A stretch of 64,000 nt of DNA from assembly GCF_001429395.1 (NCBI RefSeq), contig NZ_LMJT01000023.1, forward strand, positions 141,631 through 205,630. The letters are read 5' to 3'. Below the pieces are notes generated by a model. It had not been told where the DNA came from and did no database searches. It worked only from the letters and a program-made list of their open reading frames with translations. The position numbers and the translations under genes are program-made. Numbering within the stretch: the first letter of the stretch is position 1; the number at the start of each line of letters is the position of its first letter. Below are positions 1-64,000 of this stretch, piece by piece. This DNA is from Allobosea sp. Root381 (lineage in GTDB: Bacteria; Pseudomonadota; Alphaproteobacteria; Rhizobiales; Beijerinckiaceae).

Positions 1-1557
1 GCCCAGCTTGTAGAAGAAGCCGTGCTTCTCGTTCGGGTCATGCTTCTTGTGCGGCTTGAGCAGCACCGCCGACATCGCCGGCGACAGCGTCAGCGAGACG
101 AAGCAGGAGATCGCCGTCGAGGCCGCGATCGTGACCGCGAACTGCTGGTAGAAGGTGCCCTGCAGGCCGCTGATGAAGGCGGTCGGGATGAACACCGCGC
201 AGAGCACGAGCGCGATCGCCAGCAGTGCGCCGCCGACTTCGTCCATCGTCTTGTGCGCGGCCTCCGACGGCGACAGGCCCTGCGCCAGATAGCGCTCGAC
301 GTTCTCCACCACCACGATCGCGTCGTCGACGACGATGCCGATCGCCAGAACGAGCGCGAGCAGCGAGATCGTGTTGAACGAGATGCCGACGGCGCTCATC
401 ACCAGGAAGGTGCCGACCAGCGAGACCGGGATCGCGACGATCGGGATGATCGCGGCGCGCCAGGTCTGCAGGAACAGGATCACCACGACCACGACGAGCA
501 GCACCGCCTCGAGCAGCGTGCGCACGACGGCGTCCACCGACTCGCCGATGAACTCGGTCGGATTGTAGATGATGCGGTGCTCGAGGCCGACCGGGAACTG
601 CTCCGACATCCGCTTCATCGTCGAGATCAGCGCATCCGAAGTCGCAAGCGCATTCGAGCCCGGCCGCTGGAAGACGCCGATGGCGACGGTGTTCTCGTTA
701 TCGAGATAGGCGTTGCTGGTGTAGTCCTGCGAGCCGAGTTCGACGCGGGCGATGTCGCGGACGCGGATGGTGCCGCCATCGGCGTCCGAACGGACGACGA
801 TGTTCTCGAACTCGGAGACGTCGGTCAGGCGGCCGAGCGTGTTGACCGAGAGCTGGAAGGCTTCGTCCGACTTTGCCGGCGGCTGGTTCAGTGCGCCCGC
901 CGCAACCTGGACGTTCGCCGCCCTGAGGGCCGCGACCACATCGCCTGCCGTCAGGTTGCGTGCCGCGACCTTGGCGGGGTCGAGCCAGATCCGCATCGAG
1001 AAGTCGCGCGCGCCGAAGACCTGCACGTCGCCGACGCCATCGACGCGGGTGAGCACGTCCTTCACGTAGAGCGAGGCGTAGTTGGAGATGTATTGCGCGT
1101 CGCGCGAGCCGTCCGGCGAGATCATGTTGATGACCATCAGGAAGTCGGGCGAGGCCTTGCGCGTCTGCAGGCCGAGCTGGCGCACCTCCTGCGGCAGGCG
1201 CGGCTCGGCTGCCGAGACGCGGTTCTGCACCAGCACCTGCGCCTGGTCGATGTCGACGCCGGCCTTGAACACCACGTTGATCGTCACCCGACCGTCACCG
1301 GTCGATTGCGAGGTGATGTAGAGCATGTCGTCGACGCCGTTGACCTCCTGCTCGATCGGCGTCGCCACCGTGGCGGCGACGACCTCGGCCGAGGCGCCGG
1401 GATAGGTCGCGGTGATCGAGACGGTCGGCGGCGCGATCTCGGGGTATTCCGAGATCGGCAGCGAACGCTGGGCGATGGCGCCGGCGATCGTCAGCAGCAC
1501 CGAAAGCACGGTGGCGAAGATCGGCCGGTCGATGAAGAAATGGGCGAAGCGGAACAT
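1..1557 (-). CDS. RND (HAE1) multidrug efflux permease, N-terminal part
   Basis: Inner-membrane pump subunit of a tripartite resistance-nodulation-division drug efflux system (AcrB/MexF type), driven by proton motive force. The reading frame runs leftward from ATG 1557 and is still open at base 1, giving 519 residues, about half of the usual 1040. The start MFRFAHFFIDRPIFA is the typical RND N-terminus with TM1 at about residues 10-30. The periplasmic porter region follows. TM4 carries the adjacent Asp pair (IGIVVDDAIVVVENVER, about residues 407-408) used for proton relay. It follows the adaptor gene at 1677-2831 after 119 bases on the same strand, so the two form an operon. No outer-membrane channel gene or adjacent regulator is in the window. 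Confidence 0.95.
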   Translation of the reverse strand, partial: MFRFAHFFIDRPIFATVLSVLLTIAGAIAQRSLPISEYPEIAPPTVSITATYPGASAEVVAATVATPIEQEVNGVDDMLYITSQSTGDGRVTINVVFKAGVDIDQAQVLVQNRVSAAEPRLPQEVRQLGLQTRKASPDFLMVINMISPDGSRDAQYISNYASLYVKDVLTRVDGVGDVQVFGARDFSMRIWLDPAKVAARNLTAGDVVAALRAANVQVAAGALNQPPAKSDEAFQLSVNTLGRLTDVSEFENIVVRSDADGGTIRVRDIARVELGSQDYTSNAYLDNENTVAIGVFQRPGSNALATSDALISTMKRMSEQFPVGLEHRIIYNPTEFIGESVDAVVRTLLEAVLLVVVVVILFLQTWRAAIIPIVAIPVSLVGTFLVMSAVGISFNTISLLALVLAIGIVVDDAIVVVENVERYLAQGLSPSEAAHKTMDEVGGALLAIALVLCAVFIPTAFISGLQGTFYQQFAVTIAASTAISCFVSLTLSPAMSAVLLKPHKKHDPNEKHGFFYKLG

Positions 1558-1676
1558 GGAAATGTCCTGTCCGGGGAAATAGCGGGCGGGCGCCTAAGCG
1601 CGCGTGATCGGAAAATCAGGCCTCGCACGGCCCGGGAGCGGGCACCGGCCTCAGGCGAGGCCGGTGCGGAATTCGT

Positions 1677-2831
1677 TCATTTCGAGGTCGCGACCTTGAT
1701 CTCGCCCGGCTGGGGCGTGACCGCGACGCCGGGGCGGACCATCGGATTGGCGCTGCCGCCGACGATTACCTTGTCCTCGACGGTCAGGCCGGAGCGGATC
1801 ACCCGCAGGCCCTCGCTGATCGGCCCGAGCACGACGGGCTTCGGCACGACCTTGTTCTCGGCGCCGACCGTCAGCACGATCTTGCTGGCCTGGTCCGAGA
1901 CGATGACGGTGTCAGGCACGAGCAGCGCGTCCGCTTCACCGGCGAAGAAGCGCAGGCGGCCGAACACGCCGGGTGTCAGCAGCTGGTTCTTGTTCTCGAA
2001 CACGGCCCGGCCGCGGATGGTGGCGGAGCGCGCGTTCAGCGCGTTGTCGAAGAAGTTGACCCGGCCGCGACGACCCCATTCGGTCTCGTCCGAGAGCCGC
2101 ACCTCGACCAGGGTCCCGCTGTCCCTGCTGGCATCCTCGCGCAGATTGGCCAGGCGGGCGTAGCGCAGGAAATCCGCCTCCGAGATGTCGAAGGTGAAGT
2201 AGATCGGCGCGACTGCGACGATGGTCGTGAGCAGCGTCGCGCCCGACTGGCCGCCAGCGATCAGGTTGCCCGGGTCGACGCGACGGTTCGAAATGCGGCC
2301 GGCGAGGGGCGCGCGCAGCTCGGTCCATTCGAGGTTGAGCTCGGCGGTCTTGAGATTGGCCTCCGCACCCTGCTGCGCGCCGATGGCGCTGTTCAGGTTG
2401 GCGCGGCGCTGGTCGACGTCGCGGGCCGTGATCGTGCGGTTGGCGGTCAACCCCTCGGCGCGCTCGACCTCGCTCTGCGACAGCTCCACCTGCGCCTTGG
2501 CGCGGGCGACTTCGGCACGGGCGACATCGACGGCCAGCTTGTAGGGGCGCTGATCGATGGTAAAGAGCAGATCGCCCTTCTGGACGAGCGAGCCGTCCAG
2601 GAAGTGCACCTGCTCGATGAAGCCGGAAACGCGGGCGCGGACTTCGACCTGCTCGCTGGCCTCGAAGCGGCCGGTGTACTCGTCCCAGTTGGTGATGCGC
2701 TTGGCGAGGGGGCTGGCGACCTGGACCGGCGGAGCCGGCGGCGCTCCCTGGGCGGCGGCGTCGAGCGCGGCGAGGCCGGTCGACGCGGTGAAAGCGGCGA
2801 GCACCAGACCGATGAAACGGCTGCGTGGCAT
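1677..2831 (-). CDS. RND efflux periplasmic adaptor (membrane fusion protein)
   Basis: Periplasmic adaptor joining the RND pump to an outer-membrane channel. I start it at ATG 2831 (384 residues, MPRSRFIGLVLAAF), because a signal peptide with an AAAQG cleavage region begins there and GGAG lies nine bases upstream; an earlier in-frame ATG would add a basic leader before the signal. The family order is visible: barrel-sandwich half (EYTGRFEASEQVEVRARVSG), coiled-coil hairpin at about 90-165, second lipoyl half (LRAPLAGRISNRRVDPGN), then beta-barrel and membrane-proximal domain. It is the first gene of the efflux operon. A TTGACA at 2913-2918 (minus strand) could be its -35, but I see no convincing -10. 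No TetR-type repressor is next to it. Confidence 0.93.
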   Translation of the reverse strand: MPRSRFIGLVLAAFTASTGLAALDAAAQGAPPAPPVQVASPLAKRITNWDEYTGRFEASEQVEVRARVSGFIEQVHFLDGSLVQKGDLLFTIDQRPYKLAVDVARAEVARAKAQVELSQSEVERAEGLTANRTITARDVDQRRANLNSAIGAQQGAEANLKTAELNLEWTELRAPLAGRISNRRVDPGNLIAGGQSGATLLTTIVAVAPIYFTFDISEADFLRYARLANLREDASRDSGTLVEVRLSDETEWGRRGRVNFFDNALNARSATIRGRAVFENKNQLLTPGVFGRLRFFAGEADALLVPDTVIVSDQASKIVLTVGAENKVVPKPVVLGPISEGLRVIRSGLTVEDKVIVGGSANPMVRPGVAVTPQPGEIKVATSK

Positions 2832-3106
2832 GACGGAACTCCGAATGGCTGGGCCGGCGCGACCATGACGGCGCGGCAACCTTTGGCGCAAGAAGGATAC
2901 AGTAGTGACGAATGTCAATAACCATCACCCGTCATCGTTCGTGAATTTGCTTCCGATAGGCCATATTCCCGTCAACCGGTTGCAGGAACGCAACGGCAGT
3001 GCACAATTGAGGCGGCGGGCTGCGGCCCCCTGATGGGCCACGGTGCTTGCCGCACGCTCGCCGACATCGTAACCCGTAAGCGACCACCGCAGCCGGAAGA
3101 CGACAG

Positions 3107-4588
3107 ATGAACGCGCATGCCCGCCCCGCCGACCCGAAAAAGCTGATCAAGGGCGCGACCGGCGACTGGGAGATCGTGATCGGCATGGAAATCCATGCCC
3201 AGGTCACCTCCAACGCCAAGCTGTTCTCGGGCGCCGCGACCGGCTTCGGAGCCGAGCCGAACGCGCATGTCAGCCTCGTCGATGCGGCCATGCCCGGCAT
3301 GCTGCCCGTCATCAACGCCGAATGCGTCCGTCAGGCGGTGCGCACCGGGCTCGGCCTCAACGCCCAGATCAACAACCGCTCGGTCTTCGACCGCAAGAAC
3401 TACTTCTACCCTGATCTGCCCCAGGGTTACCAGATCAGCCAGTACAAAAGCCCGATCGTCGGCGAGGGCGAGATCGTGGTCGATCTCTCGCCGACCGAGC
3501 AGATCACCGTTGGCATCGAGCGGCTGCATCTCGAGCAGGACGCCGGCAAGTCGATCCACGACCAGCATCCGACGATGAGCTTCGTCGACCTCAACCGCTC
3601 CGGCGTGGCGCTGATGGAGATCGTCTCGCGGCCCGATCTGCGCTCCGCCGACGAGGCCAAGGCCTATGTCTCAAAGCTGCGCACCATCCTGCGCTATCTC
3701 GGCACCTGCGACGGCGACATGGAGAAGGGCAACCTGCGCGCCGACGTCAACGTCTCCGTCCGCAAGCCCGGCGAAGAACTCGGCACGCGCTGCGAGATCA
3801 AGAACGTCAACTCGATTCGCTTCATCGGCCAGGCGGTCGAGACCGAGGCACGCCGCCAGATCGGCATCATCGAGGATGGCGGCACCATCGACCAGGAGAC
3901 GCGCCTCTACGATCCGGCCAAGGGCGAGACGCGCTCGATGCGCTCGAAGGAGGAGGCGCACGACTATCGCTACTTCCCCGACCCGGACCTGCTGCCGCTC
4001 GAATTCGACGATGCCTTCGTCGAGGGGCTCAAGGCCGGGCTGCCGGAGCTGCCGGACGGAAAGAAGGCCCGCTTCATCGCCGAATACGGTCTTTCGCCCT
4101 ATGACGCGTCGGTGCTCGTCGCCGAGCGCGAGCAGGCGGACTACTTCGAGGCGGTCGCGAAAGGCCGCGACGGCAAAGCCGCCGCCAACTGGGTGATCAA
4201 CGAGCTGTTCGGCCGCCTCAACAAGGAAGGCCAGGACGTCACGACGTCCCCGGTCTCCGCCGTGCAGCTTGGCGGACTCGTCGACCTGATCGGCGAAGGC
4301 GTGATCTCGGGCCGCATCGCCAAGGATCTGTTCGAGATCCTCTGGACCGAAGGCGGCGACCCGCGCCAGATCGTCGAGGCCCGCGGCATGAAGCAGGTCA
4401 CCGACACCGGCGCCATCGAGAAGGCAGTCGACGAGCTGATTGCCGCAAACCCCGACAAGGTCGAGCAGGTCAAGGCCAAGCCCACCATGCTGGGCTGGTT
4501 CGTCGGCCAGGCGATGAAGGCCTCGGGCGGCAAGGCCAACCCGCAGGCGCTGAACGAAATCCTGAAGAAGAAGCTCGGCATCGAGTGA
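3107..4588 (+). CDS. gatB: Asp/Glu-tRNA amidotransferase subunit B
   Basis: Subunit B of the GatCAB complex, which converts Glu-tRNA(Gln) or Asp-tRNA(Asn) to the amidated form using ammonia delivered from GatA. The 493 residues match full-length GatB. The N-terminal kinase-like domain opens with [12 protein letters not shown] and contains [14 protein letters not shown] and [15 protein letters not shown]. The C-terminal helical YqeY-like tRNA-binding domain ends in [10 protein letters not shown]. gatC and gatA are not in this window, so they are encoded elsewhere, which is common in alphaproteobacteria. It is divergent from the efflux operon, and a GNAT gene starts four bases after its stop, suggesting co-transcription. 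Confidence 0.97.
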
Positions 4589-4592
4589 GCAT

Positions 4593-5099
4593 GTGACGCC
4601 AGACGGTCTGATCATCCGAGACGCCGAGACCGCCGACCTTGCGGCGGTACGGGCTCTTCTGGTCGATACCTGGCACGCCACCTATGACGGCATCTATGGC
4701 TGGCGGCGCGTCGCCGAGATTTCCAATGCCTGGCATTCGCTGGAGAACCTGACGGCCCAGCTCGGGCGCGAGAGCGGCGTCTTCCTGGTGGCGCTGACCG
4801 GCGACAAGATCATCGCGACCTCCTCGGCCCGCATCGAACAGGACCGGGCGGCGATGCTGACCCGGCTCTACGTGCTTCCGCCATGGCAGGGCATCGGCGT
4901 GGGCCGGACGCTGCTGCAGGTCACGCTCGCCTGCTTTCCGCAGGCGCCTGTGGCGCGGCTCGAGGTCGAGAGCCAGAACGAGGCCGCGATCGCCTTCTAT
5001 GAGCGCATGGGCTTCTTCCTGCAGCGCCAGGCCCGCTTCGACGGCCGCGACGACACCCCCAACACCTTGCTGATGGCGAGGCGGCTCTTCGCGGAATGA
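4593..5099 (+). CDS. GNAT-family N-acetyltransferase
   Basis: Predicted acetyl-CoA-dependent N-acetyltransferase of 168 residues; substrate unknown. It starts with GTG at 4593, four bases after the gatB stop, so expression is probably coupled to gatB. The GNAT motif A acetyl-CoA loop is RLYVLPPWQGIGVGRTLL (about residues 90-107), and motif B is NEAAIAFYERMGF near residue 130. The RimI-like layout would fit modification of a protein N-terminus or a small molecule, but nothing in the sequence fixes the target. A second, only distantly similar GNAT gene follows after 43 bases. Confidence 0.88.
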   Translation: MTPDGLIIRDAETADLAAVRALLVDTWHATYDGIYGWRRVAEISNAWHSLENLTAQLGRESGVFLVALTGDKIIATSSARIEQDRAAMLTRLYVLPPWQGIGVGRTLLQVTLACFPQAPVARLEVESQNEAAIAFYERMGFFLQRQARFDGRDDTPNTLLMARRLFAE

Positions 5100-5142
5100 C
5101 GGGCGTGGCCGAGATCGTTTCGCATTCGGGAACAGGACTGTA

Positions 5143-5631
5143 ATGGGCATAGCGAACGTTGACGCCGCGGGCATCGTCATCCGCCGGGCCCGTCGCGAGG
5201 ATGTGGCGCGCATCGCCACCCTGATCATGCTGGGGGCACCGCAGCAGCGGAAGTCGGCTGCGGAGATCGCGGCGGAAACCCGCGACCCGGCCTATCTGGC
5301 GGCTTTCACCGAGGTGGATGCATCGCCGCACAATACGCTGTTCGTGGCGGAGCAGGCGGGGGAGGTGATCGGCACCTTCCAGGTCACGCTGATCCCGGGC
5401 CTCGCGGCGCGCGGGCGCAAGCGGGCCAAGTTCGAGAGCGTCCATGTCGCGCCGGAGTGCCGCGGGCAGGGCATCGGCGCGGTGATGATCCGGCATGCGC
5501 TCGCCTTCGCGCGGGAGCGCGGGGCGGGGCTGGCCGAGCTGACCTCCCACAACGACCGGCGTGACGCGCACCGGTTCTATGTTCGCCTCGGCTTCGAGCA
5601 GAGTCATCAGGGATTCAAGATAGCGCTCTGA
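5143..5631 (+). CDS. GNAT-family N-acetyltransferase
   Basis: Second acetyltransferase in tandem, 162 residues, substrate unknown. Motif A reads VAPECRGQGIGAVMIRHAL (about residues 103-121), and the motif B helix reads NDRRDAHRFYVRLGF near the C-terminus. Its N-terminal half (IVIRRARREDVARIATLI) is the standard GNAT beta1-alpha1 region. Identity to the preceding GNAT looks limited to the fold motifs, so I do not read the pair as a recent duplication. It is probably the last gene of the gatB transcript, as 131 bases separate it from the GST gene. Confidence 0.88.
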   Translation: MGIANVDAAGIVIRRARREDVARIATLIMLGAPQQRKSAAEIAAETRDPAYLAAFTEVDASPHNTLFVAEQAGEVIGTFQVTLIPGLAARGRKRAKFESVHVAPECRGQGIGAVMIRHALAFARERGAGLAELTSHNDRRDAHRFYVRLGFEQSHQGFKIAL

Positions 5632-5762
5632 GGCCGTTTCGGCCTTCGCGCAGCAGAAGCCTCTGCAAACGGACTGCGCAGCCCGATCGACCCCCTTTCT
5701 CGCATCGCGGAAGAAGCCTACAAATCGCTCCCCATCGTCTGCCGAGTCACCGGAAGCAGCCC

Positions 5763-6470
5763 ATGCCCGCCAACCAGACCAAGCCGATCGAACTCTACTA
5801 TTGGCCCACGCCGAACGGCTGGAAGATCAGCATCATGCTGGAGGAGTGCGGGCTGCCGTACAACCTCGTCCCGGTGAACATCGGCAAGGGCGACCAGTTC
5901 AAGCCGGAGTTCCTGGCGATCTCGCCCAATAACCGCATGCCGGCCATCGTCGATCCGGAAGGGCCGGATGGCAGGCCGATCTCGGTCTTCGAATCGGGGG
6001 CGATCCTGCAATATCTCGGGCGCAAGACCGGGATGTTCTATCCGGCCGAGGAGCGCGCCCGTGTCGGGGTCGACGAATGGCTGTTCTGGCAGATGGGCGG
6101 CTTCGGCCCGATGCTCGGCCAGACCCACCATTTCCGGCTCTACGCGCCGGAGAAGATCCCTTACGCGGTCGAGCGCTACACCAACGAGGCCAACCGCCTG
6201 TACGGCGTTTTGAACAAGCGCCTGGAGGGCCGCGACTATATCTGCGGCGCCTATTCGATCGCCGACATGGCCTGCATCGGCTGGGCCAAGGGCTGGGAGA
6301 AGCAGGGCCAGGACCTCAAGCAGTTCCCGAATGTCGCGCGCTGGCTCGAGACGATGCTGGCGCGCCCCGCGGTGCTGCGCGGCATCAAGGTCGGCGAATC
6401 GCTGCGCAATCCGGCCGGCATCAGCACGCCCGAGGAGAAGGCGATCCTGTTCGGCCAGAAGGCGCGCTGA
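5763..6470 (+). CDS. Glutathione S-transferase, YfcG/YghU (nu-class) type
   Basis: Predicted glutathione-dependent disulfide-bond oxidoreductase of the nu class. The 235 residues show the N-terminal thioredoxin fold with the class-typical Thr-Pro-Asn-Gly active-site motif (YWPTPNGWKISIMLEE, residues 13-28) in place of Tyr, Ser or Cys, then cis-Pro (NRMPAIVDP) and ESGAILQYLG for glutathione gamma-glutamyl binding. The helical C-domain contains GAYSIADMACIGW. E. coli YfcG has this TPN layout and reduces disulfides using two glutathiones. It stands alone between the GNAT pair and ndk. Confidence 0.92.
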   Translation: MPANQTKPIELYYWPTPNGWKISIMLEECGLPYNLVPVNIGKGDQFKPEFLAISPNNRMPAIVDPEGPDGRPISVFESGAILQYLGRKTGMFYPAEERARVGVDEWLFWQMGGFGPMLGQTHHFRLYAPEKIPYAVERYTNEANRLYGVLNKRLEGRDYICGAYSIADMACIGWAKGWEKQGQDLKQFPNVARWLETMLARPAVLRGIKVGESLRNPAGISTPEEKAILFGQKAR

Positions 6471-6572
6471 GCCGCTGTGGCGGGCGAGCCTTGTGGGGCG
6501 GGGAGGGCGCGGCTATAAGCGCGCCGCATTCCCCCGAATTTCCCCAAGGCAAATTCTCGTTAGGATTCCCCG

Positions 6573-6995
6573 ATGGCTGTTCAGCGTACCTTCTCCATTC
6601 TCAAGCCCGACGCGACGCGGCGCAATCTCACCGGCGCGGTCAACGCGGTCATCGAGAAGGCGGGCCTTCGCATCGTCGCGCAGAAGCGCATCCAGATGAC
6701 CAAGGGCCAGGCCGAGACCTTCTATGCGGTCCACTCGGCGCGTCCCTTCTTCGGCGAACTCGTCGAGTTCATGACCTCCGGCCCGGTCGTGGTCCAGGTT
6801 CTCGAGGGCGAGGACGGCATCGCGAAGTATCGCGACGTGATGGGCGCCACCAACCCGGCCAACGCCGCCGAGGGCACTATCCGCAAGCTGTTCGCCGAGT
6901 CGGTCGGCGAGAACACCGTGCATGGCTCGGATGCGCCGGAGACGGCTGCCGTCGAGATCGCCCAGTTCTTCGCGGGCAACGAGATCGTCGGCTGA
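6573..6995 (+). CDS. ndk: Nucleoside diphosphate kinase
   Basis: Transfers the gamma phosphate of ATP to nucleoside diphosphates through a phosphohistidine. The 140 residues are a complete Ndk. The start is [17 protein letters not shown], and the catalytic His lies in [12 protein letters not shown] at about residue 117. The ATG at 6573 follows a purine-rich stretch (TAGGATTCCCCG). A strong intrinsic terminator follows 25 bases after the stop (7021-7051), so ndk ends its transcription unit and faces the convergent MipA-like gene. Confidence 0.98.
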
Positions 6996-7020
6996 TTTCA
7001 GCCGGTCGCTGAAAATCAGA

Positions 7021-7051
7021 AAGGCGGGCCGGTTTCCGGCCCGCCTTTTTT
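7021..7051 (+). terminator. Intrinsic terminator of ndk
   Basis: A perfect 12-bp stem (7021-7032 with 7036-7047, AAGGCGGGCCGG and its complement) around a TTT loop, running into six Ts at 7046-7051. It begins 25 bases after the ndk stop codon. Confidence 0.93.
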
Positions 7052-7062
7052 GTTTCGGATCT

Positions 7063-7097
7063 CCAATGAAGGCCGGGGCCAGCCCGGCCTTCATTGG
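7063..7097. repeat. 15-bp inverted repeat between convergent genes
   Basis: Arms 7063-7077 and 7083-7097 are perfect complements (CCAATGAAGGCCGGG) with a five-base loop and no T tract on either strand. It sits between the ndk terminator and the stop of the convergent MipA-like gene. It may slow read-through or stabilise an mRNA 3' end for the minus-strand gene. Confidence 0.7.
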
Positions 7098-7102
7098 CCG
7101 CT

Positions 7103-7948
7103 TCAGAGACCGCCCAGGGAATAATTCGACCCGGTATCGAAGGAGTAGCTCGCGGAGAGGCCGATCGTGACCGAATTGCGCGAACCGTACGGCCTGACGA
7201 TCGGCGAGCGCGTGGCGTCGCCGATGAGACGCTTGTACTCGACATAGGCCGTCGTCTTGAGATTTTCGGACCAGTGATAGGTCAGCTGCCCCAGCGCGCC
7301 GACCGAATGCACGCCGGTATTGAAGCGCTGCAGCAGGCCGCCCGTGCCGGGCTGGGCGCCGGTGGTTCCGAAATAGGTGCGGACATAGTCGGCCGAGGCG
7401 ATCCGCATGCGCGGGCCGGCGCCGATGGTCCAGGCGCCGATATTGGAGAAGGCGTCGAGCTTGAAATCGGCGACGACGCCGTCATGAGCGACGACGCCGC
7501 GGCGCACGTCGGCGCGGGCACGCAACCACGAGGTCGGATAGAATTCGACGAAGCCGCCGGCCTCGGCGCCGAACTTGGTCGCGGGCACCGCGACCAGCGC
7601 CGGATTAACCGAGGCGCTGCGCTTCCAGAGCAGGTCGCCCGAGAAGCCGATCCGCCAGCCCTGGCCGGAGAAGACGCCGATGCTCAGCATCGCATCGTCC
7701 TCGGCGGCCCACCAGGTGCTCTTCAAGCCCCGGCCCAGCGAAATGATCGGCCTCGCACGGAATACGTAGTCGTCCGAGCCGGTATAGTCGGGCTGATGAC
7801 GAACTCCGGCACCGAGCGTAAGGTACCAGTTCTGGGCCGATTGCGGGGAGGTGAGGGTGGTGTAGTCGGGTGATTGAGCCAGAGCCCGATCAGGCGACGA
7901 CAATACAAGGCAGGCGCCGAGGCCTGCCAGGAACGCTACGCTACGCAT
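7103..7948 (-). CDS. MipA/OmpV-family outer-membrane protein
   Basis: Predicted outer-membrane beta-barrel of the MipA/OmpV family (scaffold or porin-like; exact role varies between species). I start at ATG 7948 (281 residues), because GGAG precedes it and a signal peptide (MRSVAFLAGLGACLVLSS, ending near ALAQ) begins there. The mature part opens with NWYLTLGAGVRHQPDYTGSD, the family hallmark, and continues with alternating strands to a terminal aromatic/hydrophobic strand (TIGLSASYSFDTGSNY). It is divergent from the molybdopterin oxidoreductase gene across 161 bases and convergent with ndk. Confidence 0.88.
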   Translation of the reverse strand: MRSVAFLAGLGACLVLSSPDRALAQSPDYTTLTSPQSAQNWYLTLGAGVRHQPDYTGSDDYVFRARPIISLGRGLKSTWWAAEDDAMLSIGVFSGQGWRIGFSGDLLWKRSASVNPALVAVPATKFGAEAGGFVEFYPTSWLRARADVRRGVVAHDGVVADFKLDAFSNIGAWTIGAGPRMRIASADYVRTYFGTTGAQPGTGGLLQRFNTGVHSVGALGQLTYHWSENLKTTAYVEYKRLIGDATRSPIVRPYGSRNSVTIGLSASYSFDTGSNYSLGGL

Positions 7949-8109
7949 CAACTCAAACTCCGGCGCAGACGCGCCTTTCACGACATGGTCCAGGCAAAGT
8001 GAAGCATTAGGATTAACCGGAAGTTGATGATCGGAGAGCGGTACGGGCAGTGTCGGGCCGCCAGCTTGAAATGCGGGCCGGACGGGAACGCATTCCCCTT
8101 TGTTGAGCC

Positions 8110-10215
8110 ATGCATTACGACGAGATCATGACCGAGCTGCCGCGCATCGCCCATTTGCCCTCCACCTGCCCGCATGACTGCCCTTCGGCCTGTTCGCTGG
8201 AGGTCGAGGTCATCGACGGGAGCAGCATCGGCCGCGTCCGCGGCAGCAAGCGCCAGAGCTACACGGATGGCGTGATCTGCGCAAAGGTCGCCCGCTACGC
8301 CGAGCGCATCCACCATCCGGATCGCCTGCTGCATCCGTTGCGGCGCACGGGTGAGAAGGGTTCCGGGACGTTCGAGCGCATCTCCTGGGACGAGGCGCTT
8401 GACGAGATCGGCCGGCGCTTCCTGGCGATCGAGGCCGAGCACGGCGCGGACGCCGTCTGGCCCTATTACTACGCCGGCACGATGGGGCTGGTGATGCGCG
8501 ACGGCATCAACCGCCTGCGCCATGCCAAGCGCTATTCCGGGCAGTATTCGACGATCTGCACCACGACGGCGTGGACGGGCTTCATCGCCGGAACCGGGCG
8601 CCTTGCAGGGCCGGACCCGCGCGAGATGGCGAAGTCCGACTGCATCGTGATCTGGGGCACCAATCCGGTGCATACCCAAGTCAACGTCATGCACCACGCG
8701 ATCAAAGCGCGGAAGACGCGAGGCGCCAAGATCGTCGCGATCGACATCTACCATAATGCGACGCTGGCCCAGGCCGACCTGCCGCTGGTGCTGCGCCCGG
8801 GCACCGATGCCGCGCTCGCCTGCGCCGTGATGCATGTGCTCTTCCGCGACGGCCATGCGGACCGCGCCTATCTGGCCGCGCATACCGACGCGCCGGACGA
8901 GCTGGAGGCGCATCTGCAGAGCCGGACGCCGGAATGGGCGGCGGCCATCACCGGGCTGGAGGCCGCGCAGATCGAGGAATTCGCCGCGCTCGTCGGCACC
9001 CGCAAGAACAGCTTTTTCCGCCTGGGCTACGGCTTCGCACGCCAGCGCAACGGGGCGGTTTCGATGCATGCGGCGCTCTGCGTCCCGACCGTTACGGGCG
9101 CCTGGCAATATGAGGGCGGCGGCGCCTTCCACAGCAACAGCGGCATCTACAAATGGCGCAAGAGCCTGATCGAGGGGCTCGACGTCATGGATCGTTCCGT
9201 GCGCGAACTCGACCAGTCGCAGATCGGCCGGGTGCTGACCGGCGATGCCGAGGCGCTGCGCCAGGGCGGGCCGGTAAGGGCGCTGTTCATCCAGAATACC
9301 AACCCGGTCTCGGTCGCGCCCGAGCAGGAGCTGGTCAAGCAGGGTTTCGCCCGCGAGGACCTCTTCACCGTCGTGCACGAGCAGTTCATGACCGAGACGG
9401 CGAAGATGGCCGACGTCGTGCTGCCCGCCACCCAGTTCATGGAGCACGACGACATCTACCAGGGCGGCGGCCACCAGCACATCATGTGGGGCGGCAAGCT
9501 GATCGAGCCGGCCGGCGAATGCCGCTCGAACCATGACGTCATCTGCGCGCTGGCTCAGCGGCTCGGCGCCGAGCATCGCGGCTTCGCGATGACGCCGCGC
9601 GAGCTCGTCGACTGGACGATGCGGGAAAGCGGGCATGGCAGCCTCGACGATCTCCTCGCCAATGATTTCATCGACGTGCAGCCGGATTTTCGCACGGCGC
9701 ATTACCTTGACGGTTTCGGTTATCGCGACCGCAAGTTCCGCTTCAAGCCGGACTGGCCGAAGGTTCCGAACGCCAATGCCGGGCGCGTCGGCCCCTGGCA
9801 GGAGATGCCGGCGCTGCCCGATTATTGGGACGTGCTCGACAATGTCGACGACGAACACCCGTTCCGGCTGGCGACGAGCCCGGCCCGCAGTTTCCTGAAC
9901 TCGACCTTCACCGAGACGCCGGGCTCGGTGAAGAAGGAGCGCGGCCCGACGCTGATGCTTCACCCGGGCGATGCGGAGCGCCTCGGCGTCGCTGCGGGCG
10001 ACGAGGTCGTGGTCGGCAACCGGCGCGGCAGCGTCCATCTCGAGGCTGTGCTGTTCGATGGCCTCGTGCGAGGCGTGGTCATCGCCGAATCGATCTGGCC
10101 GAACGCCGCCCACAAGCATGGCCGCGGCATCAACACCCTGACCGGAGCGGACGCGCCCGCACCCTTCGGCGGTGCCGCCTTCCACGACAACAAAGTCTGG
10201 ATCAGGAAGGCGTGA
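8110..10215 (+). CDS. Molybdopterin-dependent oxidoreductase (DMSO reductase family), orphan catalytic subunit
   Basis: Mo-bis-MGD enzyme of 701 residues; substrate not determinable. An N-terminal 4Fe-4S motif is visible as Cys20-Cys24-Cys28 (CPHDCPSAC) with Cys57 in GVICAK. The cofactor domains follow: WPYYYAGTMG, IWGTNPVHTQ, NTNPVSVAPE, and a C-terminal MGD-binding barrel (ATSPARSFLNSTF, HPGDAERLGVAAGDEVVVGN). No Tat signal is present, so it is probably cytoplasmic. No electron-transfer or chaperone subunit is next to it, so its redox partner is unknown. An ATG at 8128 is an alternative start; neither candidate has a clear ribosome site. Confidence 0.9.
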   Translation: MHYDEIMTELPRIAHLPSTCPHDCPSACSLEVEVIDGSSIGRVRGSKRQSYTDGVICAKVARYAERIHHPDRLLHPLRRTGEKGSGTFERISWDEALDEIGRRFLAIEAEHGADAVWPYYYAGTMGLVMRDGINRLRHAKRYSGQYSTICTTTAWTGFIAGTGRLAGPDPREMAKSDCIVIWGTNPVHTQVNVMHHAIKARKTRGAKIVAIDIYHNATLAQADLPLVLRPGTDAALACAVMHVLFRDGHADRAYLAAHTDAPDELEAHLQSRTPEWAAAITGLEAAQIEEFAALVGTRKNSFFRLGYGFARQRNGAVSMHAALCVPTVTGAWQYEGGGAFHSNSGIYKWRKSLIEGLDVMDRSVRELDQSQIGRVLTGDAEALRQGGPVRALFIQNTNPVSVAPEQELVKQGFAREDLFTVVHEQFMTETAKMADVVLPATQFMEHDDIYQGGGHQHIMWGGKLIEPAGECRSNHDVICALAQRLGAEHRGFAMTPRELVDWTMRESGHGSLDDLLANDFIDVQPDFRTAHYLDGFGYRDRKFRFKPDWPKVPNANAGRVGPWQEMPALPDYWDVLDNVDDEHPFRLATSPARSFLNSTFTETPGSVKKERGPTLMLHPGDAERLGVAAGDEVVVGNRRGSVHLEAVLFDGLVRGVVIAESIWPNAAHKHGRGINTLTGADAPAPFGGAAFHDNKVWIRKA

Positions 10216-10310
10216 TCGCCCGATGGCTTGACCTTTGCACGGGGCTATGGCCTTCCCAAGCGGGAGCGCGCCCTGCGCTTAAAGGCGATCCTTCGAGGAC
10301 TGGCAGGACA

Positions 10311-10673
10311 ATGATGATGCGGCGGATTGGTGCGGTTGTTCTGGCCGGCGGATTGTCGGTCCTGGCCATGGTGTCGGCCCATGCCGCGAGCGGAGGCAGC
10401 GCCCTGCCGCCGCCCGATCCGACCGCAAAGAACCTGACGCCCTACATGATCCAGCTGCGCGCCTTCGACGCCTGCCTGGTGACGCAGGCGCGCCTTCTGG
10501 GCACCACGCGTGAAGCTGTCCACACCCCGTGCAGCTGCTACGCCAAGGGCACGGTCAACGCGATGACCAAGGACGAGATCCAGGCCTTCCGCGACACCGG
10601 CTATTTCAATGATTCGGCGCGCGAGAAGGGCCTCGGCTTCATCGACCGCTGCAAGCTCAAGCGGCCGATCTGA
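10311..10673 (+). CDS. Small secreted protein with four cysteines, unknown function
   Basis: I do not recognise a family. The 120-residue product starts at the first of three ATGs (MMMRRIGAVVLAGG), with AGGAC upstream and a signal peptide likely cleaved after SAHAAS. The mature part has four Cys (ACLVTQ, PCSCY, DRCKL), suggesting two disulfides or a metal site, with an alpha-helical stretch between. It lies 95 bases after the molybdopterin enzyme on the same strand. Its 3' end overlaps the convergent GST-like gene by 17 bases. Confidence 0.7.
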   Translation: MMMRRIGAVVLAGGLSVLAMVSAHAASGGSALPPPDPTAKNLTPYMIQLRAFDACLVTQARLLGTTREAVHTPCSCYAKGTVNAMTKDEIQAFRDTGYFNDSAREKGLGFIDRCKLKRPI

Positions 10674-11379
10674 CGGCTCCGGCCTCAGGGAAGAAGCGTT
10701 CCCGCATCCGCGCCGCATAGGCGACGAGGGCGGGGCGCTTTTCGATCTCCCCGCGTAGCGGCGAGGCGAAGAGCGGGCAAAGCCCGGCGATCATGAAGGC
10801 GCCCAGCGCCGCATCGCCGCCTGCCGGCTCGTCGCCGCCGAGATAGGTCCGCGTGCCGAGGATGCCGCTGGCGGCGTCGAGCGCGCGCCCGGCGAGTATC
10901 AGCATCTCCGCTCGGCTGTGCCGGCCGATGCCGTGGGCATGCATGTTCCGGCGGACGTGCCGCCGCACCATGGCGCCGACGAGCGGCCGAAGCGGCGCCG
11001 GCACTGCCTTGAAGAAATGCGCCGGGCCTCGCGCGAAGTTCGCGTCGTCGAGCCAGCGTTCATCGACGACGATCCAGTAAAGCTGCTCCTCCAGCATCTT
11101 CTCGAGCGCCCAGAGCGCGCCGCGCCGCTCGTCGTCGAGCCCCCTGTCGAAATCGATGCCGTGGCGGCTTTCGAGATGGAAGCGGATGAAGCTCGAATCG
11201 GCGACCGTGACGCCGTCGTCGACGATCAGCGGCAGCTTGCGCTTGGGCGCGCGCCTGAGGTTACCCGCCTTGCGCTGGAAGGGCAGGCCGGAGAGCTGCA
11301 GCAGGATGTCGGCCTTGAGGCAGAATGGGCTCGGGTCAGGCAGGCCGAAGGCGGGGCCGAAACCGTAAAGCGTGATCAT
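10657..11379 (-). CDS. Glutathione S-transferase-like protein
   Basis: A 240-residue protein with an N-terminal thioredoxin-like GST fold (MITLYGFGPAFGLPDPSPFCLKADI and RAPKRKLPLIVDDG with the cis-Pro) and a helical C-domain (GTRTYLGGDEPAGGDAALGAFM). The N-terminal pattern resembles the metaxin/FAXC-like GST group rather than classical transferases; substrate unknown. GGGAGG lies five bases before the ATG. It is divergent from a WYL-type regulator with 115 bases between them, a common arrangement for a regulator and its target. Its 3' end overlaps the small secreted-protein gene. Confidence 0.85.
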   Translation of the reverse strand: MITLYGFGPAFGLPDPSPFCLKADILLQLSGLPFQRKAGNLRRAPKRKLPLIVDDGVTVADSSFIRFHLESRHGIDFDRGLDDERRGALWALEKMLEEQLYWIVVDERWLDDANFARGPAHFFKAVPAPLRPLVGAMVRRHVRRNMHAHGIGRHSRAEMLILAGRALDAASGILGTRTYLGGDEPAGGDAALGAFMIAGLCPLFASPLRGEIEKRPALVAYAARMRERFFPEAGAVRSAA

Positions 11380-11415
11380 GCGAACCTCCCGCTACGTCAG
11401 TGGATGGCCATCCTA

Positions 11416-11442
11416 CTGACACGATCCTGACAAAACCTGACA
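11416..11442. promoter_or_regulatory. Three CTGACA repeats in helical phase (candidate operator)
   Basis: CTGACA occurs at 11416-11421, 11427-11432 and 11437-11442, with start-to-start spacing of 11 and 10 bases, so all three lie on one face of the helix. They sit in the 115-base gap between the divergent GST-like and WYL-regulator genes. This is a candidate binding site for that regulator; the assignment is inferred from position only. Confidence 0.45.
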
Positions 11443-11494
11443 GCACGGCTAGAACATTCTGCGTACGGAAACGCCACTGGAGAGGACAGTCGCC

Positions 11495-12283
11495 ATGCAG
11501 CGCGCCGAACGATTGCTCGACATGATCCAGAGCCTGCGGCGTCGGCGCCGGCCGGTCACGGCAGAGACGTTGGCCGCCGAGCTCGACGTTTCCGTCCGCA
11601 CCGTCTACCGCGACATCGCGACGCTCGTCAGGCAGGGCGTGCCGGTGCGCGGCGAGGCCGGTATAGGCTATGTGCTGGACGCCGGCTTCGACCTGCCGCC
11701 GCTGATGCTGTCGCCAGACGAGATCGAGGCCGTGCTGGTCGGCATGCGCTGGCTCGGCGAGCGCGCCGATCCCGTTCTCGCCAGGGCGGCCGAGGATGTC
11801 GTCAGCAAGGTGGCGGCGGTGCTGCCGGCGCATCTGCGGCCGATCCTTCTCGACGGCGCCCTGTTCGCGCCGGCGTATGGTCGCGACGTTCCGGTCGATC
11901 AGGTCGATGTTGCCGCTGTGCGCGCCGCCATCCGCCAGGGGCGCAAGCTCGAGGTGCGCTACCGCGACGAGACCGGCCAGGACACGCAGCGCATGATCTG
12001 GCCGATCGGCATGACGTTCTACGAGCGGGTCCGCATCGTCATCGCCTGGTGCGAGCTGCGTCAGGCCTTCCGCCATTTCCGCACCGACCGCATCACCGAC
12101 CTCGTCGCGCGCGACGAGCGTTACCCGGCGAGGCGGGCCGATCTCTTCCGGCGCTGGCAGAAGGAAGACGAAGAGCGCTGCCGGCAGGAGAGCGAGCGGA
12201 GGGACGAGACTCAGCGCCTAGTGACGGCGCCGTCGATCAGCGCGACGCGCCCGGCTGCGACCTCGGCTAGCGCGCGCGGATAG
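11495..12283 (+). CDS. YafY-type transcriptional regulator (HTH_11 plus WYL)
   Basis: DNA-binding regulator of 262 residues. The N-terminal winged helix (RAERLLDMIQSLRRRRR, then ETLAAELDVSVRTVYRDIATL, residues 5-52) is DeoR-like. The WYL domain occupies about 135-220 (VRAAIRQGRKLEVRYRDETG, WPIGMTFYERVRIVIAW). WYL domains sense small ligands or nucleic acid; the ligand here is unknown. GAGGA precedes the ATG. The last ~25 codons form a low-complexity tail overlapping the convergent purN 3' end by 73 bases. It likely controls the divergent GST-like gene. Confidence 0.88.
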   Translation: MQRAERLLDMIQSLRRRRRPVTAETLAAELDVSVRTVYRDIATLVRQGVPVRGEAGIGYVLDAGFDLPPLMLSPDEIEAVLVGMRWLGERADPVLARAAEDVVSKVAAVLPAHLRPILLDGALFAPAYGRDVPVDQVDVAAVRAAIRQGRKLEVRYRDETGQDTQRMIWPIGMTFYERVRIVIAWCELRQAFRHFRTDRITDLVARDERYPARRADLFRRWQKEDEERCRQESERRDETQRLVTAPSISATRPAATSASARG

Positions 12284-12830
12284 AGCAGGTGCTCCTGCAC
12301 GAGGACGCGCGCGGCCAGCGCGTCCTCGTCGTCGCCCGGCAGCACTGGCACTTTCGCTTGCATGATCACCGGCCCGGCATCGAGCTCGGGCACGACGAAA
12401 TGCACGCTGCAGCCATGCTCGGCGACGCCGGCCTCTAGCGCTTGGCGATGGGTATGCGTGCCCTTGAACAGCGGCAGCAGCGAGGGATGGATATTGATCA
12501 GCCGGCCTTCCCAGCGCCGCACGAACCACGGCGTCATGATCCGCATGAAGCCGGCCAGCACCACGAGATCGATCTGGTTGACGCGCAGGACCTCGTCCAT
12601 GGCTCGCTCGAAGGCCTCGCGATCCTTGTTGAAGGCGCGGTGAGCGACCGTCGCGGTCGCGATGCCGAAGGCGGCAGCACGCTCGAGCCCGCCGGCACCC
12701 GGCACGTTCGAGAGCACCAGGGCGATCTCCGCGGGATAGCCTTCGGCCCGCGCCGCCTCGACCAGCGAGACCATGTTGGAGCCGCGGCCCGAGATCAGGA
12801 TCCCGACGCGCGGGCGCGATTTGGGCGCCG

Positions 12831-12834
<4 letters not shown>
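12211..12834 (-). CDS. purN: Phosphoribosylglycinamide formyltransferase
   Basis: Third step of purine synthesis: transfers a formyl group from 10-formyl-THF to GAR. The 207 residues are full length. Visible are the N-terminal phosphate loop ([11 protein letters not shown]), the active-site segment [15 protein letters not shown] with catalytic Asn-His, and the Asp of [11 protein letters not shown]. The start is GTG at 12834, whose first bases overlap the purM stop as GTGA, so it is translationally coupled to purM. The 3' end overlaps the convergent WYL regulator by 73 bases. Confidence 0.96.
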
Positions 12835-13904
<1,070 letters not shown>

Positions 13905-14048
13905 CTGGTTTTCGCCTTCAGTTCCGTTCGCGCGAGCGATAGGGAAGCAGGCGTCGCCTTGCAAGATATCTTGGCGGCTGCGCCCGGGAAAGCGTCGGAA
14001 AACCGCCTGTGATGCGTCCCGGAAGGGCTTTAAGATATCCGCCGGCCT

Positions 14049-14087
14049 TCATCCCGAGGAGCCGCGTAGCGGCGTCTCGAAGGATGA
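14049..14087. repeat. REP-like palindrome
   Basis: An imperfect palindrome whose outer arms are TCATCC and GGATGA, with an inner CCGC-GTAG-CGGC hairpin. It lies 14 bases downstream of the M23 peptidase stop and upstream of purM. This is a widespread type of intergenic repeat in Rhizobiales. Confidence 0.7.
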
Positions 14088-14101
14088 GGGCTCCAAGGGG
14101 C

Positions 14102-15409
14102 TCAGTTCACCGCGGCAAGCTTGCCGCCGGCGCGCAGGAAGCGGGTCGGATCGATCGGCTCGTCGTTGATCCGGGTCTCGTAATGGAGATGCGGACCGGT
14201 CGAGCGGCCGGTGCTGCCGACGCGGCCGATCACGGTCCCGGTCGTCACCGTCTGGCCGTTCGAGGCCAGGATCGCCGACATATGCGCGTAGCGCGTGGTG
14301 ATGCCGTTGGCATGTTCGATCTCGACCATGTTGCCGTAGCCGCCCGAATACTCCGCGGTGATCACCTTGCCAGGAGCGGTGGCACGGATCGGCGAGCCGG
14401 TCTCTGCGCGGAAATCGACGCCGGTATGCATTGCCGGGCCGCGGGTGAAGGGGTCGACGCGATAGCCGTAGTTCGAGCTGAAATCGACGTCTCCCGACAT
14501 CGGCTTGGCGAGCGGCAGCTGCTCGGCGACGCCGCGCAATTTGAGAACCGCGGCGATGCGCGGCTGGAGCGCGCTCAGAGTCGCCTCGAAGGGGCCGGCG
14601 GAAGCATCGATCTTGAAGGGAACGAAGGGGCCGCCGACCCCTTTGGCGATGCCGCTCTGGGCGGCGAGGCGGTCTGGATCGAGGCCGGTCTCGGAGAGCG
14701 CACCACGCAGGCGCTTTTGCGATTCGGCGAGCGTCTCGTCCATTTCCTTCAGCAAAGCGAGCTGGGCGCTGGAGGACTTGTCGATGGCCTTGTCGAGACG
14801 GGTGAGGGCTGAATCGACACGCTTCGCCGGCGGCTTGATCTCGACCTCGCCCGACTGCCAGGGCGTATTGCTGTTTGCGTTGGCGCCGCGCAGCACCGGC
14901 GAATCCGGGCTGGGGGTCGGCTTGGTCGGCATGATCGGCGCGAAGCTGGTGACGCCGGAGGCGCGGATCGCCTCTTCCGGCTTGATGGCGCGTGGGCGCA
15001 GCGGCGGCTTCGGGACGGTAGCAAGGCCGCCAGCCTGCAGCGTGTCCGCCAGCGCCGTGACCAGGGATTGCCGCGATTCGAGCTCCGCCTGCCGCATCGC
15101 CAGCTCGTCGACCCTTGCCTCGACGCCGTCCTGGTCGAGCAGGGCGCGGCTGGCGAGGCGGTCGACATCGGCGCGCAGCGACGCGATGCGATCCTCATAG
15201 GCGTATTGGCGGGAGGTCTCGCGAGCGATCAGGCGGGCCGCGAGGTCGTCCTTGCTCAGGACGTACCAGCCCGCCGCGCCGCTGCCCGCCGTCGTCAGGG
15301 CGAGCCAGGCCAGGCCGGCCAGAAGAGTCGAGCGGCGAACCGTATAGGTTTTGTGCGTGATGAGCCCGGAAACGGGGAGGGCTGGACCAGTCGAGGCTGA
15401 GTGAGTCAT
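14102..15409 (-). CDS. M23 (LytM-type) peptidoglycan endopeptidase, membrane anchored
   Basis: Predicted zinc metalloendopeptidase cutting peptidoglycan cross-links, or an amidase activator if inactive. The 435 residues show one N-terminal membrane anchor (about 28-52), a coiled-coil region (about 60-120 and 205-240), and a C-terminal LytM domain. Zinc-site residues are present: His328 and Asp332 in MHTGVDF, and His407/His409 in GPHLHYE, so it looks catalytically competent. It resembles the alphaproteobacterial cell-shape/division M23 proteins. It is transcribed alone, towards purM. Confidence 0.92.
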   Translation of the reverse strand: MTHSASTGPALPVSGLITHKTYTVRRSTLLAGLAWLALTTAGSGAAGWYVLSKDDLAARLIARETSRQYAYEDRIASLRADVDRLASRALLDQDGVEARVDELAMRQAELESRQSLVTALADTLQAGGLATVPKPPLRPRAIKPEEAIRASGVTSFAPIMPTKPTPSPDSPVLRGANANSNTPWQSGEVEIKPPAKRVDSALTRLDKAIDKSSSAQLALLKEMDETLAESQKRLRGALSETGLDPDRLAAQSGIAKGVGGPFVPFKIDASAGPFEATLSALQPRIAAVLKLRGVAEQLPLAKPMSGDVDFSSNYGYRVDPFTRGPAMHTGVDFRAETGSPIRATAPGKVITAEYSGGYGNMVEIEHANGITTRYAHMSAILASNGQTVTTGTVIGRVGSTGRSTGPHLHYETRINDEPIDPTRFLRAGGKLAAVN

Positions 15410-15492
15410 GGACGCAAGGCCGGAGTTACGCTGCCGATCCTGCCATTAGGCGCCGTTAAGGTTAATCTTTCGCAAAACAGGAGCGAGTGCCG

Positions 15493-15957
15493 TCAGAGCG
15501 CCTGCGCCGCCGCCAGCACCTCCTCGGCATGGCCGGCGACCTTGACCTTGCGCCAGATGCGCACGATCCGCCCGTCGCGGTCGATCAGGAAGGTGGTGCG
15601 CTCGACGCCCATATAGGTGCGGCCATACATGCTCTTCTCGACCCAGACGCCATAGGCCTGCAGCGTTTCCTGCCTATCGTCCGCGAGCAGCGGCAGCTCG
15701 AGCTCGTGCTTGGCTTTGAACTTGTCGTGCCGCTTCGCCGGATCGGGCGAGATGCCGAGCAGGGCGGTGTCCGCGGCGGCGAATTCCTGTCGCAGGCCGT
15801 TGAAGGCGATCGCCTCCTGCGTGCAGCCCGGCGTGTCGTCCTTGGGGTAGGCGAAGAGCACGAGCTTGCGGCCCTTGAACTCGGCCAGCGACAACATGCC
15901 GCCGCCGTCGCGCCCAAGCGAAAAGCCGGGAGCCTGATCGCCTTCCTGCAAAGCCAT
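15493..15957 (-). CDS. bcp: Peroxiredoxin, BCP/PrxQ family, single cysteine
   Basis: Thiol peroxidase reducing hydroperoxides. The 154 residues carry the peroxidatic Cys in PKDDTPGCTQEA (about residue 45). The usual PrxQ resolving Cys five residues later is absent (GCTQEAIAF), and this is the only Cys in the protein. It must therefore be recycled as a 1-Cys enzyme by an external thiol such as glutathione or glutaredoxin. GGAAGG precedes the ATG. It is divergent from the large AsmA-like gene and lies just upstream of the M23 peptidase gene on the same strand. Confidence 0.94.
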   Translation of the reverse strand: MALQEGDQAPGFSLGRDGGGMLSLAEFKGRKLVLFAYPKDDTPGCTQEAIAFNGLRQEFAAADTALLGISPDPAKRHDKFKAKHELELPLLADDRQETLQAYGVWVEKSMYGRTYMGVERTTFLIDRDGRIVRIWRKVKVAGHAEEVLAAAQAL

Positions 15958-16015
15958 TGATTCGCCTTCCTTTCGTCGCGTTCACCCTGCATGGGCCAGC
16001 TCGGTTTCGCAGGCT

Positions 16016-19000
16016 ATGCTAGAATGCGGCACGCGGCTGGCGAAAGCCGCGGCTTGCCGAATCGGTCAGCCTGGCGGCATCGACGTTTCATCATATACGG
16101 CGGGGCTGCGGCAATGGCCGCTTCCCGGCGTCATCCGCCTCGCAACGGACGTTCGCCTCGAGAGGATCGACAAGGCCTTGCTGGAGCAGGACGCGAACAG
16201 GCCTGACGCCGCTTCCACTGCGGCCGCGACGCCCGTCCGGGCGGATTGCGACGTGGCCGCGGTCACGCGCCGGGCCAAGGCCGGCCTCGTCACCATCGCC
16301 GTTGCCGTGGTCGTCGCCCTGATCACGCTGGCGGGCTCGGCCGCGATGCTGCTGGTCACCGGCATGGTGCCGCTGTCCGGGCTCGAGGGCCGCATCGCCG
16401 ACGCGATCGAGGAGCGCCTCGGGCAGGACTGGAGCGTCGAGGCCGCCGCCGCCGAGCTCGGCCGCATCGACGGTCATGCGCAGCTGCGCGTGCGGCAGGT
16501 CGCCTTCCGGCACAAGAGCGGGGCCGCCATCCGCGCTCCGGAGGCGATTCTCGGTTATGAGCCGATGGCGCTGCTGCGCGGCGAGATTCGGCTGACCTCG
16601 GTCGATCTGCGCGGCGTCAATGTGCGCCTCGGCGTCAACAAGGACGGCGCCCTGATCGTCAATGCCGATTCCGCCCCGGTCGAAGCGGTATCGCCGCCGG
16701 TACTGCCGGATACGGCCCAGTGGAACGCCTTCACAGGCGTCATGGCGGCCGTCTCGATCCTCGGCCAGGGCGACGGCCTGCTCGGCGCGCTCGAGACCGC
16801 CGGCATGCACGGCGCCCGCCTCACCCTGGTCGATCCGGACGGCCGCCAGAAGGCCGGCTTCGAGGATGTCGAGATCCGGCTTGCCCGTGGCGGCGACCGG
16901 GGCACGCGGCTTACGGTGAAAGGGCGTACCGGCCAGCGCTGGAAGGAATTCGCCATCGACCTCAAGAACGATCCCGACGGCACCCGGCGTGCGGAGATCG
17001 ATATCGTCAGGTTCGAGCCGGCCGAGGTGCTCGCGTTGGCCATGGGCACGGGCGGTATCGCCGTCGAGCGGCTGCCGGTGCGCGGCAGGGCCAGCCTGAG
17101 CCAGTCTCCGGACGGCCAGAAGGCGATCTCGGCCCGGATCGAGGTGCTACCCGGGACCGTGCGCTTCCCCGACGGCCCGATGCCGCCGCTGACCGTCGAG
17201 GCCGGGCATGTCGAGCTCGCGAGCAGTGGCGATCTCTCGACCATCGAGATCAAATCGGTCGCGCTAGATGCCGGCGCGACGCAGCTCGCGGGTACTGGCA
17301 GCGTGCAGGCCGAGGACGGCGCCTGGCGCAGCCGTTTCCAGCTCACCGGCCAGCTCGCCGGGGTGGACTCCGATCCGCCGGTGCCGGTCGATGCGATCAG
17401 GGGTGATCTGCGTATCGACCCGCGCACCAGCGAGGTCCGGATCGACGCCCTGTCGGTGCAGGGGCCGAGCATCCAGGCCGAAGGCAGCGGCCTCATCCAG
17501 CAGGTCGGCGGCTCCCCCTTGCAGCGCTTCTCGATCCTGGCGACCGATTCCGATCCGCGGGCGGCGCTGGCGGTCTGGCCTCGCTGGACCTCGCCGGACG
17601 TGCACGGCACGCTCTCGCGCCAACTTCTCTCCGGCCATGTCGCCTCGCTGCGCGTCGACATGGACCTGCCGCCAGAGGATCATGCCCGGCTGCTGAAGGG
17701 CGCCGGCATCCCCGACAATGCGCTCTCGGTCGTCATCGATGCCTCTCAGGTGCGCTTCCAGCCGGGTCCCGGGCTGCCGCCGCTGGTCAACGCCACCGTC
17801 ACCGGCAGGACGACGGGGCGCAGCGTCAGGCTCGCCATCCCGCAGGCCACTGCCGAACTCGGGGACGGCAGGCAGCTGCAGGTCAGCGAGGGCAGCTTCG
17901 AGATCGCCGAGACCTGGGGCAAGCGCACGCCGGCGCGCGCTGCCTTCCGTTCGAGCGGCTCGATGGAAGCTCTCGCCGCCCTGTTCGCCTTCCCGGCCCT
18001 GAAGGAGTTCGCGCCAGCTTCCCTAGATCCGACCGGGCTGCGCGGCACAAGCGACCTGAAGAGCGTCGTCGATCTCGCTCTGGTCGATGATCCGCGGCCC
18101 GGCGAGATCACCGTCGCCAGCAGCGGAACGCTTTCCGGCGTCGGCTCCGACACGCTGCTCGGCACCGAGAAGCTCGACGGTGGCAACCTGACGGTCAATT
18201 TCGACCGCAACGGCCTGCTCGTCCGTGGCGAGGCGCGCGTCGGCGGCGACAAGGCGCAGGTCGAGATCAAGCAGGATGCGCGTGGCAAGGGGGAGGCGAC
18301 CTTATCGCTGACTCTCGACAATGCGGCGCGTCAGAAGCGTGGGCTCGGGCCGGAAGCCGGCATTAGCGGCCCCGTTCAGGTCAGGGTCGTCAAGGCGCTC
18401 GGTCGCGGCGTGGACGCTCCGCCTCGTGTCGAGGGCGATCTGACAAAGGCGGCGCTCGATGGCGCCATTCCCGGGCTCAGCAAGCCGGCGGGGCGGGCGG
18501 CGAAGCTCAGCTTCAGCTATGTCGCCGATCCGGAAGGGCCTAATCTCGAAGACTTCCTGTTCGAATCCAATCCCATGCTGATCCGCGGCACGGTCGAGCT
18601 CAACCGGCAGAACGGCTTCGAGAGCGCGAGCCTGTCGCAACTGCGTCTCTCCGCCGGCGACAACCTCAAGGTCGAGGCCACGCGCGACGGCAGCGTCACC
18701 AAGCTGGTCGTCCGCGGCGCGGTCGCCGATGTCAGGCCCTTCATCCGGGACCTCCAGTCCGCATCGGGCCCACCGGCGCGGGGCGACAAGCAGGCCGGAC
18801 GGGGCGGCGACGTGGATGTCGATCTCGATGTGCCGATCCTGACCGGCTTCAACAACGAGGCGATCACCAACGCCACGCTCAAGCTCTCCAAGCGCGGCGG
18901 TGATCTGCGCAGTATCGCCTTCCAGGGGCGCATCGGGCGGGCGGACGTGACGGCGAAGCAGGCGAGGCAGGGCGACGGCGGCGGACCGATCATCGTCCAG

Positions 19001-19636
19001 TCCGAGAACGGCGGCTCGCTCCTGCGCTTCGTCGATCTCTATCGTCGCGCCTATGGCGGCGACCTCTTCCTGAATCTCGGCCCCGGCGATGTCCGGCAGA
19101 GCGGCGAATTGCTGTTCCGCAACTTCGTCGTCCGTGACGAGCCGGCGCTGCGCCGCGTCGTCGGGGACCAGGCGGGGCTGGCCGCGGACCGTGCCGACAA
19201 CACGTCCCCGCCGGTGAAGATCAATGTCAGCGAGGTGCCTTTCACCAAGCTGCGGGCCGAGTTCACCCGCTCGGCGAGCCGCCTCGACATCTCCGACATG
19301 GTGATCTGGGGCCAGCAGGTCGGCTTCACTCTGCAGGGCAATGTCGATTACGGCCGAGACCGGGTCGATATCGCGGGCACCTTCGTGCCGGGCTACGCCT
19401 TCAACAACGCCTTCGCGCAGGTGCCCGTGGTCGGCGCGCTGCTCGGCGGCGGCAGCCAGTATGGCGGGCTCTTCGCCGTGAATTTCCGGATCGCGGGGTC
19501 GGCGAGCGCACCGACCATGTCGATCAACCCGCTCTCGGCGATCGCGCCGGGCATCCTGCGCCGCTTCGTCGATCCGATGGGCGGTACGCCGGCACAGCAG
19601 CCGATGCGCCCCGCCCAACCGGTGCCGCAGCGCTGA
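16016..19636 (+). CDS. AsmA/YhdP-like DUF3971 protein (envelope lipid transport candidate)
   Basis: Very large (1206 residues) predicted inner-membrane protein with one membrane segment at about 89-113 and a long periplasmic beta-rich body. The last ~130 residues match the conserved C-terminal AsmA-like module of DUF3971/YhdP (VPFTKLRAEF, DMVIWGQQVGFTLQGNVDY, then a proline-rich tail). E. coli YhdP, TamB and YdbH carry phospholipid between membranes; by homology this could do the same. The start is uncertain: the ATG at 16016 gives an unusually polar 88-residue leader, and a GTG or TTG start closer to the membrane segment is possible. It is monocistronic between bcp and tyrS. Confidence 0.82.
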   Translation: MLECGTRLAKAAACRIGQPGGIDVSSYTAGLRQWPLPGVIRLATDVRLERIDKALLEQDANRPDAASTAAATPVRADCDVAAVTRRAKAGLVTIAVAVVVALITLAGSAAMLLVTGMVPLSGLEGRIADAIEERLGQDWSVEAAAAELGRIDGHAQLRVRQVAFRHKSGAAIRAPEAILGYEPMALLRGEIRLTSVDLRGVNVRLGVNKDGALIVNADSAPVEAVSPPVLPDTAQWNAFTGVMAAVSILGQGDGLLGALETAGMHGARLTLVDPDGRQKAGFEDVEIRLARGGDRGTRLTVKGRTGQRWKEFAIDLKNDPDGTRRAEIDIVRFEPAEVLALAMGTGGIAVERLPVRGRASLSQSPDGQKAISARIEVLPGTVRFPDGPMPPLTVEAGHVELASSGDLSTIEIKSVALDAGATQLAGTGSVQAEDGAWRSRFQLTGQLAGVDSDPPVPVDAIRGDLRIDPRTSEVRIDALSVQGPSIQAEGSGLIQQVGGSPLQRFSILATDSDPRAALAVWPRWTSPDVHGTLSRQLLSGHVASLRVDMDLPPEDHARLLKGAGIPDNALSVVIDASQVRFQPGPGLPPLVNATVTGRTTGRSVRLAIPQATAELGDGRQLQVSEGSFEIAETWGKRTPARAAFRSSGSMEALAALFAFPALKEFAPASLDPTGLRGTSDLKSVVDLALVDDPRPGEITVASSGTLSGVGSDTLLGTEKLDGGNLTVNFDRNGLLVRGEARVGGDKAQVEIKQDARGKGEATLSLTLDNAARQKRGLGPEAGISGPVQVRVVKALGRGVDAPPRVEGDLTKAALDGAIPGLSKPAGRAAKLSFSYVADPEGPNLEDFLFESNPMLIRGTVELNRQNGFESASLSQLRLSAGDNLKVEATRDGSVTKLVVRGAVADVRPFIRDLQSASGPPARGDKQAGRGGDVDVDLDVPILTGFNNEAITNATLKLSKRGGDLRSIAFQGRIGRADVTAKQARQGDGGGPIIVQSENGGSLLRFVDLYRRAYGGDLFLNLGPGDVRQSGELLFRNFVVRDEPALRRVVGDQAGLAADRADNTSPPVKINVSEVPFTKLRAEFTRSASRLDISDMVIWGQQVGFTLQGNVDYGRDRVDIAGTFVPGYAFNNAFAQVPVVGALLGGGSQYGGLFAVNFRIAGSASAPTMSINPLSAIAPGILRRFVDPMGGTPAQQPMRPAQPVPQR

Positions 19637-19696
19637 GAAGACCCCTGCACCTGACGGGGCGGGGTGGGCTCGTTCCGGGACGGGCGCCGCGGCCGC

Positions 19697-20941
19697 CTAT
19701 TCCGGCCGCAGCAGGATGTGCTTCTTCTTGCCGAAGGAGAGCTTGACGACGCCGTCCCCGGACAAGTCCGCGGCGGAGAGCGCCGCCCGTTCATCGGTGA
19801 CCACGGCGTCGTTGACGCGCAGGCCGCCGGCCTTGACCTGGCGCCTCGCCTCGCCGGTGGAGGGCACCAGCCCGGCCTTGACGAAGGCGGTCAGCACGCC
19901 AAACCCCGCCTCGTACTCTGTGCGCGGGATCGAGATGCTCGGCAGATCGGCGGCAAGCGCGCCTTCCTCGAAGGTCTTGCGCGCGGTCTCGGCAGCGGCC
20001 TCGGCAGCCTCTCTGCCGTGCAGCAGGGCCGTCACCTCGGTGGCCAGCACCTTCTTGGCCTCGTTGATCTCGGCGCCGCCCAGCGTTTCCAGCCGCGCGA
20101 TCTCGGCCAGCGGCAGCTTGGTGAAGAGCTTGAGGAAGCGGCCGACATCGGCATCCTCGGTGTTGCGCCAGTACTGCCAGAACTCGAACACCGGCAGCAG
20201 CTCGGAATCGAGCCAGACGGCGCCGAAAGCGGTCTTGCCCATCTTGGCGCCCGACGCCGTGGTCAGCAGCGGCGAAGTCAACGCGAAGAGCTGAACGTCG
20301 GACATGCGGTGGCCGAGATCGATGCCGTTGACGATGTTGCCCCACTGGTCGGAGCCGCCCATCTGCAGGATGCAGCCGGTGCGCTTGTTCAGCTCGACGA
20401 AGTCGTAGGCCTGCAGGATCATGTAGTTGAATTCGAGGAAGGACAGCGACTGCTCGCGGTCGAGCCGCGTCTTCACGCTGTCGAAGGACAGCATGCGGTT
20501 GACCGAGAAGTGCCGGCCGACATCGCGCAGGAACTCGAGGTAATTCAGCCCGAGCAGCCAGTCGGCGTTGTTCATCATCGTCGCCGCACCGTCGAAGTCG
20601 AGGTAGCGCGAGAACACCCGGCGGATGCCCTGGAGGTTGTCCTCGATCGTCTCGGGCGTGAGGAGCTTGCGCGCCTCGTCCTTGAAGGAGGGGTCACCCA
20701 CCATGGTGGTGCCGCCGCCCATCAGCGCGATCGGCCTGTGGCCGGTCTCCTGCATCCAGTGCAGCATCATGATCTGCATGAGATGCCCAACATGCAGCGA
20801 GACGGCCGTCGCATCATAGCCGATATAGGCCGTGATCGGACCTTTGACCGCGGCGGCGTCGAGCCCCTCCGGGTCGGAGATCTGGTGGACGAAGCCGCGC
20901 TCGGAGAGGGTGCGCAGGAAGTCGGACTTGAAATGGGTCAT
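19697..20941 (-). CDS. tyrS: Tyrosyl-tRNA synthetase
   Basis: Charges tRNA(Tyr). The 414 residues form a complete class I synthetase. The HIGH motif appears as HVGH (SLHVGHLMQ) and the KMSKS loop as KMGKT ([13 protein letters not shown]), the bacterial TyrRS form. The C-terminal S4-like RNA-binding domain is at about 350-412 ([18 protein letters not shown]). It converges with the AsmA-like gene, with 60 bases between stops. Confidence 0.98.
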
Positions 20942-21062
20942 GGCGGAGCGATCTGGATTTTGTCGGTTCGCCGTCGTCTAGAACATGTTCCGCCAAAGTG
21001 GAAACCGGCATTGTGCCGAGAATGGCATCGTCCGGCGGTTTCGAGCCGCGGTCATGGCCGGT

Positions 21063-21245
21063 CTACAGGCCGGGGCGGCTCAGCCAGAGCCTGCCCGGCG
21101 CGCGCGGGTCCGGCTCCTCGACCATGTCGCGATGGAGGCCGAGATCCCGCAAGGCTTGGTCATCGAGGTCGGCGATCTCTTGCTGATCCTGCAACGCGGC
21201 CCGGCGTTGCCAGAAGCGGCGCCAGCGCCGGGCAAGCCGCGTCAT
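21063..21245 (-). CDS. DUF1127 (YjiS-like) small protein
   Basis: A 60-residue arginine-rich protein of the DUF1127 family, seen in the pattern LARRWRRFWQRRAALQ followed by DLDDQALRDLGLHRD. The start at ATG 21245 is fixed by GGAGAGG five bases upstream; the longer in-frame opening to 21302 lacks such a site. DUF1127 proteins are small RNA-binding or stress-related proteins in Alphaproteobacteria, with roles in RNA turnover and phosphate or carbon metabolism; the role here is unknown. It is divergent from a LysR-type gene with a palindrome between them. Confidence 0.8.
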   Translation of the reverse strand: MTRLARRWRRFWQRRAALQDQQEIADLDDQALRDLGLHRDMVEEPDPRAPGRLWLSRPGL

Positions 21246-21390
21246 CGAGACCTCTCCGTCGCCAACACGGTCGTCGGCCGCCGTCGCTGAGATGCATGCC
21301 ATGGTCTGTTCCTCGGGAGGCGGGCAAGAGCGCCCGCTCTGTCGAGGTGGAATCTGGCCGAGGCGACGCGCTGCCGCAAAGCGGAAGATT

Positions 21391-21411
21391 GCTGTCTGCC
21401 ATTAAGACAGC
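21391..21411. promoter_or_regulatory. LysR-type operator candidate (GCTGTC-N9-GACAGC)
   Basis: A perfect 6-bp inverted repeat, arms 21391-21396 and 21406-21411, ending 12 bases before the LysR start codon. It has the dyad shape of a LysR-type autoregulatory site in the gap shared with the DUF1127 gene. Binding is inferred from position. Confidence 0.55.
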
Positions 21412-21423
21412 TTATGCTTCGGC

Positions 21424-22374
21424 ATGGCCGTCACGCCCTCGCCGTTGAAGTTGCCCCCTCTCGCGGCCGTCCGGGTCTTCGAGGCGGCGGCGCGACATCA
21501 GAACTTCACCCGCGCCGCCGAGGAACTCGGTATGACCCAGGCCGCGGTGAGCTACCAGATCAGGCTGCTTGAGGACCGGGTGGGTGCCGCCCTGTTCGTG
21601 CGTCAGCCGCGGCAGGTCGTGCTGACGCCGCTGGGGCACCGCCTGGCGGGGCCGGTTGCGAGGGCGCTCGGTGACATCGGCACGGTGTTTCGCGAGATAT
21701 GCGAGGATAACCAGGCGACGCTGACGATCTCGGCCCTGCAGACCATGGCGATCACCTGGCTGTCGCCGCGCCTCGCACAGTTCCAGATCGAGAACCCGCA
21801 ATTCGACGTCCGTGTCCGGACATCCCAGCACCTGGTCGATTTTGGCACGGAGGCCGTCGACCTCGCACTGCGCTACGGGCCGGGCGGTTGGCCGGGCGTG
21901 GCGTCCGACAAGCTTTTCGAATGCCATTACGCGCCGCTATGCGCGCCGGAGCTGCGCGAGCGGCTGCAATTGCGCGAGCCCGCCGACCTGTTGCGAGCGC
22001 CGCTCCTCAGCCCGGGTGATACGAGCTGGCGGGTCTGGTTCGCCGATGTCGGCATCGATTCCTGGAAGGCAGCAGGTCGGGCAATGACCCTGGAAATGCA
22101 GGCGATGAACATTCAGGCGGCGCTGCGCGGTCACGGCGTCGCCATGGCTGTGCCGGAGCTCTTCGCCTACGACATCGCCGCCGGCAGGCTCGTCTTCGCG
22201 GTCGAGCATGCCGTCCGCGACGACTGGGCCTACTGGGTCGTCTACCCGCCGACGCGCCAGCGCGAGCGCAAGATCAGGCTGTTTCGCGACTGGATCCTGG
22301 GCGAAGCGAAGGCGGCGAGCATGATGCTGCCCATGATTGCGGGAAGCCGGGGCCTGACGGTCCCGGCCTCCTGA
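21424..22374 (+). CDS. LysR-family transcriptional regulator (GcvA-like)
   Basis: A 316-residue regulator with an N-terminal winged helix (LAAVRVFEAAARHQNFTRAA then LGMTQAAVSYQI, residues 12-50) and a periplasmic-binding-like effector domain from about 95. The PLAAVRVFEAAARH start and TRAAEELGMTQAAVS helix resemble the GcvA/VtlR group. Brucella VtlR activates small DUF1127 genes, and here a DUF1127 gene is divergent from it. Effector unknown. It ends nine bases before the convergent alpha/beta hydrolase stop. Confidence 0.9.
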   Translation: MAVTPSPLKLPPLAAVRVFEAAARHQNFTRAAEELGMTQAAVSYQIRLLEDRVGAALFVRQPRQVVLTPLGHRLAGPVARALGDIGTVFREICEDNQATLTISALQTMAITWLSPRLAQFQIENPQFDVRVRTSQHLVDFGTEAVDLALRYGPGGWPGVASDKLFECHYAPLCAPELRERLQLREPADLLRAPLLSPGDTSWRVWFADVGIDSWKAAGRAMTLEMQAMNIQAALRGHGVAMAVPELFAYDIAAGRLVFAVEHAVRDDWAYWVVYPPTRQRERKIRLFRDWILGEAKAASMMLPMIAGSRGLTVPAS

Positions 22375-22383
22375 ATTTAGCGC

Positions 22384-23055
22384 TCAGGCGCTTTCCTGCT
22401 CGCTCTTGATGATCTCCGGTCCGACCATACGGTCGAGATAGGTGCCAACCTGCTCCATCAGCACATCGACCTTGCCGTCGAAGAAGTGGTTGGCGCCTTC
22501 GACCACCGTGTGCTCGATCTGGATGCCCTTCTGGGTCTTCACCTTCTCGATCACCGCCATGACCTCCTTGACCGGCGCGACACGGTCTTCCGAGCCGTGC
22601 ACGAACAGGCCGGAGGAGGGGCAGGGTGCCAGGAAGGAGAAGTCGTAGCGGTTCGCCATCGCCGCGATCGACATGAAGCCCTCGATCTCGGGGCGGCGCA
22701 TCAGGAGCTGCATGCCGATCCAGGCGCCGAAGGAGACGCCGGAAATCCAGCAGCTCTTGGCTTCCGGGTTCAGTGCCTGCATCCAGTCGAGCGCGGCCGC
22801 GGCATCCGAGAGCTCGCCCGCGCCATGGTCGAACTGGCCCTGGCTGCGGCCGACGCCGCGGAAGTTGAAGCGCAGCGCCGAGAAGCCGCGATTCACGAAG
22901 GTGTAGAACAGGTTGTAGACGATCTGGTTGTTCATCGTCCCGCCGAATTGCGGGTGCGGGTGCAGGATGATCGCGAGAGGTGCGCCGCGCTTCTTGGCGG
23001 GCTGGTAGCGGCCCTCGATCCGGCCGGCCGGTCCGTTGAAAATAACCTCGGGCAT
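22384..23055 (-). CDS. Alpha/beta hydrolase (COG2945-like)
   Basis: A 223-residue serine hydrolase of unknown substrate. I start at ATG 23055 (MPEVIFNGPAGRIEGRY), preceded by AAAGG; the longer frame adds a leader not expected in this group. The fold is visible: IILHPHPQFGGTMNN (oxyanion region), nucleophile elbow SGVSFGAW, the acidic residue in VHGSEDRVAP, and His in EGANHFFDG. Members are usually cytoplasmic esterase-like proteins. It is divergent from the cysteine desulfurase/suf cluster, sharing a 302-base gap. Confidence 0.88.
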   Translation of the reverse strand: MPEVIFNGPAGRIEGRYQPAKKRGAPLAIILHPHPQFGGTMNNQIVYNLFYTFVNRGFSALRFNFRGVGRSQGQFDHGAGELSDAAAALDWMQALNPEAKSCWISGVSFGAWIGMQLLMRRPEIEGFMSIAAMANRYDFSFLAPCPSSGLFVHGSEDRVAPVKEVMAVIEKVKTQKGIQIEHTVVEGANHFFDGKVDVLMEQVGTYLDRMVGPEIIKSEQESA

Positions 23056-23138
23056 CGTCTTGTCGCCTTTTGTTGGGTCGGAGCCATCGAAAGCCGGCCG
23101 AAAGGCAGGAAACAGCCTGCCTAATCGCCCGATCACCC

Positions 23139-23168
23139 TTGACGGCTCCGCCGGTCGCGCCCTACATC
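23139..23168 (+). promoter_or_regulatory. Candidate sigma-70 promoter of the suf operon
   Basis: TTGACG at 23139-23144 and TACATC at 23163-23168 with an 18-base spacer. Transcription would start about 23175, inside the Irr box. The rest of the 302-base gap 23056-23357 shows no gene; it holds this promoter, the Irr box, a long leader and, for the divergent hydrolase, no clear promoter that I can pick out. Confidence 0.55.
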
Positions 23169-23174
23169 AAGCGC

Positions 23175-23189
23175 TTAGAATGGTTCTAA
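23175..23189. promoter_or_regulatory. Irr box (iron control element) upstream of suf
   Basis: Perfect inverted repeat TTAGAA-TGG-TTCTAA. It matches the core of the rhizobial Irr/ICE consensus TTTAGAA-N3-TTCTAAA. It begins six bases after the candidate -10 and so covers the expected transcription start, a repressor position. In rhizobia Irr represses iron-consuming pathways under iron limitation. Confidence 0.75.
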
Positions 23190-23357
23190 CGGCCGTGAAC
23201 AAGGCGGGAACGTGTAGTGGGTGCCGATCGTCAGGCGCCGCATTCGTTCCCGGCCCCGGCCGGTTTGGACGGGCGGCTATAGCACGGCGCAGGGGTGCGA
23301 ATTCAAGCATTTCGTGCCTGCCGCCTTCCAGGGTGCAACAAGGGAGCAATCGGGATC

Positions 23358-24563
23358 GTGACAGTGTCCGCCCGCGCTTATCTCGACCATAACGCCACCA
23401 CCCCGGCGCGTCCCGAGGTGGTCGAGGCGATGGTGCGCGCGCTGGCGATGCCGGGCAATCCCTCCTCCGTCCATGCTGAAGGCCGGGCGGCGCGCGCCGC
23501 GCTCGAACGGGCACGCGGGCAGGTGGCGGCGCTCGTGGGCGCCAAAGCGACGAACGTCGTCTTCACCAGCGGCGGCACCGAGGCCAACGCGACGATCCTC
23601 GCGCCCGGATTGATGGATTGCGACGGTGGCCGCGATTGCGTGCGCATCCCGGCGACGCTTCTGCTGCATGGCGCGACCGAGCATCCTTGCGTGCGCGACG
23701 GGCACCGCTTCCGGGTCGATGCGGCCGAGGCGGTTCCCGTCGATGCGAGCGGCCTTGCCGATCTGGGCTGGCTGTCCGCACGGCTCGAGCGCTTTGCGGC
23801 GGAGAATCCCGGCGCACGGGCGCTTGTCTCGCTGCATCTCGCCAACAACGAGACCGGCGTGATCCAGCCGATCGCCGAGGCTGCAGCGATCACGCGGCGC
23901 TTCGGAGCGCTGCTGCATAGCGACGCCGTGCAGGCAGCCGGCAAGATCGCGGTCGACATCGAGGCGCTGGGCGTCGATGTGCTGACGCTGTCCGCCCACA
24001 AGCTCGGCGGGCCGAAGGGAGTCGGCGCCATCGTCTTCCGCACCGGAGCCCTCGAACTCGCCGACAAACCGTTGCGCGGCGGCGGGCAGGAGCGCGGCTG
24101 GCGCTCCGGGACCGAGAATGTGGCGGGCATCGTAGGCTTCGGCGCGGCGGCGGAAATCGCCTTGACTGCGCTTGTGGGCGAGGGCGCGCGCCTGTCTGCT
24201 CTGCGCAACCGGCTCGAGGACGGCCTGCTCGCGCTCTCCCCGGAAAGCTCGATCTTCGGCCGCGCCGCGCCGCGGCTGCCGAATACCAGTGCCTTCGCCA
24301 CGCCCGGCCTGATGGCAGAGACAACGCTGATCAAGCTCGATCTGGCGGGCGTCGCGCTCTCGTCGGGCTCGGCCTGCTCGTCGGGCAAGGTCCGGCGCTC
24401 GCATGTGTTGACCGCCATGGGCGTCGACCCTGCCATGAGCACAGGGGCCTTGCGGGCATCCCTCGGATGGACCACCTCCGGGGCTGAGATCGACCATTTC
24501 CTCGCGGCCTACGCGAAAGCGCTGACCGCGCAATCCGATCGGAGCGCCCGGGCGGCCGCCTGA
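23358..24563 (+). CDS. Cysteine desulfurase, NifS/IscS type (SufS2)
   Basis: PLP enzyme removing sulfur from cysteine for Fe-S assembly. I choose GTG 23358 (401 residues, MTVSARAYLDHNATTPARPEV), since the fold starts there and AAGGGAG lies upstream; the frame upstream to 23295 reads as non-family sequence. The PLP Lys is in LSAHKLGGPKG, and the active Cys sits in the long flexible loop SSGSACSSGKV, which is the group I form. It is the first gene of the suf cluster, matching the sufS2-BCD-S1 order known from rhizobia. A second, group II desulfurase lies downstream at 28524. Confidence 0.94.
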   Translation: MTVSARAYLDHNATTPARPEVVEAMVRALAMPGNPSSVHAEGRAARAALERARGQVAALVGAKATNVVFTSGGTEANATILAPGLMDCDGGRDCVRIPATLLLHGATEHPCVRDGHRFRVDAAEAVPVDASGLADLGWLSARLERFAAENPGARALVSLHLANNETGVIQPIAEAAAITRRFGALLHSDAVQAAGKIAVDIEALGVDVLTLSAHKLGGPKGVGAIVFRTGALELADKPLRGGGQERGWRSGTENVAGIVGFGAAAEIALTALVGEGARLSALRNRLEDGLLALSPESSIFGRAAPRLPNTSAFATPGLMAETTLIKLDLAGVALSSGSACSSGKVRRSHVLTAMGVDPAMSTGALRASLGWTTSGAEIDHFLAAYAKALTAQSDRSARAAA

Positions 24564-24623
24564 AGCGTTTCCGCACTACGAAGACCAGACCGGCGGGCCT
24601 TGAACCCGCGACAGGAGATAGAC

Positions 24624-26096
<1,473 letters not shown>

Positions 26097-26102
26097 CTCC
26101 AC

Positions 26103-26184
26103 GTCATGGTCGGGCTTGTACCGACCATCCACGCCTTTCTTTCTCACGTTCAAGTCGTGGATGCTCGGCAGGGCCGAGCATGAC
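26103..26184. repeat. REP/BIME-like palindromic repeat between sufB and sufC
   Basis: An 82-base imperfect inverted repeat. The outer arms start GTCATG and end CATGAC, and inner arms CCATCCACG and CGTGGATG face each other. It fills most of the 113-base sufB-sufC gap. It may act as an mRNA processing or attenuation structure inside the operon. Confidence 0.7.
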
Positions 26185-26209
26185 GCGGCGGAAATCCGGA
26201 CCGGAAACA

Positions 26210-26962
26210 ATGCTCGAAATTCGCAACCTCGTCGTCAAGATCGCCGACGAAGACAAGCAGATCCTCAACGGCCTGAACCTCACCGTCAATGACGGCGAGG
26301 TCGCCGCCATCATGGGGCCGAACGGCTCCGGCAAGTCGACGCTCTCCTATGTCATCGCCGGCAAGGAGGACTACGAGGTCCTCGACGGCGAGATCCTGCT
26401 CAATGGCGAGAACGTGCTGGAGATGGAGGCCGATGCCCGCGCCGCCGCCGGCATCTTCCTCGCCTTCCAGTATCCGCTGGAGATTCCCGGCGTCGCCACC
26501 ATGACCTTCCTGAAGGCGGCGATGAACGCCCAGCGCAAGGCGCGCGGCGAGGACGAGCTTCTGACGCCGGACTTCATCAAGCGCGTGAACGCGGCGGCCG
26601 ATGCGCTGAGCATCGACAAGGCGATGCTGCGGCGTCCGCTCAATGTCGGCTTCTCTGGCGGCGAGAAGAAGCGCATGGAAATCCTTCAGATGGCGCTGCT
26701 TTCGCCCTCCATGTGCATCCTCGACGAGACCGATTCCGGCCTCGACATCGACGCGCTGCGCATCGTCGCCGAGGGCGTCAATGCGCTGCGCGACAAGAGC
26801 CGCGGCTTCCTTGTCATCACCCACTATCAGCGCCTGCTCGACCATATCGTGCCGGACACGGTCCACGTCATGTCGAAGGGCAAGATCGTGAAGACCGGCG
26901 GCAAGGAGCTGGCGCTCGAGCTCGAGAAGAGCGGCTACGCGTCCTATGGGGAGGCGGCCTGA
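26210..26962 (+). CDS. sufC: Fe-S assembly ATPase SufC
   Basis: ABC-type ATPase powering the SufBCD scaffold; cytoplasmic, not a transporter. I start at ATG 26210 (250 residues, [17 protein letters not shown]), the normal SufC N-terminus; the frame to 26180 runs into the repeat. Walker A is GPNGSGKST, the signature is [11 protein letters not shown], and Walker B is [11 protein letters not shown] with the SufC-typical aspartate. Its stop overlaps the sufD start by one base (TGATG). Confidence 0.98.
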
Positions 26963-28311
26963 TGTCCGTCATCACCCCGCTCAAGACGGCCGCCGAACAG
27001 GCGCTGAGCGCCCAGTTTGCTGCCGCCAAGGCCGAGCTGCCGGGCGCGCTGACGGTGCGCAAGCTGCGTGAGGACGCCTTCGCCGGCTTCGAGGCGAAGG
27101 GCCTGCCGCATCGCCGGCTGGAGACCTGGCGCTATACCGACCTGCGCTCGCTGCTGCGCGAGGCCGCCCCGCTTGCCGGCGCGGCCGCCGTGACGACTGG
27201 CGTGCACGGGAGGCTGGCCGCGCTGAAGCTGGACGGCGCGCGCCTCGTCCTGATCGATGGCGTGTTCGTGCCTGAACTCTCGACGCTCGAAGGCCTGCCG
27301 GAAGGCCTCGAAGTCCATAGCCTCGCCGATGCGCTGGTGTCGGGCCGCGAGGACATCGCCCGCGTGCTTTCGGGGCCGGGCGTCGCGTCTGACGATTCGG
27401 GCCTGATGCTGAACACGGCGCTCATGCGTGACGGCGTGTTCATCGAGATCGCGGCGGGCATCGAGCTCGCCCAGCCGGTCGCCATCGTCTCGCTGGCTTC
27501 GGGCGATGCCGAGCGCGCTATCTTCCATCGCTCCGTCGTGCTGGCGGGCGAGGGCGTCAAGGCGACGATCGTCGAGATCAGCGAAGGCGCAGGTCGCGCG
27601 GCCTCGCAGATCAACGGCGCCATCGTCTTCGAGACCGGCGACGAGAGCGATGTCCAGCATGTCCGGCTGGTCACGCGTCACGTACCGGAGACCGTGCAGG
27701 TGCAGAGCCTGCTCGCGACGGTCGGCGCGCAGGCCAAGTTCGAGTCCTTCGCGCTGGTCTGCAATGCCGGCACGCTACGTCAGCAGTATTTCGTCCGCTA
27801 TGCCGGCGAACACACCGAGATCGGCCTGCGCGGCGTCAATCTGCTCGGCGGCACCGAGCATTCCGACGTGACGCTGGTGATGGACCATGAGGTGCCCAAC
27901 GGCACGAGCCGCGAGATGTTCAAGTCGATCATCGGCGGAGAAGGCACCGGCGTCTTCCAAGGCAAGGTCATCGTGCGCCAGCATGCGCAGAAGACCGATG
28001 GCAGCATGAAGAGCAACGCGCTGCTGCTCAACGACGGCGCGACCATGTTCAACAAGCCGGAACTCGAGATTTTCGCCGACGACGTCGTCTGCGGCCATGG
28101 CGCGACCGTCGCCCAGATCGACGGCGAGCAGCTCTTCTACCTGATGGCGCGCGGCTTGCCGCGTGCGCAGGCCGAGGCGCTGGTGCTGCAGGCCTTCGCC
28201 GGCGAGGCGGTCGAATTCGTGCAGGATGAGGCGCTGCGCGACCTCGTCATGGCCGAGGTCGAAGCGTGGCTCGGTGCTCGTGAAGCGTCCTCCGTGGTGA
28301 GTGCCGTCTGA
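26962..28311 (+). CDS. sufD: Fe-S assembly scaffold subunit SufD
   Basis: Partner of SufB in the SufBCD complex, required for iron acquisition during cluster building. The 449 residues start at the ATG that shares its A with the sufC stop. N-terminal RRLETWRYTDLRSLL and C-terminal DDVVCGHGATVAQIDGEQL, LMARGLPRAQAEALV, are SufD hallmarks. The stop overlaps the tautomerase start by one base, so sufC, sufD and the tautomerase gene are translationally coupled. Confidence 0.97.
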   Translation: MSVITPLKTAAEQALSAQFAAAKAELPGALTVRKLREDAFAGFEAKGLPHRRLETWRYTDLRSLLREAAPLAGAAAVTTGVHGRLAALKLDGARLVLIDGVFVPELSTLEGLPEGLEVHSLADALVSGREDIARVLSGPGVASDDSGLMLNTALMRDGVFIEIAAGIELAQPVAIVSLASGDAERAIFHRSVVLAGEGVKATIVEISEGAGRAASQINGAIVFETGDESDVQHVRLVTRHVPETVQVQSLLATVGAQAKFESFALVCNAGTLRQQYFVRYAGEHTEIGLRGVNLLGGTEHSDVTLVMDHEVPNGTSREMFKSIIGGEGTGVFQGKVIVRQHAQKTDGSMKSNALLLNDGATMFNKPELEIFADDVVCGHGATVAQIDGEQLFYLMARGLPRAQAEALVLQAFAGEAVEFVQDEALRDLVMAEVEAWLGAREASSVVSAV

Positions 28312-28520
28312 TGCCTTACGTCAATCTCCAGATCACCAAGGGCGCGACCCGCGAGCAGAAGGCGGAAATCGTCAAGGATTTCACGCAGACGCTGGTGCGG
28401 GTGCTCGGCAAGAACCCACAGAACACCCATATCGTGATCCAGGAGATCGAGCGCGAGGATTGGGGCCATGGCGGCGAGCTCGTCGCCGACAAGGCACCGA
28501 GCCCTCCCGGAAAGGCCTGA
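28311..28520 (+). CDS. 4-oxalocrotonate tautomerase-like protein inside the suf operon
   Basis: A 69-residue protein of the small tautomerase superfamily. The mature N-terminus would be Pro (MPYVNLQITKG), the catalytic base of the family, with an alpha-helix (TREQKAEIVKDFTQTLVRVLG) and NTHIVIQEIEREDWGHGG after it. Both ends fit an operon gene: the start overlaps the sufD stop by one base, and sufS begins three bases after its stop. Tautomerases are not part of the canonical SUF machinery, so its role here is unknown. It could act on a PLP or sulfur-related metabolite, or simply be co-transcribed. Confidence 0.88.
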   Translation: MPYVNLQITKGATREQKAEIVKDFTQTLVRVLGKNPQNTHIVIQEIEREDWGHGGELVADKAPSPPGKA

Positions 28521-28523
28521 TCC

Positions 28524-29762
28524 ATGAACGCGCTGGCGAAGCCCTACGACGTCTCCTTGATCCGCAAGGATTTCCCGATCCTGTCGCGGGAGGTCTACGG
28601 CAAGCCGCTGGTCTATCTCGACAACGCAGCCTCCGCCCAGAAGCCGGAGGCCGTCATCGAGGCAATGACGACGCTGATGCGCGAGAACTACTCCAACGTC
28701 CATCGCGGCCTGCACTACCTCGCCAACGCTTCGACCGAAGCCTATGAGGCGGCTCGCGAAAGCGCGCGGCGCTTCCTCAATGCGGCGCATCTGGAAGAGA
28801 TCGTCTTCACGCGCTCGTCGACGGGTGGCTTGAACACGGTCGCATCGTCGCTCGGCCGGCATCTGAATATCGGTGAGGGCGACGAGATCATCCTCTCGAT
28901 CCTGGAGCACCACTCCAACATCGTGCCCTGGCACTATTGGCGCGAGCGCCATGGCGCCGTCATCAAATGGGCGCCGGTGGACGAGGATGGCAATTTCCTG
29001 ATCGAGGACTTTGAGAAGCTGATCACGCCGCGGACCAAGGTGGTCTCGCTGACGCATATGTCGAACGCGATCGGCACCATCATCCCGATCGCCGGGGTCG
29101 CTGCGATCTGCCGCGCGCAAGGCATCCCGCTCGTCGTCGACGGCAGCCAGGGCGCGGTGCACCTGCCGGTAGACGTGCAGGCGCTGGGCTGCGACTTCTA
29201 CGCCTTCACCGGCCACAAGACCTATGGGCCAACAGGCTCCGGAATCCTCTGGGGCCGCAAGGAGTGGCTCGACAAGCTGCCGCCCTACGAAGGCGGCGGC
29301 GAGATGATCGTGACCGTCACCGAAGACACCGTCACCTACAACGATCCGCCGCACCGCTTCGAATCCGGCACGCCGGCGATCGTCGAGGCCGTGGGGTTGG
29401 GTGCTGCGCTCGACTACATGATGGCGCTGGGCCGCGAGAACATCGCCGCCCATGAGGCCAGGCTCGGCGCCTATGCGATGGAGCGCCTCGGCGAGATGAA
29501 TTCCATCCGCATCTTCGGCAAGGCGAGGGACAAGGGAGCCATCGTCGCCTTCGAGATGAAGGGGGCCCATGCCCATGACGTCGCGACGGTGATCGACCGC
29601 GCCGGTGTCGCAGTCCGTGCCGGCACCCATTGCGCCATGCCGCTTTTGGCACGATATGGGGTGACGTCGACCTGCCGGGCCTCGTTTGGCCTCTACAATA
29701 CGCTGGAAGAGGTCGATCGGCTTGTCGAAGCCTTGCGCAAGGCCGAGAGCCTGTTCGCCTGA
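28524..29762 (+). CDS. sufS: Cysteine desulfurase SufS (group II)
   Basis: Second sulfur-donor enzyme of the locus, 412 residues. PLP binding: DNAASAQKP near the start and Lys in FTGHKTYGPTG. The catalytic Cys is in VRAGTHCAMPLL in the short, ordered loop typical of group II enzymes, which usually need SufE or SufU for activation. No sufE is in the window. It starts three bases after the tautomerase gene and is followed by sufT after 16 bases. Confidence 0.97.
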   Translation: MNALAKPYDVSLIRKDFPILSREVYGKPLVYLDNAASAQKPEAVIEAMTTLMRENYSNVHRGLHYLANASTEAYEAARESARRFLNAAHLEEIVFTRSSTGGLNTVASSLGRHLNIGEGDEIILSILEHHSNIVPWHYWRERHGAVIKWAPVDEDGNFLIEDFEKLITPRTKVVSLTHMSNAIGTIIPIAGVAAICRAQGIPLVVDGSQGAVHLPVDVQALGCDFYAFTGHKTYGPTGSGILWGRKEWLDKLPPYEGGGEMIVTVTEDTVTYNDPPHRFESGTPAIVEAVGLGAALDYMMALGRENIAAHEARLGAYAMERLGEMNSIRIFGKARDKGAIVAFEMKGAHAHDVATVIDRAGVAVRAGTHCAMPLLARYGVTSTCRASFGLYNTLEEVDRLVEALRKAESLFA

Positions 29763-29778
29763 GTAGGATTGCAAAGCC

Positions 29779-30162
29779 ATGACCGACACCGTTGCCGACG
29801 ACCTGAAGCCCAACGCCCCGTCCATGGGCGCTGGCGCTGGCCTTCCTCCGGAGGAGATCGACCGCCTGACCGACGACATCGTCGCAGCGCTGAAGACGGT
29901 CTACGACCCGGAGATTCCGTCGGACATCTATGAGCTCGGGCTGATCTACCGCGTCGACATCGCCGATGACCGGCAGGTCACGATCGACATGACCCTGACG
30001 GCGCCGGGCTGCCCGGTCGCGGGCGAGATGCCGGGCTGGGTCGAGAATGCGGTCGGCACCGTTGCGGGTGTTGCGTCCGTCACCGTCAACATGACCTTCG
30101 ACCCGCCCTGGGACCAATCGCGCATGTCCGACGAGGCCCGCGTCGCGCTCGACATGTGGTAA
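29779..30162 (+). CDS. sufT: SufT (MIP18/DUF59 family)
   Basis: Fe-S maturation factor of the MIP18 family, 127 residues. The DUF59 core is VYDPEIPSDIYELGLIYRVDI and TLTAPGCPVAGEMPGWVENAV, with the conserved Cys in APGCP. The first ~25 residues are a variable low-complexity leader. SufT family members help deliver clusters to targets such as aconitase or lipoate synthase, which matters here because lipA is in the same window. It is the last gene before a hairpin terminator. Confidence 0.94.
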   Translation: MTDTVADDLKPNAPSMGAGAGLPPEEIDRLTDDIVAALKTVYDPEIPSDIYELGLIYRVDIADDRQVTIDMTLTAPGCPVAGEMPGWVENAVGTVAGVASVTVNMTFDPPWDQSRMSDEARVALDMW

Positions 30163-30170
30163 GCAAGGCT

Positions 30171-30190
30171 GGGCGTTTCGACGCCCCTTT
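30171..30190 (+). terminator. UUCG-loop hairpin after sufT
   Basis: Stem GGGCGT/ACGCCC (30171-30176 with 30181-30186) closed by a TTCG tetraloop, followed by CTTT. It starts nine bases after the sufT stop. The T tract is short, so it may be a weak terminator or an mRNA-stabilising end. Confidence 0.6.
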
Positions 30191-30326
30191 CGCGTCGCAA
30201 TGACGGGTTGTCTTGCCGATCATCTGCGCTGATCGATCGCATCTGCGAGCTTCATTGTTACGCGGCGACGATTGATGGCATCAAAGTGCCGGGCCGTGCG
30301 GGTTTGCGCGCGGCAGGGAGACTGTC

Positions 30327-31214
30327 ATGCGCAAATTCGCTTTCGAGACCGTCGATGTCTTCACCGAGGAGCGCTTCGGCGGCAACCAGCTCGCAGTCTT
30401 CACGGATGCGCGCGGCTTGAGCGACGCCGAGATGCAGTCGCTCGCCGCTGAGATGAACTACAGCGAGACCACCTTCGTGCTGCCGGCAGAGGACGCCGCC
30501 AACACCGCGCGCATACGCATCTTCACGCGCACGCATGAGATGCCCTTCGCCGGCCACCCCAATGTCGGCACCGCCTTCGTTCTGGCGCGGCACGGGCGGG
30601 CGGGCGACGGCGCTTTACGCTTCGAGGAGATCGCGGGCCTCGTCGAGGTCAAGGTCTCGCAGGATGCGGCCGGCGAGGTGACGGGCGCGACCATCGCCGC
30701 GCCGCAGCCGCTCTCGACCGGCGTCGAACTGCCGGCTGAGGCAATCGCGGCCTGCGCCGGGCTCGCGCCATCCGATGTCGTCGTGGCGAACCACCGGCCG
30801 GTGCGCGCCTCGGTAGGCGTCTTCTTCGTTCTGGCCGAGGTCACAAGCGAGGCGCTGTCGCGCGCGACGCCCGATCTCAGCCAGTTTCGCGCGATTCGGG
30901 ATGCCAACCCTGGCCTGGAGGGCCGGTTCTCGCTCTTTATCTACGCCCGCGACGGCGCCACGATCCGGGCGAGGATGTTCGCGCCGATCAGCGGCACCTG
31001 GGAGGACCCGGCGACCGGCAGCGCCAGCGCCACGGTCGCCGCGTTGCTGCTGTCGCTCGATGGCGGCGACAGCGCGGCCTTCACGTTGACGCAAGGCGTC
31101 GAGATGGGGCGCCCCAGCTTGTTGCGGCTGACGGCGAGCCGCGGAGCGGACGGCATCCGCGCCACAGTCGGCGGCTCCTGCGTGCCTGTGTTCCGGGGCG
31201 AGGCGCTGCTGTAG
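30327..31214 (+). CDS. PhzF-family isomerase/epimerase
   Basis: A 295-residue member of the PhzF/diaminopimelate-epimerase-fold family; substrate unknown outside phenazine producers. The start is FAFETVDVFTEERFGGNQLAVF, the catalytic Glu is in NYSETTFVLP (about residue 47), and the second half has WEDPATGSASATVAALLL, the family's C-terminal signature. GCAGGGAGA precedes the ATG. It sits on the suf strand but after the hairpin and 164 bases of gap, so it is probably a separate unit. Confidence 0.9.
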   Translation: MRKFAFETVDVFTEERFGGNQLAVFTDARGLSDAEMQSLAAEMNYSETTFVLPAEDAANTARIRIFTRTHEMPFAGHPNVGTAFVLARHGRAGDGALRFEEIAGLVEVKVSQDAAGEVTGATIAAPQPLSTGVELPAEAIAACAGLAPSDVVVANHRPVRASVGVFFVLAEVTSEALSRATPDLSQFRAIRDANPGLEGRFSLFIYARDGATIRARMFAPISGTWEDPATGSASATVAALLLSLDGGDSAAFTLTQGVEMGRPSLLRLTASRGADGIRATVGGSCVPVFRGEALL

Positions 31215-31242
31215 GTACGTAGAATCGGGTTCAGCTGAACGC

Positions 31243-31279
31243 GTCATCCCGGATATTCGCTGCGCTGCTTGTCCGGGAC
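31243..31279. repeat. REP-like palindrome
   Basis: GTCATCCCGGA at the left faces TCCGGGAC at the right across a GC-rich centre. It lies between the convergent phzF-like and YjbR-like genes. Confidence 0.55.
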
Positions 31280-31300
31280 AACGCGCGCTGTGGGTCAACG

Positions 31301-31678
31301 TCAGCAGGAACTGCTCCTGCCGTCCAGCCCCAGTTCCGCCCGCAACCGCTTGGTCAGCCCCGCTGCCACCAGCCTGTGGCTCTCGCGCAGATAATCCTGG
31401 AGCGCATCGTCCGGCATGGCCTCGTCGCTCAGGCGCTGGATCCAGCTCATGCCGCGCGAGGCGAGATAGGGGGCGGGGCGCAGGCCCGGCTGCTCCTTCA
31501 GGATGTCGAAGCTCGTCCAGGAGCATTTGAAGGTCACCGATAGCGCCACGCCGTCATCCGTGCGGGCGATGGCGAAGACCTTGTCGCCGATCTTCCAGAC
31601 ATGGGCGCCGCCCCATTGCACCACCGCATGGGTCGCGGGCAAGGCGGCGCAGAAGGCGTTGTACTCGTCGAGCGTCAT
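31301..31678 (-). CDS. MmcQ/YjbR-family protein
   Basis: A 125-residue protein with the YjbR cyay-like fold. I start at ATG 31678 (MTLDEYNAFCAALPATHAV), with GAGG seven bases upstream. Family features are the N-terminal helix, WGGAHVWKIGDKVFAI, CSWTSFDILKEQPGLRPAPYL, and the conserved SWIQRL segment. Function is unknown; the fold suggests nucleic-acid binding. It follows the dehydrogenase gene after 24 bases on the same strand, so the two probably share a transcript. Confidence 0.85.
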   Translation of the reverse strand: MTLDEYNAFCAALPATHAVVQWGGAHVWKIGDKVFAIARTDDGVALSVTFKCSWTSFDILKEQPGLRPAPYLASRGMSWIQRLSDEAMPDDALQDYLRESHRLVAAGLTKRLRAELGLDGRSSSC

Positions 31679-31702
31679 GGCAGGCCTCGCCGGCAAGCGC
31701 CC

Positions 31703-32776
31703 TCAATAGCTGTCGGCGTCGATGCCGTGATCGGCGGCGGCCGCCTTGATCTGGGACCAGGTCTCGTTGTCGAGCGGAATGCCGCTGGCCGCCCGCTCGA
31801 CCCGTAGCGCGCGTTCCTTGTCGCCCGGTGCCAGCACGGGATTGGAGGTGTCCTGCGGCTTGGCAGCGCGTACGAAGGCGAGGTAGCTCTCGATGCGGCT
31901 CTTGCGGAGTTCGGCATCCGGCTCGAGCCGGGCGGGGTCGATGAGGATGCCGAAGAGCGAGTTGATGATCCAGCTCTTCGCCGGCTTCTCGTCGATGCGG
32001 GCGGCCCCCATCAGCCCGGCCGAGAGCAGCTCCGCGATCAGCGAGAGGCCGGCGCCCTTGTGGTCGCCGAAGGGCAGCAGCGCGCCGAGCGGCAGGTCGG
32101 GAATCGCAAAGGGGAAGACGTGCTTCGGCTCGGTCGTCGGGCGTCCCTCGCCGTCGATGATGTAGCCGGGCTGCACCTGCTCGCCCTTGTTGAAGGCGAC
32201 GCGGGCCTTGCCATGGGCCATGCGGCTGGTGGCGAAATCGAGGATGATCGGATCGCCGTCCGGTACAGGAATGCCGATCGCATGCGGGTTGGTGCCGAAG
32301 CGCGCTTCCTTCGCCGCATGCGGCGCGACGATCGGCGGGCGGCCGGCGACATTGACCCAGAACAGCGAGATCAGGCCGTGTTCTGCGGCGGCCTCGGCAT
32401 AATGGCCGATGCGGCCGATATGGTGGGCGTCGAGCAGGTTGAGGATCGCGACGCCGCCCGTCTTCGCCATCGCGGCCGCCTGCTCGACTGCGTTGCGGGC
32501 GGCGGGCTGGCCGAGCGAGACGCCGGCATCGACGATCAGGAAGGGCGCCGCATCGAGGCGCGTGGTCGGCCGCGAGGCCGGAGAGAGATTGCCGTCCTTC
32601 AGCGCCTGAAAATAGAGCGGCAGCATGCCGACGCCGTGGCTGTCGTGACCGCTGAGATTGGCGAGGACCAGGTGATGCGCGGTCTCGTGCGCTTCCTGCG
32701 GGGACCAGCCCGCCTTGACGATCATGTCCCGGACAAGCGCGTCGAGCGAGTGGGGGCTGTGGGTGCGATAGGCCAT
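31703..32776 (-). CDS. Malate/L-lactate dehydrogenase-family oxidoreductase
   Basis: NAD(P)-dependent 2-hydroxyacid dehydrogenase of the Ldh2/AllD group (malate, lactate, ureidoglycolate and related substrates; the substrate cannot be set from sequence). I start at ATG 32776 (357 residues, MAYRTHSPHSLDALV); an upstream extension would be Cys-rich and unlike the family. Visible are SGHDSHGVGMLPLY with the catalytic His, NLLDAHHIGRIGHYAEAAAEHG, and LDFATSRMAHGKARVA. It is divergent from sufA and upstream of the YjbR-like gene. Confidence 0.9.
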   Translation of the reverse strand: MAYRTHSPHSLDALVRDMIVKAGWSPQEAHETAHHLVLANLSGHDSHGVGMLPLYFQALKDGNLSPASRPTTRLDAAPFLIVDAGVSLGQPAARNAVEQAAAMAKTGGVAILNLLDAHHIGRIGHYAEAAAEHGLISLFWVNVAGRPPIVAPHAAKEARFGTNPHAIGIPVPDGDPIILDFATSRMAHGKARVAFNKGEQVQPGYIIDGEGRPTTEPKHVFPFAIPDLPLGALLPFGDHKGAGLSLIAELLSAGLMGAARIDEKPAKSWIINSLFGILIDPARLEPDAELRKSRIESYLAFVRAAKPQDTSNPVLAPGDKERALRVERAASGIPLDNETWSQIKAAAADHGIDADSY

Positions 32777-32964
32777 GATGGGAGCTTCGCCAGAAGTGCT
32801 TGTTTGCCGGAACATCACAGTGCATGAGCCGGCAGCGCATGCAACCTGCGACGCGGAAGGGGCAGCCTGCGCCCCGACATCTCGACGTTTCGGTCGGCAA
32901 TCCCTATGTTGTGCTCTGCAATCTTGCTTCATCGGGCCTTGAACCCGATCGAGGAGGGACGGAC

Positions 32965-33348
32965 ATGTTTTCGATACCCGGCCTGAAGGTCGTCTCGCTC
33001 ACGGACGCGGCCGCGGCCCGCATTCACGAGATCATCGCGAAGTCGGCGGGGCTGGAGCCTGCGCTGGGCCTGCGCGTCGGCGTCAAGAAGGGCGGCTGCG
33101 CCGGGATGGAATACACTTTCGAGATCGCGCGCGAGGTCCGCAAGGGCGACGAGGTCGTCACCGAGAAGGATGCGACGGTGATCGTCGACGCCAAGGCGGT
33201 GCTGTTCCTGCTCGGGACCGAGCTCGACTTCAAGAGCGACCGCTTCTCCTCAACTTTCGTCTTCAACAACCCGAACCAGGTCTCGGCCTGCGGCTGCGGC
33301 GAATCGGTCGAGATCAAGCCGCATGCGGAAGCGGTGGCGGCGCATTGA
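32965..33348 (+). CDS. sufA: A-type Fe-S carrier SufA
   Basis: Carrier of the HesB/IscA family that takes clusters from SufBCD to target enzymes. I start at ATG 32965 (127 residues, MFSIPGLKVVSLTD), with GAGGAGGGA upstream; a longer in-frame opening to 32800 lacks support. The three cluster-binding cysteines are present: GGCAGMEY and the C-terminal ACGCGES. In rhizobial suf operons sufA normally follows sufT directly. Here it is about 2.8 kb away with its own upstream region, so it is separately transcribed and lacks an obvious Irr box. Confidence 0.95.
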   Translation: MFSIPGLKVVSLTDAAAARIHEIIAKSAGLEPALGLRVGVKKGGCAGMEYTFEIAREVRKGDEVVTEKDATVIVDAKAVLFLLGTELDFKSDRFSSTFVFNNPNQVSACGCGESVEIKPHAEAVAAH

Positions 33349-33377
33349 GGCGGCCGTCCGGCGTGGCTGGACAAAAA

Positions 33378-33473
33378 CGTCATTGCGAGCGCAGCGAAGC
33401 AATCCAGGTAGGACCGGGTTGAACCGTTCGGCGCGCTGGATTGCTTCGTCGCTTGCGCTTCTCGCAACGACGG
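33378..33473. repeat. Dispersed ~96-base palindromic repeat, copy 1
   Basis: Inverted arms CGTCATTGCGAGCG...GAAGCAATCCAG and CTGGATTGCTTCG...CGCAACGACGG with a short variable centre. A diverged second copy of the same length is at 59703-59798. It fills the gap between convergent sufA and the GGDEF gene. Confidence 0.78.
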
Positions 33474-33480
33474 CGAGCGC

Positions 33481-34584
33481 TCAGGCGACGCGGGTCGTCG
33501 TCTCGATTGCGTCCTCGGTGACGGTTCGGTTGCGGCCGGTACGCTTGGCCAGCATCAGCGCCTGGTCGGCGCGGTCCGTCATCGAGGCAGCCGTATCGCC
33601 GCGCGCGTAGCTCGCGACGCCGAGCGAAATGGTGATGCGGCCGAGATTCTCGTTGGTCGAGCGCTTGACCAATTCGCGCGTCAGCAGAGCCTGTCGAACC
33701 GTCTCGGCGCCGAACTTGCCGGCAATCAGATCGGCATCGGGCAGGATGATCGCGAATTCCTCGCCGCCGAAGCGGGTGATGATGGCCTTGTCCTTGAACT
33801 TGTCCTTCATGGTGCGCGCGACGAGGCGCAGCACCTGGTCGCCCGTGAGATGGCCATGGGCGTCGTTGAACTGCTTAAAGAAGTCGATATCCGCCATGAC
33901 CAACGCGAAGGGCTCGCGCCGGAGCGTCGCCTGATCGATCGATTTCTGCAGCATCTCCTCGAAATGGCGGCGATTGGCGAGACCGGTCAGCGGATCGGTG
34001 AGAGCCTCGGCGCGCGTCGATTCCAGCGCCTCGCGCAGGTTGCGGATCTCGTTGGAGCTGTCGCGGAGCTGCGCCTCGAGCTTGGTCTTGCGCGTCACTT
34101 CCTCGCGAGTCGACAGCACCAGTGCCTCGACCCATTCGCGCAGTTTCTGCCGGTCGGCCGGCGGCGGCACGTCCTCGGACATCGCGCTGAGGCGACCATG
34201 ATAGCGCTCGCTCGAATCGAGCGCCTTGTCGACGAGCGCCATGAGCCCGTCGATCTCGCCCAACACCTGCAGGCTCGTGCGCTCGGCATGGCGCGCGAGG
34301 CGCTCGGTTCCGATGAAGCGATCGTAGAGGCTGTCGATGTCGGCAGCGTCGATCTTGCCGTCGCCCCCCGTGATGATGGCGTTCATCGCCATGCTGACGG
34401 CCGGCATTTCGCCGCTCAGATGGGCGTACCAGACCTCGAAGGCACGCGGATAACTCGGCGAGCCATGCTCGCGCATGGCTGCGACCACGCGTTCGGCGAG
34501 ATCGCCTGATGGAAGGGTGGGCGCCTCGTGCTCGCTCATGCCATCGATAGTCCGAACGCGAGCATCCTCACGGCCGCCGGCCAT
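33481..34584 (-). CDS. Diguanylate cyclase (GGDEF), soluble
   Basis: Predicted c-di-GMP synthase, 367 residues from ATG 34584, chosen because GGAG lies five bases upstream. An ATG at 34539 is the alternative. The N-terminal ~190 residues are helical with no recognised sensor domain and no membrane segment. The GGDEF domain runs from about 200 (DPLTGLANRRHFEEML) with GGEEF in ITRFGGEEFAIILPD. The product-inhibition I-site RxxD is not conserved (KDKA at that position), so feedback control is likely lost. It is monocistronic. Confidence 0.93.
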   Translation of the reverse strand: MAGGREDARVRTIDGMSEHEAPTLPSGDLAERVVAAMREHGSPSYPRAFEVWYAHLSGEMPAVSMAMNAIITGGDGKIDAADIDSLYDRFIGTERLARHAERTSLQVLGEIDGLMALVDKALDSSERYHGRLSAMSEDVPPPADRQKLREWVEALVLSTREEVTRKTKLEAQLRDSSNEIRNLREALESTRAEALTDPLTGLANRRHFEEMLQKSIDQATLRREPFALVMADIDFFKQFNDAHGHLTGDQVLRLVARTMKDKFKDKAIITRFGGEEFAIILPDADLIAGKFGAETVRQALLTRELVKRSTNENLGRITISLGVASYARGDTAASMTDRADQALMLAKRTGRNRTVTEDAIETTTRVA

Positions 34585-34726
34585 GATAGCTCCGATTAAA
34601 AATCGAAGCGGGACATCCTGTCCGTCTCGACGGCGGCATGCGCCCCTCCACGGCCGAGGTTCGCTCACCCCGCCCGCGCTGCTGACCCTAGGCCATGCTG
34701 GTTAAAATGCCGTTGATAATGCGCGC

Positions 34727-36268
34727 TTATCCAACGCGTACAGGGCGGAGCAGGAAGGCGGGCACATGGTCGCCGAGCCCCTTGACCTTCGGCCCGTCAT
34801 CATCGTCCCGGCGCCTCGGTTCCGGCCTGGCGGTGCGCGGTTCCGGCGTACGCTCCGGCTTTGGAGCCTGTGTGACCGGTGCGGCCCCGGCGGCGGGAGT
34901 CGCCTCGCCACGGATCTTCGTGCGCGTCGGGCCGTCCGCAGCGGGACGACGCCGGCGCTGTGCGGAATCATCTTCCGAGGCCGGTCGTTCGACCCGGATC
35001 GGGCGCGGCGCCGTCTCCGGCTCGGAGCGCGGGCCACGCTCGGGGCGGCCTCGGCCGCCTGCGCGGCCGGAGCGTCGGTCGTCGCCACGCCCACGGCCAC
35101 CCGAACGTTCCTCGCGCGGCGCGCCGGGGGGGAGATCATCGAGGCCGCTGCCTTCCTGCCAGGTGATGGCCTGGCCGGTCAGCTTCTCGATCGCCGCGAC
35201 GAGCTTCTCGTCATGGCGCGTCACGATGGTGAAGGATGCGCCCTCGCGGCCGGCGCGGCCGGTGCGGCCGATGCGGTGGACGTAATCCTCGGCATGGGTC
35301 GGTACATCGTAGTTGAAGACGTGGCTGACGGCGGGAATGTCGAGCCCGCGCGCCGCCACGTCGCTGGCGACCAGGATCGGGTTCTCGCCGGTGCGGAAGG
35401 ATTCCAGCGCCGCCATACGGGCGTACTGGTCCATGTCGCCATGCAGCGAGACCGCCGGGAAGCCGTGCTTCTGCAGGGATTTGTGCAGCGTCGCGACGTC
35501 GCGCTTGCGGTTGCAGAAGACGATCGCGTTCTGCAGGTCCTTGGCCTCCTTGATCAGCCGGCGCAGCGTGTCGCGCTTCTCGAAGTCCTGGCTGTTGGAG
35601 GCGATCAGCCGCTGCGTGATGGTCGTCGCGGCGGTGGCCGGGCGCGAAACCTCGACGCGGACCGGATTGTGCAGGAACTGCTCGCTGATGCGCGTGATCT
35701 CGGGCGGCATCGTCGCGGTGAAGAACAGCGTCTGGCGGGTGAAGGGGACGAGCTTGCAGACCCGCTCGATGTCCGGGATGAAGCCCATGTCCAGCATGCG
35801 GTCGGCCTCGTCGATGACGAGTAGCTCGACGCCGGTGAGCAGCAGCTTGCCGCGCTCGACATGGTCGAGCAGGCGGCCGGGCGTGGCGATCAGCACATCG
35901 ACGCCGCGGGTGATCTTGGCATCCTGGTCGCCGAAGGAGACGCCGCCGATCAGCAGAGCGACCGAGAGCTTCTGGTTGACGCCGTAGCGGGTGAAGTTCT
36001 CCTCGACCTGGGCCGCGAGTTCGCGCGTCGGCTCCAGGATCAGTGTGCGCGGCATCCGGGCCCTGGCGCGGCCGGTCTCGAGGATCGTCAGCATCGGCAG
36101 CGTAAAGGCCGCGGTCTTGCCTGTTCCGGTCTGGGCGATGCCCAGGACGTCCTTACGGGCGAGCACATGCGGAATGGCCTGTGCCTGGATCGGCGTGGGG
36201 TTGTTGTAGCCTGCGGTCGTGACGGCTGTCAGAACCTTTTCACTCAGGCCGAGTTCGGCGAATGACAT
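34727..36268 (-). CDS. rhlE: DEAD-box RNA helicase, RhlE-like
   Basis: ATP-dependent RNA helicase of 513 residues. Motifs in order: Q motif (YNNPTPIQAQAIP), Walker A AQTGTGKT, PTRELAAQ, GG in LIGGVSFG, DEAD in VIDEADRMLDMGF, TAT, then VASDVAARGLDIP and HRIGRTGRAGR. The core ends near 375. The rest (about 375-513) is a disordered, Arg/Gly/Pro-rich tail of the sort that binds RNA in RhlE proteins. RhlE functions in mRNA decay and ribosome assembly, especially in the cold. It is divergent from an alpha/beta hydrolase gene. Confidence 0.95.
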   Translation of the reverse strand: MSFAELGLSEKVLTAVTTAGYNNPTPIQAQAIPHVLARKDVLGIAQTGTGKTAAFTLPMLTILETGRARARMPRTLILEPTRELAAQVEENFTRYGVNQKLSVALLIGGVSFGDQDAKITRGVDVLIATPGRLLDHVERGKLLLTGVELLVIDEADRMLDMGFIPDIERVCKLVPFTRQTLFFTATMPPEITRISEQFLHNPVRVEVSRPATAATTITQRLIASNSQDFEKRDTLRRLIKEAKDLQNAIVFCNRKRDVATLHKSLQKHGFPAVSLHGDMDQYARMAALESFRTGENPILVASDVAARGLDIPAVSHVFNYDVPTHAEDYVHRIGRTGRAGREGASFTIVTRHDEKLVAAIEKLTGQAITWQEGSGLDDLPPGAPREERSGGRGRGDDRRSGRAGGRGRPERGPRSEPETAPRPIRVERPASEDDSAQRRRRPAADGPTRTKIRGEATPAAGAAPVTQAPKPERTPEPRTARPEPRRRDDDDGPKVKGLGDHVPAFLLRPVRVG

Positions 36269-36430
36269 CGATGGTTGCGCTTCTTCTGGGTCGGTGACAC
36301 GTGGCGGGATGACCTACTCAACCGCGACGCTGGCGCGACTTCTCATTCCTGCGCGCCTTCGGACCCGTGTGCATTGCAGAAAAAGCACGGCAAAGTCAAT
36401 AAACTAGGGCCTTCAGGAGCCATCCGCCTC

Positions 36431-37126
36431 ATGCATGAACCCCTTGTCCTGCTTCCGGGGCTAAGCTGCGACGCCGCGCTTTACGCTCCGCAATGGCCGG
36501 CACTCGCCTCCGGCCGCCCTATCCTGGTAGCCGAGCACGATCGCGACGAGAGCCTCCCGGCCATCGTCCGGCGCCTGCTCGCGGCCGCGCCAGATCGTTT
36601 TGCGCTCTGCGGCTTGTCGATGGGGGGCTATGTCGCCTTCGAGGTGATGCGGCAGGCGCCGGAGCGCGTGACGCGTCTCGCCCTGCTCGACACCAGCGCA
36701 AAGCCCGCGACGGCGGAGACGAACGCCCCGCGCGAGCAGATGATCGCGCTGGCGCAGAAGGGCGCCTTCGATAATGTGACCACGCTGCTCTGGCAGAAGC
36801 TCGTCGCTCCACAGCGGCTCGCCGACGAGCCACTGCGGCTTTGCGTGCGCGCCATGGCGGAGCGGATCGGCGCGGACGGATTCGTGCGCCAGCAGCACGC
36901 GATCATGGGGCGCCCGGATTCGCGGCAGGGGCTGGCCGGCATAGCTGTTCCGACGCTGGTGCTGGTCGGCGAGGAGGATGAGATCACGCCGCCGGCGGAG
37001 GCGCAGGAGATCGCCCGGGGCATCGGGGCGCAGGCGCGGCTCGTCACCATCCCCGGCTGCGGCCATCTCTCGACGCTCGAAGCGCCGGAGGCTGTCACGC
37101 GCGAATTGCTGGCCTGGTTGAGCTGA
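36431..37126 (+). CDS. Alpha/beta fold hydrolase
   Basis: A 231-residue serine hydrolase, substrate unknown. I start at ATG 36431 (MHEPLVLLPGLSCDAALY), where the fold begins; the open frame upstream is unconvincing. Catalytic triad candidates are Ser in CGLSMGGYVAF, Asp/Glu in VGEEDEITPP, and His in GCGHLSTLEAPE. It resembles the esterase/lactonase-like hydrolases (COG0596). The 162 bases upstream are shared with rhlE and carry no repeat. Confidence 0.88.
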   Translation: MHEPLVLLPGLSCDAALYAPQWPALASGRPILVAEHDRDESLPAIVRRLLAAAPDRFALCGLSMGGYVAFEVMRQAPERVTRLALLDTSAKPATAETNAPREQMIALAQKGAFDNVTTLLWQKLVAPQRLADEPLRLCVRAMAERIGADGFVRQQHAIMGRPDSRQGLAGIAVPTLVLVGEEDEITPPAEAQEIARGIGAQARLVTIPGCGHLSTLEAPEAVTRELLAWLS

Positions 37127-37144
37127 GGCCGGATGAACCAATCG

Positions 37145-37396
37145 CTAGCGGGGCAGGGCGCAGGGGTCGAGCTTCGTCTCGCTCGCGGCCTTGCGCAGCG
37201 AACCGGTCACCATCGGATCGACGGCCTTGCCCGTTGCCGCCGCCGAGGCAACTTCGGCCAGGCGGTCTCGGTCAAGCTGGTTCGAGATAAGGTTTGCGGC
37301 GACGACTGAAAGCAGCGCGATCGCCGCGCCGGCCTTGGCGATGCCGGCCACCATGCTGCCGCGGTTGCTCTTCCAGAACAGATCGATGAGCCGCAT
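37145..37396 (-). CDS. Small single-pass membrane protein, unknown function
   Basis: An 83-residue protein (MRLIDLFWKSNRG start), with one hydrophobic helix (about 18-40) and a C-terminal, mostly soluble tail containing a single Cys near the end. I recognise no family. The start at 37396 is tentative; the frame stays open to 37495 and the ribosome site is weak. It converges with the preceding hydrolase gene, 18 bases between stops. Confidence 0.5.
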   Translation of the reverse strand: MRLIDLFWKSNRGSMVAGIAKAGAAIALLSVVAANLISNQLDRDRLAEVASAAATGKAVDPMVTGSLRKAASETKLDPCALPR

Positions 37397-37526
37397 CGGG
37401 CGTTCCCGCATCAGAAGGGGCGCCGTCGCCCCACCCCCGACAAGATGCGGCCATATCCGTAAAAAGATGGTTAGCGAAGCGTTGCGGCCAGGCACCGGAT
37501 CGCGATGATTCCGCCGCGATCACGCT

Positions 37527-37569
37527 GTCATCCCGGAACTGCGCCGGTGAGCGGCTGGTTCAGGATGAC
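37527..37569. repeat. REP-like palindrome
   Basis: Perfect outer arms GTCATCC (37527-37533) and GGATGAC (37563-37569) with a GC-rich centre. It lies in the 245-base gap between the small membrane-protein gene and the LysR stop. Nothing else is evident in that gap. Confidence 0.6.
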
Positions 37570-37641
37570 GGTGAACGTATCCGCAAAATCAGCGCAGGCC
37601 AGACCTTTTGGGGTCGACGGGCCGATCTTGCCGCCAACCCG

Positions 37642-38553
37642 TCAAGCGGATTGCCCTTCGAGCTTGGCGCGGTTCTCGCGAAACACCTTCCGAAGCGCCG
37701 CCATGACGGCGATGACGGCCGGCCGCTGGCGCGACACCTCATGCGTCACCAGGAAGATCTCGTCCGCCGTCCTGTCCGGCGGCGGCTGCAGCCGAAGCAG
37801 CGTCCCGTCGGCATCGGCCATGAAGCAGGGCGCCATCGAGACCGTGCCCGCCGAGCGGATGCTCTCGTAGCGCGCGGCTGAATCGCCGACGCGGGCCGCG
37901 ATCGGCCGGCCGGCGGCATAGGCGAGTATATGCTCGTCGATGCGCGAGGAGGTCTCGCGGCTGACCGAAATGACCGGCGCGGTCGCGGGGTCGACGTCGC
38001 GGCGGGCATAGAGCGCCTGGACGAGCCGCCCGACCTTCTGGCCGAAATAGCCCGGCTCATCCGGGATTCTCGACATGCGCAGGGCGATGTCGGCGTCGCC
38101 CCTTCCGAGATCGAGCCGGTCGCGCGTGCTGATGATGACGATCTCGACGCCGCCCGCATCGGCTGAGATCGTGGCGGCATATTTGGTGAGGAACAGGCTG
38201 ATCGATGTCGTCGCCGTGATCCTGACCGGCGCGTCGGCGGCCGTGCGCGCCGACTTCGCCCGGCTGGCGAAACGCTCGGCTGCGGCCGCGACCCTGCCGG
38301 CCTCCTGCGCGAGCTCGGCCCCGGTCGCCGTCAGCACGAGGCGATTGGCGCCGCGCCGGAACAGCAACACGCCGAGTGCGCGCTCGAAGGCCTTGAGACG
38401 GCGCGCGATCGTCGCCTCGCTCAGGCCGAGCCGGAGCGCTGCCAAGGCCAGCGACCCGCTTTCGGCGATGGCGTGGAAGATCCCGATATCGTCCCAGCCG
38501 GGCGCCGCCAGATCGCCGTCGCGTCGAGATGGAGGGGGAGCAGGCTGCCCCAT
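37642..38553 (-). CDS. LysR-family transcriptional regulator
   Basis: A 303-residue regulator. The N-terminal helix-turn-helix reads WDDIGIFHAIAESGSLALAALRLGLSEATIARRLKAFER in consecutive segments from residue 20 to 58, then the effector domain starts at about 105 (PVRITATTSISLFL). No divergent target is adjacent: the gap upstream is 201 bases and leads to the parE stop. Target and effector are unknown. Confidence 0.88.
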   Translation of the reverse strand: MGQPAPPPSRRDGDLAAPGWDDIGIFHAIAESGSLALAALRLGLSEATIARRLKAFERALGVLLFRRGANRLVLTATGAELAQEAGRVAAAAERFASRAKSARTAADAPVRITATTSISLFLTKYAATISADAGGVEIVIISTRDRLDLGRGDADIALRMSRIPDEPGYFGQKVGRLVQALYARRDVDPATAPVISVSRETSSRIDEHILAYAAGRPIAARVGDSAARYESIRSAGTVSMAPCFMADADGTLLRLQPPPDRTADEIFLVTHEVSRQRPAVIAVMAALRKVFRENRAKLEGQSA

Positions 38554-38683
38554 GCGATCAGCGGCCCGGAGCGGAAAAGGCTGCCGGGGCAGGGAGAGTA
38601 GTCATGCAGGCGGGACCGGTGCTCGGAATGGTGAGGTGCGTGTGGCATGGATCGACCATGCCTGTGGCCCGGTTCGCTGGCAG

Positions 38684-38722
38684 CCCGGCATCTTTGGCGT
38701 CCAACCCCCCAAAGATGCGGGG
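38684..38722 (-). terminator. Hairpin downstream of parE
   Basis: A 14-base inverted repeat with one mismatch (38684-38697 with 38709-38722; core GCATCTTTGG/CCAAAGATGC) and an 11-base loop, 33 bases after the parE stop. There is no T tract, so it is either a Rho-aided end or a stabilising stem. Confidence 0.5.
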
Positions 38723-38754
38723 CTCCGCCGTCACTGCCCGGCGGCCGCGTCGCC

Positions 38755-40878
38755 TCACAGGTCGATCAGCTCGCCCGCGAAGGCGGCGCGCTCCTGGATG
38801 AAGATGAAGCGCGCTTCCGGCTTGTTGCCCATCAGGCGTTCGACGGTGTCGGCGGTTTCCTCGCGCGTCTCGTGGTCGACCATGACCTTGAGCAGAATGC
38901 GCTTGCTCGGGTCCATCGTGGTTTCCTTGAGCTGGGCCGGCATCATTTCTCCCAGGCCCTTGAAGCGGCTGATCTCCGGCTTCTTGCCCTTGAAGATGCT
39001 GGCGATAAGCTCGTCCTTATGGGCGTCGTTGCGGGCGTAGACCGACTTGCCACCGTGCTGGAGCCGGTAGAGCGGGGGCACGGCGAGATAGAGATGGCCC
39101 TTCTCGATCAGGCGCGGCATCTGCCGCCAGAAGAAGGTCACCAGCAGCGAGGCGATATGGGCGCCGTCGACATCGGCGTCGGTCATCACGATGACCTTCT
39201 CGTAGCGCAGGTCATCCTCGCGGAACTGGCTGCCGATGCCGCAGCCCAGCGCCAGGATCAGGTCGGCAAGCTGCTGGTTGGCATTCAGCTTCTCGCGGGT
39301 CGCATTGGCGACATTGAGAATCTTGCCGCGTAAGGGGAGGATGGCCTGCGTCTGGCGGTTGCGCGCCTGCTTGGCCGAGCCGCCGGCCGAATCGCCCTCG
39401 ACGATGAAGAGCTCCGAGCCGGCGGCGCCGGCCGAGCTGCAGTCGGCGAGCTTGCCGGGCAGCCTCAGCTTGCGCGTCGCGGTCTTGCGCGAGACTTCCT
39501 TTTCAAGACGGCGGCGTAGGCGCTCCTCCGCGCGGTCCACCGACCAGTCGAGCAGCTTCAGTGCCTGCTGCGGCGCCTGTGCGAGCCAGTGGTCGAAGGC
39601 GTCGCGCACAGCGTTCTCGACGATGCGCGAGGCCTCCTGGGTCGCGAGCTTGTCCTTGGTCTGCCCCTGGAACTCCGGCTCGCGGATGAAGACGGAGAGC
39701 ATGGCCGCGCAGGTCGCCATCACGTCGTCGGAGGTGACCTGCGCCATGCGCTTCGACTGGCCGATGCGCTCGGCATGGTCACGCAGGCCCCTGAGCAGGG
39801 CGATGCGCAGCCCCTGCTCGTGCGTGCCGCCTTCCGGCGTCGGGATCGTGTTGCAGTAGGAGGAGGCGAAGCCGTCCTCGCCGGTCGCAAGCCAGGCGAT
39901 TGCCCATTCCAGCGAGCCGTGGCTGCCGTCCCTGGTGATTTTGCCGGCGAAGATCGGCTCGGCGACGAGGTCCTTGCCCTCGATCTCGCGGCCGAGATAG
40001 TCGCGCAGACCACCAGGGAAGCGGAACACGGCCTCGGCCGCGACGTCGCCCTCGGGCTTCAGCAGCGATGGGGCGCAATGCCAGCGGATCTCGACGCCGC
40101 CGAAGAGATAGGCCTTCGAGCGGGCCATGCGGAACAGGCGCGCCGGGATGAAATGCGCGCCCTCGCCAAAGATCTGCGCGTCAGGGTGGAAGCGAACGCG
40201 AGTGCCGCGCCGGTTGGCCACCGGGCCGACCGTCTCCAACGGGCCCTGTGGCAGGCCGCGCGAAAAAACCTGGCGGTAGAGCGTCTTGCCCCGCGCGACC
40301 TCGACCTCGAGCCGGTCCGACAGCGCGTTCACGACGGAGACGCCGACGCCGTGCAGGCCGCCCGAAGTCTCATAGGCCTTCGAGTCGAATTTTCCGCCGG
40401 CATGCAACGTCGTCATGATGACTTCGAGCGCCGATTTGCCGGGGAATTTCGGATGAGGATCCACCGGGATGCCGCGGCCATTGTCGGTCACCGCGATCGA
40501 GCCGTCTTCCAGCAGCTCGACATCGATGAAGCTCGCATGGCCGGCGACGGCCTCGTCCATGGCGTTGTCGATCACCTCGGCGAAGAGGTGGTGCAGCGCG
40601 CGCTCGTCGGTGCCGCCGATATACATGCCGGGACGGCGCCGGACCGGCTCCAGCCCCTCCAGTACCTCGATGGCCGAGGCATCGTAGCCGGCCTCCGACA
40701 GCGTGCCGTTGCGCGGGGGCGTCGGCGCCGCGGACTGGGCCGGACGGACGCTGCCGGGAGCCTCGGCAGCGCCGAGCGCCGGGCGCGGCACGGCGGGCCG
40801 AGCGGCGGTCGACACTGGCCGCTCCGGTTCCGTCCCAAATAGATCGCCGCTGTCCGACATCGTGTCCGTGCGTCCCAT
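38755..40878 (-). CDS. parE: DNA topoisomerase IV subunit B
   Basis: ATPase subunit that pairs with ParC to separate daughter chromosomes. The 707 residues lack the ~170-residue insert of GyrB, so this is ParE. GHKL ATPase motifs: [36 protein letters not shown]. Toprim domain: [15 protein letters not shown] and [11 protein letters not shown]. The first ~60 residues are a variable proline/alanine-rich extension. ATG 40860 is an alternative start. parC is not in the window. Confidence 0.96.
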
Positions 40879-41137
40879 GATTCGCGACTGCAGATGATAG
40901 CGCAGAAGGCAAGTCCCTGCGCGTTGCGCCCCTTCCTACAGGCCCGGATGCCGGGAGGAAACCGGCTCCTGCGCCTTGCGTCATTCCGCCGTCACCCGAA
41001 GGGATGAAAAGGAGAGAGGGAACCGGATCGTTCAGGCGGCATTAACAAGGCTGGATCGAGGCTGGAATTGGCGATTCGGAGGGGCTGGGCAGCGCGCTGC
41101 AGCCTGCTAGGATCACCGCAAATGGGGGGAGGGCGCC

Positions 41138-41341
41138 GTGACTTCCATACGTTCCGTACCGAGAGTGAGGGCTGCGAGCCTGGAGCGTACCGCCCGGCTT
41201 GCGGGCGAGGCATTCGGGCATGAGGAACTGGCACCGCGCCAGCGCCTCGATGCGTCCCTGCTGCAGCCTTCGCGTTGGCTCTTGTGGCTCCTGGCCGGCC
41301 TGACCGCGGCCGCGGGCCTCCTGGTGCTGAGCACGCGCTGA
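41138..41341 (+). CDS. 67-residue membrane protein, GTG start
   Basis: Short open frame that I accept because GGGGGAGGG lies four bases before the GTG at 41138. The product (MTSIRSVPRVRAASL start) has a charged N-terminal half and one hydrophobic helix (about 46-64) ending at the C-terminus, so it looks tail-anchored. No family is recognised. It stands alone between parE and the glycosyltransferase gene. Confidence 0.55.
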   Translation: MTSIRSVPRVRAASLERTARLAGEAFGHEELAPRQRLDASLLQPSRWLLWLLAGLTAAAGLLVLSTR

Positions 41342-41525
41342 AGGGTTTGCCCGGCGCGGTCACTCGCTGAAAAATCGGTGGTGGAACGCGGGCGCACAGA
41401 ATCGCCATCCGGCAAGGCGCTGTGCTGACTTGAGGCGAACTGCGGCGACGGCCGGCGCCCGGCCTCATCTCGGAGAATATCAACCTTTTTGCCCTACGCA
41501 GAGACCTGCGGAAGGGTTTCTTGCG

Positions 41526-42764
41526 ATGCGCTGCATCATCATCAGTGATTTCGGTTCCGTGAATGGCGGGGCGGCCAAGGTGGCGATCGAAAGCGCGCGC
41601 GGCCTCGCGGAAGCGGGCATCGACGTCGTCTTCGCCTGCGCCATCGGGCCTGTTTCGGAACGACTGGAGCATCCCCGCATCAGCGTGGAACTGTTCGCCG
41701 GAGAAGAAATCTGGAAGGTCGGGGGCAAGCTTGCGGCCGCCCGACAGGGTGTTTGGAATGCTGCGGCCCATGCCTTCCTGGCCGCGCTGCTGGCGCGGCA
41801 GCCACGAGCGGAAACGATCGTGCATCTGCATCAGTGGACCAAGGCCTTCAGCCCGGCCGCGATCGCAGCCGCCGGCGAAAGCGGCTTGCCTGTGGCGATC
41901 ACGATGCACGACTATTTCTCGTTCTGTCCGACGGGCGGGTATTTCGACTTCAAAAGCAATGCGCCCTGCCGGCAGACGCCGATGTCGGTCGGCTGTATCG
42001 CCGCCAATTGCGACCGCACCTCCTACGTTCACAAGCTCGTCCGCGTCGCCCGGCAATGGCGCTCCGACGACGCGATGAGCAAGCTCAAGGCGCCGCTCTT
42101 CCTTCATGTCAGCGATTTTGCCCGCCGCTTCGCCGAGCCCTTCCTGCCGAAGCAGGCGCGCCATGTGGTGGTCGAGAACATGATGGAGGCGCAGAAGCGC
42201 GCGCCGACGGATGTCGCGAAGAACCGGCATGCGTTGTTCCTGGGCCGGTTCACACAGGAGAAAGCCGGCGATGTTCTGGCCAGGGCGGCGCGCGATGCCG
42301 ACATGCCGGTGCGCTTCGTCGGTGAAGGGCCGCTGGCTGCGGAGATCGCGCATATCAACCCACAGGCGGAGGTCCGCGATTGGGTTCCGGCCGAGCGCGT
42401 TTTCGAGGAGATCGCGCAGGCTCGCTGCCTCGTGCTGCCCTCGCTCTGGTATGAGCCGGGCCCTCTCGTCATCGCGGAGGCGCGTTCGCTCGGCGTGCCG
42501 GTCATCCTCTCGCGCACCACCGGTCCGGCGAGCTGGATCGTCGATGGAGAGGACGGGATCCTGGTCGAAGGCGGCGACACCGCGGGGCTGACCGCGGCGC
42601 TCCGCCATCTCAAGAACGATGCCGTGGCTGGCACGATGGGGGCTGCCGCGTACCGTCGCTACTGGGCCGATCCGCTGACCACCGGTCGGCACATCGAGCG
42701 CAGCATCGCCGCCTATCGGAGCCTGCTCGAAAAGTCGGTGCGCGTCGGTGAGGTCAGGCCCTGA
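41526..42764 (+). CDS. Group 1 (GT4) glycosyltransferase
   Basis: Predicted GT-B retaining glycosyltransferase, 412 residues from ATG 41526 with GGAAGGG upstream. The N-terminal domain has SDFGSVNGGAAKVAIESARGL (acceptor side) and TMHDYFSFCPTGGYF. The C-terminal donor domain has LFLGRFTQEKAGDVLA and the EX7E motif EPGPLVIAE. Cysteines around GCIAANCDR occur in glycan-processing relatives. It overlaps the convergent FkbM gene by 11 bases. Sugar and acceptor are unknown; surface polysaccharide is the likeliest target. Confidence 0.9.
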   Translation: MRCIIISDFGSVNGGAAKVAIESARGLAEAGIDVVFACAIGPVSERLEHPRISVELFAGEEIWKVGGKLAAARQGVWNAAAHAFLAALLARQPRAETIVHLHQWTKAFSPAAIAAAGESGLPVAITMHDYFSFCPTGGYFDFKSNAPCRQTPMSVGCIAANCDRTSYVHKLVRVARQWRSDDAMSKLKAPLFLHVSDFARRFAEPFLPKQARHVVVENMMEAQKRAPTDVAKNRHALFLGRFTQEKAGDVLARAARDADMPVRFVGEGPLAAEIAHINPQAEVRDWVPAERVFEEIAQARCLVLPSLWYEPGPLVIAEARSLGVPVILSRTTGPASWIVDGEDGILVEGGDTAGLTAALRHLKNDAVAGTMGAAAYRRYWADPLTTGRHIERSIAAYRSLLEKSVRVGEVRP

Positions 42765-43704
42765 AGGTGCCCTGCCATTGAGAATTGTTTCTCATGGCGG
42801 TCAGGTTGTAGCCTTTGGTCCGATCGCGCTTGTACTCAATCAGCTGTTCGACGCCCGTGATCGGTACCGTCCCGTCATCCAGCAGCAGGTGGACCTGGAG
42901 CTCCCGATCGACGAGCACGTGCCGCGTGAGCGCATGGGACTCATCCGCTCCGTGATCTTCATAGATCACGAGAGCATCATTGTTCAGGGCCCGCTCCATT
43001 CCGGAGAGGGCCTGACGCTCTACACCCTCTACATCGAGCTTGACCACGAGCCGGCGCTCCGACCAGCCATGCCTGGCCAGCAGGTCGTCGATCGCGATCG
43101 ATTCCACGGTCGCGCCTGAAGAGGGCGCCCCGTCCTCGGCGATGCCGCGTGCCTCGTGAGCGGCATCCGTCAGGACGACGTCGATTCCCGAACGATCGAG
43201 AACGGCGCGGTGCAGGGAGATGACGCGATCCGCCTGGGGTGCGATGTTGCGCGCCAGAATGTCGTAGGTGGGCCTGGACGCCTCGATTGCGAGAACCGGC
43301 TTGCGGCCTCCGCGGTCGGACGCAGCAAAGACCGACCAGTAGCCGATATTGGCCCCGCAATCGACGAAACCGTAGTCCAGATCCGCGATGCCGCGCAAGA
43401 AGCGAGCGAGCTCAGGCTCGTGATCGTACTGCGTCAGTAGCATCCGATTCCAGTAGGGGTCGTCGGCCGGGAAGGTCACCGCCGCATCGGGGTCGATGTC
43501 GATCCGCGCCATCGCCCCCTGCCATGCCGTCGATCCGATCAGGCGACAGAGCTTGTAGAGGCCCCGTTGCCGCATCGGTTGAGACGCGGTCGCATAGAGA
43601 TTCAGAAGGGCGATCAACGCCCTGTCGATGGTGCGCCTCGCTTCGACGCGCCCCGTCACGCGGTCGATCAAGAGCGACGGCTGTCGGCTCGCTTGCAGGT
43701 CCAC
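42754..43704 (-). CDS. FkbM-family methyltransferase
   Basis: SAM-dependent methyltransferase of the FkbM type, 316 residues. The start is GTG 43704 with AAGGAG seven bases upstream. The SAM-binding region is YGFVDCGANIGYWSVF, followed by AIEASRPTYDILARNI and the acidic VVKLDVEGVERQAL typical of FkbM. These enzymes often methylate sugars of surface glycans, which fits the convergent glycosyltransferase. The N-terminal ~90 residues are a family-typical helical extension. Confidence 0.9.
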   Translation of the reverse strand: MDLQASRQPSLLIDRVTGRVEARRTIDRALIALLNLYATASQPMRQRGLYKLCRLIGSTAWQGAMARIDIDPDAAVTFPADDPYWNRMLLTQYDHEPELARFLRGIADLDYGFVDCGANIGYWSVFAASDRGGRKPVLAIEASRPTYDILARNIAPQADRVISLHRAVLDRSGIDVVLTDAAHEARGIAEDGAPSSGATVESIAIDDLLARHGWSERRLVVKLDVEGVERQALSGMERALNNDALVIYEDHGADESHALTRHVLVDRELQVHLLLDDGTVPITGVEQLIEYKRDRTKGYNLTAMRNNSQWQGTFRA

Positions 43705-43777
43705 GGTCTGCTCCTTGTGTGCGCGGCGCGGACGCTAATCGCCAAACCTCAGCAATCGGTGAAGGGAGGTAAAGGCA

Positions 43778-43822
43778 TTGACAGGATTAAAAACCTAACA
43801 TAGGAATGTTCGTGTTATGTTC
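43778..43822 (+). promoter_or_regulatory. Promoter and repeats before the beta-helix gene
   Basis: TTGACA (43778-43783) and TAGGAA (43801-43806) with a 17-base spacer. Overlapping the -10 are an AACATA/TATGTT inverted repeat (43797-43802, 43816-43821) and a direct repeat of ATGTTC (43806-43811, 43817-43822; 11-base period). The stretch is clearly more AT-rich than its surroundings and looks regulated. Confidence 0.55.
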
Positions 43823-43839
43823 TCACGGAGAATGAGCTG

Positions 43840-45207
43840 ATGCCTTCCTATGCCGTTTTCGATGATGTCGTCGTCGCCCGCACCGCTGCCGCGAGTGCCG
43901 GGTGGACGGCTTTCACCGGCCTTCAGACAGTGCTGGACGCAGCCCGCAGTCAGGGGCGCCCGTTGTTCTTTCAGCCTGGAACCTATGATTCCGGAACGAC
44001 GACCATCCTCACGACCAATGGAGGCGGCAGGCCGCTTCAGGCCCGCGCGGTGCCGGGCTCTGTCATCCTGCGGTTCACTGGCTCCGATATCTTCTTCAGG
44101 ATCGAGGGGCAGACCGACGTGCGTTTCGACGGCCTGATCTTCGACGGCCAGAATCGTCCTCTGACCGACTATGTCTCGCAGAGGCCGGCTTTCATCGCAG
44201 TCGCCTCGGGCGCAAAGAACGTGGCGTTCGAGAACTGCGCCATCGTCAATTCCCCGGGGATCGGGATCTATGTCTCCAGCGGTGCCGAAGTGCTCGTTCG
44301 CGGTAGCAGCCTCTCCGCGCACTCGGTCGGCATCTGGAGTGAAAATGCGAAGATCAGCGTCCTCGCGAGTTCGCTCGCGAACATGTCGAACAACGGCATA
44401 GCGGTCTGGCGCGATTCCGTCACCGGCGACAGCTCGACGATCTCCGGCAATCTGATCAACGGCATCGAGAGCGCCGCAGGAGGAACCGGTCAGAACGGCA
44501 ACGGCGTCGCGATCTTCCGGGCGATCGGGGTGACGGTGACTGACAACAAGATCTTCGCCACCAAGTATTCGGCCGTGCGCTGCAATGGCGGCGGACTCTA
44601 CAATATCTGCAACAACAACATCTATAATACCCGCGAGGTCGCCATCTTCGTCGAGGCGCCGGGGGCTGGGATTGATCTGACCGGCTGCGTCGTCTCGAAC
44701 AATTGCCTCGATACGGTTGGAAACGGCATCAACGTCGCCAATTCCGGCCAGTTCAGCGACGGAACCGCTCGAAGCGTGGTCATCGAAGGCAACAGAATCT
44801 CGAATGTCCTGAACAATCCGATTCCGGACGCGGGCTACTATCCGCCCTCGACGATCGGCAACGGCATCACCGTCGAGCAGGACTGCGTCGTATCCGGCAA
44901 CCTGATCGAAGGTGTCGCCCGCGTGGGCATCCAGGCCGGCGTGAATACGGGAGCGCGCGATCTCGTGCTGACCGGCAACCTCGTCCGCGGCGCGGCCATC
45001 GGCATCGGCGTGTCGAATGATGCCGTGATGGGCTCGGACCGGTCCATCGTCGTTTCGGGCAATGTTGTCCGCGCCTGCAGCGTCGGCGGCATCGTGCCCA
45101 GTGCCTTCACGGGCACGACCTTCAACCGCGTCGGCACGACCGAGTATGGAAACGTGCTGGCGACCACTGCGGGCAGCGTGACGTTCGGCCACAATCGTTT
45201 CGTCTGA
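43840..45207 (+). CDS. Right-handed parallel beta-helix repeat protein
   Basis: A 455-residue protein built from many short turns of a parallel beta-helix, seen as repeated strands with Asn/Gly ladders (VSGNLIEGVARVG, LTGNLVRGAAIGIGV, VSGNVVRACSVGGI). It resembles the RR_plus_rpt_1 (TIGR03808-like) and pectate-lyase-like families. Unlike the Tat-exported family, I see no signal peptide: the start MPSYAVFDDVVVAR follows GGAGAATGAGCTG. The enzymatic site is not evident; polysaccharide binding or cleavage is possible. Neighbours are a glycosyltransferase and FkbM gene. Confidence 0.82.
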   Translation: MPSYAVFDDVVVARTAAASAGWTAFTGLQTVLDAARSQGRPLFFQPGTYDSGTTTILTTNGGGRPLQARAVPGSVILRFTGSDIFFRIEGQTDVRFDGLIFDGQNRPLTDYVSQRPAFIAVASGAKNVAFENCAIVNSPGIGIYVSSGAEVLVRGSSLSAHSVGIWSENAKISVLASSLANMSNNGIAVWRDSVTGDSSTISGNLINGIESAAGGTGQNGNGVAIFRAIGVTVTDNKIFATKYSAVRCNGGGLYNICNNNIYNTREVAIFVEAPGAGIDLTGCVVSNNCLDTVGNGINVANSGQFSDGTARSVVIEGNRISNVLNNPIPDAGYYPPSTIGNGITVEQDCVVSGNLIEGVARVGIQAGVNTGARDLVLTGNLVRGAAIGIGVSNDAVMGSDRSIVVSGNVVRACSVGGIVPSAFTGTTFNRVGTTEYGNVLATTAGSVTFGHNRFV

Positions 45208-45224
45208 GCCGAGCTGCGTCCAAC

Positions 45225-45250
45225 AAAAAACCGGGGCGTTTCCGCCCCGG
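45225..45250 (-). terminator. Terminator of glnBA
   Basis: Stem CCGGGGCG/CGCCCCGG (45231-45238 with 45243-45250), four-base loop. On the minus strand it runs into six Ts (complement of A45225-45230). It lies 75 bases after the glnA stop and also faces the beta-helix gene end. Confidence 0.88.
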
Positions 45251-45324
45251 TGTTTCAGGTGGACCGCCAGCTTGCGGTCGGGAGGAAGCTCGTGGCCGGT
45301 CCTTTGCGGGCCGGCCACAAACCC

Positions 45325-46734
45325 TCAGTAGGAGTAGTACATCGCGAACTCGACCGGGTGCGGCGTCATTTCGAAGCGCGCCACATCCTGCATCTTGAGC
45401 TCGATATAGCTCTCGATGAAATCGTCGTTGAAGACGCCCCCGGCCTTGAGGAAGGCGTTGTCCTTCTTGAGGGCGTCCAGGGCCTCGCGAAGCGAGCCGC
45501 AGACGGTCGGGATCTTCTTCAGTTCGCGCGGCGGCAGGTCGTAGAGATCCTTGTCCATCGCCGGGCCCGGATCGATCTTGTTCACGATGCCGTCGAGGCC
45601 GGCCATCAGCAGGGCCGAGAAGGCGAGATAGGGGTTCGCCATCGGATCGGGGAAGCGGACCTCGACGCGCTTGGCCTTGGGCGAGGTCGTCCACGGAATA
45701 CGGCAGGAGGCCGAGCGGTTGCGGGCCGAATAGGCCAGAAGCACCGGAGCCTCATAGCCCGGGACGAGGCGCTTGTAGGAGTTCGTCGACGGGTTGGTGA
45801 AGGCGTTCAGGGCCTTGGCGTGCTTGATGATGCCGCCAATGTACCACAGGCACTCCTGCGACAGGTCGGCATACTTGTTGCCGGCCATGATCGGCTTGCC
45901 GCCCTTCCAGATCGACTGGTGGACGTGCATGCCCGAGCCGTTGTCGCCATAGATCGGCTTCGGCATGAAGGTCGCGGTCTTGCCGTAGCTCTGGGCGACG
46001 TTGTGGATCGCGTACTTGTAGACCTGCATGGTGTCGGCCATGTGGGTCAGGGTGTCGAACTTCAGGCCGAGCTCGTGCTGGGCGGAAGCGACCTCGTGGT
46101 GGTGCTTCTCGACCTTGGCGCCCATGGCGGCCATGGCAGCCAGCATCTCGCCGCGCATGTCCTGCGCCGAGTCCTGCGGCGGGACCGGGAAATAGCCGCC
46201 CTTGGTCGCGATGCGGTGGCCGAGGTTGCCGCCCTCGTAATCGGCGTAGCCGTTGGTCGGCAGCTCGACGTTATCGAGCTTGAAGGCGGTGTGGTACGGG
46301 TCGGCCGCGATCTTCACGTCGTCGAAGACGAAGAACTCTGCTTCCGGGCCGACATAGCAGGTGTCGCCGATGCCGGTCGACTTGAGATAGGCCTCGGCCT
46401 TCTTGGCGATGCCGCGCGGGTCGCGGTTGTAGGGCTCGCCTGTGGCTGGCTCGAGCACGTCGCAGGTGATGACCATCGTCGCGGCCGAGAAGAACGGGTC
46501 CATCACGGCCGTGGTCGGGTCGGGCATCAGCAGCATGTCGGACTCGTTGATCGCCTTCCAGCCGGCGATCGAGGAGCCGTCGAACATCGTGCCCTCGGCG
46601 AAGATGTCCTCATCGATCATCGTAATGTCGAACGTCACATGCTGCCACTTGCCGCGCGGGTCGGTGAAGCGGAAGTCGACATACTTGACGTCGTTGTCCT
46701 TGATCGCCTGCAGAACATCCTTGGCGTTCTTCAT
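45325..46734 (-). CDS. glnA: Glutamine synthetase type I
   Basis: Central ammonium-assimilation enzyme, 469 residues. Visible are the beta-grasp start ([23 protein letters not shown]), [15 protein letters not shown], the catalytic core [10 protein letters not shown], and the adenylylation Tyr in DLYDLPP, so it is the type regulated by GlnE. GAGGA precedes the ATG. It is the second gene of a glnB-glnA operon, 96 bases apart. Confidence 0.98.
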
Positions 46735-46830
46735 CTCAGCATTCCTCTAAAGGTCGTTTCTCAAACTTTCGCGGTCCGGGCGGCCCTCATGGCCGCCGGG
46801 CCGCTGAACTCGCGGGTCGGGATTGCGCCC

Positions 46831-47193
<363 letters not shown>

Positions 47194-47466
47194 CTAACCG
47201 GGTTCCGGACCACCACCGGGACCCGACATGCCGCCCCTCCCGGCCTGCTAGGCCTGGGGCCAGGGCAGCCTCTTGGAGCAGCACTCAACATCCTTGGACT
47301 GCTCATAGCATCGGCGCATTCCGCCCGCTATGCGGCAGCACCGTGCCGGCCGCCTGATCATAAGGCAAGAAACAGATCATAAAATAATCATCTGCCTAAA
47401 TATCGATCATTTCCGCATTCAGGCAGGGCGCTTGCCGGGATGCGACGGCTCTCCGATGATGAGCGG

Positions 47467-48987
47467 ATGAGCGGAACAGCACACACCGATCTCGCCTTGC
47501 TCGACGTTAGCGGCATGGCGGCGGCGGACCAGGCGGCGATTGCGGCAGGCACGCCGGGCAACCTCCTGATGGAGCGGGCCGGCCGGGCGGTGGCGGATGC
47601 CGTCTGCCGGCGAGCGCCCTCCGGCGCCAGCGTCCTCGTGCTCTGCGGCCCGGGGAACAATGGCGGTGATGGCTTCGTCGCGGCGCGCCTGCTTGCGCGG
47701 CGGGGCCTGCGGGTCACCCTGGCGCTGGCAGGCGAGCGCTCCAGCCTTGCCGGCGATGCGGCCGCGATGGCGCAGCTCTGGACCGGCCCGATCGCCCCTT
47801 TAGTTGATGCGCGGCCGGAAGCACAGGACATCGTGGTCGATGCGCTGTTCGGTGCCGGGCTGAGCCGGCCGCTGGACGGCGCGGCCGCGGCGATGGCCGC
47901 CGCGGTCAACGCCGCCGGCAGGCCGGTCGTCGCGGTCGACGTCCCGAGCGGTCTCAGCGGCGATAGCGGTCAGGCTGTGGGCGAGGTCGTGCGCGCGGCC
48001 GAAACCGTTACCTTCTTCCGGCTGAAGCCAGGACACCTGCTTCAGCCTGGACGCAGCCTGTGCGGCGTCATCACGCTTGCCGATATCGGCATCGCGCCGG
48101 AACTCATCTTTACCGGGGAGCATCCGCCGACGAGCTTTCGCAACGCGCCGGCGCTCTGGCGCGGGCACTGGCCGGCCCATGCCGTCGATGCCCACAAATA
48201 CCGGCGCGGTGCCGTACTCGTGGTCGCGGGTGGGCTGGCTGGGGTCGGTGCGCCGCGGCTCGGTGCGCGAGCCGCGCTTCGGATCGGCGCGGGGCTGGTC
48301 ACCATCGCCTGCCGGCCGGAAGCGCTGGCGGCTCATGCCGCACGCGGCCCCGATGCGCTGATGCAGCGGGCAGTCGCCGATCCGGAGGCGCTGGCGCGTC
48401 TGCTGGCGGAGCCAAGGCTGTCTAGCGTGCTGATCGGCCCGGCGCTCGGGCTGGATGGTGCGGCGGGCGAGGCGGTGAGGGCGGTGCTGCGCACCAGCGT
48501 CCCGGCCGTGCTCGATGCGGATGCGCTGACCTTGCTGGGTGCGCGCGTCAGCGGATTGCGGCGCCGCGTGGCGCAGCGCGGCGCGGCGCTCGTTTTGACC
48601 CCGCATGAAGGCGAGTTCGCGCGCCTTTTCAGTGGCATGGCGACGATCATGGATGCGCCGTCTAAGCTTGAGCGGGCGCGCCGCGCCGCGATTCGTTCCG
48701 GGGCGGTCGTCGTGCTCAAGGGGGCGGACAGCGTCATCGCCTCGCCGCAGGGCCGCGCGGCCATCAACACCACCGGCTCGGCCGCACTCGCGACCGCCGG
48801 CTCCGGCGACGTGCTCGGCGGGCTGATCGCTGGTTTGATGGCGCAGGGAGTTCCAGCCCTCGAGGCCGCTTGCGCCGCCGTCTGGCTGCACGGCCGGGCC
48901 GGAGAGGAGGCCGGCGCCGGCCTGATAGCCGACGACCTGCCGGAAATCGTGCCGCGCCTTCTGGTGGAAGCTTCCGGGGTGGAATAG
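47467..48987 (+). CDS. nnrD: Bifunctional NAD(P)HX epimerase/ADP-dependent dehydratase
   Basis: Repairs hydrated NAD(P)H: the N-terminal domain (NnrE) epimerises, the C-terminal domain (NnrD) dehydrates using ADP. The 506 residues from ATG 47467 carry GPGNNGGDGFVAARLL (NnrE) at about 60-80 and VDVPSGLSGDSG, then HKYRRGAVLVVAGG and NTTGSAALATAGSGDVLGG (NnrD). ATG 47440 is a possible alternative start with no better ribosome site. It ends before a hairpin (49009-49033) and is divergent from glnB. Confidence 0.95.
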   Translation: MSGTAHTDLALLDVSGMAAADQAAIAAGTPGNLLMERAGRAVADAVCRRAPSGASVLVLCGPGNNGGDGFVAARLLARRGLRVTLALAGERSSLAGDAAAMAQLWTGPIAPLVDARPEAQDIVVDALFGAGLSRPLDGAAAAMAAAVNAAGRPVVAVDVPSGLSGDSGQAVGEVVRAAETVTFFRLKPGHLLQPGRSLCGVITLADIGIAPELIFTGEHPPTSFRNAPALWRGHWPAHAVDAHKYRRGAVLVVAGGLAGVGAPRLGARAALRIGAGLVTIACRPEALAAHAARGPDALMQRAVADPEALARLLAEPRLSSVLIGPALGLDGAAGEAVRAVLRTSVPAVLDADALTLLGARVSGLRRRVAQRGAALVLTPHEGEFARLFSGMATIMDAPSKLERARRAAIRSGAVVVLKGADSVIASPQGRAAINTTGSAALATAGSGDVLGGLIAGLMAQGVPALEAACAAVWLHGRAGEEAGAGLIADDLPEIVPRLLVEASGVE

Positions 48988-49008
48988 GTCTCGGCCCCGA
49001 ATGTGGAA

Positions 49009-49033
49009 CGGCCCGCCCCGGAAGGGCGGGCCG
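49009..49033. repeat. Hairpin between nnrD and the PRC-barrel gene
   Basis: A 10-bp perfect stem (49009-49018 with 49024-49033, CGGCCCGCCC) with a five-base loop. It sits between convergent genes without a T tract; a bidirectional terminator without U-run is possible. Confidence 0.6.
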
Positions 49034-49084
49034 CACCGCTATCGACGCAACGTTGCGCTACGCACTCGATGCGGTATAAGGCGA

Positions 49085-49645
49085 TCAGCTGCCCGAATAG
49101 GTCACCGCCGGCGCGGCAGTCAGCTGGTCCTTCGTCATCGTGATCTTGCCGTGGTCCGGATACATCGCCGGGGCCTTGGGCGCCGACGCGGCCGGAGCGG
49201 TGGCCATGCCGCCGCTCGTTCCCGATGTGCCGGTGCCCGTGGTCGCCGGGGCGGGAGCGGCTGCTGCCATCGGCTGGTCACTCCAGGTCACTTGCTCAAA
49301 GGGGATCGCGACATCCTTCGAGCCGATGCCGAGGAAGCCGCCGACGCCGACGGTCACCATTTCGACCTTGCCGGTCTTGTCGAATAGCACCTCGGTCACG
49401 TCTCCGACCTTCTTGTCGTCGGGACCGTAGATATCGACGCCCATCAGCTTCGAGGCGCGCCACTTGCCCTGGCCGGCCAGGTTGTTCTCGGGAGCCTTGG
49501 CCGGCGCCGGAGCCGGGGTCACGGTGGGAGAGGCGGGAGCTGCCGGCGCAGCAGGCGCCGTCGGGGAAGGCGCGGTCTGGGCGATGGCGGTCGCGGTCAG
49601 TAGAGCAAAGCCAAGCGTTGTCGCTGCAATATGACGTTTGAACAT
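49085..49645 (-). CDS. Exported PRC-barrel protein
   Basis: A 186-residue secreted protein. It has a signal peptide (MFKRHIAATTLGFALL, cleaved after AIAQ), a Pro/Ala linker, and a PRC-barrel (ASKLMGVDIYGPDDKKVGDVTEVL in segments) at about 62-115, then a low-complexity tail. Perfect AGGAGG lies six bases before the ATG. Exported PRC-barrel proteins are common in Rhizobiales and their role is not settled; stress or envelope contacts are suggested for some. Confidence 0.85.
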   Translation of the reverse strand: MFKRHIAATTLGFALLTATAIAQTAPSPTAPAAPAAPASPTVTPAPAPAKAPENNLAGQGKWRASKLMGVDIYGPDDKKVGDVTEVLFDKTGKVEMVTVGVGGFLGIGSKDVAIPFEQVTWSDQPMAAAAPAPATTGTGTSGTSGGMATAPAASAPKAPAMYPDHGKITMTKDQLTAAPAVTYSGS

Positions 49646-49931
49646 GATGTCCTCCTAAAGTATCCGCATCACAGCGGCTTGGAGGCTAAACGTCGAACTG
49701 CCGCATTTGTTTCACGTTGCGCGGCGAAAACACGCGCGATCCATAGTCCGATGCCGGAACGCCAGTGCGCCGAGGCGACTTCCGCGGCGGCAGCATGCCC
49801 GTCGTCTTGCGCGACAGGGTGCTGCCGCCGCGACATCGCATGGAACGGGCGCCTGACCCGCGGTGTTTCTTCGCAGGGCCGCCGATCTGCGCTATCATCG
49901 CGTGCAGCCGCGCCGCCAAAGGAGCGCGCCA

Positions 49932-50141
49932 ATGCCTGGAACCACCATCACGATCGTCCTTCCCGAAACGGAACTCGCCGCGCTCGACCGACACCGCCGC
50001 GACGCCAGCCCCGGCCTGACCCGCGAGCAGGCCTTGTCCGAGATCGTAGCGGCCTGGGCAGCAGCCCAGCCGGGCGCGGTTCGTCCGCCGGCCGACGAGG
50101 GTATGCGACCGGAACAGCTCAACGCCAGCAACGACATGTGA
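49932..50141 (+). CDS. Small protein with a ribbon-helix-helix-like pattern
   Basis: A 69-residue product from ATG 49932, with GGAG seven bases upstream. A beta-strand (TTITIVLPE) is followed by a helix, turn and helix (LAALDRHRRDASPGL, REQALSEIVAAWAAAQ), the order of a CopG/Arc ribbon-helix-helix DNA-binding domain. No partner toxin gene lies next to it. The 286 bases upstream, shared with the PRC-barrel gene, show nothing else I can name. Confidence 0.6.
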   Translation: MPGTTITIVLPETELAALDRHRRDASPGLTREQALSEIVAAWAAAQPGAVRPPADEGMRPEQLNASNDM

Positions 50142-50181
50142 GGCCGGTCTCGCACCTATGCGGCGTTGCCGACCTCGTCGC

Positions 50182-50349
50182 TCATTCCTCGGCGCTGTCG
50201 CGTCGGAGTTCGAAGGCAAGCATCGCCTCGGCCAGCGCCTGCAACTCCCGCTCCTTGTCGGCGGTTGCCTCGGCTGCTTCCAGTTCCCGGACCCGCCGCT
50301 GGGCGCGCTCGTAATCCTCTTCGGAGTGGACGATGATCGGTTCCTTCAC
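50182..50349 (-). CDS. Small protein, HigA-N-terminus-like, paralogue 2
   Basis: A 55-residue protein starting at GTG 50349, with AAGGA upstream. It is clearly a paralogue of the gene at 50346-50570: both have the pattern EDYExAxRRxxxL, a Glu-rich middle, and ELxALxEA. That pattern recalls the N-terminal segment of HigA-type antitoxins, but the helix-turn-helix is missing. The start overlaps the stop of the upstream paralogue by four bases (GTGA), so they are translationally coupled. Function unknown. Confidence 0.65.
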   Translation of the reverse strand: MKEPIIVHSEEDYERAQRRVRELEAAEATADKERELQALAEAMLAFELRRDSAEE

Positions 50350-50570
50350 GGTCGATCCTTCCAGCCGGTGGCGTCGTCGTGCCTGCGATCCCATTGCTTC
50401 ACGGCTTCCAGCAGGGCCTCGAGTTCGCAGTCCTCGGATGTGCCCCGTATCGACTTGTCGAGGGCTGCGATCCGCCGTGTAGCGAGTTCATAATCCTCGA
50501 CGGTCTCGATGACGATATGCGCGTGGTCGCGCTCGCCGGCGCGACCTGCGTGTTCGATCGTCGTCCGCAT
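50346..50570 (-). CDS. Small protein, HigA-N-terminus-like, paralogue 1
   Basis: A 74-residue protein; GGGGAGGA six bases before the ATG supports the start. The conserved core is IVIETVEDYELATRRIAAL and ELEALLEAVKQWDRR, shared with its downstream paralogue. It has a longer N-terminus than that paralogue. As above, it resembles the front half of HigA-type antitoxins without the DNA-binding domain. No toxin-like gene is adjacent. Confidence 0.68.
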   Translation of the reverse strand: MRTTIEHAGRAGERDHAHIVIETVEDYELATRRIAALDKSIRGTSEDCELEALLEAVKQWDRRHDDATGWKDRP

Positions 50571-50720
50571 CGCTAATCCTCCCCGCCATGCGCCCGAAAT
50601 AACTACCCACGGCGCGCCGTTCGGTTCCGCGATGCGCGGGACGCGAGTGTGACTTAAGGCTTCCTCAAGTGTTTGCTGCGCGATTCTGCGAAAGGTCCGT
50701 CCGAGGCAAGGGAGTTTTCG

Positions 50721-51017
50721 GTGAAGCCCGGCTGCGTCGCAAAATCCCTGTCCGTGCTGGTCTTCGCGGTCGCGGCCGCAGCCTTGTCATCGCCTGCGGA
50801 GGCTTTCTGGCAGCGCTCTCAGGTCTCGCATTGCGCGGACGCCACGACTCCGGCCGAGCGTGCCCGCCACCGCTGCGAGGAGCTTCGAGCCTATGCCGAC
50901 CCCGGCTGGCCGGTGGTCGGTGTCGGTGAGATGGGCTTCTATGGCGTCCGAAAGTACCGGGCGCCGGCGTCTGCCTATCCGCCAGCCGGGCGCGCGCCCG
51001 TGCGCCGTCTCGGCTGA
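50721..51017 (+). CDS. Small secreted protein, unknown function
   Basis: A 98-residue product from GTG 50721 with AAGGGAG six bases upstream. A signal peptide (VAKSLSVLVFAVAAAALSS, cleaved after AEA) precedes a short Cys-containing mature region (HCADATTPAERARHRCEELR, two Cys likely forming a disulfide) and a Pro/Tyr-rich tail. I recognise no family. Confidence 0.65.
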   Translation: MKPGCVAKSLSVLVFAVAAAALSSPAEAFWQRSQVSHCADATTPAERARHRCEELRAYADPGWPVVGVGEMGFYGVRKYRAPASAYPPAGRAPVRRLG

Positions 51018-51165
51018 TCCCGCGCCGTCCCGATTCTTCCGGCGCATTGATGGTGCGTCCGGCGGACTCTTGGCGACCGGAGATGGCCGGGCCTCCGCGT
51101 CGTCAGCGACGAAGAGCGCCGCGAATGCGGCTTGTTGCTTCAGGCTGTGATTTTTCGGGGATTTC

Positions 51166-51240
51166 TGGTGAGCGGGGTGGGGATCGAACCCACGACCACA
51201 TGATTAAAAGTCACGTGCTCTACCACTGAGCTACCCGCCC
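51166..51240 (-). tRNA. tRNA-Lys (UUU)
   Basis: A 75-base cloverleaf on the minus strand with encoded CCA. Acceptor GGGCGGG pairs with CCCGCTC (one G-T pair). The D arm is GCTC/GAGC, the anticodon loop is CTTTTAA with anticodon TTT, and the T arm is GTGGG-TTCGATC-CCCAC. It is the only tRNA in the window. Confidence 0.97.
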
Positions 51241-51375
51241 TCACTGCCGCGCTGAATAAGGAGGTGCCGCGTGGCGGTCAACCGTTGCCACGCGTGTGCG
51301 TGGGGAAAGCTGAGGAAGCGGCGGTCGGCTGCGGACGTTAACCGACGATAAACCAAGCCGTCATAGCGTTCGGCC

Positions 51376-51687
51376 ATGGTCATCCGCCGCGGCGTCAGAT
51401 CCGTCCTCATCGCGCTTGCGCTCTACCTCGTGTCGGGCGCGGCCGTGAGCTATTTCATGTTCCACGCGCAGCACGGCGCGCGGGGGCTTGAGGCGCGCGA
51501 CACCCTGCAGGACTCTCTGCGCGAGATGGAGGTTGAGCTGGCGGAGCTGACCGCCGAGCGCAAGGTCTGGGAGCAGCGGCTCTCGTTGGTGCGCGACGAG
51601 GCCGTCGACCGCGACGTGCTCGAGGAGCGCGCGCGCCACAGCCTGGGCCGGCTGCACCGCAACGACCTCATTCTGATGGGGCGCTGA
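51376..51687 (+). CDS. ftsB: Septum formation initiator FtsB/DivIC family
   Basis: Small division protein, 103 residues. It has one N-terminal membrane segment (about 9-28), a coiled coil (GLEARDTLQDSLREMEVELAEL, about 36-60) and a C-terminal region containing RDVLEERARHSLG, as in FtsB. FtsB joins FtsL and FtsQ in the septal complex. In many alphaproteobacteria ftsB lies just upstream of pdhA, exactly as here. Confidence 0.88.
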   Translation: MVIRRGVRSVLIALALYLVSGAAVSYFMFHAQHGARGLEARDTLQDSLREMEVELAELTAERKVWEQRLSLVRDEAVDRDVLEERARHSLGRLHRNDLILMGR

Positions 51688-51729
51688 AGGGCTGAAAAAT
51701 ACCCCGAAATAGTCACGGACGTATCGATT

Positions 51730-51773
51730 AACTGGAATTCAGTTGATTTGATAAATGTCAGCATTGTCAGCAT
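51730..51773 (+). promoter_or_regulatory. Operator-like repeats upstream of pdhA
   Basis: An AACTG-N5-CAGTT dyad (51730-51744) and a perfect tandem of TGTCAGCAT (51756-51764, 51765-51773) in an AT-rich stretch of the 176-base ftsB-pdhA gap. Such a layout suggests a regulator and promoter for the pdh operon. I cannot name the regulator. Confidence 0.5.
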
Positions 51774-51863
51774 CTTAAATCATGTTGCAATGCGAGATAG
51801 CTGCCTCGCCAAGGGTTTTGCGATCCTCTACAACCAAGGTCGAATGATCTTGGAGGACAGCCG

Positions 51864-52964
51864 ATGGCCGTTGCCGCGCGCAAGACGAAAGCTCCCGCTC
51901 AAGCCAAGGCTGCTGCCAAGCCGGCAAAGCCACGCTCCGCAAAGGCCGGGGCAGAGAAGGCGGCGGGGCCTGCGCCCAGCAACATTCCGGTCTTCAGCAA
52001 GGACGAGGATCTCCAAGCTTATCGCGAGATGCTGCTGATCCGGCGCTTCGAGGAGAAGGCGGGCCAGATGTACGGCATGGGCCTGATCGGCGGGTTCTGC
52101 CACCTCTATATCGGGCAGGAAGCCGTCGTCGTCGGCATGCAGATGGCGTCGAAGGACGGCGATCAGGTCATCACCGGCTATCGCGACCACGGCCACATGC
52201 TCGCCTGCGGGATGGAATCGCGCGGCGTGATGGCGGAACTGACCGGCCGGCAGGGCGGCTATTCCCGCGGCAAGGGCGGGTCGATGCACATGTTCTCCCG
52301 CGAGAAGAACTTCTATGGCGGCCACGGCATCGTCGGCGCCCAGGTTTCGCTCGGCACGGGGCTCGGCTTCGCCAACTGGTACCGCGAGGATGGGCGGGTC
52401 TCGCTCGCCTATTTCGGCGACGGCGCAGCCAATCAGGGCCAGGTCTATGAGAGCTTCAACATGGCCCAGCTCTGGAAGCTGCCGGTCGTGTTCGTGATCG
52501 AGAACAACCGCTACGCCATGGGCACGGCGGTGAACCGCGCCTCGGCGCAGACCGATTTCTCGCGCCGTGGCGTCTCCTTCGGGATTCCGGGCGAGCAGGT
52601 CGACGGCATGGATGTCCGCGCCGTGCGCGATGCCGGCGCCCGCGCGATCGAGCACGCGCGCTCCGGCAAGGGGCCTTACATCCTCGAGATGCAGACCTAT
52701 CGCTATCGCGGCCATTCGATGTCCGACCCGGCGAAGTACCGCTCCAAGGACGAGGTTCAGCGCATGCGCGAGGAGCACGATCCGATCGAGCAGGTGAGGG
52801 GCCGCCTGACCCGCGACTTCAAGATCGGCGAAGAGGAACTCAAGGCGATCGACGCCAAGGTCCGCGAGATCGTCAACGATGCGGCCGAATTCGCGACGCA
52901 TGATCCCGAGCCGGATCCGTCCGAACTGTTCACCGACATTCTGCTGGAGCCGGCGCAGGGCTGA
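51864..52964 (+). CDS. pdhA: Pyruvate dehydrogenase E1 alpha subunit
   Basis: ThDP-dependent E1 alpha of the pyruvate dehydrogenase complex, 366 residues. The ThDP/Mg motif is visible as FGDGAANQGQVYESFNMAQL, with VFVIENNRYAMGT after it. Substrate-site residues occur in YRDHGHMLACG and GGSMHMFS. The first ~40 residues are an Ala/Lys/Pro-rich extension. TGGAGGA precedes the ATG. First gene of the pdhA-pdhB-orf-pdhC-lpd operon. Confidence 0.98.
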   Translation: MAVAARKTKAPAQAKAAAKPAKPRSAKAGAEKAAGPAPSNIPVFSKDEDLQAYREMLLIRRFEEKAGQMYGMGLIGGFCHLYIGQEAVVVGMQMASKDGDQVITGYRDHGHMLACGMESRGVMAELTGRQGGYSRGKGGSMHMFSREKNFYGGHGIVGAQVSLGTGLGFANWYREDGRVSLAYFGDGAANQGQVYESFNMAQLWKLPVVFVIENNRYAMGTAVNRASAQTDFSRRGVSFGIPGEQVDGMDVRAVRDAGARAIEHARSGKGPYILEMQTYRYRGHSMSDPAKYRSKDEVQRMREEHDPIEQVRGRLTRDFKIGEEELKAIDAKVREIVNDAAEFATHDPEPDPSELFTDILLEPAQG

Positions 52965-53018
52965 CGCCCGCGCCTGCCGCCTCGTCCTTTCCCCGCGTCT
53001 CAGAATCCGGGTGCGTTC

Positions 53019-54458
53019 ATGCCGATCGACATTCTCATGCCTGCCCTTTCTCCGACCATGGAGGAAGGAAAACTGGCCAAGTGGCTGAAGAAGGAAGGCG
53101 ATCAGGTCAAGGCCGGCGACATCATCGCCGAGATCGAGACCGACAAGGCGACGATGGAGGTCGAGGCGGTGGACGAGGGCGTGCTCGCCAAGATCCTGGT
53201 CGCCGACGGCACCGAGAACGTCGCGGTCAATACGCCGATCGGCGTGATTGCGGCTGAGGGTGAGGACGTCTCCGCTGCGGCGAGCGGCGGTGGCAAGGCT
53301 CCTGCCGAGGCGAAGCCGGCAGAGAGCGACCCCAAGGTCGCACAGTCGGCGCCGCCCGCCGCCGTCGGCGAGGCACCCAAGGTCGCGGCCGCTCCGAAGG
53401 CGGAATCGGCCGTCGCTGCGCCGCCGCAGCCGAAGGCCTATGACGCCTCCTCCGAATTCCCGGCTGGTGCCGAGGTCGTCCAGATGACGGTTCGCGAGGC
53501 GCTGCGCGACGCGATGGCCGAGGAGATGCGGCGCAGCGGCGATGTCTTCGTGATGGGTGAAGAGGTGGCTGAATACCAGGGCGCCTACAAGGTCACGCAG
53601 GGCCTGCTGCAGGAATTCGGGCCCAAGCGCGTCATCGACACCCCGATCACCGAGCACGGCTTCGCCGGCATCGGCGTCGGCGCGGCGCTGGCGGGGCTCA
53701 AGCCCATCGTCGAGTTCATGACCTTCAACTTCGCCATGCAGGCGATCGACCAGATCATCAACTCCGCCGCCAAGACGCTCTACATGTCCGGCGGCCAGAT
53801 GGGCTGCCCGATCGTGTTCCGCGGCCCGAACGGTGCCGCCGCCCGCGTCGGTGCCCAGCACAGCCACGACTATGCCGCCTGGTACTCGAACGTGCCCGGC
53901 CTCAAGGTGGTGATGCCCTACAGCGCCTCCGACGCGAAGGGGCTCTTGAAGAGCGCGATCCGCGACCCCAATCCGGTGATCTTCCTCGAGAACGAGATCC
54001 TCTACGGCCGCTCCTTCGACGTGCCGAAGGGCGACGATTTCCTGATCCCGATCGGCAAGGCCAAGGTCGTCCGGCCGGGGACCGACGTCACCATCGTCTC
54101 CTTCGGCATCGGCATGACCTATGCGCTCGGCGCTGCCGAGGCGCTGGCCAAGGAGGGCATCGAGGCCGAGGTCATCGACCTGCGGACGATCCGGCCGATG
54201 GACATCGAGACGGTCGTCGCCTCGGTGCAGAAGACGCATCGCTGCGTCGCTGTGGAGGAAGGCTTCCCGCAGTCCGGCATCACTGCCGAGATCGGTATGC
54301 GCATCATGGAAGCGGCGTTCGACTATCTCGACGCGCCGGTGGCCCGCGTCACCGGCAAGGACGTGCCGATGCCCTACGCGGCCAACCTCGAGAAGCTCGC
54401 CCTGCCGAATATCGGCGAGGTCGTCGCGGCGGCCAAGGCCGTTTGCTACAAGGCCTGA
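53019..54458 (+). CDS. pdhB: Pyruvate dehydrogenase E1 beta subunit with N-terminal lipoyl domain
   Basis: E1 beta, 479 residues, longer than classical E1 beta (about 330) because it starts with a lipoyl domain (residues 1-80; lipoyl Lys in [13 protein letters not shown]). An Ala/Pro/Lys linker follows (about 80-145), then the E1 beta pyrimidine domain ([21 protein letters not shown] in segments) and a C-terminal transketolase domain. This fused lipoyl-E1beta is typical of alphaproteobacterial PDH complexes. It is followed after four bases by a membrane-protein gene. Confidence 0.97.
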
Positions 54459-54462
54459 CGCC

Positions 54463-54849
54463 ATGGCGGCGATGACGATCGGAGCCATGGTCGCTTCGGT
54501 TGGTCTGGCCAGCGCCGGAGCGTTTGGCGCCGTCCGCTATTTTCGGCCGCGGGAGCGTCTCGCGCCCCGGCCACTGACGCCCAGGCATCTGGCGCGGGCA
54601 CGCCTGCGTCTGCACCGCATCGACCTGACCGCCTTCGTGCTGGCCGGCAGCGGCGTGCTATCGCTGGTGCCCGAAACCATGCAGGCCTTCGCGCCGGAAC
54701 TGATGTACGGCACCACGCTGGCCGGCTCCGCGCTCGACCGTCTCGACTACGTCGCCTTCGTCTTCGTCTCTATCAGCTTCGGCATGGGCATCGCCCGCCG
54801 CGCGCTGCTCATCGCCCTTGAAAAAGCGAGCCTCCACCCATGCCCGTGA
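54463..54849 (+). CDS. Small membrane protein inside the pdh operon, unknown function
   Basis: A 128-residue protein with two or three hydrophobic segments (about 5-25, 53-70 and 94-112) and a basic loop (RPRERLAPRPLTPRHLARARLR). It starts four bases after pdhB and overlaps the pdhC start by 10 bases (pdhC ATG 54840), so it is translated as part of the operon. I recognise no family. Whether it contacts the PDH complex or is merely co-expressed cannot be said. Confidence 0.75.
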   Translation: MAAMTIGAMVASVGLASAGAFGAVRYFRPRERLAPRPLTPRHLARARLRLHRIDLTAFVLAGSGVLSLVPETMQAFAPELMYGTTLAGSALDRLDYVAFVFVSISFGMGIARRALLIALEKASLHPCP

Positions 54850-56186
54850 ACATCCTGATGCCCGCGCTCTCGCCCACCATGGAAAAGGGCAACCTGGCCA
54901 AGTGGCTCAAGAAGGAGGGTGACGCCGTCAAGGCGGGCGACGTCATCGCCGAGATCGAGACCGACAAGGCGACGATGGAGGTCGAGGCCGTCGACGAGGG
55001 CATCCTCGCCAAGATCGTCGTGCCCGAGGGCACGGCGGATGTCGCTGTGAACGAGGTGATCGGCGTGATCGCGGCCGAAGGGGAGGATGCTAAGAGCGTC
55101 TCCGCCCCCGCCGCAGCCACTCCGAAGGCGGCGGCCGCTCCCAAGGCCGAGGCCACGAAGTCCGACGCTCCCAAGGCCGAGACGCCCAAGCAGGAGAGCG
55201 CTCCCGCTGCTGCGCCGAGGGCTGCGGAGGCTTCCGGGGACCGCCCCTTCGCCTCGCCGCTGGCCCGTCGCCTCGCCAAGGAGGCCGGGCTCGATCTCTC
55301 CGCAATCAAGGGTTCCGGCCCGCATGGCCGCATCGTCGAGAAGGATATCGAGACCGCGAAGGCCGGCGGCGGCGCCAAGGCCGCCCCGGCGCCTGTTGCG
55401 AGCGGCCCCGCCGTTGCCAAGCCCGCCGGCGCGCCGCTGGCCTCGGGCCCGTCGGACGAGCAGGTCAAGAAGCTGTTCGAGCCGGGCTCCTATGAGGAGA
55501 TCCCGCATGACGGCATGCGCAAGACCATCGCGCGCCGCCTGACCGAGGCCAAGCAGAGCGTCCCGCATTTCTACGTCACGGTGGATTGCGAGCTCGATGC
55601 GCTGCTCAAGCTGCGCGCCGAGCTCAATGCCGCGGCTCCCGAGAAGGACGGCAAGCCGGCCTACAAGCTTTCGGTCAACGACATGGTGATCAAGGCGCTG
55701 GCCCTGGCGCTGAAGGCCGTGCCGGACGCCAACGTCTCCTGGACCGACGGCGCGATGCTGAAGCACAAGCACGCCGATGTCGGCGTCGCGGTGTCGATCC
55801 CGGGCGGGCTGATCACGCCGATCGTGCGCGACGCCTGCCACAAGACGCTGAGCCAGATCTCCAATGAGATGAAGGACATGGCCGCCCGCGCCAAGGCCCG
55901 CAAGCTGAAGCCCGAGGAGTATCAGGGCGGCACGACAGCCGTCTCCAATCTCGGCATGTTCGGCGTCAAGGACTTCGCTGCGATCATCAATCCGCCGCAT
56001 GCGACGATCCTGGCCGTCGGCGCGGGCGAGCAGCGCCCGGTCGTCAAGAACGGCGCGCTGGCGATCGCCACGGTGATGTCGGTGACGCTCTCCACCGACC
56101 ACCGTGCCGTTGACGGCGCGCTCGGTGCCGAACTGCTCGCGGCCTTCAAGGGCTATATCGAGAAGCCCATGGCAATGCTGGTCTGA
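54840..56186 (+). CDS. pdhC: Dihydrolipoamide acetyltransferase (PDH E2)
   Basis: Core E2 of pyruvate dehydrogenase, 448 residues: one lipoyl domain (1-80; Lys in [12 protein letters not shown], nearly identical to that of PdhB), Ala/Pro linker, E3/E1-binding domain (about 135-175, ASPLARRLAKEAGLDLSAI, GPHGRIVEKDIE), linker, then catalytic acetyltransferase domain ending with STDHRAVDGALGAELL, where His and Asp are catalytic. It overlaps the upstream membrane-protein gene by 10 bases, and lpd starts 10 bases after it. Confidence 0.97.
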   Translation: MPVNILMPALSPTMEKGNLAKWLKKEGDAVKAGDVIAEIETDKATMEVEAVDEGILAKIVVPEGTADVAVNEVIGVIAAEGEDAKSVSAPAAATPKAAAAPKAEATKSDAPKAETPKQESAPAAAPRAAEASGDRPFASPLARRLAKEAGLDLSAIKGSGPHGRIVEKDIETAKAGGGAKAAPAPVASGPAVAKPAGAPLASGPSDEQVKKLFEPGSYEEIPHDGMRKTIARRLTEAKQSVPHFYVTVDCELDALLKLRAELNAAAPEKDGKPAYKLSVNDMVIKALALALKAVPDANVSWTDGAMLKHKHADVGVAVSIPGGLITPIVRDACHKTLSQISNEMKDMAARAKARKLKPEEYQGGTTAVSNLGMFGVKDFAAIINPPHATILAVGAGEQRPVVKNGALAIATVMSVTLSTDHRAVDGALGAELLAAFKGYIEKPMAMLV

Positions 56187-56196
56187 GGAGGCGATC

Positions 56197-57636
56197 ATGG
56201 CTGACTACGACATCATCGTCATCGGCTCCGGCCCCGGCGGCTACGTTGCGGCGATCCGTGCAGCGCAGCTCGGTTTCAAGACCGCCATCGTCGAGCGCGA
56301 GCATCTCGCCGGCATCTGCTCGAACTGGGGCTGCATACCGACCAAGGCGCTCCTGCGGTCGGCCGAGATCCTGCATTACGGCCAGCACGCCAAGGATTAC
56401 GGGCTGGTGCTGGAAGGCTCGTTCAAGGCCGATCTGGAAGCCATCGTGAAGCGCTCGCGCGGCATCGCGGCGCGGATGAACAACGGCGTCCAGTTCCTGA
56501 TGAAGAAGAACAAGGTCGACGTGATCTGGGGCGAGGCGGTGCTGACCAAGCCCGGCACGATCAAGGTCGCGCCGACGAAGAAGCCGGCCCAGCAGCCGCA
56601 GGTGCCGCCGCCGAAGACCGCCAAGGGCGAGGGCACCTATACCGCCGACCACATCATGGTCGCGACAGGCGCCCGGCCGCGCGCGCTGCCGGGGCTGGAG
56701 CCGGACGGCAAGCTGATCTGGACCTATTTCGAGGCGATGAAGCCCGAGAAGATGCCGAAGTCCCTGCTCGTCATGGGCTCGGGCGCCATCGGTATCGAAT
56801 TTGCGTCTTTCTACCGGACGATGGGCGTCGAGGTCACCGTGGTCGAGGTGCTGCCGCAGGTCGTCCCGGTCGAGGACGCCGAGATCGGCGCCTTCGCGCG
56901 AAAGGCCTTCGAGAAGCAGGGCATGAAGATCCTGACCGGCGCCAAGGTCACCAAGGTCGAGAAATCGGCGGATTCGATCACCGCCCATATCGAGGATGAG
57001 AAGGGCACCAAGCAGACGATCACCGCCGATCGCATGATCTCGGCCGTCGGCGTCGTCGCCAATGTCGAGAACATCGGTCTCGAGGCGGTCGGTGTGAAGA
57101 CCGATCGCGGCTTCATCGCGATCGACGGGCTCTGCCGCACCAACGTCAAGGGCATCTATGCCATCGGCGACGTCGCCGGCCCGCCGATGCTGGCCCACAA
57201 GGCCGAGCATGAGGGCGTGATCTGCGTCGAGGCCATCAAGGGGCTGCATCCGCACCCGATGGACAAGAACATGATCCCGGGCTGCACCTATTGCCACCCG
57301 CAGATCGCCAGCGTCGGCCTGACCGAGGCCAAGGCGAAGGCGGCGGGCCACGAGCTCAAGGTCGGCCGCTTCCCCTTCGTCGCCAACGGCAAGGCGGTGG
57401 CGCTCGGCGAGGACCAGGGTCTGGCCAAGACGATCTTCGATGCCAAGACTGGCAAGCTGCTGGGCGCCCATCTGGTCGGGCCCGAGGTCACCGAGTTGAT
57501 CCAGGGCTTCGTCGTGGCGATGAACCTCGAGACCACCGAGGAAGAGCTGATGCACACGGTCTTCCCGCATCCCACCCTGTCGGAGGTGATGAAGGAGAGC
57601 GTGCTCGACGCCTATGGCAAGGTTCTGAACGCCTGA
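56197..57636 (+). CDS. lpd: Dihydrolipoamide dehydrogenase (PDH E3)
   Basis: FAD-containing E3 that re-oxidises lipoyl groups, 479 residues. I start at ATG 56197, as GAGGAGG lies six bases upstream. FAD motif GSGPGGYVAAIRAAQLG; redox-active Cys pair in GICSNWGCIPTKALL (a W variant of the usual NVGC); NAD motif MGSGAIGIEFA; C-terminal His-Glu in HTVFPHPTLSE. About residues 127-150 form a Lys/Pro/Gln-rich insertion (PTKKPAQQPQVPPPK) in the FAD domain. Last gene of the pdh operon. Confidence 0.97.
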   Translation: MADYDIIVIGSGPGGYVAAIRAAQLGFKTAIVEREHLAGICSNWGCIPTKALLRSAEILHYGQHAKDYGLVLEGSFKADLEAIVKRSRGIAARMNNGVQFLMKKNKVDVIWGEAVLTKPGTIKVAPTKKPAQQPQVPPPKTAKGEGTYTADHIMVATGARPRALPGLEPDGKLIWTYFEAMKPEKMPKSLLVMGSGAIGIEFASFYRTMGVEVTVVEVLPQVVPVEDAEIGAFARKAFEKQGMKILTGAKVTKVEKSADSITAHIEDEKGTKQTITADRMISAVGVVANVENIGLEAVGVKTDRGFIAIDGLCRTNVKGIYAIGDVAGPPMLAHKAEHEGVICVEAIKGLHPHPMDKNMIPGCTYCHPQIASVGLTEAKAKAAGHELKVGRFPFVANGKAVALGEDQGLAKTIFDAKTGKLLGAHLVGPEVTELIQGFVVAMNLETTEEELMHTVFPHPTLSEVMKESVLDAYGKVLNA

Positions 57637-57727
57637 GGTGGTAAGGGCGCCGGCCATCCTGGGCGTCAAAGCCTAGGGCGATGCTGGGGTGCTGAAAGCG
57701 GAACCTCCCAGGCGCATCGGCGGTTTT

Positions 57728-57749
57728 GCCGGCGCGCATCCGCGCCGGC
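57728..57749 (+). terminator. Hairpin after lpd
   Basis: Perfect 9-bp stem (57728-57736 with 57741-57749, GCCGGCGCG) and CATC loop, followed by TTC. The T tract is minimal, so termination is probable but not certain. It also precedes the ribosome site of the next gene by six bases. Confidence 0.55.
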
Positions 57750-57764
57750 TTCGGGGGAATGACG

Positions 57765-58043
57765 ATGGAAAACTTTGCCGCCACCATGGCTCAGCCGGGC
57801 TACGGCTTCTTCGCCACGATCTTCATCGGCATGCTCGCCGGCTGGATCGCCGAGAAGATCACCTCGTCGGACCATGGTCTCTTCACCAACATGCTTGTCG
57901 GCGTCGCGGGCTCATTTCTGGGCAGCCGCGTGGCGGAACTGCTGGATATCCGGATATTCGGGTTTTGGCGGACGCTCGCGGCCGCGATAGCGGGCGCCGT
58001 CATCGTCATCGTGATCTGGAACGCCGCGCGCGGGCGCAAATGA
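57765..58043 (+). CDS. GlsB/YeaQ/YmgE (transglycosylase-associated) membrane protein
   Basis: A 92-residue membrane protein of the GlsB/YeaQ/YmgE stress family. The start ATG 57765 has GGGGGA six bases upstream; an ATG at 57759 has it abutting and is less likely. Three hydrophobic segments are present (GFFATIFIGMLAGWIAEKI, FTNMLVGVAGSFLGSRV, TLAAAIAGAVIVIVIW), with the conserved G-G pattern of the family. The name is historical; no transglycosylase activity is shown. Confidence 0.9.
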   Translation: MENFAATMAQPGYGFFATIFIGMLAGWIAEKITSSDHGLFTNMLVGVAGSFLGSRVAELLDIRIFGFWRTLAAAIAGAVIVIVIWNAARGRK

Positions 58044-58168
58044 CGTGACCTGAGCCGGACGCATGTCGCGTGCGACGGCAGGGAGCGGCGCCCGAGGTTG
58101 CCCCGCTGCGTCGGGGAGATTAGCTAGAAGCGTGCGGCGGCCCTGGAGCCGCCGCGATGGAAAGACCC

Positions 58169-59176
58169 ATGGCCCTCGTCCTCGATCTGCTCAACCGCGA
58201 CCCGCGCCCCAATGTCGGCAACCCGAAGGCGCAAAGCTCCTCGGCGCCGGCCGAGCTGCGCCATCCCGAGAAGCAGAAGCGACCGGAGAACCCGATCCTG
58301 CGCAAGCCGGACTGGATCCGTGTCAAGGCGCCGGGCTCGCCGAAATGGGCCGAGACCCAGAAGATCGTGAAGGCCGAGAAGCTGGTCACGGTCTGCGAGG
58401 AGGCCGGCTGCCCGAATCTCGGCGAGTGCTGGGAGAAGAAGCACGCCACCTTCATGATCATGGGCGATACCTGCACGCGGGCCTGCGCCTTCTGCAACGT
58501 GAAGACCGGCGTGCCGCAGCCGCTCGACCATGAGGAGCCGCGCAAGATCGCGGATGCCGTCGCCAAGCTCGGCCTCGAGCATGTCGTCATCACCTCGGTC
58601 GACCGCGACGATCTGAAGGACGGCGGCGCCGAGCATTTCGCCCAGGTGATCCGCGCCATCCGCGCCACCTCGCCGAAGACGACGATCGAGATCCTGACGC
58701 CGGACTTCCTGCGCAAGCCCGGAGCGCTCGAGGTGGTGGTCGCGGCCAAGCCCGACGTCTTCAACCACAATCTCGAGACGGTGCCCGGCAAATATCTCAA
58801 GGTGCGTCCCGGCGCGCGCTACTTCCATTCGTTGCGGCTGCTGCAGCGGGTCAAGGAACTCGACCCGGCCATCTTCACCAAGTCGGGCATCATGGTCGGG
58901 CTCGGCGAGGAGCGGAACGAGATCCTGCAGTTGATGGACGACCTGCGCTCGGCGGATGTGGATTTCATCACCATCGGCCAATATCTCGCGCCGTCGCGCA
59001 AGCACCACGCGGTGATCCGCTTCGTCACGCCCGAGGAGTTCAAGGGCTTCGAGCAGATCGCCTATGTGAAGGGCTTCCTGATGGTGTCCTCGACGCCACT
59101 GACCCGCTCCTCGCATCATGCCGGCGAGGATTTCGCGCGGCTGCGTGCGGCGCGGGCCGCAAAGTCCGGCAACTGA
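58169..59176 (+). CDS. lipA: Lipoate synthase
   Basis: Radical SAM enzyme inserting two sulfurs into octanoyl-lipoyl domains. I start at ATG 58169 with GGAAAG upstream (335 residues). The auxiliary cluster motif Cys-x4-Cys-x5-Cys is [12 protein letters not shown], and the radical SAM motif is CTRACAFC. The C-terminal RSSYHA-type serine region is in [16 protein letters not shown]. It makes the cofactor used by the pdhB and pdhC products just upstream, and it needs clusters that the suf genes supply. Confidence 0.98.
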
Positions 59177-59190
59177 GGCCGCTCGCCCGC

Positions 59191-59661
59191 ATGCCGATGT
59201 TCAACAATGCCCGCCGGGTGAAGCACAGCCCTGAGCAGATGTTCGCCCTCGTCGCCGATGTCGAGAAGTACCCACAGTTCCTGCCGCTCTGCGAAGGGCT
59301 GACCGTGCGGCGCAGGACACCGCGCGAGGAGGGCGGCGAGGTGCTGCTGGCGGACATGACGGTCGGCTACAAGGCGATCCGCGAGACCTTCAGCAGCCGC
59401 GTCACGCTCGATCCGAAGAGCCTGAAGATCCTGGTCGAGTATGTCGACGGGCCGTTCCGCTATCTCGAGAACCGCTGGACCTTCAAGGCGCTGCCGGGCG
59501 GCGGCTGCGAGATCGGCTTCTTCATTTCATACGAGTTTGCCAGCCGCATGCTCGGGTTGCTGATGGGAACGATGTTCGACAAAGCCTTCCGCAAGTTCGC
59601 CGAAGCCTTCGAGCGCCGTGCCGACGGCATTTACGGCACGGCGCGGCTGGCAGAGACCTGA
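59191..59661 (+). CDS. COQ10/RatA-like START-domain protein
   Basis: A 156-residue polyketide-cyclase/START-fold protein. It opens with MFNNARRVKHSPEQMFALVADVEKYPQFLPLCEGLTV in successive segments, a signature of the COQ10/RatA family, and continues with ADMTVGYKAIRETFSS. Mitochondrial COQ10 binds ubiquinone to aid respiration; the bacterial homologue RatA was linked to ribosome association, so either is possible. It starts 14 bases after lipA and likely shares its transcript. Confidence 0.9.
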   Translation: MPMFNNARRVKHSPEQMFALVADVEKYPQFLPLCEGLTVRRRTPREEGGEVLLADMTVGYKAIRETFSSRVTLDPKSLKILVEYVDGPFRYLENRWTFKALPGGGCEIGFFISYEFASRMLGLLMGTMFDKAFRKFAEAFERRADGIYGTARLAET

Positions 59662-59702
59662 CGCTCGCGAAAGCATTTGCCCTTCAAGCCGGATCGCGTT
59701 GC

Positions 59703-59798
59703 CGTCATTTGCTGTGCGAGCTCCGTGAAGCAACCATGGGGCTGTAGACCGCTGCCGCCCCTGGATTGCTTCGCCGTTGACGCTCTTCGCAAAGACGG
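59703..59798. repeat. Dispersed ~96-base palindromic repeat, copy 2
   Basis: Diverged relative of the repeat at 33378-33473: CGTCATTTGC...GAAGCAACCA and CTGGATTGCTTCG...CGCAAAGACGG. Same length and inverted-arm order. It lies between the COQ10-like gene and nasT. Confidence 0.7.
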
Positions 59799-59839
59799 CA
59801 AAGGCGTTTCAACGCCACCGTCCAAAGTCGTTCGCGCTT

Positions 59840-59855
59840 TGGCACGCTTCGTGAA
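59840..59855 (+). promoter_or_regulatory. Weak sigma-54-like promoter before nasT
   Basis: TGGCACG-CTTC-GTGAA. The -24 half is perfect against TGGCACG-N4-TTGCA; the -12 GC is GA. The expected start (~59865) would be about 32 bases before the nasT ATG. Listed with reserve because of the -12 mismatch. Confidence 0.35.
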
Positions 59856-59896
59856 TTAGCGCTCCTCAACCCCACACGGGAAAGCGCTTGACCGGC

Positions 59897-60481
59897 ATGG
59901 TGCCAAATCTGCGGATCCTCATCGTCGACGCGAACCAGGTTCGGGCGGCGATCATCGAGGAAGGCCTGCGGGAGGCCGGCTACCAGCAGCTGATCCGCGT
60001 CTCCGCGACGACGGGCCTGGTTGCCGCCATCGAGGCCCATGACCCTGACGTCGTGGTGATCGACCTCGAGGATCCCAGTCGCGACGCGCTGGCCGACATG
60101 TTCCTCGTCAGCAGGCATGTCCGCCGGCCGATCACCATGTTCGTCGACCAGTCGGACTCGGCCTCGATCGAGGCCGCGGTCGAGGCGGGTGTCTCCGCCT
60201 ACATCGTCGACGGGCTGAAGAAGGAGAGGATGAAGGCGATCCTGCAGACCTGCATCAGCCGCTTCAATGCCTTCCGGAAGCTGCGCGAGGAACTCGACGA
60301 GGCCCGCTCGCAGCTTGAGGACCGCAAGACGATCGACCGCGCCAAGGGCATTGTCATGCGGCTGAAAGGTCTCTCCGAAGACGAGGCCTACGCATTGATG
60401 CGCCGTACGGCGATGAACGAGAAGCGCAAGCTCGTCGACATCGCCCGCTCTCTCATCACCGCCGCGGAGATGCTCGAATGA
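59897..60481 (+). CDS. nasT: NasT: ANTAR-domain antitermination response regulator
   Basis: RNA-binding regulator of nitrate assimilation, 194 residues from ATG 59897 (TTG 59888 is an alternative). A receiver-like domain (RILIVDANQVRAAII, VVVIDLEDPSRDALADM, about 5-120) leads through a coiled coil into the C-terminal ANTAR domain (about 135-190: QLEDRKTIDRAKGIVMRLKGLSEDEAYALMRR in segments, with conserved Ala and hydrophobic positions). ANTAR proteins bind paired hexaloop hairpins and prevent termination. Its stop overlaps nasS by four bases (ATGA). Confidence 0.93.
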   Translation: MVPNLRILIVDANQVRAAIIEEGLREAGYQQLIRVSATTGLVAAIEAHDPDVVVIDLEDPSRDALADMFLVSRHVRRPITMFVDQSDSASIEAAVEAGVSAYIVDGLKKERMKAILQTCISRFNAFRKLREELDEARSQLEDRKTIDRAKGIVMRLKGLSEDEAYALMRRTAMNEKRKLVDIARSLITAAEMLE

Positions 60482-61551
60482 CGACGCTGCACCTGCGGGT
60501 CGGCTTCATGCCGCTGGTCGATTGCGCGCTGGTCGTGCTGGCAAAGGACGAGGGCTTCGCCGAAGCCGAAGGGCTCGATCTGGAGCTGGTTCGCGAGGTT
60601 TCATGGTCGAACCTGCGCGACAAGCTGAACGTGCGCCTGTTCGACGCCGCCCATATGCTCGGCCCGGCCGCCATCGCTGCGACGCTGGGCATAGGCGGCG
60701 TCAAAGCCCCCGTGGCGGCGCCACTGGCGCTCAACCGGGATGGCGCCGCGATCACCGTCTCGCTGCGGCGCTTCGAGGAGCTGTCGCGACTGGCCGAGGG
60801 AGACCTGGCCGATACCGCGGTCTCGTGCCGCGCGCTTGCCGCCATGGTCGCGCGCCGCAGGGCTGCCGGCCTGCCGCCGCTGACCTTCGCCGCGGTGTTC
60901 GGCTTCTCGATGCATATCTACATGCTTGCCGAATGGCTGGAGAAAGGGGGGCTCAAGCTCGGAGAGGACATCCGGTTCGAGGTGGTACCGCCTCCCCAGA
61001 CTGTCGAGGCGCTCGCCAGCGGGCGAATCGACGGCTTCTGCGCGGGGGCGCCTTGGAATTCGGCCGCCGTCGCGGCTGGCGTCGGCGCAATGGTCCATGC
61101 CAGCGTCGACCTGCGCCGCAACTGCCATGACAAGGTCCTGGCCTGGCGGGCCGACGATGTGCAGAAGCGCCCGGCCGCCGTCTCCAAGCTTGGCGCCGCG
61201 ATCCTGAAGGCCAGCGCCTGGGCCTGCCGTCCGGAGAATTTTTCGCGCATGGCGCATCACCTCTCCGCGCCGGACCGCCTGGCGCTCCCGGCAGGGCTCA
61301 TCGAGCGCATCCTGCATGGTGATCTGATCCAGGGCGCCGATCGGCCGCCTCGATCGATCGAGCGGTTTATCCGGTTCGACCGGGAGGCCCTGCGCCCCGA
61401 CCCTGATGATGCCGACTGGGTGCTGGCCGGCATGGAACGCGCCGGCCAGATCGTCACGACCGCGCTTATGCGCGACATCGCCCGTGGCGTTTTCCTGCCC
61501 GCCTCTTTCGAGGGCATTCTCGCCGCAAGCGAAGCGGAGATTAAAAACTAG
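60478..61551 (+). CDS. nasS: NasS: nitrate/nitrite sensor, NrtA-like without export signal
   Basis: Cytoplasmic homologue of the nitrate-binding protein NrtA, 357 residues. It starts TTLHLRVGFMPLVDCALVVLA with no signal peptide and keeps the two-lobe pattern (WSNLRDKLNVRLFDAAHMLGP, EVVPPPQTVEALASGRIDGFCAGAPWNSAA in segments). In Paracoccus, Azotobacter and Bradyrhizobium NasS holds NasT inactive until nitrate or nitrite is bound. The start overlaps nasT by four bases, so the pair is made together. Confidence 0.92.
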   Translation: MTTLHLRVGFMPLVDCALVVLAKDEGFAEAEGLDLELVREVSWSNLRDKLNVRLFDAAHMLGPAAIAATLGIGGVKAPVAAPLALNRDGAAITVSLRRFEELSRLAEGDLADTAVSCRALAAMVARRRAAGLPPLTFAAVFGFSMHIYMLAEWLEKGGLKLGEDIRFEVVPPPQTVEALASGRIDGFCAGAPWNSAAVAAGVGAMVHASVDLRRNCHDKVLAWRADDVQKRPAAVSKLGAAILKASAWACRPENFSRMAHHLSAPDRLALPAGLIERILHGDLIQGADRPPRSIERFIRFDREALRPDPDDADWVLAGMERAGQIVTTALMRDIARGVFLPASFEGILAASEAEIKN

Positions 61552-61660
61552 GCATCTGCGCCGAGATTGCGCACTGCAGCAAGATGATTGCGCTCACCGT
61601 CGGATCGTCTCCAACTCGTAATCTGTTGCAATTCAAGGCAAGGCGCGCGCCCGAAGCGAT

Positions 61661-61676
61661 TGGCACAGTCCTTGTA
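61661..61676 (+). promoter_or_regulatory. Sigma-54-like promoter before the nrtA leader
   Basis: TGGCACA-GTCC-TTGTA. It fits TGGCACG-N4-TTGCA except for one base in each half. Start of transcription is predicted near 61687, two bases before the first hexaloop hairpin (61689). Sigma-54 control with NtrC would tie nrtA to nitrogen limitation. Confidence 0.6.
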
Positions 61677-61688
61677 AGGCATTCCGTG

Positions 61689-61785
61689 ACGCGGCCAACG
61701 CTGCCCGCGTGCTCCCCGATCCGGACGATACAGCAACGCCGCTGTCGAATGCGCCTGCCAAGGCGTCTTTCGCGTGGCGTTTTTT
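61689..61785 (+). promoter_or_regulatory. Two-hexaloop ANTAR target and terminator in the nrtA leader
   Basis: Hairpin 1: arms 61689-61696 and 61703-61710 (one C-C mismatch), loop AACGCT. Hairpin 2: arms ACAGC/GCTGT at 61730-61734 and 61741-61745, loop AACGCC. Both six-base loops have A1 and G4, the known ANTAR recognition pattern. They are 19 bases apart. A weaker stem (GCCA..GCG at 61757-61765 with CGC..TGGC at 61771-61778) then leads to six Ts at 61780-61785, terminator-like. GGCGTT after it can also pair with the loop sequence AACGCC. Confidence 0.75.
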
Positions 61786-61838
61786 GCGTTCGGGTCTGGG
61801 TCCAGGCGAGTGGCTTTTCAGTAACCGAGAGGCGATCG

Positions 61839-63167
61839 ATGACGCATACCTCCAAGACCGGGATCAAGGTGGCCGCATCCGCGCCGGCCGCTGCCAGCCG
61901 CCGACACCTCCTGCAATTGTCCGGTGCGGCTGCGCTGCTTGCCGCGGCGAAGGCTGCCTTGCCCTCCGGCGCCTTCGCGCAAGGCGCCGGCCCCGAGGTC
62001 AAGGGCACGCGCCTCGGCTACATCGCACTGACGGACGCCTCGCCGCTGATCATCGCCAAGGAGAAGGGCTTCTACGCCAAGCATGGCCTGCCCGACATGG
62101 ATATTGCCAAGCAGGCGAGCTGGGGCGCGACGCGCGACAACATGGCGCTCGGCTTCAAGGCCAACGGCATCGACGGCGGCCACATCCTGCGACCCAAGAC
62201 GCATCTCTACACCACCGGCAAGGTGATGCAGAACAGCCAGCCTCTGCCGATGTATACGCTGCTCAACCTCAACGAGGACGGGCAGGCGATCTCGGTCTCG
62301 AACGAGTACAAGGACCTCAACGTCCAGAAGGACGCCTCGCCGCTGAAGCAGGCCTTCGAACGCAAGAAGGCCGCCGGCAAGGAACTGACCGCCGCCATGA
62401 CCTTCCCGGGCGGCACCCACGATCTCTGGATCCGCTATTGGCTTGCCGCCGGCGGAATCGATCCCGACACCGATATCAAGGTCATCGTCGTGCCGCCGCC
62501 GCAGATGGTGGCGAACATGAAGGTCGGCAACATGGACTGCTTCTGTGTCGGCGAGCCCTGGAACGAGCAGCTCGTCAACCAGAACATCGGCTACACCGCG
62601 CTGACGACGGGCGAACTCTGGTCACGCCATCCCGAGAAGATCCTCGGCATGCGGGCCGACTTCGTCGATGCCAATCCCAAGGCGACGCAGGCCATCCTGA
62701 TGGCCGTGATGGAAGCTCAGGCATGGGCCGACAAGCGGGAGAACCGCCAGGAGCTTGCCGAGATCGTCGGCAGGCGGCAGTGGTTCAACGTGCCTGTGGG
62801 CGACATCAACAAGCGCCTGCTCGGCGACATCAACTATGGCAACGGCCGCGAGGCGAAGGGCACCGATCTCCAGATGAAGTTCTGGGGCGAGGGCGGTTCA
62901 TCCTCCTATCCCTGGAAGTCGCTCGATACCTGGTTCGTTACCGAGAACATCCGCTGGGGCAAGTTCGAGCCGACGATCGACATCAAGGCGCTGGTCGACA
63001 AGACCAACCGCGCCGACCTCTGGCGGGAGGCCGCCAAGACGCTCGGCGTCACAAACGCGCCGACGGCCGACTCCCGCGGCGTCGAGACCTTCTTCGACGG
63101 CGTGAAGTTCGACCCGGCCGCGCCGCTGGACTACCTCAAGGCCCTCAAGATCAAGCGGGTCGCCTGA
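61839..63167 (+). CDS. nrtA: NrtA-type nitrate/nitrite-binding protein, Tat-exported
   Basis: Periplasmic substrate-binding protein of a nitrate ABC transporter, 442 residues. Start ATG 61839 has GAGAGG seven bases upstream. A Tat signal is clear: SRRHLLQLSGAAALL with the twin Arg, then hydrophobic run to GAFAQ. The mature part begins KGTRLGYIALTDASPLIIAKEK and has GGTHDLWIRYWLAAGGIDPD, MKVGNMDCFCVGEPWNEQL, matching NrtA. It is 287 bases after nasS, behind the leader at 61689-61785. An FAD oxidoreductase follows directly; no permease gene is between. Confidence 0.94.
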   Translation: MTHTSKTGIKVAASAPAAASRRHLLQLSGAAALLAAAKAALPSGAFAQGAGPEVKGTRLGYIALTDASPLIIAKEKGFYAKHGLPDMDIAKQASWGATRDNMALGFKANGIDGGHILRPKTHLYTTGKVMQNSQPLPMYTLLNLNEDGQAISVSNEYKDLNVQKDASPLKQAFERKKAAGKELTAAMTFPGGTHDLWIRYWLAAGGIDPDTDIKVIVVPPPQMVANMKVGNMDCFCVGEPWNEQLVNQNIGYTALTTGELWSRHPEKILGMRADFVDANPKATQAILMAVMEAQAWADKRENRQELAEIVGRRQWFNVPVGDINKRLLGDINYGNGREAKGTDLQMKFWGEGGSSSYPWKSLDTWFVTENIRWGKFEPTIDIKALVDKTNRADLWREAAKTLGVTNAPTADSRGVETFFDGVKFDPAAPLDYLKALKIKRVA

Positions 63168-63170
63168 GCC

Positions 63171-64000
63171 ATGGCCGAGCCGCTGATCATTGTCGGAAAG
63201 GGAATGGCGGCGACGCGGCTGGTCGACGAGCTCAGCCAGCGCGCCCTCGGGCGTTACTCCATCGCGGTGATTGGCGCCGAGCCAAGGCTCGCCTATAACC
63301 GCGTGCTGCTCTCGCCGCTGCTCGCCGGCGAAATCGCCGTGCCCGATATCGAGCTGAAGCCCGCCGCGTGGTGGCAGGCACGCGGCGTCTCGACGCTCTA
63401 TGGCCGCGCCGTCTCCGCTATCGACCGCGCGGCGAAGACGATCACGTTGGAGGACGGGCTGAGCCTGCCCTACGCCAAGCTCATCCTTGCGACCGGCTCG
63501 AGCCCTCTAAAGCCGCCTTTCCCCGGCATTGATCTCCCCGGCGTCGCCACCTTTCGCGATACGGCCGATGTCGACCTGCTGCGCGCCCATGCCGAGCGCG
63601 GTTCGAGGATCGTGGTGATCGGCGGCGGCCTGCTCGGGCTTGAGGCGGCCTATGGCCTCGCAAAGGCCGGCGGCAAGGTCACCGTGCTGCATCTCGTCGA
63701 CCGGCTGATGGAGCGCCAGGTCGACGCCGAAGGCGCGGCGCTGCTCGCTGCGGAGATGGGCAGGCGCAACATCACGATCCGGCTCAACGCCGCGACCACG
63801 GGCTTCGTCGGCAACGGCAAGGTCGAGGGCGTCGAGCTCGCGGATCGTTCCGTGGTGCCGGCCGATCTCGTCGTCATTGCCATGGGCGTGCGCCCGAATG
63901 CCGGGCTCGCCAAGGCGGCCGGCGTCGCGGTCAACCGCGGTGTCCTGGTCGATGACGGCATGGCGAGCGACGATCCCTCGATCTTCGCCATCGGCGAATG
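63171..64000 (+). CDS. FAD-dependent NAD(P)H oxidoreductase (NirB/NasB-like), N-terminal part
   Basis: Starts three bases after nrtA and runs off the right edge after 276 codons. FAD site IIVGKGMAATRLVDEL; ATGSSPLKPPFPG; a second dinucleotide motif VVIGGGLLGLEAAYGLAKAG; VIAMGVRPNAGLAKAAG; FAIGE at the edge. It matches the pyridine-nucleotide:disulfide oxidoreductase domain seen at the front of NirB and in the stand-alone reductases of nitrate assimilation clusters. It could be NADH-nitrite reductase large subunit or a separate electron-supply protein for NasC; only downstream sequence can tell. Confidence 0.9.
   Translation, partial: MAEPLIIVGKGMAATRLVDELSQRALGRYSIAVIGAEPRLAYNRVLLSPLLAGEIAVPDIELKPAAWWQARGVSTLYGRAVSAIDRAAKTITLEDGLSLPYAKLILATGSSPLKPPFPGIDLPGVATFRDTADVDLLRAHAERGSRIVVIGGGLLGLEAAYGLAKAGGKVTVLHLVDRLMERQVDAEGAALLAAEMGRRNITIRLNAATTGFVGNGKVEGVELADRSVVPADLVVIAMGVRPNAGLAKAAGVAVNRGVLVDDGMASDDPSIFAIGE

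Follow-up and report, generated by a model that had tools for sequence, protein, structure and literature searches.

The window (the whole stretch of DNA that was analysed, 64 kb in length) raises, in the intergenic region preceding nrtA, the question of how transcription into a set of nitrate genes is halted or allowed to proceed. We consider it very probable that this region encodes a nitrate-responsive NasT antitermination leader of the nrtA operon, belonging to a split type in which the two recognition hairpins stand apart. Behind this reading are sequence features, their conservation and mutually exclusive helices, all observed directly (Table 1), and every element that a prior sequence-only reading had claimed for the leader (i.e. 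the sigma-54-like site, two A1/G4 hexaloop hairpins and a terminator with its T run) was found.

Table 1. Features of the nasT-nasS-nrtA region, in positions of the window
Feature	Position	Strand	Details
nasT	59888..60481	+	receiver-like domain and C-terminal ANTAR RNA-binding domain
nasS	60478..61551	+	NrtA-like nitrate/nitrite sensor; 4-nt overlap with nasT
nrtA leader	between nasS (60478-61551) and nrtA ATG 61839	+	
Sigma-54-like promoter	61661..61676	+	TGGCACA-GTCC-TTGTA; -12 element GT
Predicted transcription start	61687	+	inferred from -12 position 61675
P1 hairpin (slot A)	61689..61710	+	hexaloop AACGCT 61697-61702
Linker, 19 nt (slot B)	61711..61729	+	weak spacer-hairpin candidate
Spacer-hairpin candidate in linker	CCG(61716-61718)-ATC-CGG(61722-61724)	+	
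P2 antiterminator hairpin (slot C)	61730..61745	+	hexaloop AACGCC 61735-61740
Intrinsic terminator	61735..61785	+	exclusive with P2; 3' arm GCGTGGCGTT ends 61781
T run of terminator	61780-61785	+	
nrtA	61839..63167	+	periplasmic nitrate-binding protein; first regulated gene
NAD(P)H-dependent flavoprotein gene, start	63171..64000	+	404 aa in genome

The product of nasT was matched by PF03861 (ANTAR, E 1e-19) and PF00072 (E 3.1e-8), and the gene is listed with a TTG start that is followed, a few codons further on, by an in-frame ATG. It is the sole ANTAR match found in the genome, in which the sigma-54 gene likewise gave one match. NasS (NMT1_2, E 2.8e-59) shares its family with NrtA, and its gene follows nasT, an order that the literature searched describes for the nasTS pair of Paracoccus. 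Past the window end lie a molybdopterin nitrate-reductase-like gene (this oxidoreductase carries a BFD-like domain), a gene for an ABC ATPase and one with a nitrite/sulfite-reductase domain (NIR_SIR); the downstream domain search covered 6 of the 18 listed reading frames, and the other two of these six comprise one without a family and one FAD oxidoreductase on the opposite strand. Judged by the encoded domains, nrtA and the genes downstream of it are a nitrate-assimilation operon.

Sigma-54 promoters are characterized by GG at -24 and GC at -12, ten bases apart, and their transcription start follows a spacing rule relative to the -12 element. The window promoter fits this consensus in its GG at -24 and in its spacing, with GT instead of GC at -12. 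The strict pattern TGGCAC-N5-TTG[CT][AT] matched solely at 61661 when both strands of the window were scanned, and the looser TGGCA-N6-TTG yielded two further matches, both on the minus strand. The P1 stem consists of an A-U pair and five further pairs, with a C61695/C61704 mismatch that separates its closing pair (C61696-G61703) from the rest of the stem; the P2 loop is closed by C61734-G61741, and both loops of the leader are thus C:G-closed, their recognition positions lying 38 nt apart (A1 to A1). Ahead of the T run, where a weak stem had been described, we found instead a strong helix that uses the P2 loop and 3' arm (segment 61730-61786: -26.7 kcal/mol, z -3.64 against 200 shuffles). The pairing between loop 2 and GGCGTT, previously put forward as a possible switch helix, is real; what had been overlooked is that the P2 loop and 3' arm together constitute the 5' arm of the terminator, which is the standard switch of such leaders.

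A search for nrtA in 150 related genomes gave a match in 109, and upstream DNA was taken for the 57 matches with at least 62% identity. The exact P1 core CGCGGCC-N6-GCCCGCG was present in 46 of these 57 regions, all from the same genus as the window (hereafter the Bosea set), and absent from the other 11, three of which belong to the same genus (L047, L052 and L051, the last being only 220 nt long). As the exact core was the selection rule, the constancy of the P1 stem in these 46 leaders is no evidence, all other features having been left unconstrained; the C/C mismatch (61695, 61704) under the closing C:G pair of P1, seen in every core-bearing leader, is part of that same rule. Both loops retained A1 and G4 in 46 of 46 leaders, an invariance which points to recognition by a protein. 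Loop 1 occurred as AACGCT (26), AATGCT (9), AAGGCT (6), AAAGCT (3), AATGTT (1) and AGAGCT (1), and loop 2 as AACGCC (33) or AACGTC (13), the C-to-T change of the latter preserving a U-G pair with the terminator; loop 2 is in this way under two constraints, one from the protein and one from the terminator. RNAalifold predicts an A1-U6 pair within the P1 hexaloop, U6 being constant in all 46. The promoter site (TGGCA...TTG) was likewise found in every leader, 12 (1 leader), 13 (37) or 14 nt (8) from the P1 core, and the sequence in between varies despite the fixed distance, a constancy of spacing that is predicted by a transcription start at the foot of P1. Taken together, the sole ANTAR gene being nasT, the A1/G4 invariance and the fixed promoter distance bear out the NasT/ANTAR antitermination reading that had been proposed from the sequence. 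At -12 the set carries TTGTA (35), TTGAT (6) or TTGTT (5), i.e. GT or GA, and GC is common at this position in relatives outside the set. The P1-P2 distance is 36-40 nt and the linkers measure about 18-22 nt, with P2 following TGGCA at 72-77 nt.

Within the Bosea set the terminator helix was paired in 88.2% of cells, as compared to at most 61.7% when it was slid, and two-sided changes in it did not exceed those of shuffles (2 vs 2.2). Covariation in the stems had been suggested as a check: no pair of the P1 or P2 stem varies within Bosea bar the outer pair of P1 (an A-U in the window, unpaired in 35 of the 46 leaders), which makes the stems uninformative within the genus. The co-change that does exist is found between families, where each altered loop 2 (AAAGCC, AAGGCT and AATGCC, among others) is accompanied by a matching 3' arm of the terminator.

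To what extent this architecture extends beyond the genus was investigated across Hyphomicrobiales, where NasT was detected (E 1e-30 or better) in 134 of 297 genomes. The 132 regions surveyed comprised 121 stretches behind nasT (some shortened by contig ends) and the 11 nrtA regions without the core, with L116-L118 excluded as duplicates. A rule asking for two hairpins plus the switch was satisfied by 78 of 132 regions on the forward strand vs 1 of 132 on the reverse, leaving 54 without a leader by this rule; since the pairing between loop 2 and the terminator is part of the rule, the reverse-strand control matters. Two earlier detectors had scored 22 of 63 on the forward strand against 0 of 63 on the reverse, and 28 of 63 against 4 of 63. 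With the final one, the mismatch next to the closing pair causes P1 hairpins of the Bosea type to be missed. Upstream of the first recognised loop (18-85 nt), a sigma-54-like site was present in 67 of the 78 leaders and in none of 78 control stretches taken 400 nt further up (two controls were shortened, one of these being empty). The first recognised loop followed TGGCA at bimodally distributed distances (33-41 nt in 30 leaders, 52-70 in 36, and 85 in one), the distance from TGGCA to P2 ranged outside the Bosea set from 58 to 104 (median 79), and the nearest P1-P2 distance was 16-28 in 62 of 78 leaders and 31-53 in the other 16 (loops starting with A or G were counted). In some genera (L055, L057, L069, L126 and L127, taken from upstream of nrtA or downstream of nasT) the P2 loop begins with G (GACGCC) and retains G4 and the switch; the loop of L055 was seen by eye, as this locus failed the final detection rule. 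Such loops suggest NasT lineages in which the requirement at position 1 may be relaxed. Three tandem A1-G4 hexaloop hairpins precede the terminator in L052, L079, L081, L091, L114 and L183. The check that had been suggested with an Rfam ANTAR model yielded nothing: a scan of the window leader against Rfam (E up to 5) matched no family, the three weak matches of that scan lying elsewhere, and five whole NasT-leader loci (L001, L053, L102, L081 and L098) matched none in Rfam 15 at gathering score, for which reason NasT-leader RNAs may go unannotated in genomes.

The spacing of these leaders brings us to a broader proposal, which we put forward tentatively and judge to be near, and rather below, an even call: many NasT leaders of Hyphomicrobiales would be built on a register of three hairpins behind the sigma-54 site, whose loops come about 33-41, 53-70 and 71-90 nt downstream of TGGCA. 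The antiterminator would take the last of these slots, and its A1/G4 partner would be found in the middle slot, in the first, or in both. If only the first slot holds the partner, the middle hairpin, devoid of a recognition loop, would fold the extra linker away as a structured spacer that the ANTAR dimer bridges, as in Rhizobium and probably in Bosea. With a recognised partner defined as having a stem of five pairs or more, the stretch preceding a middle-slot-only partner folded below the shuffled mean in 36 of 37 leaders (18 of 19 after thinning, Fisher p 6e-11), and a C-[AG]..G..-G hexaloop occurred in 4 of these 37 first-slot stretches. For leaders with a first-slot-only partner and a sigma-54 site, the linker folded in 12 of 12 (thinned: 7 of 7, p 1.6e-6); without the promoter condition, 13 of 16 long-distance leaders folded below the shuffled mean and 7 reached p 0.05, the linkers of L080, L082 and L189 folding no better than their own shuffles. 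Of these 12 leaders, seven have an A1/G4 loop on their middle hairpin, with a stem of just 3-4 bp, and are therefore really three-target leaders; in the other five the middle hairpin carries none.

A second set of 80 named loci, 26 of them with sequence already seen, yielded leaders in 31 of the remaining 54 (29 with a promoter site) and none on the reverse strand of the 80; the 34 of 80 obtained with this set includes misses of the Bosea-type P1. Here the first slot folded in 7 of 8 (thinned: 6 of 7, p 7.5e-5) and the middle slot in 21 of 21 (thinned: 7 of 7, p 1.7e-6), with no A1/G4 loop in 20 of the 21 middle hairpins and with one in 0 of the 8 first-slot stretches. All these slot-folding p values are to be read as guides, because the shuffles kept base composition only and the sequences were thinned to pairwise scores below 0.72. 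The split leaders of this set stem mostly from Rhizobium, Agrobacterium and Neorhizobium (TGGCA to P2 82-84 nt), and those of Rhizobium display a clear spacer hairpin.

As regards Bosea itself, none of the 46 leaders contains a C-[AG]..G..-G hexaloop in its linker, and therefore only the first and the last hairpins would serve as targets. The helix of the middle hairpin was paired in 77% of cells, and one of its four pairs was kept in all 46 leaders with compensation (C-G 36, U-A 6, U-G 4); the covariation score of the whole structure exceeded that of 500 of 500 shuffles, and the structure slid by -1 scored higher (0.107 vs 0.042). A strong spacer hairpin was rejected for this genus and kept as a weak one, because its folding test fails after thinning (Fisher p 0.004 with 28 distinct linkers, but about 0.10 with 8 representatives). 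From its sequence, the Bosea leader would be of the split type (first and third positions recognised) with a degenerate spacer at best. The linker (61711-61729) can also pair with a GTTCGG-like sequence located right after 61785, which is possible in read-through RNA only. Such a helix between the linker and the region after the T run appeared both in the whole-leader fold and with RNAalifold, and for the window sequence it is strong (shuffle p 0.00 of 300); as a general element it is unproven, given that a leader's own tail was better than others in 17 of 28 cases (median shuffle p 0.29) and that RNAalifold gave no pair with both sides changed.

Three other explanations of the locus have to be weighed against a two-hairpin NasT target. 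P2 and the terminator alone could constitute the NasT switch, with P1 mainly shielding the 5' end of the mRNA or pausing the polymerase and its loop being incidental. In support of this, the spacing between P1 and P2 lies beyond the tolerance documented for EutV in the published text searched (PMC3369931, PMC8934654), NasR can bind one hairpin on its own, though less tightly, according to the searched part of its source (PMC7496416), and in middle-slot-only leaders the first-slot stretch folds yet lacks a hexaloop in 33 of 37 cases and in 8 of 8 of the second set, so that another job for such a hairpin is possible. The P1 loop of the 46 Bosea leaders, however, varies at positions 2, 3 and 5 while keeping A1, G4 and the last T constant, which would be needless for a mere cap, and we regard this explanation as unlikely.

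A plain attenuator controlled by default through cross-pairing of P1 and P2, or by some other switch made of RNA only, would dispense with NasT altogether. For the isolated segment of P1, linker and P2, the cross-helix is indeed the minimum-energy fold (-21.3 kcal/mol vs -18.8 for the two-hairpin form in the window; in 21 of the 46 Bosea leaders the latter form falls short of the best fold by no more than 1 kcal), and the loop and 3' arm of P1 could pair with the terminator 3' arm at 9 of 10 positions. Against this, the cross-helix was rejected as the main state for being little better than shuffles (z only -1.19), the changes seen in the P1 loop (AATGCT, AAGGCT and AAAGCT) are unmatched in the constant terminator arm GGCGTT, and the A1/G4 invariance and the adjoining nasT argue against a NasT-free switch, making it very improbable. 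Least probable, to the point of being negligible, are chance hairpins that happen to accompany an ordinary intergenic terminator. The high GC content of the region favours folding, and single C-A..G..-G hairpins with at least five pairs number 37 and 43 on the two strands of the window, but a scan of both strands (64 kb) for two such hairpins, of which the second had to be able to pair with a T-rich 3' arm, was satisfied solely at 61697/61735. Chance is refuted by conservation in 46 genomes, and the order-wide survey with its reverse control (1 of 132) speaks against it as well. The P2 core pattern has its only exact match in the genome at the window site; as a means of finding further NasT sites genome-wide it was uninformative when up to two mismatches were allowed (283 matches vs 262 for the reversed pattern).

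We thus favour the two-hairpin NasT leader, for which the following course of events may be envisaged. RNA polymerase with sigma-54, probably together with NtrC, would start near 61687, so that P1 would be the first RNA to emerge; the involvement of sigma-54 and NtrC, suggested by general knowledge and by the promoter match, would make nitrogen limitation a second requirement. When nitrate is lacking, NasS would hold NasT, the terminator would fold from the P2 loop and 3' arm, and transcription would stop at 61780-61785. In the presence of nitrate, freed NasT would bind the A1/G4 loops of P1 and P2 and P2 would stay folded; with P2 held, the terminator could not form and the operon would be transcribed. 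Binding of NasT and the response to nitrate at this leader we infer from work on NasT, NasR and EutV, according to which nitrate releases NasT from NasS (PMC3795266) and a dimer gripping P1 and P2 lets P2 obstruct the terminator (PMC3369931, PMC3369936, PMC8934654).

Mechanism and regulator are already known for NasR, EutV and NasT, and the nrtA leader is another of that kind; the unusually wide split of its recognition hairpins, present also in some relatives, looks new. What follows draws on searched text passages of the cited papers. NasT binds the nasA leader once NasS-NasT has been activated by nitrate (PMC3795266), a mutation in leader hairpin HI severely lowers expression in Paracoccus (PMC5424462), and sigma-54 promoters have been predicted for the nitrate ABC-transport genes of Pseudomonadota (PMC12316311). 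The nas, nos and nap leaders of Paracoccus denitrificans and Bradyrhizobium diazoefficiens share with the Bosea leader the NasT-NasS pair, the kind of operon and the hairpins before a terminator (PMC5424462, PMC3795266, PMC6759348). In the literature searched we met no Bosea leader, no description of a three-slot register or spacer hairpin, and, for the NasT-NasS leaders of Paracoccus and Bradyrhizobium, no hexaloop pair split by a spacer position.

A close likeness outside this pair is offered by nasF of Klebsiella oxytoca, where NasR likewise recognises two hairpins whose A1/G4 loops are closed by C:G pairs, P2 and terminator are exclusive and nitrate is the inducer (PMC7496416, PMC3369936); SELEX with NasR recovered A1 and G4 in loops that a C:G pair closes (PMC7496416). 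Unlike the Bosea system, in which NasS senses, NasR is a single protein with its own nitrate domain. The eut leaders of Enterococcus faecalis (EutV) have the same P1/P2 dual-hexaloop antiterminator (PMC3369931, PMC8934654), and their linkers measure 5-12 nt, longer ones failing: a 14-nt linker drastically reduced induction (PMC3369931) and the addition of 20 nt abolished antitermination (PMC8934654). The 19 nt between the stems of the Bosea window fall outside this working range and inside the 2-25 nt accepted for P1-P2 linkers in an actinobacterial survey (PMC8164766), the distance from A1 to A1 being 24 in eutP (A29, A53) vs 38 in the window. The three-slot comparison bears on how an ANTAR dimer that needs a set distance between hairpins copes with natural linkers of variable length. 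If a folded spacer replaces the short linker, searches for targets with close hairpins would overlook nitrate genes of rhizobia and related bacteria, and the spacing rule established for EutV would be one of distance in space.
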